Shown one piece after another: positions 1 through 43,225 of a DNA stretch of 43,225 nt (within the stretch, counting starts at the first letter, position 1; the number at the start of each line of letters is the position of its first letter). The notes below the pieces were generated by a model that was not told the DNA's origin, ran no database searches, and was given only the letters and a program-made list of their open reading frames with translations. The stretch lies in assembly GCA_020831485.1 (NCBI GenBank), contig JAFIGG010000030.1:1-43225 (forward strand), read 5' to 3'. Source of the stretch: Opitutales bacterium. GTDB lineage: Bacteria > Verrucomicrobiota > Verrucomicrobiia > Opitutales > Oceanipulchritudinaceae. A program made the translations under genes and the position numbers.

Positions 1-6
1 AAATAA

Positions 7-80
7 GTGCCTGGCACTAACAAATTGTTTGAGAGAGGTGCCTGGCACCAATGCGACAGCCCGAAAAGGGTGTCTGGCAC
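7..80. repeat. Three REP-like short palindromes
   Basis: Three copies of an 11-bp near-palindrome lie at 7-17 and 38-48 (both GTGCCTGGCAC) and at 70-80 (GTGTCTGGCAC). The starts are 31 and 32 bp apart, and copies two and three are followed by CAAT. The half-sites GTGCC and GGCAC are inverted complements around a central T. They lie upstream of the chosen pdxH start. Short spaced palindromes of this kind resemble REP elements mobilised by REP-associated tyrosine transposases, but no transposase gene is in the window. The array may continue to the left of the window. Confidence 0.7.
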
Positions 81-126
81 CAATATTGGGTTGCGGATGC
101 GTTTTTTGGGGGTAGAGCTTTTAGGG

Positions 127-762
127 ATGAATCTGGCGGAATTGCGGCAGGAATATACGCGAGCGGGCTTGAGGCGGGAGGATCTGGATGGGGATCCGGT
201 TGCTCAGTTTCGGAAGTGGATTGATCAGGTAGGCGAGGCGGGATTGCCGGAGCCGAACGCTATGGTTCTGGCGACGATGGATGGGCAGGGGCAGGCGTTC
301 ACGCGGACGGTGTTGCTAAAGAACCTGGATCGACGGGGGTTTGTATTCTACACGAATTTTGAAAGCAGAAAGGCGCGGCAGATGGAGGAAAATGCCAAGG
401 TCTCTCTGCTCTTTCCCTGGTTTCCGCTTGAGAGGCAGGTTAGCATCAATGGGGTAGCCAGCAGAATATCTACGGCCGAATCGTTGAAGTATTTCGCTTC
501 CAGGCCGCTGGCGAGTCGACTCGGTGCATGGGCTTCCCCACAGAGTACTATCATCCGCTCCCGCTCGCTGCTGGAGTCGAAATTCCAGGAGATGAAGGCC
601 AAGTTCGCGAGCGGCGATATACCCCTGCCCTCATTCTGGGGTGGTTATCGGGTTGAACCCGAAACTGTTGAATTCTGGCAAGGGCGACAAAGTCGACTGC
701 ACGACCGATTCATCTACCAGAAAACAGCCGAAGGCTGGAGGATCGAGCGACTGGCGCCCTGA
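127..762 (+). CDS. pdxH: Pyridoxamine/pyridoxine 5'-phosphate oxidase
   Basis: FMN-dependent oxidase that converts PNP and PMP to pyridoxal 5'-phosphate, the last step of vitamin B6 synthesis and salvage, in the cytosol. The 211-residue product matches the family's usual length of about 210-220. The FMN-binding region RTVLLKN...[15 protein letters not shown] is followed by [18 protein letters not shown], and the C-terminus has the family hallmark [12 protein letters not shown] with a final RIERLAP. The open frame extends upstream to base 7, but those codons run through the REP-like repeats and match nothing expected, so the ATG at 127 ([15 protein letters not shown]) is preferred. It is transcribed convergently with the oxidoreductase at 805. 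Identification is secure from the motifs; the start is slightly less so. Confidence 0.93.
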
Positions 763-804
763 AACGTGGTGGTGCGACCGATAGGCGCAGAATAAACAAG
801 TTAC

Positions 805-1962
805 TCAACCAACAAATTTCGTCCACTTTTCACCGGATGCCGCTGAACGGATGGCGGTACTGAGGAACTGCATACCGTAGAGTCCGTCGCCGACAGTTGG
901 GAAGTCGTAATCATAGGTACTCCGACCGGCCTTGCGGTCCCTGATGGCACGGGCGGCTTCAAGGTAGATGTTGGCAAAGGCTTCGATGAATGCCTCGGGA
1001 TGCCCAGGGGGAATGCGTGTGAAGCGTTGGCTTGCCGCACCGAGGTATGGGTTACCGCGGCGAAGAGTCTGAATCGGCTGATCCTTCAGGGTTAAAAACA
1101 ATTCGTTGGGGTGTTCCTGCTTCCAAGCCAGAGCGCCTTTGGTCCCGTAGATCCTGATGGTCAGATTGTTTTCTTCACCCAGGGATATTTGAGAAGCGTA
1201 GAGGATGCCGACTGCTCCATTTTCGTAGCGAACCAGCAGATTGGCATCGTCTTCCAGAGGACGGCCTTCGACAAAGGTCGTAAAATGTGCGCAGAGCGAT
1301 TCAATTTTTAGGCCTGTGATGTAGCGACCCAAGTTCTCCGCATGGGTTCCGATGTCCCCCAGGCAGCAGGAACCACCCGCTTTTTCCGGGTCGGTGCGCC
1401 AGGCGGCCTGCTTTTGGCCATCCTGTTCTATCTGGTCGGCGAGCCAACCCTGAGGGTACTCAGCAACTATTTTGAGGATCTCACCGATCTCCCCGCGCTG
1501 GACACGCTCACGGGCTTCCTTGACCATCGGATAGCCTGTGTAATTGTGGGTCAGGGCAAAAATGAGGCCGGAATCTTCAACAGCCTTGTATAGGCGTTCT
1601 GCATCTTCCAGCTGAGCGGTCAGAGGCTTGTCGCAGACGATGTGGAAGCCTTTGTCGATGAAAGCCATCGCTACCGGAGCATGCAGGAAATTCGGCGTCA
1701 CTATCGCCACAAAGTCGATACGCTCGCCTTCCGGAAGTTTAGCCTCAGCCGTAGCCATTTCTTCGTATGAATGGTAAATACGCCCAGGAGCGATGCCTAG
1801 GTCTTCACCCGAAAGCCGACTCTTTTCGGGATCGCTGGAAAAACAACCAGCCACCAGTTCTATCTGTCCGTCCAACCAGGCTGCATGGCGATGAACAGCA
1901 CCGATAAAGGCGTCCCGGCCGCCACCAACCATTCCCATTTTCAATTTCTGTGCGGTACTCAT
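805..1962 (-). CDS. Gfo/Idh/MocA family oxidoreductase
   Basis: NAD(P)-dependent sugar or cyclitol dehydrogenase of 385 residues. The N-terminal Rossmann fold begins with GMVGGGRDAFIGAVHRHAAW. The family lysine motif appears as CDKPLT (usually EKP), and the probable catalytic histidine lies in GDIGTHAENLGRYITG. The start codon overlaps the stop of the upstream isomerase by one base (TAATG), and a GGGAG ribosome site precedes it, so the two are very likely translated together. The substrate cannot be read from the sequence. With the isomerase and a second oxidoreductase beside it, a role in catabolism of an oxidised sugar or inositol-like compound is the best inference. Confidence 0.88.
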   Translation of the reverse strand: MSTAQKLKMGMVGGGRDAFIGAVHRHAAWLDGQIELVAGCFSSDPEKSRLSGEDLGIAPGRIYHSYEEMATAEAKLPEGERIDFVAIVTPNFLHAPVAMAFIDKGFHIVCDKPLTAQLEDAERLYKAVEDSGLIFALTHNYTGYPMVKEARERVQRGEIGEILKIVAEYPQGWLADQIEQDGQKQAAWRTDPEKAGGSCCLGDIGTHAENLGRYITGLKIESLCAHFTTFVEGRPLEDDANLLVRYENGAVGILYASQISLGEENNLTIRIYGTKGALAWKQEHPNELFLTLKDQPIQTLRRGNPYLGAASQRFTRIPPGHPEAFIEAFANIYLEAARAIRDRKAGRSTYDYDFPTVGDGLYGMQFLSTAIRSAASGEKWTKFVG

Positions 1963-3002
1963 TATTGATTCTCCCGGTCAAAAGCTGCGTCAAATGCGGT
2001 GGTGCTGGGCGCAAAATCGATCTGCCGCACATAGGCTGCCGATTCCGTGGCCCCGTGCACGCGGTCCATGCGAACATCCTCCCATTCCACGGACAAAGGC
2101 CCGTTGTAACCAATGTCATTGAGGGCGACGATAACGGATTCGAAATCAATGTCTCCGCGCCCCACCGAGCGAAAGTCCCAATAACGACTGGGGTTTCCAA
2201 ACTCAGTGTGTCCGCCAAAGACTCCGGCGCCACCGTCTCCCCTGCCCCACCAGGCGTCCTTCATGTGCACATGGAAGATACGATCGCCGAAAGCACGGAT
2301 AAAGCGCTCGTAATCGACCCCCTGGTAACCGAGGTGCGAGGGGTCGTAATTGAATCCAAAACGTGGATGCTGCTTGACTGCTTCAACCGCCCGTTGGGCG
2401 GTGATAATGTCGAAAGCGATTTCAGTTGGATGGACTTCCAGACCAAAATTGACATCCACCTCTTCAAACACATTCAGAATAGGAACCCAGCGCTTGGCGA
2501 AGTCCTCAAAGCCTTTATCCAAGTAAGCCTGTGAAGTTGGCGGGAAGGCATACAAGGCGTGCCAAATAGACGAACCGGTAAACCCATTGACCACCGGGTG
2601 CAGAACCGCTGGCCCCATCGACTGCGGTCGGGCATCAAAAAACTGCCGTGCTGCCCTGGCCGTTTTCTGCATCTGGGCGGCAGCTCGCTGACGGACCCCT
2701 TCGGGATCGCCGTCGCCCCAAATCGAATCCGCCAGAATTGCCTTGTGACGCTCGTCAATGGGGTCGCAAACGCACTGTCCCACCAGGTGGTTGGAAATCG
2801 CAAAACAATCCAGCCGGTGGTCGGTCAGCAACTCCCATTTGGTCTTGAGGTAAGCAGGATCCTCGGCCTGGTCGACGTCGAAGTGATCGCCCCAACAGGC
2901 AAGCTCAAGCCCATCGTAGCCCATGCCGGGGGCTTGAGCTGCTAGCTCATTTATTGATAAATCAGCCCACTGGCCGGTGAATAGTGTAACAGGTCTTGGC
3001 AT
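1962..3002 (-). CDS. Sugar phosphate isomerase/epimerase (TIM barrel)
   Basis: Xylose-isomerase-like TIM-barrel protein of 346 residues, the fold shared by AP endonuclease 2, IolE/IolI and sugar epimerases. Metal-ligand segments occur in the expected order: [12 protein letters not shown] (Glu), [15 protein letters not shown] (Asp/His), [15 protein letters not shown] (His) and [13 protein letters not shown] (Glu). An AGGA ribosome site lies about eight bases before the ATG. It is the first gene of a coupled pair with the downstream oxidoreductase. It probably isomerises or dehydrates a keto-sugar intermediate produced or used by the flanking Gfo/Idh enzymes. The exact substrate is unknown. Confidence 0.85.
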
Positions 3003-3053
3003 AACTGAATCCTATTTGGAGTTGAGGTTGCGTGACAGGGGCAGGCTCAAAAC

Positions 3054-4085
3054 TCAAGTGCCTGCAGGAAATGGCAATGTTCGCCCCTCAAGGGCACTGC
3101 GGTGACAAAGTTCGATGATACGAATAAAACTGGCTGCATATTCCGGGGTGATCACCAGCGAATCTTTCCCTTGGATTGCATCGGCAATATTCGGGTAGAA
3201 TCGAGTCTGCTCACCGGGTGGGTTGGGTCCCCGTTCAGCCGTTTCAACCCCATTTTCTCGAAGCAACAGCTCATAGCCATCCATATCGAAGCCGTAGCTG
3301 CCTTCCGTGCCGTAAAAGGTGACCATATTACGTCCTGTCTGGGGATCCAGGGTGGTTACTTTCAGTTGAATGACGGCGCCATCATCGAGACGGATCATTG
3401 CGCCAATTTCATCATCAATGGTGTCCTCATTCCAACGGGTCTTCCAGTAACCATGATGTCGGTAGCCGGACACTTCCAAGGGTTTGCCGCGAACCACCTG
3501 GAAGGAATATTCCAATAGATGGACACCCCAATCGTAAAGCGCTCCGCCAGAAATGCGGTTGCTTGAGCGCCACCAATCCGCAATTTGTCCGCGGATACCG
3601 ACATCGAGGTCAATGCGGTAGACGCTGCCGATCCGTTTCTCATCCAGGATGACCTTTTTCGCCCGCAGAATACAGCCATCCCAATGCCGGTTGTGGAAAG
3701 TCGTTACCAAAAGGTCTTTCGCCTTTGCTGCGTCGATCAAAGCGTCGCACTCCGCGCCGGTAATAGCCATCGGCTTCTCCATGACCACATGTTTGCCCGC
3801 TCTGAGGCAGCGCAATCCGAGGTCCGCATGCGTGTCATGAGGAGTGATGACGGCAACAACATTGGCGTCTGAATTCGAGAGAAAAGTATCCACCGAGTCA
3901 TACAACTCGATGCCCGGAAAATCCTGAGTTGCGACCGCAAGCCGTTCGGGATCAATTTCGACCACAGCCGCCGGCACCATTCCGGCGGCCTGCATGAGGT
4001 CTAGATGGGCTTTGCCCATGTTGTAGGCACCACCGTAACCGATGACTGCAGCCTTTAGAGTAGGAGTATTTGAATAAGCAGGCAT
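3054..4085 (-). CDS. Gfo/Idh/MocA family oxidoreductase
   Basis: Second NAD(P)-dependent Gfo/Idh/MocA dehydrogenase, 343 residues from the ATG at 4085 (MPAYSNTPTLKAAVIGYGGAYNMGKAH). An upstream in-frame TTG at 4130 would add 15 residues but gives a poor N-terminus. Motifs include the glycine-rich nucleotide loop IGYGGAYNMG, the EKP lysine motif in VVMEKPMAITGAEC, and GGALYDWGVHLLEYSF with the probable catalytic His. It lies 50 bp upstream of the isomerase on the same strand and probably belongs to the same sugar-catabolic operon. It is clearly diverged from the oxidoreductase at 805, so the two likely act on different carbons or intermediates. Confidence 0.87.
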   Translation of the reverse strand: MPAYSNTPTLKAAVIGYGGAYNMGKAHLDLMQAAGMVPAAVVEIDPERLAVATQDFPGIELYDSVDTFLSNSDANVVAVITPHDTHADLGLRCLRAGKHVVMEKPMAITGAECDALIDAAKAKDLLVTTFHNRHWDGCILRAKKVILDEKRIGSVYRIDLDVGIRGQIADWWRSSNRISGGALYDWGVHLLEYSFQVVRGKPLEVSGYRHHGYWKTRWNEDTIDDEIGAMIRLDDGAVIQLKVTTLDPQTGRNMVTFYGTEGSYGFDMDGYELLLRENGVETAERGPNPPGEQTRFYPNIADAIQGKDSLVITPEYAASFIRIIELCHRSALEGRTLPFPAGT

Positions 4086-4158
4086 AATGCATAGACGTGC
4101 ATCAGGGCGCACGCTGCCTGAATCATTCAAAAGCCATTGCTACTGACAAGCGGAAAAT

Positions 4159-4764
4159 CTACCAGCCCAACAAACCACGATCCTGGCGCTTGGCTACCTG
4201 CTGGGTCTGTTGCCAGAGGATAATGCCCGTCTCCACATTCTGCAGGGTCATCGTGATGACATAACCGGTGGAACGGGTCCGATTGGTACGGTCTTCAAAC
4301 CCACTGATGGTACCCTCAAGAACGTAATCGGCACCCACCTGGCGACCACGCTGAGCTGCCGTTGTCTGGTCCACGTTACCGCTCTCCTGCTGATAGGCGA
4401 TTTCGCTGGCCAGGTCTTCACGGCGGGTGGCATCGACAAAGCGGAAAAGACCGGAGTTGATCACATCCTCACGCACCAGTGTGGTCATCGCCTGCGTATT
4501 AATGCGGGTGTCTGTAATCGTGTTGGCATCCAGCCGAATGGGTAGAATCACAACAACCGGTGCAGGTGAAACGGCATGGGATGCCTCCCTGACAGGCCGA
4601 CTGGTCAACATTGAATCCACCATTGTGCGCACGGTTTCATTCACATCGGCCTGACCGATACGCATGGACTGGGCACTTGGATCGGTTGGATCCGTACGCT
4701 GCACTGGGGTGCCGCATCCGGCGATGAATAAAAAGGCTACAAGTAAAATGCTGAACTTTTTCAT
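4159..4764 (-). CDS. lpoB: LpoB-like penicillin-binding protein activator lipoprotein
   Basis: Predicted outer-membrane lipoprotein of 201 residues (E. coli LpoB has 213). It has a lipoprotein signal MKKFSILLVAFLFIAGC, a proline/threonine-rich spacer, and a globular domain beginning at DVNETVRTMVDSMLTSRP. That domain continues through VVVILPIRLDANTITDTRI, GADYVLEGTISG and a C-terminal TGIILWQQTQQV. In enterobacteria LpoB reaches through the peptidoglycan and activates PBP1b. A good AGGAA ribosome site precedes the ATG. The gene directly follows a ycfL-like gene, the same pairing as in E. coli, which strengthens the call. The PBP partner is not in this window. Confidence 0.83.
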   Translation of the reverse strand: MKKFSILLVAFLFIAGCGTPVQRTDPTDPSAQSMRIGQADVNETVRTMVDSMLTSRPVREASHAVSPAPVVVILPIRLDANTITDTRINTQAMTTLVREDVINSGLFRFVDATRREDLASEIAYQQESGNVDQTTAAQRGRQVGADYVLEGTISGFEDRTNRTRSTGYVITMTLQNVETGIILWQQTQQVAKRQDRGLLGW

Positions 4765-4773
4765 AATCGGTTC

Positions 4774-5265
4774 CTATCGACGGTAACTGAGTTCCTGGAT
4801 AAAGACGCGAAACTGCTTTGCGGCCGTTGACCGACCAACACTGCTCAGCTGTATGGTTTCCCTCGGAGACAACAGGACCGGCGTCCAACCGGAGCCACCG
4901 GATATCTCCATTTCATCCTCGTCAAACCAGATGACCCGATAACGCAGATTGACGTCACTGCTGGAGCGACTGGTCAGGCTTACCTGGACTCTTGGGTAGC
5001 CCTCTTCTTCCCGTGCGGAAACAACATTACTGACGTAGAATGACTGCCCAGGAACCGTCACTCCACGACCGGATGTCGGATTCACGCTGCCATCCGGGTT
5101 CAAAATACCCTCTACTTCGACACTGCCGGCTCGCATGGGCAACACGGCTACGTCACCGGGTTCGGATGGAACTGTGATGTGCGGCGTCTGACAAGCGCTG
5201 ACAACGAGTAAGAGACTTGCCAGCAGGGCGATGGCCCGAAATGGAGTAACAACTGAATTTTTCAT
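4774..5265 (-). CDS. ycfL: YcfL-like (DUF1425) lipoprotein
   Basis: Small lipoprotein of 163 residues with signal peptide and lipobox (LLLVVSACQTP, Cys about residue 25). The mature part, FYVSNVVSAREEEGYPRVQVSLTSRSSSDVNLRYRVIWFDEDEMEI, matches the DUF1425/YcfL beta-sandwich pattern, where a Tyr/Phe-rich strand precedes WFD and a GWTPV turn. Its function is not established; it is assumed to work with LpoB in envelope or peptidoglycan synthesis because the two are repeatedly neighbours. It starts 9 bp after the stop of the COG3014-like gene and lies 9 bp before lpoB, so one mRNA is likely. Confidence 0.78.
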   Translation of the reverse strand: MKNSVVTPFRAIALLASLLLVVSACQTPHITVPSEPGDVAVLPMRAGSVEVEGILNPDGSVNPTSGRGVTVPGQSFYVSNVVSAREEEGYPRVQVSLTSRSSSDVNLRYRVIWFDEDEMEISGGSGWTPVLLSPRETIQLSSVGRSTAAKQFRVFIQELSYRR

Positions 5266-5273
5266 GTATACAA

Positions 5274-6659
5274 TTAAAGGGATGAAGGTTTTGCCATGGT
5301 GGCGTGCAGTCGATTCCCCATGCGGTCGACAATCAGGAACACGGTTTGATTAGCATCCAGGTCGAAAGTTACAGACTGCATCAAAGAACGATTTGTTCCA
5401 AACTTTAGCTCATGCGAACCGGGGGGCAAGTGCAGACTTGCGATTTGCAGGTTACCCGGAAGGGTTGACCAACTGCGCAAATCCGGGCGATCGGTCACCA
5501 CATTCATTATGTTGGCGAGAAATCCGAGAAACTGGCTCTCCTCTTCAGCGGCTTTCTGAACCTTCCTTTTCACAATCAGACGCAAAACCTGCCGGGTCAG
5601 GAGTGCTGGGTAGCGGGCTTTTAATTCGTGCACGGCCATGGCGTTCAAGTCACTGACCACGCTGGTTTGGCCGGAGATATCCCTGCCCGCATCCAACAGC
5701 AACGGCACCGGTCTGGATATCTGGCTGGCGTCATAGTAGGGCAGGCTGATCTGAAGGATGGATGTGTCGTATACAAAAGGCACCTGTAATGCCGAGCGGT
5801 TGGCAATGAAACCATCGCCATAGAGGACGACTACCCTGCCCTTGCCCTCCAGACCTCCCAACTGCCCGCTGCGTCTTTGGTTCAACTGTTGTACACTTTC
5901 ACGCAGCAGCCGGTGATTCGGCTGAATTTCCAGGGCCTTCCGGTAATCGATAAGAGCGCGGTCCCACTCACCAAAATGCTCAAACAGCACCCCTGATAGA
6001 AAATAGGTAAAGGCATTCAGAAACGGCGAGGTAGCTGTCGGGGAAACCGATGCCATGCGCTGCTCCGCCCGCTGCAGTGAGCGGTTGACCGCATCCATGC
6101 TGATGTCCTCATTCGACAGTTGCCTGCGTGCGTTGTCGACCAGGCGCCGATTTTGCTCGCGGGCATATTCCTGCTCAACGTCCGCCCGGTTCAGTTCAAT
6201 GCGGGCACGCACATAGTCACCCAGTCGCAGGTAATTCAGTGCCTGCAGGTTGTGCAACATCACCTTTTCGTAGTGGGCGCCGTCATAAGGAATCGCGAGA
6301 TCGTTGGTTGCGAGTGCGACAGAACTGAAAAAGGTCTGGGAAACTGAAAGACTAGCCCGCATCCGCTGTTCTTCAAACCGGTCGCTGGCCTCCTGGAAAT
6401 CTTTTATCCCTGCATCCAAGTCCCCGACGAGGGATTGCAGTCGGCCCCGCTCCTTCAGAAACAGGATACGGTCCTGACTGCCGGCCAGGCGTGTCAGCTG
6501 GCTAAGAGAAGCGGTCAGCTGAGCCTCGGATCCGGTCTGCAGCGCATTGCGGAAGCCAACCGCGCGGTCCGGGTGGTTGGCTGCCGGATTCATCACCTGA
6601 GAGGTGGTGGCGCAACCGGCCGTTGCCAAAGTCAGCACGAGCAGCCACAGAGTCCGCAT
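5274..6659 (-). CDS. COG3014-like lipoprotein with helical/TPR-type repeats
   Basis: Lipoprotein of 461 residues from the ATG at 6659, which gives a clean signal peptide MRTLWLLVLTLATAGC; in-frame upstream starts only add a non-signal extension. The N-terminal half is rich in helical repeat-like segments (YLRLGDYVRARIELNRADVEQ and FGEWDRALIDYRKALEIQPNH read as TPR units). The C-terminal half is beta-rich (GKGRVVVLYGDGFIANRSALQVPF, LPPGSHELKFGTNRSLMQSVTFDLDANQTVFLIVDR). This resembles the COG3014 family, commonly linked to lpoB/ycfL-type genes. No enzymatic motif is visible. It probably assists outer-membrane-linked peptidoglycan assembly together with its two downstream neighbours. Confidence 0.72.
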   Translation of the reverse strand: MRTLWLLVLTLATAGCATTSQVMNPAANHPDRAVGFRNALQTGSEAQLTASLSQLTRLAGSQDRILFLKERGRLQSLVGDLDAGIKDFQEASDRFEEQRMRASLSVSQTFFSSVALATNDLAIPYDGAHYEKVMLHNLQALNYLRLGDYVRARIELNRADVEQEYAREQNRRLVDNARRQLSNEDISMDAVNRSLQRAEQRMASVSPTATSPFLNAFTYFLSGVLFEHFGEWDRALIDYRKALEIQPNHRLLRESVQQLNQRRSGQLGGLEGKGRVVVLYGDGFIANRSALQVPFVYDTSILQISLPYYDASQISRPVPLLLDAGRDISGQTSVVSDLNAMAVHELKARYPALLTRQVLRLIVKRKVQKAAEEESQFLGFLANIMNVVTDRPDLRSWSTLPGNLQIASLHLPPGSHELKFGTNRSLMQSVTFDLDANQTVFLIVDRMGNRLHATMAKPSSL

Positions 6660-6696
6660 TCTGTATAGGGCAGGCATCTCAATCAACTGGACCCGC

Positions 6697-7290
6697 TCAA
6701 CGCCCATCGGGTTCCCCCGCATCCTGCGTCAATCGGAGGATCCATTCATGGTGCTCGGGATACTCTTCCAATAGATCCTGACGATTTCCCATCTCGTGTT
6801 CGGCAAAATCAAAACCCGGGATTACCGTGCAGCCTACCAGCGCATGAGATTTACCTGCGGAGGGCAAGAGAGCTCCAAACCAATGCCCGGCCGGAATTAC
6901 ACAGAAAGGCACTGCTCCCTGCTCCGGGTTCTTGCCCAGGCGGTGAACCGTCAGCACACCTTCGGGAGTCAACTCTACCACGGACAACTCGGCCCCATCG
7001 TAATGGTGCCAGATCTCATCCGAAGCGATGCGGTGAAAATGGCTGACCTCCTCCCCTTCCAACAGGTAATAAATTGCGGAGGCCTGGGGCCGGGGCCCTT
7101 TAAACTCCGGCGACAGCACGGCTTGGGGAAGCACCTGCCGACTCGCATACACCCGGCGGAACCATCCCCCTTCGGGATGGCGGGCAAGGCCCAGGCGGGA
7201 CCGCCAAGTTGCCGCAGAAACTTCGACCATAAGCACCAAGCTAAGACATGCATTCCTGTCCACAAGTTCAATCCTGTGCAGCCAGCTCAT
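6697..7290 (-). CDS. DUF985/Cupin_5 family protein
   Basis: Single-domain cupin of 197 residues. Characteristic stretches are LGLARHPEGGWFRRVYAS, ASAIYYLLEGEEVSHFHRIASDEIWHHYDG (conserved His/Glu of the cupin barrel), FCVIPAGHWFGALL and the terminal VIPGFDFAEHEM. These fit the YML079w-like DUF985 family, whose ligand or reaction is not firmly known. The family is usually 150-180 residues, so the first 20 or so residues may be over-annotated, but a strong GGAGGG ribosome site precedes this ATG. It is first in line before the COG3014, ycfL and lpoB genes and divergent from korA. Confidence 0.82.
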   Translation of the reverse strand: MSWLHRIELVDRNACLSLVLMVEVSAATWRSRLGLARHPEGGWFRRVYASRQVLPQAVLSPEFKGPRPQASAIYYLLEGEEVSHFHRIASDEIWHHYDGAELSVVELTPEGVLTVHRLGKNPEQGAVPFCVIPAGHWFGALLPSAGKSHALVGCTVIPGFDFAEHEMGNRQDLLEEYPEHHEWILRLTQDAGEPDGR

Positions 7291-7306
7291 TATTCCCTCC
7301 AGAACA

Positions 7307-7336
7307 TTGACAGCAGAGCCTCTATTTAATTAGAAA
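7307..7336 (+). promoter_or_regulatory. Candidate sigma-70 promoter for korAB
   Basis: A consensus -35 box TTGACA lies at 7307-7312. TAGAAA follows at 7331-7336 after an 18-bp spacer and is a fair -10. The predicted start is near 7343, about 45 bases before the korA ATG, and AAGGA at 7376-7380 is a suitable ribosome site. The -10 match is only partial. Confidence 0.45.
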
Positions 7337-7388
7337 TACAGGCTTTTGCGATAAGCAAAGTTAACCTTCCCCTCTAAGGAAACCCCCA

Positions 7389-9242
7389 ATGTCCTCTTCC
7401 CCCCAGTTCAAGGAACTTTCCTCTGTGGTCGTACGCTTCGCGGGCGACTCCGGAGACGGCATGCAAGTTGTCGGAGAACGCTTCACGGACAGCTCTGCCT
7501 TCATTGGCAACGACGTCGCGACCTTTCCCGACTTCCCTGCGGAAATCCGCGCTCCAGCCGGCACCATTCCGGGCGTTTCCGCCTTTCAAGTCCACTTCGG
7601 CAGCCGCGACATTCTGACACCCGGCGACGAACCGGATGCTCTGGTGGCCATGAACCCTGCGGCCCTGGCAGTCCATCTCAGCGACCTCGCCGAGGGAGGT
7701 CTGCTGGTTGTCAACACCGCTGCCTTCACGCCGGCCAACCTGAAGATGGCCAACTACGACAAGAATCCACTCGATGACCCTGAGTTGCAGAAGCGCTACC
7801 AACTGGTGGCAATAGATATCACCGAGCTGACCAAGGAGGCATTGAAAGACAGTCCGCTAAAGGCGAAGGACCGTCTACGCTGCAAAAACTTCTTTGCACT
7901 GGGCTACATGTACTGGGTCTACAGTCGCTCGCTGGACACGACCATCCGCTTTATCGAGAGCAAATGGGCCAAACGTCTTCCCGATGTTGCCGCGGCGAAC
8001 ATCACCGTGCTCAAGGCCGGCTATTTCCTCGGGGAAACGATGGAAACCCACCGCAACCGCTACAGTGTGGCGCGCGCGGCGACCAAGCCGGGCACCTACC
8101 GCAAGATTTCAGGTAACGAGGCACTCGTTCTTGGCCTCTATACAGGCGCTGAAAAATGCGCCCGCCAACTGGTCTACGCTGGTTACCCCATCACTCCCGC
8201 TTCCTCCATTCTCGAAGGCCTCTCCGCTCTCAAGCACATGGGTGTCAAAACCCTGCAGGCTGAAGACGAAATCGCCGCCATCGGGATGGCTATAGGAGCG
8301 AGTTTTTCGGGCTCACTGGGCGTCACCGGCACGAGTGGTCCAGGCATGTGCCTCAAATCCGAATTCATCGGCCTGGCGATTTCAACCGAACTGCCGCTGG
8401 TTATCTGCAACGTGCAGCGCGGCGGACCCAGCACGGGTCTACCGACCAAGACCGAGCAGGCAGACCTGCTTATGTCGCTTTTCGGCCGCAACAGTGACAG
8501 CCCGCTACCGGTGGTTGCGGCCTACTCACCGTCGGACTGCTTCAATGCGGCGATTGAGGCCTGCCGGATTGCTCTGCGCTACAGCACTCCGGTTATCCTT
8601 CTAAGCGACCTGTATCTGGCCAATGGCGCGGAGCCCTGGCGCATTCCAGACGCCGACAGCATTTCCGAAGTCGACATTCCAGTAGCCAAACAAGGCGAAC
8701 CCTACCGCACTTTCGCGCGCAACCCGGAAACCCTTTCCCGCACCCTTGCAATTCCGGGTGTGCCCGGTCTGGAGCACCGCATCGGCGGACTTGAAAAGGA
8801 CGAAAGCGGCAGCGTCAGCTACGACCCCGACAACCACGAGCAAATGGTCCACCTGCGGGCGGCAAAGGTGGAGCGCATTGCCTGCGAGCTGCCGCCTACG
8901 GAAGTTCACGGTAAAGCTGAAGGTTCTGTGCTGGTCCTATCCTGGGGCGGCACTTACGGGTCGGTGATGTCTGCAATCCAGCACCTGCAGACGGAAGGCT
9001 ATGCCATCAGTGGCGTTCACCTGCGTCATCTGAACCCTTTCCCAGCAGACCTCGGAGAGATCCTGAAACGCTTTGACCGGGTGGTCATTCCGGAGCTCAA
9101 CATGGGTCAACTCAGCCAGTTGATCCGCGGCCGCTACCTGGTGGACGCACACGCGGTCACCAAGGTCAAGGGTCGTCCATTCAAAGTTGCGGAATTGCGC
9201 GACGAATTCATCCGCCACCTCAACGAACTGAAACAGCAATGA
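7389..9242 (+). CDS. korA: 2-oxoacid:ferredoxin oxidoreductase, alpha subunit (gamma-alpha fusion)
   Basis: Alpha subunit, 617 residues, of a two-subunit 2-oxoacid:ferredoxin oxidoreductase, most like the 2-oxoglutarate type. The enzyme oxidatively decarboxylates 2-oxoglutarate to succinyl-CoA and reduces ferredoxin. The N-terminal ~190 residues are the gamma domain (VVVRFAGDSGDGMQVVGERF; FPDFPAEIRAPAGTIPGVSAFQVHFGS). The pyrimidine-binding alpha domain follows (YAGYPITPASSILEGLSAL; QAEDEIAAIGMAIGASFSG; GTSGPGMCLKSEFIGLA; VQRGGPSTGLPTKTEQADL). The C-terminal part contains VLVLSWGGTYGSVMSAI and IPELNMGQLSQLIRGRYLVD, typical of the CoA-binding transketolase-C region. The stop overlaps the korB start by 4 bp. 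Substrate preference is inferred from family resemblance. Confidence 0.9.
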   Translation: MSSSPQFKELSSVVVRFAGDSGDGMQVVGERFTDSSAFIGNDVATFPDFPAEIRAPAGTIPGVSAFQVHFGSRDILTPGDEPDALVAMNPAALAVHLSDLAEGGLLVVNTAAFTPANLKMANYDKNPLDDPELQKRYQLVAIDITELTKEALKDSPLKAKDRLRCKNFFALGYMYWVYSRSLDTTIRFIESKWAKRLPDVAAANITVLKAGYFLGETMETHRNRYSVARAATKPGTYRKISGNEALVLGLYTGAEKCARQLVYAGYPITPASSILEGLSALKHMGVKTLQAEDEIAAIGMAIGASFSGSLGVTGTSGPGMCLKSEFIGLAISTELPLVICNVQRGGPSTGLPTKTEQADLLMSLFGRNSDSPLPVVAAYSPSDCFNAAIEACRIALRYSTPVILLSDLYLANGAEPWRIPDADSISEVDIPVAKQGEPYRTFARNPETLSRTLAIPGVPGLEHRIGGLEKDESGSVSYDPDNHEQMVHLRAAKVERIACELPPTEVHGKAEGSVLVLSWGGTYGSVMSAIQHLQTEGYAISGVHLRHLNPFPADLGEILKRFDRVVIPELNMGQLSQLIRGRYLVDAHAVTKVKGRPFKVAELRDEFIRHLNELKQQ

Positions 9243-10267
9243 GCCAAGCCATTTCCCCTTCTTCCACTGAGAACCTCACCCGCAAGGACTTCGTCACGTC
9301 CAACGACGTGCGCTGGTGTCCCGGCTGTGGTGACTACGCGATCCTCAACGCGATGCAGCGCACCTTTGCGGAGCTGGGTGTTCCGCGAGAGAAATTTGTC
9401 GTGGTCAGTGGTATCGGTTGTTCCAGCCGATTCCCCTACTACATGAACACCTACGGGTTCCACACGATCCACGGCCGCGCTCCCACCGTTGCTACAGGTG
9501 TCAAAGTCGCCAATCCGGACCTGTCGGTATGGGTGATCACCGGCGACGGCGATGGTCTGAGCATTGGCGGCAATCACCTGATGCACATGCTGCGGCGCAA
9601 CGTGAACGTGAAGGTTCTTTTGTTCAACAACCGTATCTACGGATTGACCAAAGGTCAGTACAGCCCAACCTCACCGACGGGTTTGAAAACCAAAAGCACG
9701 CCGATGGGATCAATCGATCACCCTATCAACCCCTTGCTCTTCGCATTGGGCGCGGAATCAACCTTTGTAGCACGCACGGTTGACACCAACGTGAAGCACA
9801 TGAGCGAAGTATTCAAAGCCGCTCATGAACACGAGGGGGCGGCCTTTATTGAAGTCCTGCAAAACTGCGTGATCTTCAATGATGGAACCTGGGATCCGGT
9901 CGCCTCCAAGGAGAACCGCGACAACCAGTTGCTCTATCTCAACGATGGCGAGCCATTGCGTTTCGGTCCAGAGCAAAGCAAAGGTTTGCGGATGAAGGGC
10001 TTTGATCCCGAAGTTGTTGACTTGAACGAAGAGCCGGAAGCTGAACTCATTCATCACGACCCGGAAGCCAACGGGATCAACTACGCTCAGCTACTGGCGC
10101 ACATGTCCTATCCGCAGTTCCCCACCCCGATGGGCGTCATCTGGCGAACCCAGAGAGCAACCTATGAGTCGTTGATCCATGGTCAGGTCGCCGAAGCCCA
10201 GAACCGCCCGGGAAGGAAACCGCTGCAGGATTTGCTCAACGGCAGCGAGACTTGGCAGGTTAGCTGA
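9239..10267 (+). CDS. korB: 2-oxoacid:ferredoxin oxidoreductase, beta subunit
   Basis: Thiamine-diphosphate-binding beta subunit, 342 residues, and partner of KorA. Iron-sulfur cysteines appear in WCPGCGDYAIL, SGIGCSSRFPYYMNTYG and LQNCVIFND, the pattern for the single [4Fe-4S] cluster of two-subunit enzymes. The ThDP/Mg motif is GDGDGLSIGGNH...NRIYGLTKGQYSPTSPTG. HTIHGRAPTVATG is also typical. ATGA overlap with korA indicates translational coupling and 1:1 production. The following gene is convergent, and no obvious terminator hairpin is visible in the 52-bp gap. Confidence 0.92.
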   Translation: MSQAISPSSTENLTRKDFVTSNDVRWCPGCGDYAILNAMQRTFAELGVPREKFVVVSGIGCSSRFPYYMNTYGFHTIHGRAPTVATGVKVANPDLSVWVITGDGDGLSIGGNHLMHMLRRNVNVKVLLFNNRIYGLTKGQYSPTSPTGLKTKSTPMGSIDHPINPLLFALGAESTFVARTVDTNVKHMSEVFKAAHEHEGAAFIEVLQNCVIFNDGTWDPVASKENRDNQLLYLNDGEPLRFGPEQSKGLRMKGFDPEVVDLNEEPEAELIHHDPEANGINYAQLLAHMSYPQFPTPMGVIWRTQRATYESLIHGQVAEAQNRPGRKPLQDLLNGSETWQVS

Positions 10268-10319
10268 TTCTGTGGACCTTGTTTCGGTGGGCGGTGTGCC
10301 TTGCAAGCCTTGGGGCGGC

Positions 10320-10799
10320 TCAGCACTTGACTACGGCGATACCGGCTTCGGACAGTAGCTCGGCTACGATGGGGTCGTTTTTGTAGTCGCGGTGGTATTT
10401 GATCGTGCGAATCCCACCTGCGGCAAGAATTTTAGCACAGTGGATGCAGGGGTAGTGTGTGATGTATGCTGTTGCACCCTCGACGGAGATCCCTCGTCGG
10501 GCCGCGTCAGCGATGGCATTTTGCTCGGCATGAACCGTGGCTTGTTCATGCCCGTCCCGCACGCGGCTGAGATGGGGCGATCCTGGCAGGAAGCCATTGT
10601 AACCGGCGGCAATGATTCGGTTTTTCTGGGCGCCGGCCGAAACCAGCACACAACCCACCCGCAGCCGGGCGCAGGCTGAGCGCGAGGCCATCAGCAAAGC
10701 AGTGGCCATGAAATACTCGTCCCAACTCGGCCGTTCCGCATTGGCGTCGAGAAAGGAACCGAGCATGTCGATCAATCCTGTGCCGCTACCGTCGCTCAT
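10320..10799 (-). CDS. dCMP deaminase family protein (ComEB-like)
   Basis: Zinc-dependent deoxycytidylate/cytidine deaminase of 159 residues. The metal and catalytic motif is HAEQNAIADAARRG (His ligand plus proton-shuttling Glu), followed by ITHYPCIHCAKILAAGGI (PCxxC ligands). The N-terminal SWDEYFMATALLMASRSACARLRVGCVLV is standard for the dCMP deaminase/ComEB group. It would convert dCMP to dUMP and so feed thymidylate synthesis. Its ATG overlaps the lpxD stop by 4 bp (ATGA), so it is translated after lpxD despite having no functional link to lipid A. Confidence 0.88.
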   Translation of the reverse strand: MSDGSGTGLIDMLGSFLDANAERPSWDEYFMATALLMASRSACARLRVGCVLVSAGAQKNRIIAAGYNGFLPGSPHLSRVRDGHEQATVHAEQNAIADAARRGISVEGATAYITHYPCIHCAKILAAGGIRTIKYHRDYKNDPIVAELLSEAGIAVVKC

Positions 10800-11833
10800 G
10801 ACTCTGAGAGCATTTTCTTAAGCTCTTTAACATCCTGCCCCATTTGCGGCAATTTGCGGACCCAGGCTTCGAGCCGGCGCTGTTCCTTCAGCTCGCGGGC
10901 AGGGGTTCCCGTATAGGCCTTACCTGCCTCCAGATCCTGACTCACTCCAGCCTGACCACCGACCATGACCCCATCGCCGATTTTGATGTGCCCAACCACG
11001 CCAACCTGGCCTGCAAGCGTAACGAATTTGCCCACTTGCGAGCTTCCCGCGATACCCGCAAATGCGCACAAAATGCTGTGTTCACCGATGATGACATTGT
11101 GGCCAACCTGGACCAGATTATCGAGCTTGCTGCCCCGACCGATTCGGGTCTCTGCGAAACGGGCACGGTCCACGGTGCTGTTGGCACCGATCTCCACATC
11201 GTCCTCGATCACAGCTATACCCACCTGGGGAATCTTGCGGTGGCCCTCAGCGCTGGAATCGTAGCCAAAGCCATCAGCACCGATCACCACTCCAGCGTGG
11301 AGCAGGCAGCGCTTGCCAATGCGACAGAAGTCATCCACCACCACCTGAGGACGCAACTCGGAATCCCGACCCACCACGGCTTGGCGGCCTACATACACCT
11401 GTGCACGTAGAACAGCACCCTCCTCAATGCGCGCTCCGGCCTCGACGACACATTGCGGCCCAACCCAAGCAGTTGCGGAAACCTCCGCGCTTGGATCGAC
11501 CACGGCGCTTGGATGAATCCCGGCTTTCTTTTCGGCCTTGTTGGCGGCGGCAATCTCCGAACAGAGTTGGGTAATCACGGCCGAGGGATTCGCGACCTGC
11601 AAAAAGGCCTGACCTTTATGCGGTTCGGCCTCATAATCGGCCGGGACCAGAATCACCGAGGCGCTGGAGACCTTGGCCTTGGACTGATAGCGCGGATGGC
11701 TCAGGAACGAAAGGTCCCCTTGCCTCGCTTCATCTAGAGCGGCGATGCGTACAATCGGCCCGTCAAAGGCACCTTTGACCTTTGCCTCCGGCAGCCGTTG
11801 AATCAAATCTTCCAATTTGAGTTGAATGCGCAT
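10796..11833 (-). CDS. lpxD: UDP-3-O-(3-hydroxyacyl)glucosamine N-acyltransferase
   Basis: Third enzyme of lipid A synthesis, which adds an N-linked 3-hydroxyacyl chain from ACP to UDP-3-O-acylglucosamine. From the ATG at 11833 (MRIQLKLEDLIQRLPEA) it has 345 residues, the normal size; the frame continues upstream, but that part crosses towards a terminator. The first ~100 residues are the uridine-binding domain. A left-handed beta helix of hexapeptide repeats follows (IHPSAVVDPSAEVSATAWVG). The two conserved histidines lie in NLVQVGHNVIIG and VGVVGHIKIGDG. A C-terminal helix covers about the last 30 residues. It heads a two-gene unit with the dCMP deaminase and is separated from skp by a terminator. 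Confidence 0.93.
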   Translation of the reverse strand: MRIQLKLEDLIQRLPEAKVKGAFDGPIVRIAALDEARQGDLSFLSHPRYQSKAKVSSASVILVPADYEAEPHKGQAFLQVANPSAVITQLCSEIAAANKAEKKAGIHPSAVVDPSAEVSATAWVGPQCVVEAGARIEEGAVLRAQVYVGRQAVVGRDSELRPQVVVDDFCRIGKRCLLHAGVVIGADGFGYDSSAEGHRKIPQVGIAVIEDDVEIGANSTVDRARFAETRIGRGSKLDNLVQVGHNVIIGEHSILCAFAGIAGSSQVGKFVTLAGQVGVVGHIKIGDGVMVGGQAGVSQDLEAGKAYTGTPARELKEQRRLEAWVRKLPQMGQDVKELKKMLSES

Positions 11834-11900
11834 TATTTCTAGCTGGCAGAAAGCCTCAAACGAGGCAAGCCCACTTGAATGAAACGAGTCATTCGGCCAC

Positions 11901-11929
11901 AAAAAACCTCCATCCCTTAAGATGGAGGT
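11901..11929 (-). terminator. Rho-independent terminator after skp
   Basis: On the minus strand ACCTCCATC and GATGGAGGT (11921-11929 and 11906-11914) form a 9-bp stem with a 6-base loop. Six T residues follow (complement of 11901-11906). It lies 35 bp after the skp stop and 68 bp before the lpxD start, so it closes the bamA-skp transcript before lpxD. Confidence 0.85.
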
Positions 11930-11963
11930 CTCTTGTAAAAAGACTCAAGAAGCAGACTGCAAA

Positions 11964-12545
11964 TCAGTCGCTGCTGGGAGCGTTGCGATTCAATTCGCGC
12001 AAAACGATATCGGTGATGTCCAGACGTGGATCCGCCCAGATAACGGTCGGAATACCGCGGCCACCGATGTCGGAGCTGTCGAGAATCACCCGGGCACCTT
12101 CTTCGCGGGCTATCACGTCGACCACATCACGAATTTCACCCAGCAACTCCTGCTGAATCTCCATCATGCGTTGATTCAGCTGCTGAGTTGTCTGCTGTTC
12201 CCATTGCTGGTTCTCGAACTGGACCTGACGGACCTCTTCGAATTTCCGCTGAACTTCAGCTTCATTCGCTTCGCGTGCGCTGTCGGACAGCATCGGATTT
12301 TCCAGGTCTTCCTGCATTTCTTGAAAATTAGCAACCTGCTCTTCAAAGCGGCGCTGCCGATTCTCTGCCTCGGCCATCGCCTGCTCATTAAGGCTCTCAA
12401 ACTGAGCCATGCGCTCGGTGGTTTTATAGTAACCTTCAAACAGGCGAACGATGCTGACGGTTACAATTTTGGTCTCTGCAGCCGCAACGCTGGCGACCAG
12501 GGTCAGCAACAAAGCGGATACTAGGAATCGTTTAATCGAGTTCAT
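11964..12545 (-). CDS. skp: OmpH/Skp family periplasmic chaperone
   Basis: Periplasmic chaperone that holds unfolded outer-membrane proteins on their way to BamA. The product has 193 residues with a cleavable signal MNSIKRFLVSALLLTLVASVAAAE. The mature start TKIVTVSIVRLFEGYYKTTERMAQ is typical of OmpH proteins. A long charged, Gln/Glu-rich coiled coil spans about residues 45-140, forming the Skp tentacle. A conserved C-terminal strand region, GARVILDSSDIGGRGIPTVIWADPRLDITDIVL, completes the body. It lies 72 bp downstream of bamA, the conserved bamA-skp order; here lpxD comes next but behind a terminator. Confidence 0.9.
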   Translation of the reverse strand: MNSIKRFLVSALLLTLVASVAAAETKIVTVSIVRLFEGYYKTTERMAQFESLNEQAMAEAENRQRRFEEQVANFQEMQEDLENPMLSDSAREANEAEVQRKFEEVRQVQFENQQWEQQTTQQLNQRMMEIQQELLGEIRDVVDVIAREEGARVILDSSDIGGRGIPTVIWADPRLDITDIVLRELNRNAPSSD

Positions 12546-12617
12546 TGATATGTGAGTTGATCTGAAATCAGATTGAGGTCAATTGTGATTTATAAGGATT
12601 GTTGTGTGAGTGAATGC

Positions 12618-14954
12618 TCAGAAACGGGTTCCGAACGAGAAATTGAATTGGTTGCCGCGGTCGTTATCGAAAATCAAGTTGCCTTGATTATCGTAATACC
12701 GGGTGGAAGTCAACGGGATGCCAAAGTCAAGGCGCAGCGGATTGCCAAGCACCAGCAGACGAATACCAAAACCCCAATTGTCATTGTAGGAGCCTGGCGC
12801 AAAGTCAAAACTGTCCTGATTGACAAAACCCCAGTCGTAGAAAAGAGCAAGGCGCAGTGGCTGCGCGACCTGGATGGAATATTCCAGGCTGCCAAAAAGG
12901 TAGGAATTGCCACCGATCGGCTCAAAGGAATCGATCGGACCCACCTCACGGTATTCGAATCCACGCAAAGTGTCCGGCCCACCCAGATAAAAACGGTCAA
13001 AGAAGGGTGCACGCTGGTTACTGTATTCCCAGATCGCGCCACCACGCAGTAGAACAGAAATCACCTGGTCACCCAATTCAAGAGTGGGAATGAAGAAGGC
13101 ATTGCGGGTTTCAAACTTAACGTATTCCGTATCCCCGCCTACACCAGCAAATGTCGTTGAGACTGAAGTCCGGCTGCCCCGGGTCGTGAAAACGAGGTCA
13201 TTTCGGGTATCCCGAGCCAGGAGCAGGCTGATCTTGGAGATGTTTCGCGGACTATTTTGTGCTTCTTCCCGGATTACCAGCGGAGCGCTGGGCTGGACAT
13301 CCTTGAGGTCCACGACTTCAAAACCGTAGGAGATCATGCCATCCACCAGGCCGAACAAACGGCGGCGCATGTAAACGTCAATACCCGTGCGAAGCTCGTT
13401 GTAGGAGGCACTTTGGAAGTCTGTCTCGCGACGGAACAATTCAAAGCCGAGGGCCAAACGCTGCTGAAAGAGCCAAGGCTCTTCGAAGGCCAGTGCCAGC
13501 TCGTTCGAGCGGGAGCCAATGGAGCCGCGAAAACGGAACTTCTGACCCGCACCCTGCAAGAAGGGTGAGCGCCATTTGAAGAGGTCAAAATTCGACTGCG
13601 ACACCTCGAAGAAAAACACAACACTCTCGAGGGAGCTGAAACCGGCGCCCAACTGGAAGTTGCCGGTGCGGCCTTCCCGAACCCGAATATTCAAATTGCG
13701 GCGGCCAGGAATGTTGGTCGGTTCGTGGTTGAGGTTCACCTCCTCGAAGAACCGCGTGTTGTGCAGACGGGCCTCCGAGTTCTTCATGTTGATCAAATTG
13801 AAAGTCCGCCCTGGCTGCAGCGCCAGCTCGCGGATAATGACAATGCTCTTGGTCTTGGTGTTGCCCTCAATATTGATGGACTCGAGGTCGAAGCGATCGC
13901 CTTCACGGATGTTGTAGACCAAATCGATGTCACCCGTTTCAACGTTGGGCCGGCGCTCCGCGCGAATGCTGCTGTCGAGGTAACCAACGGAACCATAAAT
14001 ATTCGTTATCCGCTCGATGTCTTCGTCCAGAACCTCCGGGTCAAACACATCGCCTGGCAACAGATTGAGGGCGGAAAACAGCTGGAGGTCCGGGAAGATG
14101 GTATTCCCCTGAATCGAAATATCACCTAGGCGATACTGACGGCCTTCATCGATGCGAATGGTCACCACCATGGAGTTCTCCGAGGGATAATCGATGGTGA
14201 CATTGGACTCTGGTATACTCACGTCAAGATAGCCCTCGCTCTGATAGAGCTGCCGCAAACGCTGGATGTCGTCCTGCAATTTATTCTCATCGAAGCGCCC
14301 TGAACCGGTCAGCCAGGACATGAACCAGCGACGGCGGGTTTCGATGCCCCGCCGCAGTTTGCGCGAGGAAAACTCGTTGTTTCCGACAAACTCGACGCGG
14401 GCGATGCGCAGTCGCGGGCCTTCATCAATCATGATACGGACGACGCCACGCCCCGTGTCCGGGTTGCGTTCGATTTCGTAATCAATGCGTACCTCGGTGT
14501 ATCCCCGGTCGCGATATAGGTCGCGCACTTCGCGGATATCCTGATTGATCCGGCGCTCATCCAGAGCCCCGCCGATTCGGATACTCATCTCGCGACGGAT
14601 TCGCCGGGTGGAGAGTCGGTCGTTGCCGGAAACCTCAATGCGCCCGACCCGATAACGCGCCTGAACATTAAAGATGATGCGCACTCTTCCATCCCGCATC
14701 TCCTCCGTCTCGGCCTCAATGTAATCAAACATGCCGGTTCCGTAGAGCGAACGAATGGAGCGATCCACAAGGGTTTGACTATACGGTGCGCCTTCGCGCA
14801 ACTGAACCCGGGCAATAATGGCTTCATCACTGATGTTCTGAATGTCCATAAAGCGGACTTGAACATCACCCACCACCAAATCAGTGGCTCGACCTTGCGA
14901 GAAGGCTATGACGCTGGAGCATAAAAAGAGTACAATCAGGAAAAATGGACGCAT
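12618..14954 (-). CDS. bamA: Outer membrane protein assembly factor BamA
   Basis: Central Omp85 component of the BAM complex, which inserts beta-barrel proteins in the outer membrane. The product has 778 residues. A signal peptide (MRPFFLIVLFLCSSVIAFSQG) is followed by successive POTRA domains to about residue 420, seen as repeated patterns such as VGRIEVSGNDRLSTRRIRREMSI, IARVEFVGNNEFSSRKLRRGI, YRLGDISIQGNTIFPDLQLF and DLESINIEGNTKTKSIVIIREL. The 16-stranded barrel contains the Omp85 loop motif as GGPDTLRGFEYREVGP (usually VRGF) and ends in a C-terminal Phe (NFSFGTRF). It starts 8 bp after the dnaB stop, so it is probably in the same transcript. Confidence 0.94.
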   Translation of the reverse strand: MRPFFLIVLFLCSSVIAFSQGRATDLVVGDVQVRFMDIQNISDEAIIARVQLREGAPYSQTLVDRSIRSLYGTGMFDYIEAETEEMRDGRVRIIFNVQARYRVGRIEVSGNDRLSTRRIRREMSIRIGGALDERRINQDIREVRDLYRDRGYTEVRIDYEIERNPDTGRGVVRIMIDEGPRLRIARVEFVGNNEFSSRKLRRGIETRRRWFMSWLTGSGRFDENKLQDDIQRLRQLYQSEGYLDVSIPESNVTIDYPSENSMVVTIRIDEGRQYRLGDISIQGNTIFPDLQLFSALNLLPGDVFDPEVLDEDIERITNIYGSVGYLDSSIRAERRPNVETGDIDLVYNIREGDRFDLESINIEGNTKTKSIVIIRELALQPGRTFNLINMKNSEARLHNTRFFEEVNLNHEPTNIPGRRNLNIRVREGRTGNFQLGAGFSSLESVVFFFEVSQSNFDLFKWRSPFLQGAGQKFRFRGSIGSRSNELALAFEEPWLFQQRLALGFELFRRETDFQSASYNELRTGIDVYMRRRLFGLVDGMISYGFEVVDLKDVQPSAPLVIREEAQNSPRNISKISLLLARDTRNDLVFTTRGSRTSVSTTFAGVGGDTEYVKFETRNAFFIPTLELGDQVISVLLRGGAIWEYSNQRAPFFDRFYLGGPDTLRGFEYREVGPIDSFEPIGGNSYLFGSLEYSIQVAQPLRLALFYDWGFVNQDSFDFAPGSYNDNWGFGIRLLVLGNPLRLDFGIPLTSTRYYDNQGNLIFDNDRGNQFNFSFGTRF

Positions 14955-14962
14955 AAGGAAAT

Positions 14963-16429
14963 CTATTCTGAGGGCTGGCGGGCGTAGTTTTCGAATCGGG
15001 TATAATCCGGGATGAAGGTCAACGGAATATCGCCCGTAGGGCCGTTACGTTGTTTTGCAATAATGAGTTTTCGTTCATGGGATGCCTGGGGGACGATAGG
15101 ATTCTCATCACTGTCGCGATTGGTCGAGAGTAGAAATACCACGTCGGCATCCTGCTCAATTGAGCCGGACTCACGCAAATCGGAAATGCGAGGTTCGCGA
15201 TTTTCTTTTTCGGAAGCACGGTTCAACTGACTCAAGACCAGAACGGGAACGCTGAGTTCCTTCGACATCGCTTTCAAGCCCCGGCTGATTTCTGCAATTT
15301 GCTGTTCCCGGGGAACCCGTTGATCGGTGCCACTGAGAAGCTGCAGGTAGTCGACCATGACCAAACCCACTTTTTCCCGCTGACAAACGCGCCGGGCCTT
15401 AGCCCGCAACTCAAGGATGTTCAAACCGCTGGAATCGTCCACCCAAATAGGGGCCTGACGCAGTTCGGCACCGGTCTGAACGAGCTTCTTCATCTCGTCC
15501 TTGCTGACAGTGCGGTCGCGGATCTTGCGCAGGTTGACCCGGGCGCGCCCGCACAGCATCCGCATGGCCAACTGCTCGGAAGGCATTTCCAGACTGAAAA
15601 CCAGAACGCCGTTGCCCTCCCCTTTGACCGGAAGTGCAACGTTTTCGGCGATATTCATGCCGAATGACGTTTTCCCCATCGAGGGTCGGGCGGCGAGAAT
15701 GATCATCTGTCCGGGATGCAGGCCAAAGGTCATTTTGTCCACGTCAATGTAGCCCGACATCACCCCGGAAGTCTGCTTCCCCTGCAGAATCTCGTTGATC
15801 AGCTGAAGGGTGGCATCGACGGAGTCCTCGAATTTCTCAGCCGACTCCTGGACCCAATCCTCATTGATGCTGAGGATCTCTTTTTCGACCGAGTCAATAA
15901 AATCAGCCAGGCGATCCTGTTGAGTGTAAGCGGAATCAGCAATGTTGACCGAGGTGTTGATCAGGCGCCGCAGCATCCACTTCTCGCGCACGATCTCCAT
16001 CCAGTACTGGGCATGGGCCGTGGTCTGGATATGCCCTGTGAGGTCACCGAGGAATGCGGGACCGCCAATCAGTTCAATCAATGGCGTATCCGCAGGCGTC
16101 AGCCGCTGTTGCTCTTTCAGCCAGGGAATGGACTGAACGGAGCGACTGTTGAGGGCATCAAAAACGATCACCTCGTCGACGGACTTGCCATCGCGGTAGA
16201 GGTCAATCAGCACCTGATAAACGACCTGGTGCGCAGGAAGGTAAAATGCTTCAGGCCGAAGCCGGGCCTCCAGGCAGCGGGTGATCAACTCCGCACCGCC
16301 CTCCAGAATACAAGACCCGATTAGGCCGGACTCCGCCTCCAGATTATGGGGCGGAACCCTGCCTTTGACGTCAGGTTTGCCAGGAGCAGCTACGGACGAT
16401 GAATCGCCTGCCTTTCCGAAACGAGCCAT
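14963..16429 (-). CDS. dnaB: Replicative DNA helicase DnaB
   Basis: Hexameric 5'-3' replicative helicase, 488 residues. The N-terminal collar domain starts with PPHNLEAESGLIGSCIL. A linker leads to the RecA-type ATPase domain with Walker A at about residues 247-255 (ARPSMGKTSF) and Walker B VGLVMVDYLQLLSG. EISRGLKAMSKELSVPVLVLSQLNRASE and SDLRESGSIEQDADVVFLL are further DnaB signatures. No intein is present: the Walker A region, a common intein site, is uninterrupted. It lies 2 bp after rplI, the standard rplI-dnaB arrangement, and 8 bp before bamA. Confidence 0.96.
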   Translation of the reverse strand: MARFGKAGDSSSVAAPGKPDVKGRVPPHNLEAESGLIGSCILEGGAELITRCLEARLRPEAFYLPAHQVVYQVLIDLYRDGKSVDEVIVFDALNSRSVQSIPWLKEQQRLTPADTPLIELIGGPAFLGDLTGHIQTTAHAQYWMEIVREKWMLRRLINTSVNIADSAYTQQDRLADFIDSVEKEILSINEDWVQESAEKFEDSVDATLQLINEILQGKQTSGVMSGYIDVDKMTFGLHPGQMIILAARPSMGKTSFGMNIAENVALPVKGEGNGVLVFSLEMPSEQLAMRMLCGRARVNLRKIRDRTVSKDEMKKLVQTGAELRQAPIWVDDSSGLNILELRAKARRVCQREKVGLVMVDYLQLLSGTDQRVPREQQIAEISRGLKAMSKELSVPVLVLSQLNRASEKENREPRISDLRESGSIEQDADVVFLLSTNRDSDENPIVPQASHERKLIIAKQRNGPTGDIPLTFIPDYTRFENYARQPSE

Positions 16430-16431
16430 GC

Positions 16432-16929
16432 TCAGGCCGATGCGGATTCCTCTTCGCCTTCTTCTTCCTCAATGGGATTCTCCGAAACGACTTCGAATTC
16501 GAAATCGGTGGAGACTTCCGGATGCAGGCGGATCCGCGTGCTGTGTTTACCCAGGCTTTTGACCGGGGTGTAGAGGCTGACCTGTTTCTTGTCGAGCTCG
16601 ACACCTTCTTCCTTAAGGCGGTTCAACAAGTCCTGTGCCGTCACAGAGCCAAACATTTTGCCACCAGGGCCGGTTTGGACCGCGAATGCGATGGAGATTT
16701 TGCCGATTTTCTCAGCGAGTTCCTGGGCAACCTCAAGCTGTTGCTTGCGGCGCTCTTCCGCGCGGGCGCGGAGGACTTCCATCTGCTTGCGGTTGGCGCG
16801 GGTCACCGGTATAGCGATGCCGCTCGGAAGCAGGTAATTACGGGCGTAGCCAGCCTTAACAGTGACTTCGTCCCCCTCGTCACCGAGGTTTTCGACAGGT
16901 TTTAGCAGAAGCAAATTTGCAGTAGCCAT
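16432..16929 (-). CDS. rplI: 50S ribosomal protein bL9
   Basis: Large-subunit ribosomal protein bL9, 165 residues. The N-terminal rRNA-binding domain reads NLLLLKPVENLGDEGDEVTVKAGYARNYLLPSGIAIPVT, matching the family signature (G-D-x-V-x-V-x-x-G-Y-x-R-N-x-L-x-P). A long connecting helix and the C-terminal domain follow. The last ~15 residues form an acidic tail (EEEEGEEESASA) not usual in E. coli bL9. It sits between ssb and dnaB; rpsR, often found next to it, is missing here and lies at 30832. Confidence 0.95.
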   Translation of the reverse strand: MATANLLLLKPVENLGDEGDEVTVKAGYARNYLLPSGIAIPVTRANRKQMEVLRARAEERRKQQLEVAQELAEKIGKISIAFAVQTGPGGKMFGSVTAQDLLNRLKEEGVELDKKQVSLYTPVKSLGKHSTRIRLHPEVSTDFEFEVVSENPIEEEEGEEESASA

Positions 16930-16983
16930 GATATGTAGATTCTTAAATGGATGGATTCGGTTGCTTAAATGGACCTCAGTTCA

Positions 16984-17445
16984 TCAGAACGGAACGTCGT
17001 CTTCCTCGTCAAGTCCCTGACTTCCAGCAGAGTTACCGGACTCGCCGGAATTGCTTTCCCTGCGGGGAGGCGAGGATTGCTCATAACCGCCACCCTGATT
17101 GCCGCCTTCACCGCGTCCGCCCGTGAACTGGAAATTCTCCAGCACCACATTGAGCTTCGAACGGTTTTCACCGGACTTCGGGTCCTGCCACTGGTCCAGG
17201 CGCAGGCGACCTTCAATGAAGATCCCGGAACCTTTGCTGCAGTAGCGTTGAATGACTTCAGCCTGAGGGCCGAAGGCATCGACGTCGACGAAAGTGGTCT
17301 CTTCCTTCTGTTCTCCCTCGCGCGTACGGTATTTGCGATTCACAGCTAGACCCAATTTGGCGATGGTGAGACCGCTGGGGGTCGTCCGGACTTCCGGATC
17401 GCGTGTCAGGTTACCCATGAGGAGAACTTTGTTGAAAGAGGCCAT
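16984..17445 (-). CDS. ssb: Single-stranded DNA-binding protein
   Basis: Main SSB, 153 residues. The OB fold covers about residues 1-110 (FNKVLLMGNLTRDPEVRTTPSGLTIAKLGLAVNRKY; GSGIFIEGRLRLDQWQDPKSGENRSKLNVVLENFQF). A Gly/Ser/Gln-rich disordered linker follows, and the chain ends with the acidic protein-interaction tip DEEDDVPF that recruits replication and repair proteins. An AAAGGTAG ribosome site precedes the ATG. It sits between rpsF and rplI in the conserved rpsF-ssb-(rpsR)-rplI order. Confidence 0.95.
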   Translation of the reverse strand: MASFNKVLLMGNLTRDPEVRTTPSGLTIAKLGLAVNRKYRTREGEQKEETTFVDVDAFGPQAEVIQRYCSKGSGIFIEGRLRLDQWQDPKSGENRSKLNVVLENFQFTGGRGEGGNQGGGYEQSSPPRRESNSGESGNSAGSQGLDEEDDVPF

Positions 17446-17481
17446 TTTTCGCTACCTTTCCTAATTGATTTGATTGGGGGA

Positions 17482-17781
17482 TTACTTGGACTCGATCACG
17501 ACCCGTTTGATCGTGCGATCCAAACGGACGCTCTCGTGGAAAGATCCGGGAACCGAAGGCTCTCCGGAGAATTCAACCTTAATGTAGGTATCACCGGTGT
17601 GGTTTGGATTGGTCACACGGATAAAATCAATCCGTCCAAGGTTTTCACTGGAAGTGACATTGGCACCAAGACCGGTCAGGGTCTGAGTCACCTTTTCAAT
17701 CAATGTTTCCACGGGTTCATCATATCCGCGGGTATCGAGGATAATCGTGGCTTTATAGTCGCGTTGCGTAGTTTGGCTCAT
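17482..17781 (-). CDS. rpsF: 30S ribosomal protein bS6
   Basis: Small-subunit protein bS6, 99 residues, which binds 16S rRNA together with bS18. Recognisable parts are YKATIILDTRGYDEPVETLIEKVTQTLTGLGANVTSSENLGRIDF and the C-terminal GSFHESVRLDRTIKRVVIE (family pattern: final strand with R-x-x-x-x-x-R). Its ATG overlaps the pth stop by 4 bp, and ssb follows 36 bp later. Its partner bS18 is encoded about 13 kb away, not in this cluster. Confidence 0.93.
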   Translation of the reverse strand: MSQTTQRDYKATIILDTRGYDEPVETLIEKVTQTLTGLGANVTSSENLGRIDFIRVTNPNHTGDTYIKVEFSGEPSVPGSFHESVRLDRTIKRVVIESK

Positions 17782-18365
17782 TCGATGGGAATGCGTTGGT
17801 TCAGTTGATTCATTGCGATCAGGGCGCCCTTTTCCAGGATCAGATTGAGACCTTGGACGAGGGCATCCATGCGCGCGTTCATTTTGAGTAGTTCATTCTC
17901 GGTAAACTTGCCGAGAACAAAGTCGTGCAGGGGCACCAGAGGTTTTACTTCCGGAGCGATTCCGATGCGGTAACGGATAAAGCCACCGCCCAATCGCTGA
18001 ATGATGTCTTCGACACCATTATGCCCTCCAGCACTCCCACGGAGCGAAACCTTCAGCTGGCCCAGAGCAATTTGAAACTCGTCATAGGCGACGATAATCT
18101 GCTCGGGAGACCAGCGGTAGAATCGGCAAACTTCCTGCAGGCTGCGACCGCTCGTATTCATGAATGTAAGCGGTTTCAGCAACAGGACGGCCCGCCCTTG
18201 GAGGACGGTTTCAGCGGTCTGGGCACTAAAGCGGCTGCTGCGCTTCCAGACCAAACCTTCTTTCGAAGCGAGGTGATCCAGGAGGGCAAAGCCGATATTG
18301 TGGCGTGTCCCGTCATACTCCCGGCCCGGATTTCCCAGACCGGCAATGACACGCACCGGTTTCAT
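17778..18365 (-). CDS. pth: Peptidyl-tRNA hydrolase
   Basis: Esterase that frees tRNA from peptidyl-tRNA released during aborted translation. It has 195 residues from the ATG at 18365 (MKPVRVIAGLGNPGREYDGTRHNIGFALLDHLA). This start contains the conserved GLGNPG..Y..TRHN(I/V)G motif including the catalytic His. A longer in-frame reading overlaps the end of rplY and has no family resemblance. LLKPLTFMNTSGRSLQEV, VAYDEFQIALGQLKVSLRGSAGGHNGVEDI and RIGIAP are also diagnostic. The usual catalytic Asp of the (Y/H)DE/DDL segment is present as YDEFQ. It is 28 bp downstream of rplY and overlaps rpsF by 4 bp. Confidence 0.95.
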   Translation of the reverse strand: MKPVRVIAGLGNPGREYDGTRHNIGFALLDHLASKEGLVWKRSSRFSAQTAETVLQGRAVLLLKPLTFMNTSGRSLQEVCRFYRWSPEQIIVAYDEFQIALGQLKVSLRGSAGGHNGVEDIIQRLGGGFIRYRIGIAPEVKPLVPLHDFVLGKFTENELLKMNARMDALVQGLNLILEKGALIAMNQLNQRIPIE

Positions 18366-18393
18366 ACAAAGAACAATAAAATAAAAACAAGGC

Positions 18394-19053
18394 TTAAGCC
18401 TTGGCGGAAGCTTCAGCTTCCTTCTCGGCGTCCGCCGCCTCTTTCTCGGCATCCTCAGCTTCGGCCTCAGCGTCGACCGCACTGGAAGCACCGGAAGAGG
18501 CACCAACACAGCTGGCAACAACGAGGTCTTCGTCGTCGAGGAAGGTGACTCCTTCGGGAACGGCAATTTCACTCAGGTGAATCGACTTGCCGATTTCGAG
18601 TTTGCTGACGTCCACCTCAATGAGCTCAGGCAAGTCGCGCGGGCGGCAACGAACCTGGATTTCGTCGAGATTGACCTCCAGAACGCCGCCGTAGTTTTTG
18701 ACACCGTGGGGAACGCCGAAAGTGTGCACCGGAATGCTGGCTTCCATATCACGGCCGCGCACAACTTCCTTGAAATCGATGTGCTCAAAGGCATCAGTGA
18801 CAGGGTTGCGCTGTGCTTCCTGGATGATCGCGAAGTGGGCTTCGTCGTCCCCTTCAGTTTTCAGCTCGAGCAGAGCGGCACGGCCCGCAATCTCTTTCCA
18901 GGCCGAGAGGAACTCCGTGTTTTTGATCGTCAGGTGGCGTACACCGGATTCTCCGTAAATGACGGACGGAATCAGTCCCTGCTTACGCAGCTTACGAGAT
19001 TCGGAACGTCCGAGCCCTTCACGGACTTTTGAATTGAGATTGATTTGTTTCAT
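18394..19053 (-). CDS. rplY: 50S ribosomal protein bL25 (Ctc/TL5 type)
   Basis: 5S-rRNA-binding protein of the longer Ctc type, 219 residues from the ATG at 19053 (MKQINLNSKVREGLGRSESRKLRKQGLIPSVIYG). An upstream in-frame extension is not supported by family alignment. The N-terminal L25 domain spans about residues 1-95 and the TL5 C-terminal domain about 96-185 (ASIPVHTFGVPHGVKNYGGVLEVNLDEIQVRCRPRDLPELIEVDVSKLEIGKSIHLSEI). The last ~35 residues are an Ala/Glu/Lys-rich tail. The rplY-pth pairing is conserved in many bacteria. The leader just before the ATG is pyrimidine-rich with no Shine-Dalgarno sequence. Confidence 0.93.
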   Translation of the reverse strand: MKQINLNSKVREGLGRSESRKLRKQGLIPSVIYGESGVRHLTIKNTEFLSAWKEIAGRAALLELKTEGDDEAHFAIIQEAQRNPVTDAFEHIDFKEVVRGRDMEASIPVHTFGVPHGVKNYGGVLEVNLDEIQVRCRPRDLPELIEVDVSKLEIGKSIHLSEIAVPEGVTFLDDEDLVVASCVGASSGASSAVDAEAEAEDAEKEAADAEKEAEASAKA

Positions 19054-19200
19054 TTTGGCAAAAAGGGAAAAAGGGAGAGCAATAGAGATGTAGGGCCCGA
19101 AAGCAATACTAAGTTCCGCAAAAACAAAAAAAGCATGCCGTCCGGCAATTATCGGCTTGCCCTGCAAGCGCAGCTCTCCTTAATCCTCCAACTTTCCCAC

Positions 19201-19273
19201 GCCAGCTTAGCTCAGTTGGTAGAGCAGCGGTATCGTAAACCGCAGGTCGTCGGTTCGACTCCGACAGCTGGCT
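19201..19273 (+). tRNA. tRNA-Thr (anticodon CGU)
   Basis: A complete 73-nt cloverleaf. The acceptor stem GCCAGCT pairs with AGCTGGC, and the D arm reads GCTCAGTTGGTAGAGC. The anticodon stem is GCGGT/ACCGC with loop ATCGTAA, giving anticodon CGU for the Thr codon ACG. The T arm contains GGTTCGACTCC. CCA is not encoded. A strong hairpin and T-run follow 20 bp downstream. A weak TTGCCC/TTAATC promoter-like pair with a 17-bp spacer lies just upstream (19157-19185). The threonyl-tRNA synthetase gene is only about 450 bp away on the other strand. Confidence 0.96.
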
Positions 19274-19292
19274 TATTTTTGCCGCAAAATAG

Positions 19293-19320
19293 AAAGGCGC
19301 TTAAAGCGCCTTTTTTTATT
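19293..19320 (+). terminator. Terminator of tRNA-Thr, probably bidirectional
   Basis: AAAGGCGCTT and its inverted complement (19293-19302, 19304-19313) form a near-perfect hairpin merging into a seven-base T-run at 19311-19317 and more T/A beyond. It ends the tRNA transcript. On the minus strand the same hairpin abuts the end of the small SSB gene (stop at 19316) and is followed by a looser T-rich stretch, so it may end both transcripts. Confidence 0.85.
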
Positions 19321-19609
19321 TTTCCTTTGGGTCAAGGAACTCGACGTTGCGGGCATTGAGGACCATTCTCGATCGTTTTTCGCCCTTCTTTGTCTCCCAC
19401 TGCTCCTGCTTGAGCGATCCGGTAACAAGCGCCCTGGACCCCTTGCTGAGGAAGTTGCGCAGGTGCTCCTGATTCCAGACCTGAACCGGCATGAAGATGG
19501 TCTCCTTGCCCTCATTGACCGCCAACCGGAAGGTCGAGATATTGGTTTTGTCGAATGAACGCAGTTCGATGTCATCCGTGAGGTATCCAGTCATGTGTGC
19601 TATATTCAT
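19316..19609 (-). CDS. Small second single-stranded DNA-binding protein
   Basis: OB-fold SSB-like protein of 97 residues: MNIAHMTGYLTDDIELRSFDKTNISTFRLAVNEG, then VQVWNQEHLRNFLSKGSRALVTGSLKQEQWETKKGEKRSRMVLNARNVEFLD. The order of strands matches the SSB fold of the gene at 16984. It ends at DPKEK and lacks both the disordered linker and the DDxPF interaction tip. It may act in a specialised role such as recombination or restart, or be a PriB-like protein. It lies downstream of thrS on the same strand, separated by 120 bp that contain repeat hairpins. Confidence 0.82.
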   Translation of the reverse strand: MNIAHMTGYLTDDIELRSFDKTNISTFRLAVNEGKETIFMPVQVWNQEHLRNFLSKGSRALVTGSLKQEQWETKKGEKRSRMVLNARNVEFLDPKEK

Positions 19610-19675
19610 AGGACCGTTAGTAAAAAGCCTGAAGGCGGACGGATCAAGCTAATTTTAAAAGCGTTAATCAGTTAT

Positions 19676-19722
19676 GGACGGACAGGGCGTCCGCCCCGGG
19701 GTGGGTGCGCCCTCGCGCCCAC
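19676..19722. repeat. Pair of GC-rich hairpins of the CGCCCTCG family
   Basis: Two hairpins lie side by side between thrS and the small SSB gene. The second (19701-19722) has a 9-bp stem GTGGGTGCG/CGCGCCCAC around the tetraloop CCCT. The first (19676-19695) reads in the opposite orientation, with AGGG on the plus strand and flanks GGAC and GTCCGCC. The core CGCCCTCG recurs at 28956-28963, 35807-35814 and 35874-35881. No T-run follows either, so they are not ordinary terminators. Confidence 0.6.
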
Positions 19723-19729
19723 AGATCCA

Positions 19730-21556
<1,827 letters not shown>

Positions 21557-21616
21557 AGTCAAAAGGATCTCAGACCAATCGACCTGAGCGATAAGTCAAG
21601 ATGTCTTTGGCTCGGC

Positions 21617-24600
21617 TCAGGCGCGCTCCGCACTGGTCACTGCATCGCCTTCTTCAGACTTCCAGATCCAGCCGACAACGCGTTCACGCAACTGGTGCAC
21701 ACTGACATAGACTACCGGGATCAAAATCAAGGTGATCAACGTTGAGGCCGCCAGGCCGCCGATCACGGTGCGCGCCAGCGCAGCTTGGATCTCACCGCCG
21801 GCACCAAGACCGATTGCGAGCGGCATCAGGCCCAGGATCGTGGTCACCGTTGTCATCAGAATCGGCCGCAAGCGCAGTCGCCCAGCCTCAATAACGGCAG
21901 GAACGAGCTCCATCTTCCGTTCCCTTCGCATCAAGTTAATATAATCCACCAGCACAATGGCATTGTTGACCACTATGCCGATGAGCATGATTAAGCCCAT
22001 TAGGCTCTGGATATTGAGGGTGGTTCCTGTGGCCCAAAGCGTCGGAATCACTCCCACCAGGGCAAGAGGCACTGAGAACATTACTATCAATGGATCGAGG
22101 AAGCGTTCAAACTGCCCCGCCATAACCATGTAAATCAAGGCGACCGCCAGAAGAATAGCCAGGCGGAAATCCCGCTGAGCCCGCTGCTGTTCCTCGTATT
22201 CGCCGCCGAAAACAATCGAATACCCAGCAGGAATCTCCATTGTGCGCAGGTCTGCGCGAATGCGTTCCACGGCATCCCCAAGGGCCACCCCCGACTCGAG
22301 GTTCGCCGAAATGTAGGTGACTCGCTGCCCATTGATCCGCCGGATTCCGTGATTACCCCGTGCGCGTTCCTGAGTGGCAACGGTCGACAAAGGAACGGTC
22401 GATCCTTCGGGCGTTCGAATCGAGATATTCTCCAGATCCAAAGCCGTCAAGCGATCCTCCGGGCGCAATCGAACCTGAATATCAATTTCGTCCCCACCCT
22501 CGCGGAAACGACCTGCGCGACCCCCGCCGACATTCAACTGAATAGCCTGTGCCACTTCGCTAATGGTTAACCCGAGCGCAGCGATACGGTCCCGGTCTAA
22601 GCGGATGCGTTGTTCCGGCTGGCCATCATCGTCTTCGCCGCCGATATTCACATCCAGAATGCCTGGAATACCTTCCATGCGCTGCCGGATCTCCTGACCG
22701 ATCCGGATCGACTCCTGTTGATCGTGCCCCATAAGGCGAATCTGCACCGCCTCATCACCTCCGCCACCGCGGAAGAGGCGCCGCAAAATCCACATACCGG
22801 ACTGCGCCTGCACACGGATCTGAGCGCCCGGAACAGATCCGGTAACCGCCTCGCGGATCCGGTCAGCAAGCACAGTACTGCTGACCGTTCGCTCGTCTGG
22901 ATTTGGCAAAGTGATGTCGATTTGCCCCCGTCCCCGGCGCAGACCAGTCGTTATGTTTTCAACCCGGGTATCGCCAACCACGCCCCTGACAACGTCCTCC
23001 AGCTCAAGCAAGTAGGACTGCACAACCGCAAGGTTTGTGCCTTCATCCATATTCAGCCGGACCCGCACCTGATTGGCATCAGTGTCCGGGGTCAGCTCCA
23101 CCGGAACTGAACTACTCAACCACCAGGCGCCTCCGAGCAGCGCCAGAGTCGTCGCGAACACTGCGTATCGGTAGCGCACCGCACCCCCTATCCAGCGGCT
23201 GTAGCGGCGCTCAAAACGGTCCATACGCTCACGGAACTTCTGGTGCCGAACCGGCTTGCCCGGCTTCCGATCGACGCTGGTGCGCAGAAAGCGACTTGCC
23301 AACATGGGAACCAGCGTAATCGCGACCAAGAGCGAGCAGAGCAGTGAGAAGACAACTACAATTGCTAGTTCCAGAAACATCACTGCCGTTACCGTCTGCA
23401 TGAAAACAATCGGCAAAAAGATCACCGAGGTGGTCAAGGTGGAGGCTACGATGGCGCCAATCACTTCACGCGAACCCACCGATGCGGCTTCCTTGCGACT
23501 TTTGCCGTTCTCTTCACGCTGCCGGACAATGTTCTCCAGCACCACGATCGCGTTGTCCACGATCAATCCGACCCCGAGCGCAAGGCCTCCAAAGGTCATC
23601 TGGTTCAAGGAAAGGTCGCGGAAGTACAGCAGCCCAAATGTGGCAATCAAGGATATCGGTATCGACAATGCGATGATGAAGGTCGAGGAGCCGTTGCGCA
23701 GGAAAAAATACAAAACCAGGATAGCCAGCAAAGCACCCCAGATCGCAGAGCTGCGCACATTGTCTATCGATTGCTGAATGAACAGGCTGGTATCTTCCAA
23801 CACCCTCAGTTCAACGTCGCTGCGGTCGGCATTCACCCGGTCGATCTCACGCAAGATGGACTGCGCCACCGACACAGTATTCGCCCCACTCTGTTTCCGC
23901 GCACGGATTTGTATCACCGGCATTCCGTCCACATCCGTCAACCAGCTCGGATCCTGGTAGTCCATGTGCACGGTCGCCAGATCTCGGACCCGCACCTGGG
24001 CGCCATTGACCTCGCGCACGACCACGTCGGCGATCTGATCAATATTCTCATACTCGGCGACGGCCCGAACGTATAGGTCACGCAGTCCGTCTTTGACATT
24101 GCCCCCAGGGGCGATCGCGCTTTCGCGGGAAACCGCCTGCTGCACATCCAGGGCGGTCAAACCGTAGGCCTGTAGAATATCACGGCGCAAATCGATTCGG
24201 ATTTCCCTAAAGATTCCCCCGCGCAACTCCAAAGTTCCGACCCCATCGATTTGCTCAAAGCGGCGGACCAGCTCTCGATCGACCACATCAGTCAACTGCT
24301 GAAGGTCATAGACATCGGAGGTGGCAGCCATCGAAACGATGTGGTAATCATCCGGGTTGAATTTACGCAAGCGCGGCAAATTAATATCCGGAGGCAGCTG
24401 ATTGCGCACCGACTCAAGGGCATCGCGAATGTCGTTCGAGGCCTCCGCTATGTCTGTGCCCCTGCTGAATTCAAGCGTTATCCAGCTAATACCTTCACCC
24501 GACCAGGAAGTAATTCGCTCCATACCAACACCCGATACCGCATTTTCAATGGGTTGAGTGACTAAGCGCTCCATTTCCTCCGGGCCCACGTTGGGATACG

Positions 24601-24751
24601 AGGTCTGGATGGAAACCTGAGGAAACTCAATCTCCGGGAGCAAATCGATTGGCAGGTGGCGCATGCCGACGAAACCAATCGTCAAAATGATCAAATAGAA
24701 CATCACCGTCGCGACGGGACGGCGGATGGAGAGATCAGCGGGAGACTTCAT
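21617..24751 (-). CDS. RND efflux transporter permease (AcrB/HAE1 type)
   Basis: Inner-membrane proton/drug antiporter of 1044 residues, a full-length RND permease. It has the classical layout: N-terminal TM1 (LSIRRPVATVMFYLIILTIGFVGM), a large porter loop, six TM segments, then the repeated second half with GYSIVFGGEYEEQQRAQRDFRLAILLAVALIYMVMAGQFERFLDPLIVMFSVPLALVG. The TM4 proton-relay motif reads GVGLIVDNAIVVLENI, with DN where AcrB has DD, a variant common in other RND branches. The ATG overlaps the stop of the adaptor gene by 4 bp. No outer-membrane TolC-type partner lies in the window. Substrates cannot be predicted. Confidence 0.92.
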   Translation of the reverse strand: MKSPADLSIRRPVATVMFYLIILTIGFVGMRHLPIDLLPEIEFPQVSIQTSYPNVGPEEMERLVTQPIENAVSGVGMERITSWSGEGISWITLEFSRGTDIAEASNDIRDALESVRNQLPPDINLPRLRKFNPDDYHIVSMAATSDVYDLQQLTDVVDRELVRRFEQIDGVGTLELRGGIFREIRIDLRRDILQAYGLTALDVQQAVSRESAIAPGGNVKDGLRDLYVRAVAEYENIDQIADVVVREVNGAQVRVRDLATVHMDYQDPSWLTDVDGMPVIQIRARKQSGANTVSVAQSILREIDRVNADRSDVELRVLEDTSLFIQQSIDNVRSSAIWGALLAILVLYFFLRNGSSTFIIALSIPISLIATFGLLYFRDLSLNQMTFGGLALGVGLIVDNAIVVLENIVRQREENGKSRKEAASVGSREVIGAIVASTLTTSVIFLPIVFMQTVTAVMFLELAIVVVFSLLCSLLVAITLVPMLASRFLRTSVDRKPGKPVRHQKFRERMDRFERRYSRWIGGAVRYRYAVFATTLALLGGAWWLSSSVPVELTPDTDANQVRVRLNMDEGTNLAVVQSYLLELEDVVRGVVGDTRVENITTGLRRGRGQIDITLPNPDERTVSSTVLADRIREAVTGSVPGAQIRVQAQSGMWILRRLFRGGGGDEAVQIRLMGHDQQESIRIGQEIRQRMEGIPGILDVNIGGEDDDGQPEQRIRLDRDRIAALGLTISEVAQAIQLNVGGGRAGRFREGGDEIDIQVRLRPEDRLTALDLENISIRTPEGSTVPLSTVATQERARGNHGIRRINGQRVTYISANLESGVALGDAVERIRADLRTMEIPAGYSIVFGGEYEEQQRAQRDFRLAILLAVALIYMVMAGQFERFLDPLIVMFSVPLALVGVIPTLWATGTTLNIQSLMGLIMLIGIVVNNAIVLVDYINLMRRERKMELVPAVIEAGRLRLRPILMTTVTTILGLMPLAIGLGAGGEIQAALARTVIGGLAASTLITLILIPVVYVSVHQLRERVVGWIWKSEEGDAVTSAERA

Positions 24752-26034
24752 CGGTTGGTTGAAGAGGTTTCATTGACAGTTTGGCGCTCCATAAAGCGCC
24801 GTAAAACATCGCGCTGCTGGAGCTCCTGCATGGAAATTAAACGATCCCAGGCGAGCTCGCGGATGCGCGCTTCCATCGGTTCGCTTCGGTCACCCGTCAT
24901 ATTGCGGGCCAGCAGATCGTGGCCAACGGCGACAACCCAACTGCCTGCGGGAATCCCGCTGATACCCACGGTTGTTCGGCCACGGCCGACAATGCCGACC
25001 TCACGGTAAACAATCTTCGTCGAATCCGGCAAAGTTTCGCCTTCATCAATATCCCTCGCAAGGAAAACGCCAAAACGCCCCGTGCGCGGATCCTCGCGCA
25101 GAGCACTGGTAGGAATCAAGGTCGCCTGATCGGTCCCTCCGAAAAATACGTCGACATCTACATACATGCCCGACCTCAGGAGGCCATCAGTGTTGGACAC
25201 ATTAACCGTAGCCTCGGTCGTAAAGCTGCCTTGCCGCAGGAAGGGAGAGATCCGGCTCAATTCGGCGTCGATCACAGTGTCGGGAAAAAACTCGGAACGG
25301 ATCTCGGCCCGGTCTCCAACCTGAATGGACCGCATCATACGCTCGGTTATGTTTACCCGAACCTGTACCTCGCTGAGATCTCCCACCACAAAAAGCTGAG
25401 TCGAGGTGTCCGCCCGCATACCGATTTCGGCATTACGGCGCCCAACGACCCCATTGACGGGCGCACGCACCACTGCCTGCGACAACTGCCAGCGCCGCTC
25501 TTCAACCGTCGAAGCCGCACCTTCGACCACAGCCTGTGCGCGATTGTAGTCAGCACGAGCTCCGTCGACCTGTGCCCGCAAGCGCGTAATTTCCAGCTCG
25601 GAAATGAATTCCCGGCCGGCCAGACGTTCAGTCAAGCCGAGCTCAACCTCCAGTTCGTGCAGCCGCGCCTTGGCCTGCTCAGCAGCTGCCTGCTGCACCC
25701 TCAGCTGCGCCTCCGCCTGGTTCAATTGCTCCTCGACCTGACGCCCATCGAGACGAACCAGCGGATCGCCTGCTTCGACAGCGTCGCCATTGTCGACATA
25801 GACTTCGACTACCCTGCCGGCAATTTCCGGATAAATGGTAACTTGATTGCGTGCCTGCACCACTCCGCTGAGGCGTTGCTGCAAGGGCAAGGATCCCAAC
25901 TGGCTCTGAACGATCTCAACGTAAGGGGGCGGCACATTGCCTCGCCGCCCTTCCGTTTCCGGTTCCGCACCGCCGCAACCGGCGAGCAAAGCTAAACATC
26001 CTATCCCTAAAAAATACTGCGTCCAACGATTCAT
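24748..26034 (-). CDS. RND efflux periplasmic adaptor (membrane fusion lipoprotein)
   Basis: HlyD/AcrA-type adaptor of 428 residues that links the RND pump to an outer-membrane channel. A lipoprotein signal peptide with lipobox LALLAGCGG anchors it to the inner membrane. The biotinyl-lipoyl half motifs are GVVQARNQVTIYPEIAGRVVEVYVDNGDAVEAGDPLVRLD and the later VVRAPVNGVVGRRNAEIGMRA. They flank a long coiled coil (QVEEQLNQAEAQLRVQQAAAEQAKARLHELEVE). A beta-barrel region follows. The gene is first in a two-gene operon and overlaps the permease gene by 4 bp. A good promoter sits just upstream. Confidence 0.92.
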   Translation of the reverse strand: MNRWTQYFLGIGCLALLAGCGGAEPETEGRRGNVPPPYVEIVQSQLGSLPLQQRLSGVVQARNQVTIYPEIAGRVVEVYVDNGDAVEAGDPLVRLDGRQVEEQLNQAEAQLRVQQAAAEQAKARLHELEVELGLTERLAGREFISELEITRLRAQVDGARADYNRAQAVVEGAASTVEERRWQLSQAVVRAPVNGVVGRRNAEIGMRADTSTQLFVVGDLSEVQVRVNITERMMRSIQVGDRAEIRSEFFPDTVIDAELSRISPFLRQGSFTTEATVNVSNTDGLLRSGMYVDVDVFFGGTDQATLIPTSALREDPRTGRFGVFLARDIDEGETLPDSTKIVYREVGIVGRGRTTVGISGIPAGSWVVAVGHDLLARNMTGDRSEPMEARIRELAWDRLISMQELQQRDVLRRFMERQTVNETSSTNR

Positions 26035-26051
26035 TTGAAGTAGAAAAAATC

Positions 26052-26080
26052 AATATACGGTTCCAGTTCAGATTTCTCAA
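26052..26080 (-). promoter_or_regulatory. Sigma-70 promoter of the RND operon
   Basis: Reading the minus strand, TTGAGA (complement of 26075-26080) and TATATT (complement of 26052-26057) are separated by exactly 17 bp. Both boxes match consensus well. The predicted start falls about 10 bases before the adaptor ATG at 26034, giving an unusually short leader without a Shine-Dalgarno sequence. The rest of the 202-bp gap up to lpxL shows no other clear signal. Confidence 0.6.
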
Positions 26081-26236
26081 CCCGGATTGCCGTTCAATAA
26101 CTGGACAGTAAACCCCGACAAAAACCTCAACCCCTCCGAAGAGAACGCCGGTAGCAGGTTCTGGTCCGCTCCGGACAAAAGCTAAGAGATTCTAAAAGCT
26201 TGCTCTATTCCCACCAGCGAATGAACCTTTTCGACC

Positions 26237-27163
26237 GTGAACACCGTCCCCTCCAGCGACTTCAATTGGCGCCTGCTGGCTCCGTGGCACTGGCCCATGT
26301 GGCTGGGAATTGGCCTGCTGCGCCTGATGGCCCTGCTGCCGCACCGTGTAGGTCTGGCAACAGGAAAGGGATTGGGTTTATTCCTCCACTTTGTGTTCCC
26401 CTACCGGCAAAAGATTGCTGACCGAAACCTGCAGCTCTGTTTCCCGGACTGGGATCGCTCCCGCCGCAAGCAAGTCATTCGGGACAATTACGCTTCCATG
26501 GGCATGGGGGTCTACGAACTAGCGGCTGCCTGGTTCAAGCCGGGCAAAGCCTTTCATGATTTGGCCGACTTCGAAGGTCTGGAATTGGTCCAACAACTGC
26601 GCGCCGAAAAGCGGGGCGTCATTTTGTTGGGTGGCCACTTCACGACTGTCGAAATGATTGGCCGGATCTTTCTCGAAACCTTCCACAGCTTCAGCTGCCT
26701 CTACCGCAAACCAAACAATCCGGTGCTGGCGCATGTAATGACGCGCCAGCGCAACCGCCTTGCCGACCATGTCATCCATCAGGATGGCATCCAGGATTTC
26801 GTCCGCCTGCTGCGCCAAGGCAAATGGATCTGGTATGCACCGGATCAGGCCAAGAGTTTCAAATACTCGGTGATAGCTCCCTTCTTTAACGAACCCGCGG
26901 TCTCCAACGGTGCCACCGGCCGCATCGCAAAAATGAGTAAGGCGGTTGTCCTGCCCTTCTTCTCTGTAAGGCAAGCGAATGGACGTTACCGGGTTCGCTT
27001 TGGCCCGGTCTCCGAGCAATTTGATGGCAGCGATCCGGCAGCCGAGGGTGCGGAGATCAATCGCCTGGTCGCGGACTGCATTCGCGAGGCACCGGAACAA
27101 TACCTCTGGCTGCACAAACGCTTTAAACACCGCGGCGACGCGCACCCCGATGCTTATGTCTGA
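26237..27163 (+). CDS. lpxL: Lipid A late acyltransferase (LpxL/HtrB family)
   Basis: Inner-membrane acyltransferase that adds a secondary acyl chain to Kdo2-lipid IVA or its equivalent, 308 residues. It has the family start WPMWLGIGLLRLMALLPHRVGLATGKGLG and the motif RNLQLCFPDW. The catalytic HxxxxE box is GGHFTTVEMIG, and the C-terminal block is APEQYLWLHKRFKHRG. The likely start is GTG at 26237, because no in-frame ATG precedes the conserved region; the ATG at 26221 is out of frame. Its 3' end overlaps the start of the MsbA-like transporter, an apt pairing since MsbA flips the finished lipid A. Confidence 0.9.
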   Translation: MNTVPSSDFNWRLLAPWHWPMWLGIGLLRLMALLPHRVGLATGKGLGLFLHFVFPYRQKIADRNLQLCFPDWDRSRRKQVIRDNYASMGMGVYELAAAWFKPGKAFHDLADFEGLELVQQLRAEKRGVILLGGHFTTVEMIGRIFLETFHSFSCLYRKPNNPVLAHVMTRQRNRLADHVIHQDGIQDFVRLLRQGKWIWYAPDQAKSFKYSVIAPFFNEPAVSNGATGRIAKMSKAVVLPFFSVRQANGRYRVRFGPVSEQFDGSDPAAEGAEINRLVADCIREAPEQYLWLHKRFKHRGDAHPDAYV

Positions 27164-28910
27164 AGAGAAGACGATTCTCAAAGAAACCTTTGCCCGCTAC
27201 CGCAGGCTGGCGGCTGAAAACAAGCGGATCCTCATTTTCGGCGTGCTGTGCGGTATCATTGCGGGTGTCAGCAGTGGCTTTGGGGTTCCGTTTTTTGTGC
27301 AAACGGTGTTCCGTCGAATCTTTGAGGACGCGGATGCCGCCTATTCCCTACCCTACCTGTTTATGGTCGCATCCTTGCTGCCAGCGATCTTTCTGATCCG
27401 CGGTGTGGCCTACTACGGCAACCAGTACCTGCTGCAGCGGGTTTGCCAGAATGTGCTGCTGCGCATTCGCCAGCAATTGTTCCGCCGAATCCAGACCCTG
27501 CCGGTCGCCTGGTTTGAGCGCCGCCAGTCCGGCGACTTGATGGCCAAACTGGTCGGCGACACCCTGCAGATTCAACAGGCAGTGCTTACGGTCTCCAAAG
27601 AGGGATTCTCCCAACCCTTCACCTTCCTCGCCGGACTCGGCTTCCTGATTTTCCTGTCCATCAGCCAGCAGGAAGTGGGCTTTATCCTCTTGTTGATCAT
27701 CCTTGCCCCGCTGATGGCAGTGCCTGTCCGCATCATCGGTGCCAAACTGCGTGGCCGCAGCCGCGACCTGCAATCAACACTCGGCCGACTGACCGAGGTC
27801 ATGGCCGAAAACCTGCGGGGCATCTACGAGGTCCGGGCCTTCAACCGGCAAAAAGCCGAACAGGCCCGCTTCGACAAGGAACTGCGCTTCTACAACCGCT
27901 TTGCCATGAAGATGGCCAAGTACGACCACCTGACACAGCCGCTGATGGAGTTCATCGCGGTCAGCATGGTGTCGCTGGCTTTCGTCTACTCCTACCAGAA
28001 GCAGATCGATTTCTCGACCTTCGCATCCCTGGGCGCTGCGCTCTACTTCACCGTCGATGCGGTTAAGAAGATCGTCAAGATGGTCAACGGCGTTCAGCGC
28101 GTCACCGGGGCCTTCGAACGCATCGAATCCGTACTGCAGGAGCCAGAGCAAATGACCGACCCGGAAGCGCCTCTGAGCTTTGGCACCGTTACCGGCCATA
28201 TTGAGTTTAAGGATGTCAGCTTCAGCTACGGCGGCGAATCAAGCGCACTCAAGGCGGTGGACCTCGACCTGCGGCCCGGAACAATCTGCGCCATCGTAGG
28301 CCACAGTGGCTCGGGGAAATCCACTCTGGTTAAGCTGCTGATGCGTTACTACGATGCCAGCAGCGGGCAGATTCTGGTCGACGGCACACCCATCGATGGC
28401 GTGCGCAAGGCAGATCTGCGTGACCGCATTGCCTTCGTGCCGCAGCAACCGGTACTTTTCAACGCCTCCGTCGCCGAAAACATTGCCCTGGCACGCCCCG
28501 AGGCCAGCCGCGAAGACGTCATTGCCGCCGCCAAGGCAGCCTTCGCCGACAGTTTTATTCAGGAACTGGATGAAGGCTACGATACCGTTGTCGGCGAAAA
28601 CGCCGTGCGCCTCTCCGGTGGCCAGCGCCAACGCCTGGCCCTGGCCCGGGCCTTTCTCAAAGATGCCCCGATCCTGGTCCTCGACGAAGCCACATCCGCC
28701 CTCGACCGCGACAGCGAAGAGCACATTCAGGAAGCCCTCACCCACTTCGCCAAAGGCCGCACCGTCCTGATCATCGCCCACCGCTTCTCCACAATCCGCC
28801 TCGCCAACTGGGTAGTCCTCATGGAAGCCGGCCGCATAGAGCAACAAGGCAAACCCGAACAACTCTGGAAAAACGAACTGTTCAGCAAGCTGTTCAATGA
28901 AAGGGGCTGA
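27156..28910 (+). CDS. msbA: Lipid A/multidrug ABC exporter (MsbA family)
   Basis: Half-size ABC exporter, about 584 residues like E. coli MsbA (582). Six predicted TM helices span about residues 25-320. The nucleotide-binding domain has Walker A GHSGSGKSTL (about residue 382), the Q-loop FVPQQPVLFNASVAENIAL, the signature LSGGQRQRLALARAF and Walker B ILVLDEATSALD, with the H-loop in IIAHRFSTI. The start is ATG 27156 or the ATG two codons earlier; a longer frame from 26979 only shadows lpxL. The start overlaps the end of lpxL, implying translational coupling. Flipping of lipid A core is the best guess from context. Confidence 0.88.
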   Translation: MSEEKTILKETFARYRRLAAENKRILIFGVLCGIIAGVSSGFGVPFFVQTVFRRIFEDADAAYSLPYLFMVASLLPAIFLIRGVAYYGNQYLLQRVCQNVLLRIRQQLFRRIQTLPVAWFERRQSGDLMAKLVGDTLQIQQAVLTVSKEGFSQPFTFLAGLGFLIFLSISQQEVGFILLLIILAPLMAVPVRIIGAKLRGRSRDLQSTLGRLTEVMAENLRGIYEVRAFNRQKAEQARFDKELRFYNRFAMKMAKYDHLTQPLMEFIAVSMVSLAFVYSYQKQIDFSTFASLGAALYFTVDAVKKIVKMVNGVQRVTGAFERIESVLQEPEQMTDPEAPLSFGTVTGHIEFKDVSFSYGGESSALKAVDLDLRPGTICAIVGHSGSGKSTLVKLLMRYYDASSGQILVDGTPIDGVRKADLRDRIAFVPQQPVLFNASVAENIALARPEASREDVIAAAKAAFADSFIQELDEGYDTVVGENAVRLSGGQRQRLALARAFLKDAPILVLDEATSALDRDSEEHIQEALTHFAKGRTVLIIAHRFSTIRLANWVVLMEAGRIEQQGKPEQLWKNELFSKLFNERG

Positions 28911-28912
28911 GG

Positions 28913-28944
28913 GGAAGGCTGGAGTATTGGATGGTTGGATTGAT
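28913..28944 (+). repeat. Degenerate 8-bp tandem array, left arm (GGANNNNT)
   Basis: Four consecutive octamers GGAAGGCT, GGAGTATT, GGATGGTT and GGATTGAT begin two bases after the msbA stop. All fit GGANNNNT. This is the reverse complement of the unit in the array at 29027-29090, so the two arrays face each other. Parts of the two arms can pair (AAGGCTGGAG and TTGGATTGATGG recur inverted). Confidence 0.65.
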
Positions 28945-28949
28945 GGGGG

Positions 28950-28969
28950 CTCGGACGCCCTCGTCCGAG
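28950..28969. repeat. GC-rich hairpin with CCCT loop
   Basis: Perfect 8-bp stem CTCGGACG/CGTCCGAG around the tetraloop CCCT. It belongs to the same family as the hairpins near 19.7 kb and 35.8 kb (shared core CGCCCTCG). It lies in the convergent gap between msbA and the helicase gene and has no T-run. Confidence 0.65.
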
Positions 28970-28982
28970 TGTGTCCGCCCCG

Positions 28983-29009
28983 TCTGACCAGTCTGACTTG
29001 TCCGACACC
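28983..29009 (+). repeat. Three 9-bp repeats (TCTGACNNG-like)
   Basis: TCTGACCAG, TCTGACTTG and TCCGACACC stand in tandem. Read on the minus strand in one frame they give Ser-Asp-type codons (S-D-K-S-D-W-S-D). They closely resemble the 9-bp units inside the E2 linker coding region at 34724-34777. Confidence 0.5.
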
Positions 29010-29026
29010 GCTCCAGCAAATAGCCC

Positions 29027-29090
29027 AACGATCCATTACTCCAGCATTCCATCAATCCAATCTTCCACCGCTCCAGCCTTCCACCATTCC
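29027..29090 (+). repeat. Degenerate 8-bp tandem array, right arm (ANNNNTCC)
   Basis: Eight uninterrupted octamers, all fitting ANNNNTCC: AACGATCC, ATTACTCC, AGCATTCC, ATCAATCC, AATCTTCC, ACCGCTCC, AGCCTTCC, ACCATTCC. An isolated unit ACCGCTCC also lies at 29007-29014. Positions 1 and 6-8 are fixed while the middle varies, so the period is conserved more than the sequence. A seven-C stretch and the helicase terminator follow. Confidence 0.7.
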
Positions 29091-29095
29091 CCCCC

Positions 29096-29141
29096 AAAAA
29101 AAAGACCCGCCGGGTCGCCTCGAAGGGCGACCCGACAGGTC
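29096..29141 (-). terminator. Rho-independent terminator of the DEAD-box helicase gene
   Basis: On the minus strand a 9-bp GC stem CGGGTCGCC/GGCGACCCG (29111-29119 with 29126-29134, 6-base loop) is extended by GACC/GGTC across a 3x3 internal loop. Eight T residues follow (complement of 29096-29103). It lies about 45 bp beyond the helicase stop codon. Confidence 0.85.
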
Positions 29142-29159
29142 AACGGGAAAGGATGTCTG

Positions 29160-29179
29160 CACTCCGGAGCTCCGGAGTG
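29160..29179. repeat. Perfect 20-bp palindrome
   Basis: CACTCCGGAGCTCCGGAGTG is a perfect inverted repeat with no loop, 5 bp downstream of the helicase stop codon. It could form a cruciform or an mRNA hairpin protecting the 3' end, or bind a dimeric protein. The half-site GCTCCGGAG recurs near 35791 in the gap after pdhC. Confidence 0.7.
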
Positions 29180-29184
29180 TTTAA

Positions 29185-30516
29185 TCAGCGTCCGGTTCTT
29201 GCCGGACGGCGTTTTTTGCTGAAGCCTGGCTTGCTGGCGCGGAAGTCGCCACCGCCGCCTTGACGGGAGCGGAAGCCACCGGAGCTGCGGCCACCCTGGC
29301 CACCACCCTGACGTCCACGACCACCGCCGAAGCGGCCACGGCCGGAACCGCCTTCGGCGCGCTGAGGCACCGGTTCGGCGTGGGGATGGTCACGCATCAC
29401 AGGAATGTCCTGACGAATGATGCGCTGGATGCCCTTCAGCAGGCGGAACTCGGAGCGGTCGCAAAGCGAAATGGCAAGACCTTCGGCACCTGCGCGGGCC
29501 GTGCGGCCGATGCGGTGAACGTAGGCATCCGGCTCGTCCGGAAGCTCGAAGTTGATGACCAGCGAAATGCCTTTTACGTCAATGCCGCGGGCAGCTACAT
29601 CCGTAGCCACCAGCACGCGGTCGCGTCCAACACGAAAGCGTTCGAGGGCATTCTGGCGGGCATTCTGGGACTTATCGCCATGAATTGCACCGGCAGGAAT
29701 GCCAGCCTTGCAGAGCTGAACGGAGAGGCGGTTGGCGCCGTGCTTGGTGCGGCTAAAGACGAGGACTCGACCGTCGTGGTCACTCTCGATCAGGTGCATC
29801 AGCAGTTCCAGCTTGTTCGGCTGCTTCACGTGGCAGACCCACTGGGCCACCTTGTCGGCAGTCGTTGCCACCGGTGCGATGTGAATATTGACCGGGTTGT
29901 CAAGAATCTGGTCGACCAGGCTGCGAATCGCGTCTGGCATGGTGGCCGAAAACAGCAAGGATTGGCGGCGCTGCGGCAGCAGCGAGCGAATCTGCTTCAC
30001 GTCCGGAGCAAAGCCCATGTCGAGCATGCGGTCCGCTTCGTCCAGAGCAAAGATCTCTACTTCACCCAACTCCAGAGCGCGCTGATCGAGCAGGTCGAGC
30101 AGACGGCCCGGTGTCGCCACCAGTACATCCACACCACGGCGCAGTGCGCGCACCTGAGGGATTTGGCTGACGCCACCGTAAACAACCGCATGGCTCAGCT
30201 TGAGGTAGCGGCCATAGGTCGCAAAGCTCTCGCTGACCTGGACGGCCAGTTCACGGGTTGGTGTCAGGATCAGCGCACGCGGACGGCCTGGCTTACAGCG
30301 TTTACCATCTTCAGAGAGGCGCTGTAGGATCGGCAGCGCAAAGGCAGCCGTCTTGCCGGTGCCCGTTTGGGCACAGCCCAGAACATCGCGGCCATCAAGC
30401 AGATGGGGAATGGTCTCCGCCTGAACAGGCGAAGGGGTTGTATAGTTTTTGTCGGCCAATGCCCGCAGAAGGGGAGCCGACAGACGCAGGGCGTCGAAGG
30501 TAATATCAGATTGCAT
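29185..30516 (-). CDS. rhlE: DEAD-box RNA helicase, RhlE-like
   Basis: ATP-dependent RNA helicase, 443 residues. All canonical motifs are present in order: Q motif SPVQAETIPHLL, motif I AQTGTGKT, Ia PTRELAVQV, Ib TPGRLLDLL, II LDEADRMLD, III SATMP, IV VLVFSRTKHGANRL, V VATDVAARGIDV and VI HRIGRTARAG. After the core, FRLLKGIQRIIRQDIP resembles RhlE proteins. A Gly/Arg-rich tail (about residues 385-443, RGG-type repeats ending KKRRPARTGR) should bind RNA nonspecifically. Such helicases act in ribosome assembly, cold adaptation and RNA decay. The leader carries a symmetric inverted repeat over its likely promoter. Confidence 0.92.
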   Translation of the reverse strand: MQSDITFDALRLSAPLLRALADKNYTTPSPVQAETIPHLLDGRDVLGCAQTGTGKTAAFALPILQRLSEDGKRCKPGRPRALILTPTRELAVQVSESFATYGRYLKLSHAVVYGGVSQIPQVRALRRGVDVLVATPGRLLDLLDQRALELGEVEIFALDEADRMLDMGFAPDVKQIRSLLPQRRQSLLFSATMPDAIRSLVDQILDNPVNIHIAPVATTADKVAQWVCHVKQPNKLELLMHLIESDHDGRVLVFSRTKHGANRLSVQLCKAGIPAGAIHGDKSQNARQNALERFRVGRDRVLVATDVAARGIDVKGISLVINFELPDEPDAYVHRIGRTARAGAEGLAISLCDRSEFRLLKGIQRIIRQDIPVMRDHPHAEPVPQRAEGGSGRGRFGGGRGRQGGGQGGRSSGGFRSRQGGGGDFRASKPGFSKKRRPARTGR

Positions 30517-30831
30517 TCAGTTGTTTTCAAATGCCGGCCGAATAAAGAAATGAGATTCAGAGAGGACCGGCGGGGCCGTCACAGTCACTATATAGTTAGT
30601 GCTGCCCGGCAGAGCATTCGATGAGAGCGATTATACAGCGGAACAGCCTCTCATCGATCTAGACGCCCCAAGGGAAAACCACGGGCTCAGAACCCGCGCA
30701 GCACCGGTTGAATTATGACCATGCTGTTTCAATTGAAGGGAGGAAGGACGCAGAATAGTTAACGCCCTGCAAGCACAATCTTTATTTTTGCGCTTGCCAA
30801 GACGATCAGGGCTGCCTTTTTTGGACCGCTT
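30517..30831. other. 315-bp divergent intergenic region between rhlE and rpsR
   Basis: This gap must hold the promoters of the leftward helicase gene and the rightward rpsR-sua5 unit. The clearest signal is the TATAAT box within an inverted repeat at 30618-30657. The helicase leader would be roughly 100 nt and contains further small inverted pairs (CACTA/TAGTG near 30585-30602). On the rpsR side, TTAACG and TTATTT near 30758-30786 with 17 bp between them are a weak promoter candidate. No small ORF here looks real. Confidence 0.5.
30618..30657 (-). promoter_or_regulatory. Operator-like inverted repeat around a TATAAT box
   Basis: TCGATGAGAG (30618-30627) and CTCTCATCGA (30648-30657) are a perfect 10-bp inverted repeat separated by 20 bp. 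On the minus strand a consensus -10 TATAAT (complement of 30630-30635) lies between the arms, and no good -35 box is found at the right distance. The geometry suits a dimeric regulator acting on the helicase promoter. It could instead be an RNA hairpin if transcription starts farther upstream. Confidence 0.5.
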
Positions 30832-31032
30832 ATGACCACCGAAGAAACCACTGCGACCCGTCAACACAAGAACCCGTTGGAGCTTACCCACACGGACGTC
30901 GAGGCGCTTACCCGCTTTGTCACCGACACAGGCAAGATCCTGCCGCGTCGAATCACGGGCCTTACCGCCCTCCAACAGCGTCACATCACCCGCACCATCA
31001 AGCGGGCCCGCAACCTGTTGTTGATGAAGTAA
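30832..31032 (+). CDS. rpsR: 30S ribosomal protein bS18, short form
   Basis: Small-subunit protein bS18, 66 residues, partner of bS6. The core [48 protein letters not shown] aligns with the family block (D-x-x-x-L-x-x-F/Y-x-x-x-x-G-K-I-x-P-x-R-x-T-G... R-x-I-K-R-A-R). The N-terminal part ([15 protein letters not shown]) lacks the CxxC/Cys zinc ligands and the RRxC start of many bS18 proteins. The gene is away from rpsF-ssb-rplI, where it usually lies. sua5 begins at the base following its stop codon. Confidence 0.88.
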
Positions 31033-32043
31033 TTGAAGGCACCTCCTTCAACCCATACAGAGATTTTGCCGCCTACACCGGATGTATATGTCCGGCTGGC
31101 GGCTTTTCTGTCTACAGGCGGCTTGGTCGCAGTGCCGACGGAGACGGTCTACGGTCTGGCGGCCAACGGCCTCGACGCCAAAGCCTGCGATAAGATTTTC
31201 GCGGTCAAGCAGCGCCCTGCCAACGATCCGCTGATCCTACACCTGCACGACCGTGCACAGATCGATCAACTCGCACAGGCTCCCGACTGCCTCGACGCCA
31301 TTGCCGAAGCCTTCTGGCCCGGGCCATTGACGATTGTGCTGCAGCGACGCCCGATCGTGCCAGACAGGGTAACCTCCGGCGGCGACACCGTCGCCCTGCG
31401 CATTCCGACGCATCCGGTCATGCGCGAGCTACTGAAAGCCTGCGACTTCCCTCTGGCTGCCCCAAGCGCCAACCCGTTCGGCTACATTTCGCCAACCCGG
31501 GCTGAGCATGTGCAGGATTCCCTGGGCGGTAAAATTCGTTACATTCTGGACGGCGGCCCCTGCTCAATTGGCCTGGAGTCGACCATTCTTGACCTCAGCG
31601 ACCCTGAACGACCCTGTATCCTACGCCCCGGCAAAATCCACAAAACCGAGATCGAAGCAGTCCTTGGATGTCCGGTGACGCAAAACAAAACCCCGGTCAA
31701 CAGCGCGCAGAAGGCCAAAGCGCCAGGAATGCTCAGCCGCCATTACAGTCCACGCAAACCACTCACCCTTTTTCGGGAAGTTCCACCCCTCGCGCTGCGG
31801 GAGGATCCAGAGGTCGGTTTCATTTTCATCAGTGCCACGCATCCACAGCGCAGCGACGTCGCCGGCCCGAGTTGGAGCCTCAGCGAATCGGGTGATCTGG
31901 ACGAAGCCGGGCAAAATCTTTTTCACTGTCTGCGCGCCGCCGACACCAGTTCCGCACGGGAAATCTTTGCCGAACTGCCTGCCGACCCTGCCGCCGCAAC
32001 CGCCCTGAGCGACCGCCTACAGCGTGCCGCCGCCCGTTTTTAA
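31033..32043 (+). CDS. L-threonylcarbamoyladenylate synthase (Sua5/TsaC family)
   Basis: Makes threonylcarbamoyl-AMP from Thr, bicarbonate and ATP, the first step of t6A37 modification of ANN-decoding tRNAs (including tRNA-Thr). The 336 residues comprise the YrdC domain (GGLVAVPTETVYGLAANGLDAKACDKIFAVKQRPANDPLILHL; FPLAAPSANPFGYISPT; ESTILDLSDPERPCILRPG) and a C-terminal Sua5 domain after the linker KAPGMLSRHYSPRKPL. The two-domain Sua5 form is thus present, rather than the short TsaC. The start is uncertain: TTG at 31033 directly follows the rpsR stop, and a TTG at 31066 is an alternative; no in-frame ATG precedes the conserved region. Confidence 0.9.
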   Translation: MKAPPSTHTEILPPTPDVYVRLAAFLSTGGLVAVPTETVYGLAANGLDAKACDKIFAVKQRPANDPLILHLHDRAQIDQLAQAPDCLDAIAEAFWPGPLTIVLQRRPIVPDRVTSGGDTVALRIPTHPVMRELLKACDFPLAAPSANPFGYISPTRAEHVQDSLGGKIRYILDGGPCSIGLESTILDLSDPERPCILRPGKIHKTEIEAVLGCPVTQNKTPVNSAQKAKAPGMLSRHYSPRKPLTLFREVPPLALREDPEVGFIFISATHPQRSDVAGPSWSLSESGDLDEAGQNLFHCLRAADTSSAREIFAELPADPAAATALSDRLQRAAARF

Positions 32044-32074
32044 GCTTCCAATCAGCTTTTAAGCTTGGATTCAG
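32038..32074 (+). repeat. Near-identical 18-bp direct repeat
   Basis: 32038-32055 and 32057-32074 are direct copies starting TTTTAAGCTT and ending TCAG, differing at three positions. The first copy includes the sua5 stop codon. The repeat sits between sua5 and pdhA and could be a protein-binding site or a replication-slippage duplication. Confidence 0.5.
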
Positions 32075-32131
32075 ACTGAGAATTCGGTCCTATTTGACCT
32101 TTTCCGAAACAACCGCCTAATAAGAGCTATC

Positions 32132-33286
32132 GTGAGTAAAGCACCAGCCGCAAAAAAACGGAGTCGTTCGGGTTCCACTAAAAAGACCAAGTCCAGCGAG
32201 TCGGACCTGTTCGCGTTTGCCGATGCAGGCGTGAATCAGAAGATGACCGTTGAAGAGAAGCTTAGCTGCTTCACTGAAATGGTCCGGATCCGCAAGTTTG
32301 AACAAGCCGCCCTGCAGGCCTATCAAAAGGGTCGTATGGGAGGGTTTCTCCACCTCTACATTGGTCAGGAAGCCACCGCCATCGGCACCATTTCGGTGAC
32401 CGGCGAGAACGACCACATCATCACCGCCTACCGCGATCACGGCCACGCCCTCGCCGTCGGCATGAACATGAATGAGTGCATGGCCGAACTCTACGGCAAG
32501 TACACCGGCTGCTCCAAGGGCAAGGGTGGCTCAATGCACTTCTTTGCTCCGGACAAGCGCTTCTGGGGTGGACATGGCATTGTCGGCGGGCAAACCCCGC
32601 TCGGTCTTGGCCTTGCCTACGCATTGAAGTATAAAGGCATCGAAGGCTGCTGCCTCTGCTATCTTGGAGACGGCGCCGTCAATCAGGGGCCTTTCCACGA
32701 ATCCCTGAATATCGCAGGACTGTGGGATGTGCCAATCATTTACGTTATTGAAAATAACGGCTATTCAATGGGAACCAGTCAGAAGCGCTCCAGCGCACAC
32801 CCGGACGAGGGCCTTGCCGCCCGCGCCGAAGGCTACAAAATCGACTGGGACCGAATCAACGGCTCAAACCTTTACGAGGTCCGCGCGAAGACCGCGGCAG
32901 CAGTTGCGCGGGCCCACAAGGAATCGCGTCCGACCGTCCTGGAAGTCATGACCTACCGCTACTATGGTCACTCCATCGCCGACGCCAATCACCACCGCTA
33001 CCGGACCAAGGAGGAGATTCGTCACTATCAGGAAACCAAGGACCCGATCAATGTCTGGAAAAACATCCTGATCGAGGAAGGTCACCTGACGGAGGAAAAA
33101 GCCAAGGAGATCGACGCCGAAGCCAAGGCCGAAGCCAAGGAATCCATTCGCTTTGCCGAGGAATCCCCCTTCCCTCCGGCTTTCGAGCTGCTCACCGACG
33201 TCTATCACTCAGTCGACAATCCAGGCACGCACACAAACGAAGGCAAAATCTTCTTCAACGACCGCCTGCCCTTCGAAACCCGCTAA
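32132..33286 (+). CDS. pdhA: Pyruvate dehydrogenase E1 component, alpha subunit
   Basis: Alpha subunit, 384 residues, of the heterotetrameric E1 that decarboxylates pyruvate and acetylates the lipoyl group of E2. The ThDP/Mg motif is YLGDGAVNQGPFHESLNIAGLWDVPIIYVIENNGYSMGT. MGGFLHLYIGQEA, YRDHGHALAVG and GKGGSMHFF are typical, and the loop YRYYGHSIADANHHRYRTKEEI carries the phosphorylation-loop-type residues. The start is a GTG at 32132 giving a Lys/Ser-rich leader (SKAPAAKKRSRSGSTKKTKSS); an ATG at 32243 begins just before the conserved domain. A TTGACC/TAATAA pair lies close upstream (32094-32123), which would make an almost leaderless mRNA. Confidence 0.93.
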   Translation: MSKAPAAKKRSRSGSTKKTKSSESDLFAFADAGVNQKMTVEEKLSCFTEMVRIRKFEQAALQAYQKGRMGGFLHLYIGQEATAIGTISVTGENDHIITAYRDHGHALAVGMNMNECMAELYGKYTGCSKGKGGSMHFFAPDKRFWGGHGIVGGQTPLGLGLAYALKYKGIEGCCLCYLGDGAVNQGPFHESLNIAGLWDVPIIYVIENNGYSMGTSQKRSSAHPDEGLAARAEGYKIDWDRINGSNLYEVRAKTAAAVARAHKESRPTVLEVMTYRYYGHSIADANHHRYRTKEEIRHYQETKDPINVWKNILIEEGHLTEEKAKEIDAEAKAEAKESIRFAEESPFPPAFELLTDVYHSVDNPGTHTNEGKIFFNDRLPFETR

Positions 33287-33304
33287 ACTTTACCAGCGCT
33301 ATCC

Positions 33305-34294
33305 ATGGCTATTATCACTTATCGGCAAGCAATCAAAGACGCCCTTGCGGAGGAACTCGAACGCGACGAAAACGTGTTCATCATGGGCGAGGAAGTCGCC
33401 GAGTACAACGGTGCCTACAAAGTCACTGAGGGCCTCTGGAAACGTTTCGGCGACAAGCGTGTCGTCGATGCGCCCATTTCAGAAGCAGGCTTTATCGGCC
33501 TCGGCATCGGCGCCAGCCTTCTGGGCCTGCGTCCGGTCATTGAAATGATGTTTTTCAGCTTTGTCTACGTTGCCTGGGACCAGGCCGTGAACAACGCCTC
33601 TTCAATGCGCTATATGTCCGGGGGCCTGATGAATTGCCCGCTGGTTATCCGCGGCCCTGCCAACGGCGGCACCAATGTCGGTGCCACCCACTCGCACACG
33701 CCGGAAAACCTCATCGCCAATTTCCCCGGCCTGAAGGTCGTCGTCCCGGCAACTCCGGCAGACGCCAAAGGCCTGATGAAGAGCGCAATCCGCGACAACG
33801 ACCCAGTCTATGTGATGGAAAGCACAGTGCTCTACGGCAATGAAGGTGAAGTTCCGGACGAAGAGGAGTTTCTCGTGCCGATCGGTAAAGCCGACGTCAA
33901 ACGCGAAGGCTCCGACCTGAGCATTATAGCTCACGGTCGCAGTGTTCTCGAATCTCTCAAAGCAGCTGAAAAGCTGAAGAAGGATTACAACATTGATGTC
34001 GAAGTGGTCGACCTGCGCAGCATCCGTCCGCTCGATGAGGAAACCATTATCAAATCGGTCAAAAAGACCAACCGCGCCTTGCTGGTCGAAGAAAACAAGC
34101 CGTTCTGCGGCGTCGACGCCCAGGTCTCGCACCTGATTCAGCGCCGGGCCTTCGACTATCTGGATGGACCTATCCACCGCCTCAGTGCCGTTGACGCACC
34201 AGCGATCTACAGTCCACCGATCGAAAAGATCCAACTGCCCGATGCCGATGTGATCACTCGCGAGGTGCTCGAAATGCTGCAGGTCAAAGCCTGA
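33305..34294 (+). CDS. pdhB: Pyruvate dehydrogenase E1 component, beta subunit
   Basis: Beta subunit, 329 residues, completing the E1 active site. Diagnostic regions are MAIITYRQAIKDALAEELERDENVFIMGEEVAEYNGAYKVTEGL, VVDAPISEAGFIGLGIGASLLGLRPVIEMMFFSF, ANGGTNVGATHSHTPENLIANFPGLKVVVPATPADAKGLMKSAI and the transketolase-C domain DVEVVDLRSIRPLDEETIIKSVKKTNRALLVEE. It is 18 bp after pdhA and 42 bp before the E2 gene. No E1beta-E2 fusion (an N-terminal lipoyl domain is absent). The lead before the ATG shows no Shine-Dalgarno. Confidence 0.95.
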   Translation: MAIITYRQAIKDALAEELERDENVFIMGEEVAEYNGAYKVTEGLWKRFGDKRVVDAPISEAGFIGLGIGASLLGLRPVIEMMFFSFVYVAWDQAVNNASSMRYMSGGLMNCPLVIRGPANGGTNVGATHSHTPENLIANFPGLKVVVPATPADAKGLMKSAIRDNDPVYVMESTVLYGNEGEVPDEEEFLVPIGKADVKREGSDLSIIAHGRSVLESLKAAEKLKKDYNIDVEVVDLRSIRPLDEETIIKSVKKTNRALLVEENKPFCGVDAQVSHLIQRRAFDYLDGPIHRLSAVDAPAIYSPPIEKIQLPDADVITREVLEMLQVKA

Positions 34295-34336
34295 AAACCC
34301 TCCTCTCTCTAATCCAAATCCAGAATTCTCTTTGCT

Positions 34337-35722
<1,386 letters not shown>

Positions 35723-35754
35723 TGGGAATCAATTCAGTCTGAATTTCAGAAAAG

Positions 35755-35782
35755 CCGCCGTGGTCTTCCACGGCGGTTTTTT
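35755..35782 (+). terminator. Rho-independent terminator of the pdh operon
   Basis: CCGCCGTGG and CCACGGCGG (35755-35763 and 35768-35776) form a 9-bp stem with loop TCTT, followed directly by six T residues. It lies 32 bp after the pdhC stop. Confidence 0.93.
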
Positions 35783-35800
35783 GTAGCCGCGCTCCGGAGA

Positions 35801-35820
35801 GGTGGACGCCCTCGCCCGCC
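35801..35820. repeat. CGCCCTCG-family hairpin, copy 1 after pdhC
   Basis: GGTGGACG and CGCCCGCC flank the CCCT loop, with one mismatch in the stem. It duplicates the element at 35868-35887. Between the two copies lies another GC hairpin (GGGCGCG/CGCGCCC, 3-base loop, 35839-35855). Confidence 0.55.
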
Positions 35821-35867
35821 GCTCCCTTTACGCACTCCGGGCGCGAGGCGCGCCCGCTCCCGGGGGG

Positions 35868-35887
35868 GGTGGACGCCCTCGTCCGCC
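35868..35887. repeat. CGCCCTCG-family hairpin, copy 2 after pdhC
   Basis: An 8-bp stem GGTGGACG/CGTCCGCC (one G-T pair) encloses the CCCT tetraloop. It ends 10 bp from the dsbD stop codon. It differs from copy 1 at only one base of the 20. Confidence 0.6.
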
Positions 35888-35897
35888 CATTTAGCGC

Positions 35898-38030
35898 CTA
35901 CTCGCTGACGCGGCGGAAACGCTCCATTACGATTCCCGGCGTCAACAACTCCGGAAGAACTTCCGGTTCATCGACGGCTGGTCCGTAGACCAGATTGAAT
36001 GGGATCGCGGACCGATTATAGGCTGCCAGGGCTTCGGTGATGCGGGGATCCTGGTTCGTCCAATCGGCGATCAGGAGGGCGACATCGTTGTCACGAATCC
36101 AGCGACGAACCTCGGATGAGCCAAAGACTGCGGCCTTATTGGTCTGGCAGGTGACGCACCAGCGGGCGGTGAAATCGACATAGACTATGCGGCCATCGGC
36201 ATGCAGCTCCTCTGCTTTGCCCGGTGCCCATTCCTTCCAGGCCAGGGGCGTTTCGCCCGGATCCAGATTGATGGCTGGACGCGGATAGCCGATGCCAAGC
36301 CCCATCAGAAAAGTAAGTCCGGCAACTGCGTAGGCGGTCATGCGCGCGCGCTTAGGCCGGTGAAAGGCACCCCAGCGCCCGTAGATCCAGGCGGCCATGG
36401 CAATAACCACCATGCTGAAGAAAACCAGCAACAGGCTGAAGGCATCGTAGCCCCCGGAATCCGTCAGCTGGCCGGCCAGAATCCAGACAAGATAACCCAC
36501 AGTTGCATACAGCAGAAAGCTCATGAACTGTTTGAAACTCTCCATCCAAACACCCGGCTTCGGCAGCACCTGAACCAGCTGCGGGAAGATCGATAGGAAA
36601 AGGTATGGGAAGGCCAAGCCCGCAGCAATGGCGGTAAAAACCAGCAGGCTCGTGATCGGCGGCAGCGCGAGGGCTGCGCCGAGAGCGGGAGCAAGAAACG
36701 GGGCCGCACAAGGCGTGGCCACCACTGTGGCCAATACACCGGAAAAGAAGCTGCCGGAAAAACCGGATTTGGCTGTCAGGTTGCTGCCCACACCGACCGC
36801 ACTTTGGCCAATTTCAAACAAGCCACTCATGTTCAGCGCAAACAGCAGTAGAAACACCGCCAGGCCATAGACGAAAAGCGGGGACTGCAATTGGAAGCCC
36901 CAGCCCAGTTCCTGGCCACCTGAGCGCAAGGCGATCAATACACCTGCCAACAGCCAGAACGAGGCCATTACACCCGCGGTGAATACCAGACCGTGAGCCA
37001 CAATCTTTCCACGTTCCGAGCCCGCCTGCTGGACAAAACCCATGATTTTTATCCCCAGCACGGGAAACACACAGGGCATCAGGTTGAGAATTAGACCGCC
37101 GGCAAAAGCCAGGGAAAAGACCATGAATAAGCCGCCAATCGTATCCGTGGGTAAGGCAATCGCTTCAAAGTCACCTGCATCGCCCTCTTCCAACGGCACG
37201 TCCACGATCCAGGCATAGCCCGGATAATCGCTCCAGCCCGTCTCTGAACGCAGGACGCCAAGCAGGCGATCGGCAGAGCCCGATCCGGCCGGATCCACAT
37301 TCAGAACGATCTCTACCCGTCCATCGTCACGCAGGTTCACTGTCTGCGTCATTTCAGGCACGATCAGCACCTGTTCATCGAAAAAGTAAACCGAGTCCGC
37401 CTCACTGGGTGCAGGCAGAGCAATGTGCACCTGATCCCCGCTGCGCCAAGCGGATATTTCCGCTTCAGGCTCGACCGGCATCCATTTGTCCGCTTCCGCA
37501 AACAGTTCAATCCAGCGTTCATCCGCCTCCGGGACCTCATCGGATACAGGGATCTCCAAGCCCACGCGCACCCGACCCGGAATGCAAACCGTCTTGCACA
37601 TCAGCCACTCCGAACGCGCCTCTATGTACAAAACATCCCCCGCCTCGGCCGATTCCGGAATCGTCAACTCAAACGGCAGCACCACTTCGTGTTCGAGAAT
37701 GTACTCGATGTAACCCTCAAAATTGTAGGGCACTGGTGCGATCCATTGCAGATCCCCCACCTCGACGCCATGCGGCAATTCCCATTGGTCGAGCGAGGTC
37801 GCATAACCCGTCGTCGTCACTTTCCAGTAAGTGTGCCAGGCCTCGTCGTGATCAAGGCGCAAGCCTGCCCGCACCGTCTCACCGGGGCGCACATGCGTGT
37901 TCTCGAGAACCAGCTCCGCCTCCACATAGCGGTCCCGGGCGGGCCCTGTGTTCTCAGCCGCCTGAGCGACCTGAATCCCAAACACTCCGACAAGTGCCGT
38001 TACGATCATCCAACGAGTCAACAAAAACAT
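35898..38030 (-). CDS. dsbD: Thiol:disulfide interchange protein DsbD
   Basis: Transmembrane reductant conveyor, 710 residues, that passes electrons from cytosolic thioredoxin to periplasmic thiols (cytochrome c maturation, disulfide isomerases). The signal peptide is MFLLTRWMIVTALVGVFGIQVAQAAE. The periplasmic alpha-type domain contains SEWLMCKTVCIPGRV, with two cysteines. A region of about eight TM helices carries the paired membrane cysteines in LNLMPCVFPVLGIK and VVATPCAAPFLAPALG. The C-terminal thioredoxin-like domain has the CxxC pair at residues 625-628 (ARWCVTCQTNK). The long N-terminal part resembles ScsB/DsbD-like variants. It is convergent with the pdh operon and divergent from the pyrophosphatase gene. 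Confidence 0.93.
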   Translation of the reverse strand: MFLLTRWMIVTALVGVFGIQVAQAAENTGPARDRYVEAELVLENTHVRPGETVRAGLRLDHDEAWHTYWKVTTTGYATSLDQWELPHGVEVGDLQWIAPVPYNFEGYIEYILEHEVVLPFELTIPESAEAGDVLYIEARSEWLMCKTVCIPGRVRVGLEIPVSDEVPEADERWIELFAEADKWMPVEPEAEISAWRSGDQVHIALPAPSEADSVYFFDEQVLIVPEMTQTVNLRDDGRVEIVLNVDPAGSGSADRLLGVLRSETGWSDYPGYAWIVDVPLEEGDAGDFEAIALPTDTIGGLFMVFSLAFAGGLILNLMPCVFPVLGIKIMGFVQQAGSERGKIVAHGLVFTAGVMASFWLLAGVLIALRSGGQELGWGFQLQSPLFVYGLAVFLLLFALNMSGLFEIGQSAVGVGSNLTAKSGFSGSFFSGVLATVVATPCAAPFLAPALGAALALPPITSLLVFTAIAAGLAFPYLFLSIFPQLVQVLPKPGVWMESFKQFMSFLLYATVGYLVWILAGQLTDSGGYDAFSLLLVFFSMVVIAMAAWIYGRWGAFHRPKRARMTAYAVAGLTFLMGLGIGYPRPAINLDPGETPLAWKEWAPGKAEELHADGRIVYVDFTARWCVTCQTNKAAVFGSSEVRRWIRDNDVALLIADWTNQDPRITEALAAYNRSAIPFNLVYGPAVDEPEVLPELLTPGIVMERFRRVSE

Positions 38031-38188
38031 ACCTGTTAGAAGCTAACCCAATTAACTTATTCCGCAACCACCAGAAACGGAGCCGGACAATTTCTGGCCA
38101 TCCGCAGAAAGTTAATCGGCACGGCTGCCGAATCAAAGGATTGCCTTCGCCCCATTCCCCGACACATGATCGCATTCTCTCTTACCTG

Positions 38189-39862
38189 ATGAATCAACCA
38201 GTTTATATTTTCGGCCACCGCAATCCGGATCCGGATGCAATTTGCTCTGCGATCGGTTATGCGGCCTATAAAAAGGCGATTGGCCAACCCAACTACATCG
38301 CGGCGCGCTGCGGCAACAGCAATGCGCGGATCGACGCCATCCTCGACGCCTTCAAAGTACCGCTGCCGCAGTTCATCAGCGATGTCACTCCGCGCATCCG
38401 CGACATCATGGTCTCTGACGTTCACAAGGTGCAACAAGACGCCACATGCCGCGAAGCCCTGGAGCTGTTGGACCGCTACGATATTCGTGTGCTGCCGATT
38501 GTGGACCCGGAAAACCATTTGAAGGGGGCGCTTTCAATCTTCGACCTCGGGGAACACTTCATCCCCAAACCAAAGCAGGAAAAGAAGATGCGCCACGTCT
38601 ATACCAGCGTGCGTGATATTATCCATGCTCTGGACGCCAAGCCCATTCATGTCGTCGACGAGGACCGCCTGGAGGATCTTTTCGTGCGTATCGGTGCCAT
38701 GGATATTCGCTCCTTCGGCCGTCACTATGTGAGCGATGCCAAAGTCGCCGGATCCTCTATCATTGTGGTCGGTGATCGTTACGACATCCAGCAACGCTCA
38801 ATTCAGTCCGGCGTGCGTATGCTCGTGATCAGCGGTGGATTGCCCATTGATGAGGATGTTATCAGCATGGCCAAAGAACGCGGCGTCTGTATTATCAGCA
38901 GCCCGGAAGACTCCGCCACCAGTTCCTGGCTGATCCGCAGTGCCGGACGCCTCGACAACATGTATCACCGCGAAGTACAGCGTTTTCGTCCGGAAGAAAC
39001 GCTGACCCATGTCCGCAAAAAAATCGCCCTTTCCAAGGCCCCTGCATTCATGGTCGTCAATGAAAACGACCAACTGGTCGGAGTGTTCACCAAAACCGAC
39101 TTGCTTAAACCAATCCAGACCCGGATTGTAATGGTCGACCACAATGAATTGAGCCAGGCCGTCACCGGAGCCGACCAGGTACAGATTCTGGAAGTCGTCG
39201 ATCACCACCGCCTGGGCAATCCTTCGACAAGCCAGCCCATCTTTTTCCTCAACGCCCCCCTCGGCTCCACTTCAACCTTGGTGGCAGATCTGTTTCAGAA
39301 GGCTGGACTCAAGCCATCGAAGGAAATCGCAGGCGTTCTGATGGGCGGAATGATTTCCGACACGCTAAACTTGAAAGGACCGACCACAACGCCCCGCGAT
39401 GCGGAATTGCTGCAATGGCTGGCGGGCATCGCTGAGTTTTCCCCCGATGCCCTGGCCGAAAAGATATTCAATGCCGGTTCGATCATTCTCTCTGCCGAAA
39501 CAGCGGAAGAAATCATCCGCTCGGACATGAAGGTGTATGAGGAGGACGGCGTTCGCTTCTCTGTATCGCAGGTGGAAGAACTTGGCTTCGACAACCTCTG
39601 GGAGAAGAAAAAGGAACTCGATGTAGCCTTGGTCGAAATTCAGGAATCCGAACAACTGAATTTCGCTGCGCTGCTTGTCACCGACATCAACACCCAGAAT
39701 TCGCTGCTGCTGGTAGCGGGCGATGAGGAACTTACGGGTCGTATCACCTTCCCTCTGCGGGAATCGGTCGGCGTCTACGAACTCAGCGGCGTTGTCAGTC
39801 GCAAGAAGCAGCTGATCCCTTACCTCAGCACGCTCGTGCGCGGTGCTGCTACAGAGGAATAG
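38189..39862 (+). CDS. Mn-dependent inorganic pyrophosphatase with CBS/DRTGG regulatory insert
   Basis: Family II (DHH superfamily) pyrophosphatase, 557 residues, which hydrolyses PPi. The N-terminal metal site is IFGHRNPDPDAICSAIGYAAYK. A regulatory insert of ~240 residues follows: a CBS domain (IRDIMVSDVHKVQQDATCREALELLDRYDIRVLPIVD), a DRTGG-like domain (about residues 140-255) and a second CBS (THVRKKIALSKAPAFMVVNENDQLVGVFTKTDLL). The DHH motif comes next (VDHHRLGN, about residue 337), then GSTSTLVADLF, GGMISDTLNLKGPTTTPRD and the DHHA2 domain. CBS inserts of this kind bind adenine nucleotides and tune activity. The ATG at 38189 starts at the conserved domain; the longer open frame upstream is antisense to dsbD and rejected. 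Confidence 0.91.
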   Translation: MNQPVYIFGHRNPDPDAICSAIGYAAYKKAIGQPNYIAARCGNSNARIDAILDAFKVPLPQFISDVTPRIRDIMVSDVHKVQQDATCREALELLDRYDIRVLPIVDPENHLKGALSIFDLGEHFIPKPKQEKKMRHVYTSVRDIIHALDAKPIHVVDEDRLEDLFVRIGAMDIRSFGRHYVSDAKVAGSSIIVVGDRYDIQQRSIQSGVRMLVISGGLPIDEDVISMAKERGVCIISSPEDSATSSWLIRSAGRLDNMYHREVQRFRPEETLTHVRKKIALSKAPAFMVVNENDQLVGVFTKTDLLKPIQTRIVMVDHNELSQAVTGADQVQILEVVDHHRLGNPSTSQPIFFLNAPLGSTSTLVADLFQKAGLKPSKEIAGVLMGGMISDTLNLKGPTTTPRDAELLQWLAGIAEFSPDALAEKIFNAGSIILSAETAEEIIRSDMKVYEEDGVRFSVSQVEELGFDNLWEKKKELDVALVEIQESEQLNFAALLVTDINTQNSLLLVAGDEELTGRITFPLRESVGVYELSGVVSRKKQLIPYLSTLVRGAATEE

Positions 39863-39934
39863 CCCACCCAGCAGCCCCGATTTACAGCCATTCACGGGTT
39901 GCGCTTTGCCGGATTAATAGATTGAGTAAACGGG

Positions 39935-42232
39935 ATGCTTTATTTGCCTCGTCTCATTTCCCTTCTCAAAGACCGCACCTACATTCCCCTGCCAATCGAA
40001 CGTTTGGCTGAAAAGCTTGAGGTCGGTGAGGATGAATTTGCGGACTTTAAGAACGAAGTCCAGCAACACCTCCGCCAAGGCACCCTGGTGAAGTTGAAGA
40101 AGAACCGGATCTGCCTGCCCCGCGATGCGGATCTGGTTACCGGTATAATTCAGTTCAGGCAGAGCGGCTCCGCTCTGCTTCGACCGGACCCCGGCCCCGA
40201 CGGCAAGCCCGTCGACCCGCTCGAGATCAATGCCGAGGACACCTGGGTCGCAATGCACCGCGACCGGGTCGTCTGCCGCATTCATCACGACCGGCGCCAG
40301 TTCCACCGTCAGCAGCGCGGTGGCCGCGGCGGCAGCGATTCCCAACAGGCGCGGGTCATCCGCATCCTCGAGCGCGCCAACGAAACCCTCGCCGGCACGC
40401 TCAAATTGAGCCACATGTTCTATTTTGTCATCCCGGACAATCCACGGATCATCCAGGACATCCTCGTCCCCGACCCCAAGGACTGTAAACTGGATGTGAA
40501 ACCCAAAATTGACGACAAAGTCGTCGTCCGTCTGCAACCCTGGGAACAGCGCCACCTCAACCCTGAAGGCGATATTGTGGAAGTCCTGGGCCGCACCCAC
40601 ACTCCGGATGCGGAATACAAAGCCATATTCCACCAATACTCCCTCAATCCTGAATTCCCGCAGCCCGTATTGGATGAAATCCGCGACCTGCCGAAAACGG
40701 TCCCGGCTGAACAGTCCAAAGGCCGCGTCGACCTCCGCGACCAATGGGTGATGACCATCGACCCGCAGGACGCAAAGGATTTTGACGATGCGCTTTCCAT
40801 CGAGCCGACCAAAGACGGCGGCTGGAAAGTCGGTATCCATATCGCCGATGTCAGCTCTTATGTGCGCCCCGGCACGGCACTGGACGACGAAGCCCGCAAC
40901 CGTGGCAATTCGACCTATCTGGTCGGCAAAGTCATTCCCATGCTGCCACATGAACTTTCCAACGGCCTGTGCTCCCTCGTTGAAGGGGAAGACCGCCTGA
41001 CAAAATCGGTATTCATTACCTATAACAAAGGCTACAGCCCGGTTAAGGCCGAATTTGCCGAGACCGTGATCCGCAGCAAGAAGCGTCTGACCTACGAGCA
41101 GGCCTACGCATTCATGTTTGAGGACGATCACAAAAAAATCCGTAACCTTCCTGAGCCGCCCAAGCACCAGACAGGAGCTACGGGCCGCTCCCTGAAAGAC
41201 CTTTCGGCTGAAGAGATGAAGGAGATCCAGACGCGCCTGCGCCAGATGTGGGCCATTGCCGAGAAAATTCGCGGTAAGCGCATGCGCGGAGGCAGCCTGG
41301 ACCTCGATATGCCTGAGACCAAGATATACGTCGACGAGGACGGCTATGCTGACCGCATCGTCAAGATCGAGAACGACGAGAGTCACCAGATGATCGAGGA
41401 GTTCATGCTGGCAGCCAACGAGGCCGTTGCCAAGACCCTCAACGACCGCAATCTGCCGGGCATTCACCGTGTCCACGACAAGCCGGACGCAGCCAAACTC
41501 GACGAACTGGGCGAGCACCTTGCCTCAATGGGCATCCATGTCGGCGACCTCAGCGTGCGCCGAGAAATGACCGAGGCCCTGAAGCAGATCCGCAAACACC
41601 CCCTCAGCCATATTTTGCGGATACAAGTACTGCGAAGCTTGAAAGCGGCTTGCTACCGGGCATCGCCCGATGGCCACTACGGCCTCAACAAAAAACACTA
41701 CGCACACTTCACCTCCCCTATTCGGCGCTATGCGGATCTGATCGTTCACCGCCTTTTTGCCCGCCACCTGATTCAGCCCGGCGACAAAAACATGCCCAAT
41801 TACAAGACCTCCGACCTGACGGCATGGGCTCAACACATTTCCATCACCGAGCAGAACAGCACGGAAGCGGAACGCGAATCCAACAAGCTTAAGTTGATGG
41901 AGTTCTTCGAGCGCGAGCTTGAGAAAGACCAAAAGACCTCATTTGACGCGGTTGTCATGGACATCCGCAACCACGGTATGTTCGTCGAACTGAGCGAGTC
42001 CATGGCCTACGGCCTGGTCCATATTTCGACCCTTCGCGACGACCTCTACAAAGTAAACCAGGACCTGACCCAGCTGGTTGGCCGCCGGACCCGGCGGAAG
42101 TTCACCGTAGGCCAGACCATCCAGGTTCAAGTTGCGCGCGTCGACCGCTTCAAGCGTCAGATCGATTTCATGGTCGCCGATAAACCCAAAACCAAAAAAC
42201 AAACCAAAAAAAAGCAACGACCAAAAAAATGA
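39935..42232 (+). CDS. rnr: Ribonuclease R
   Basis: Processive 3'-5' exoribonuclease of the RNase II/R family, 765 residues, that degrades structured RNA and takes part in rRNA and tmRNA-linked quality control. An N-terminal winged-helix-like domain (PIERLAEKLEVGEDEFADFKNEVQQHLRQGTLVKLKKNRICLP) is followed by cold-shock domains. The RNB catalytic domain has Asp residues in MTIDPQDAKDFDDALS (about 275-288) and HIADVSSYVRPGTALDDEARNRGNSTYL. HFTSPIRRYADLIVHR is also diagnostic. An S1 domain (FDAVVMDIRNHGMFVELSESMAYGLVHISTL) and a Lys-rich tail end the protein. The stop codon overlaps the start of the glycosidase gene (ATGA). Confidence 0.95.
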   Translation: MLYLPRLISLLKDRTYIPLPIERLAEKLEVGEDEFADFKNEVQQHLRQGTLVKLKKNRICLPRDADLVTGIIQFRQSGSALLRPDPGPDGKPVDPLEINAEDTWVAMHRDRVVCRIHHDRRQFHRQQRGGRGGSDSQQARVIRILERANETLAGTLKLSHMFYFVIPDNPRIIQDILVPDPKDCKLDVKPKIDDKVVVRLQPWEQRHLNPEGDIVEVLGRTHTPDAEYKAIFHQYSLNPEFPQPVLDEIRDLPKTVPAEQSKGRVDLRDQWVMTIDPQDAKDFDDALSIEPTKDGGWKVGIHIADVSSYVRPGTALDDEARNRGNSTYLVGKVIPMLPHELSNGLCSLVEGEDRLTKSVFITYNKGYSPVKAEFAETVIRSKKRLTYEQAYAFMFEDDHKKIRNLPEPPKHQTGATGRSLKDLSAEEMKEIQTRLRQMWAIAEKIRGKRMRGGSLDLDMPETKIYVDEDGYADRIVKIENDESHQMIEEFMLAANEAVAKTLNDRNLPGIHRVHDKPDAAKLDELGEHLASMGIHVGDLSVRREMTEALKQIRKHPLSHILRIQVLRSLKAACYRASPDGHYGLNKKHYAHFTSPIRRYADLIVHRLFARHLIQPGDKNMPNYKTSDLTAWAQHISITEQNSTEAERESNKLKLMEFFERELEKDQKTSFDAVVMDIRNHGMFVELSESMAYGLVHISTLRDDLYKVNQDLTQLVGRRTRRKFTVGQTIQVQVARVDRFKRQIDFMVADKPKTKKQTKKKQRPKK

Positions 42233-43225
42233 GCATCCTCCCGGCTCCCTCCTCCATTCCTGAACTACCATTTCATGCCTGGGCGTCCACCCCTCCTATG
42301 GGTTGGAACAGTTGGGACTGCTTTGGCACCACCGTGACCGAAGCGCAGACCCGCGCGCACGCCGACTACATGGCCCAACGCCTGAAGGCCCATGGCTGGC
42401 AGTATGTCGTCGTCGACATTCAGTGGTATGAACCCAACGCCAAAGGCCACGATTACAGACCCGGGGCCAAATTGGTCATGGACGGCTTTGGCCGCCTGCT
42501 ACCGGATCCAATCCGCTTTCCCTCCGCCAAAGAGGGCCTCGGATTTGCTCCGCTCGCACAATATGTGCACGGCCTTGGACTGAAGTTCGGCATCCATATA
42601 ATGCGCGGTATCCCGCGCCAGGCCGTCGAGCAAAACACCCCGGTGTTTGGCACAGATCTACGCGCCCGCGAAATCGCCAATACAGGCAGCGTCTGCAGCT
42701 GGAACCCGGACATGTACGGCGTCGACATGCGCAAGCCCGGAGCCCAGGCCTATTACAACTCAGTTTATGACCAGATTGCCGAATGGGGTGTGGATTTCAT
42801 CAAAGTCGACGACATCAGCCGCCCTTACCACGACAACGAAGCCGAGATCGAAGCCATCCGTACAGCCATCGATCAAACCGGTCGGCCGATCGTCTTGAGC
42901 CTGTCGCCCGGGGCCACTGCCCTGACCGCTGGAGAGCACGTTTCCCGCCACGCCAATATGTGGCGCATCAGCGATGACTTCTGGGACGATTGGAAAGAGC
43001 TGCATAAACAATTCGACCGCCTGCGCGACTGGACGCCCTACCGCGGCAAGGGTTACTATCCGGACGCCGACATGCTGCCCCTTGGCACCATTGCCTTCGG
43101 TCGTCCAACCCACTTCACAAAGGACGAGCAATACACCCTCATGTCGCTCTGGGCCATCGCTCAATCCCCGCTGATGTATGGCGGCGATCTGACCCAAATG
43201 GATGAGTTCACGCTGTCCTTGCTCA
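42229..43225 (+). CDS. GH27 family glycosidase (alpha-galactosidase-like), 3' end outside window
   Basis: Retaining glycoside hydrolase of family 27 (alpha-galactosidase, alpha-N-acetylgalactosaminidase or beta-L-arabinopyranosidase). At least 332 residues are visible before the window ends, with no stop. It begins with PMGWNSWDCFG, the GH27 signature. The likely nucleophile Asp is in VDFIKVDDISRPY and the acid/base Asp in WRISDDFWDDW; ALWAIAQSPLMYGGDL-type sequence (SLWAIAQSPLMYGGDL) is also typical. No signal peptide is evident, so it is probably cytosolic. The ATG overlaps the rnr stop by 4 bp, an odd partner for a sugar hydrolase. The precise substrate is not readable. Confidence 0.88.
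   Translation, partial: MSILPAPSSIPELPFHAWASTPPMGWNSWDCFGTTVTEAQTRAHADYMAQRLKAHGWQYVVVDIQWYEPNAKGHDYRPGAKLVMDGFGRLLPDPIRFPSAKEGLGFAPLAQYVHGLGLKFGIHIMRGIPRQAVEQNTPVFGTDLRAREIANTGSVCSWNPDMYGVDMRKPGAQAYYNSVYDQIAEWGVDFIKVDDISRPYHDNEAEIEAIRTAIDQTGRPIVLSLSPGATALTAGEHVSRHANMWRISDDFWDDWKELHKQFDRLRDWTPYRGKGYYPDADMLPLGTIAFGRPTHFTKDEQYTLMSLWAIAQSPLMYGGDLTQMDEFTLSLL

Follow-up and report, generated by a model that had tools for sequence, protein, structure and literature searches.

Two arrays of a degenerate 8-bp repeat, located between an msbA-like ABC transporter gene and a DEAD-box helicase gene in the window (the 43,225-nucleotide stretch of Opitutales bacterium DNA that was analysed as a whole), together make up a single foldback structure, with TGGA units in the first arm and TCCA units in the second. 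We consider it probable that this feature is a decayed, non-autonomous insertion element of the foldback type, resembling a MITE with inverted TGGANNNN arrays as its arms and a variable centre. The window copy would be assigned to this mobile class by its architecture only, and the evidence for mobility comes from copies in a distant relative, G239, rather than from the window's own genome.

The transporter and helicase genes, named by family assignment, end with stop codons at 28910 and 29185, respectively, with the helicase gene on the opposite strand. Four bases of each 8-bp unit are fixed (TCCANNNN, or TGGANNNN when read on the opposite strand), and the fixed word is better given as TCCA/TGGA than as GGA/TCC. 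A sequence-only reading had described octamer arrays after msbA and before the helicase terminator, with a perfect CCCT-loop hairpin and a 9-bp repeat between them. All of these parts are present, and the description of the gap as a composite element holds:

28912 to 28955, minus strand: left arm, a TGGANNNN array (TCCA on the minus strand) of three exact and three one-mismatch units
28913 to 29082, no strand: whole inverted repeat, with arms 28913-28946 and 29049-29082 that are 85% complementary
28950 to 28969, no strand: small perfect hairpin CTCGGACG-CCCT-CGTCCGAG with an 8-bp stem, a word that recurs beside arrays in the own genome
28982 to 29008, plus strand: three 9-bp GTCNGACNN units
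29024 to 29091, plus strand: right arm, a TCCANNNN array of seven exact and two one-mismatch units
29097 to 29141, minus strand: intrinsic terminator of the helicase gene, between that gene and the right arm (context, outside the element)

Exact TGGA words of the left arm lie on the plus strand at 28920, 28928, and 28936 (n = 3), with one-mismatch units at 28912, 28944, and 28952. In the right arm, exact TCCA words are found at 29032, 29040, 29048, 29056, 29064, 29072, and 29080 (n = 7), with one-mismatch units at 29024 and 29088. All six matches to a three-unit pattern in the window fall inside the msbA-helicase gap, against 0.01 expected for the window from dinucleotide shuffles. Tandem Repeats Finder reports the right arm only, and weakly (65% matches, score 32). 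The 9-bp units read, in order, GTCTGACCA, GTCTGACTT, and GTCCGACAC. A second 9-bp array, GAGTCCGAC-like and present in 4.9 copies at 34724-34767 of the window, is related to these GTCNGACNN units; double units of the GTCNGACNN/GAGTCCGAC kind number only six in a 0.97-Mb sample of the own genome, three of them near TCCA arrays. Elsewhere in the gap, a perfect 20-bp palindrome, CACTCCGGAGCTCCGGAGTG, occupies 29160-29179, flanked by the terminator of the helicase gene on one side and its stop codon on the other.

The gap had been read as holding two converging arrays around a hairpin. The arrays are real, but they are not separate, since they constitute the arms of one inverted repeat with 85% complementarity over 34 nt. 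Alternative matches between the arms, at 74% and 88%, are displaced by one and four units (8 and 32 bases). When folded as RNA, positions 28911-29098 form one long hairpin (-87.3 kcal/mol, z -8.2) that none of 200 shuffles equals, and the same stretch gives a z of -6.4 when folded as DNA. Among 46 own-genome arrays, the best partner for the window left arm is the window's own right arm. Across 40 paired elements the mean fold z is -4.1, and the shorter arm is mostly paired with the other arm. The feature thus shares the layout of foldback elements, in which a variable centre is enclosed by long inverted arms that consist of tandem subrepeats. A known structured RNA family was rejected as an identity for it, because no Rfam model matches the element at gathering score.

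Pairing between the arms does not appear to depend on matched free positions. Among 22 arm pairs, covariation between the free positions of the two arms shows no excess over within-arm permutation of the four-base variable segments (quads), and arms swapped among G239 copies pair as well as true partners do. A 15-element set drawn from several genomes favours true partners, and we give this result no weight because exchanging arms in this set mixes genomes whose unit logos differ. Since the quads are no better matched than permuted ones and the G239 arms are interchangeable, what holds the stem together is composition along with the phased TGGA/TCCA blocks, and the stem can slip by whole units. 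The unit logo itself varies by genome (TCCA-[CA]-C-[AC]-[TA] in the own genome, TCCANYAC in G012, and TCCAARCY in G017 with G154), and TCCA is common to all, although part of this fixity arises by construction because arrays were located by exact TCCA. Four of eight positions vary, with 60 distinct quads among 211 in the own genome. The exact spacing, the four fixed bases, and the difference from CRISPRs and ordinary microsatellites are points on which the earlier proposal is supported.

The helicase terminator is positioned ahead of the right arm, and msbA has its next terminator-like site past the element; therefore, msbA mRNA may carry the element hairpin. On the plus strand, a terminator-like hairpin with a T-run at 29189-29214 overlaps the 3′ end of the helicase gene and is possibly the msbA terminator.

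Arrays of this kind abound in the own genome, whose 3.86-Mb draft (142 contigs) yields 139 matches to a four-unit pattern and none to a reversed control. Moreover, when every four-base word is combined with every period from 5 to 14, TCCA at period 8 ranks first in the 0.97-Mb sample, with 53 loci versus none in first-order Markov sequence, in a sample that is biased to array-bearing contigs and gives no density estimate. The enrichment that the earlier proposal depended on is therefore present in this genome, and the pattern also extends to relatives, being found in 74 of 388 genomes of the phylum. Its distribution is patchy, in that other species of an array-bearing genus or family often have no match, and most members of array-bearing families are without them. 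The pattern also occurs in 21 of 294 genomes from the phylum to which a Brocadiia genome belongs, and many of the matches listed there are perfect microsatellites; three genomes of that phylum (G555, G570, and G585) carry many varied arrays, with TGGA...TCCA pairs in G570 and G585. A scan for a viral origin likewise returned many perfect microsatellites.

Several further observations concern the surroundings of arrays. Contigs C5, C28, C31, C49, C50, C55, C58, C80, and C86 of the own genome have arrays within a few hundred bases of their ends, which suggests that the elements break the assembly and are hence undercounted. In the own-genome locus L086 (contig C1, 7300-8800), three near-identical segments of ~450-700 bp each contain an array along with further degenerate words in tandem, namely ACAGGATNN at period 9 and CTGAGGAT at period 8. 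A 550-bp intergenic stretch at G017:C1:28494-29046 is rich in other short repeated words (such as ACAAAGGNN and GCAGATTNN), and the congener G077 has 25 bp there (G077:C1:100752-100777). A dispersed repeat of ~60 bp (L211, 17045-17105), with dozens of copies across genus g64, is apparently unrelated to the TCCA arrays.

Array orientation follows a strict rule. All 23 pairs of opposite arrays no more than 250 bp apart in the sequences read have the order TGGA...TCCA. Phylum-wide, TGGANNNNTGGA-(20 to 50)-TCCANNNNTCCA gives 220 matches in 46 genomes (the forward column summed by hand, with overlapping registers counted separately), and the opposite order gives 16 in 14 genomes, most of which have few dispersed arrays or none. 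Close to gene edges (within 60 bp), TGGA points away from the gene in 64 cases and TCCA in five, and 3′ and 5′ edges behave alike. This symmetric rule is independent of transcription direction, and thus fits a DNA element rather than an mRNA signal.

The idea that these arrays are a feature of convergent gene ends is not supported. They occur in convergent, divergent, and co-directional gaps, and 10 of 38 placed arrays are in convergent gaps compared to 41 of 315 gaps of at least 50 bp, an excess that is at most weak, in a sample biased to array contigs and with genes from a simple hexamer-scored caller. A conserved element at the msbA locus was rejected, because arrays of at least three units are missing from the 3′ flanks (465-1500 bp covered) of all 21 msbA orthologues; these orthologues are from distant relatives (~60% protein identity or less), and their gaps are not alignable to the window.

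The evidence for movement comes from G239, in which a dispersed element of ~215 bp has the arms immediately inward of its two ends. A search with the 120-bp core of this element gives 39 matches in G239 at 73-100% identity, some of them fragments, with 10 further matches in G162 of the same genus and two fragments in G230; in two genomes of the same family, G120 and G132, it gives none. The arms are bordered on their outer sides by imperfect 13-bp terminal repeats, CAGTGTCATCCCA and CACTGCCGTCCCA, and the same outer ends are present on an element in a genome of another family (G363, L032). For five of the seven G239 copies with both ends recognisable, the insertion is flanked by 9-bp target-site duplications that match at 8 or 9 positions, whereas 42 mismatched pairs of G239 flanks reach at best 7 of 9 positions and none is duplicated. 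Dispersal with target duplication is thereby shown in one genus, and the elements in G239 and G162 resemble MITEs in being short, non-coding, and present in many dispersed copies that share sequence. Related G239 copies have cores that are 88% identical versus 73% at the free positions of their arms, which is consistent with exchange between arms or with faster change in them. At 12600-13300 of the G239 locus L371, an element is interrupted by another insertion with GGGAACCTCTAAAAA-type inverted ends.

Own-genome arrays do not repeat all of these characteristics, which counts against the reading as an insertion element. Most of them are single, and arrays that neighbour each other mostly share a strand. 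Where an array stands alone, it leads into one of several small palindromes that recur in the genome (GGAGC-CCGGCCTTTAGGCCG, CGGACGCCCTCGTCCG, and TAGCGAA..CGATAG..TTCG) and are found close to arrays more often than uniform placement predicts, in a test inflated by intergenic clustering. A shared mobile core was not found next to own-genome arrays, and at the window copy inverted array arms are seen and neither an outer terminal repeat nor a target duplication. The other non-G239 elements that were read likewise have no outer repeat or duplication, except for the outer ends in G363. Neither an autonomous copy nor a transposase was found in the sequences read, and the genes located between TGGA...TCCA arrays encode DUF3795, PEP-CTERM, and L-PSP proteins and a weak match to a redox protein, with no transposase among them.

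Based on these data, we propose the following course for a foldback-type insertion element. A transposase supplied in trans would recognise the ends, with the repeated TGGANNNN units probably serving as subterminal binding sites, a role for which there is a precedent in the proposal that tandem repeats in foldback-like arms are extra transposase sites (PMC3573991). Insertion into intergenic DNA would create the 9-bp target duplication, as seen in G239 and not in the window's genome. The arms are predicted to pair in several 8-bp registers, and pairing in shifted registers could cause units to be gained, lost, and exchanged between copies, such that TGGA and its spacing are kept while the four N positions drift. 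Old copies would then lose an arm or their ends and leave single arrays, as may be the case for most of the own genome. In the window, the copy would place a long hairpin, formable on either strand, between msbA and the helicase gene.

A different and somewhat unlikely reading gives the arms a life of their own. The arms flank varied DNA, including mobile cores in G239, small palindromes in the own genome, and an apparent promoter in genus g64. The TGGANNNN arms could be an inherited module that spreads or grows on both sides of arbitrary DNA through the action of one enzyme shared across the phylum and beyond, with the arm code rather than the core as the replicating unit. The g64 case concerns one intergenic slot, which by eye appears to lie in a nifS-nifU-like gene pair. 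Five species have no array there and others have partial arrays, and the slot holds 4+5 units in G003 and 8+11 in G322. The arrays flank or overlap the apparent promoter (TTGACT, 17 bp, AATAAT) and not a mobile core, which counts against the preferred foldback reading.

The same range of unit number at an orthologous slot, from zero to 8+11, is what one would expect if slippage during replication creates arrays in intergenic DNA that tolerates them and the arrays then diverge, with neither mobility nor function. Homogenised higher-order repeats in some arrays, such as those of G158, also agree with a minisatellite origin. However, slippage leaves unexplained why TCCA is fixed while the quads are free, why orientation is strictly inverted, and why dispersed G239 cores have 9-bp duplications, and so we regard it as unlikely.

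It is also doubtful that the arrays are selected Rho-loading (rut) sites where Rho would stop antisense RNA and untranslated read-through at the borders of genes. Known rut sites are rich in C, poor in G, and contain YC dimers (PMC9160355), and the TCCA strand has this composition, with much C, almost no G, and one YC dinucleotide per 8 nt. Given the 64:5 polarity, UCCA would be present in any RNA that runs into a gene from the intergenic side. Yet published descriptors space YC at 9-13 nt with no strict period (PMC9160355), the helicase gene already has an intrinsic terminator ahead of the array, and the TCCA arm of paired elements would be sequestered in a hairpin. The patchy occurrence among close relatives and the target duplications at mobile copies also argue against this role.

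Exact phasing, four fixed bases, and symmetric polarity at both gene edges might alternatively indicate an insulator or a platform on which an oligomeric protein recognises TGGA at 8-bp intervals. Such a platform had been suggested for the window gap, but as a primary role it receives no positive support beyond the phasing. There is no candidate protein, arrays are absent from most members of the same families and from orthologous gaps, and copies are mobile in G239, making this explanation very unlikely.

Least probable are REP/REPIN-type palindromes moved by RAYT (Y1) transposases. In the own genome, small palindromes headed by GGAG or TAG adjoin many of the arrays, and GTAG-tagged REPs are reported to be enriched in Opitutus terrae (PMC3733652), but an association with these enzymes was rejected over 80 genomes, as Y1_Tnp counts are alike in 40 array-positive and 40 array-negative genomes (p 0.22), their number does not follow array number (rho -0.02), and six array-positive genomes, one with 127 pattern matches, have no Y1_Tnp match. 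As a separate observation, G158, from the window's family, has 47 Y1 transposase matches, far above every other genome searched. Movement of the IS200/IS605 type is not expected to leave 9-bp duplications, which also counts against RAYT.

Bacterial intergenic repeats are usually sorted as REPs, MITEs, or CRISPRs. Ordinary repeat finders largely overlook a dispersed class with foldback-style arms that is defined by just four bases in every eight; even the clearest arm scores 65% matches in Tandem Repeats Finder. A literature search for literal element sequences, covering part of the literature, returned nothing relevant.

Among known short repeats, ordinary microsatellites and STRR sequences have near-identical tandem units, and the arrays described here do not. 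Cyanobacterial STRR heptamers are short-period intergenic direct repeats with 7-bp units and a fixed word, and are patchy between lineages. We know of no inverted-arm architecture for them or for the TAACTGA repeats of marine Beggiatoaceae. The latter direct repeats are similar to our arrays in their short period, their many intergenic sites per genome, and their patchiness between lineages, and differ in having 7-bp units with a fully fixed word (PMC4679880). GTAG/CGTC-tagged REPs, REPINs, and TIR families are likewise extragenic, palindromic, dispersed, and near gene ends, and the small palindromes beside own-genome arrays resemble the tagged REPs (PMC3733652). In contrast to REPs and REPINs, the arms here are tandem 8-bp arrays and are without Y1 transposase association. 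BrickBuilt of Porphyromonas gingivalis is also a bacterial, intergenic, non-coding element, in which a tandem block of conserved and variable positions resides within a terminal-repeat MITE. However, its repeat is 23 nt long and forms one internal block without inverted arms, its terminal repeats resemble IS5-family ends, and its duplications are short and irregular (PMC4596501).

The element works like a foldback element, and is not filed as a member of that class because autonomous copies with a transposase of a known superfamily were not found in the sequences read. It differs from the eukaryotic examples in being bacterial, in having an 8-bp subrepeat with four fixed bases where that of Tm1 is ~14 bp (PMC3169594), and in having arms of tens rather than hundreds of bases; the likeness is one of architecture with no evidence of common descent. 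As in Drosophila FB, Tm1 (PMC3169594), and Galileo (PMC3573991), inverted arms of short tandem subrepeats and unequal length enclose a variable centre, arms would be exchanged between copies, and insertion leaves target duplications (in our case in G239), which for Tm1 are also 9 bp (PMC3169594). TGGA at every eighth base is a simple search key for elements of this kind. Such elements would be the bacterial equivalent of the foldback arms of eukaryotes and could lead to the enzyme responsible for their movement.
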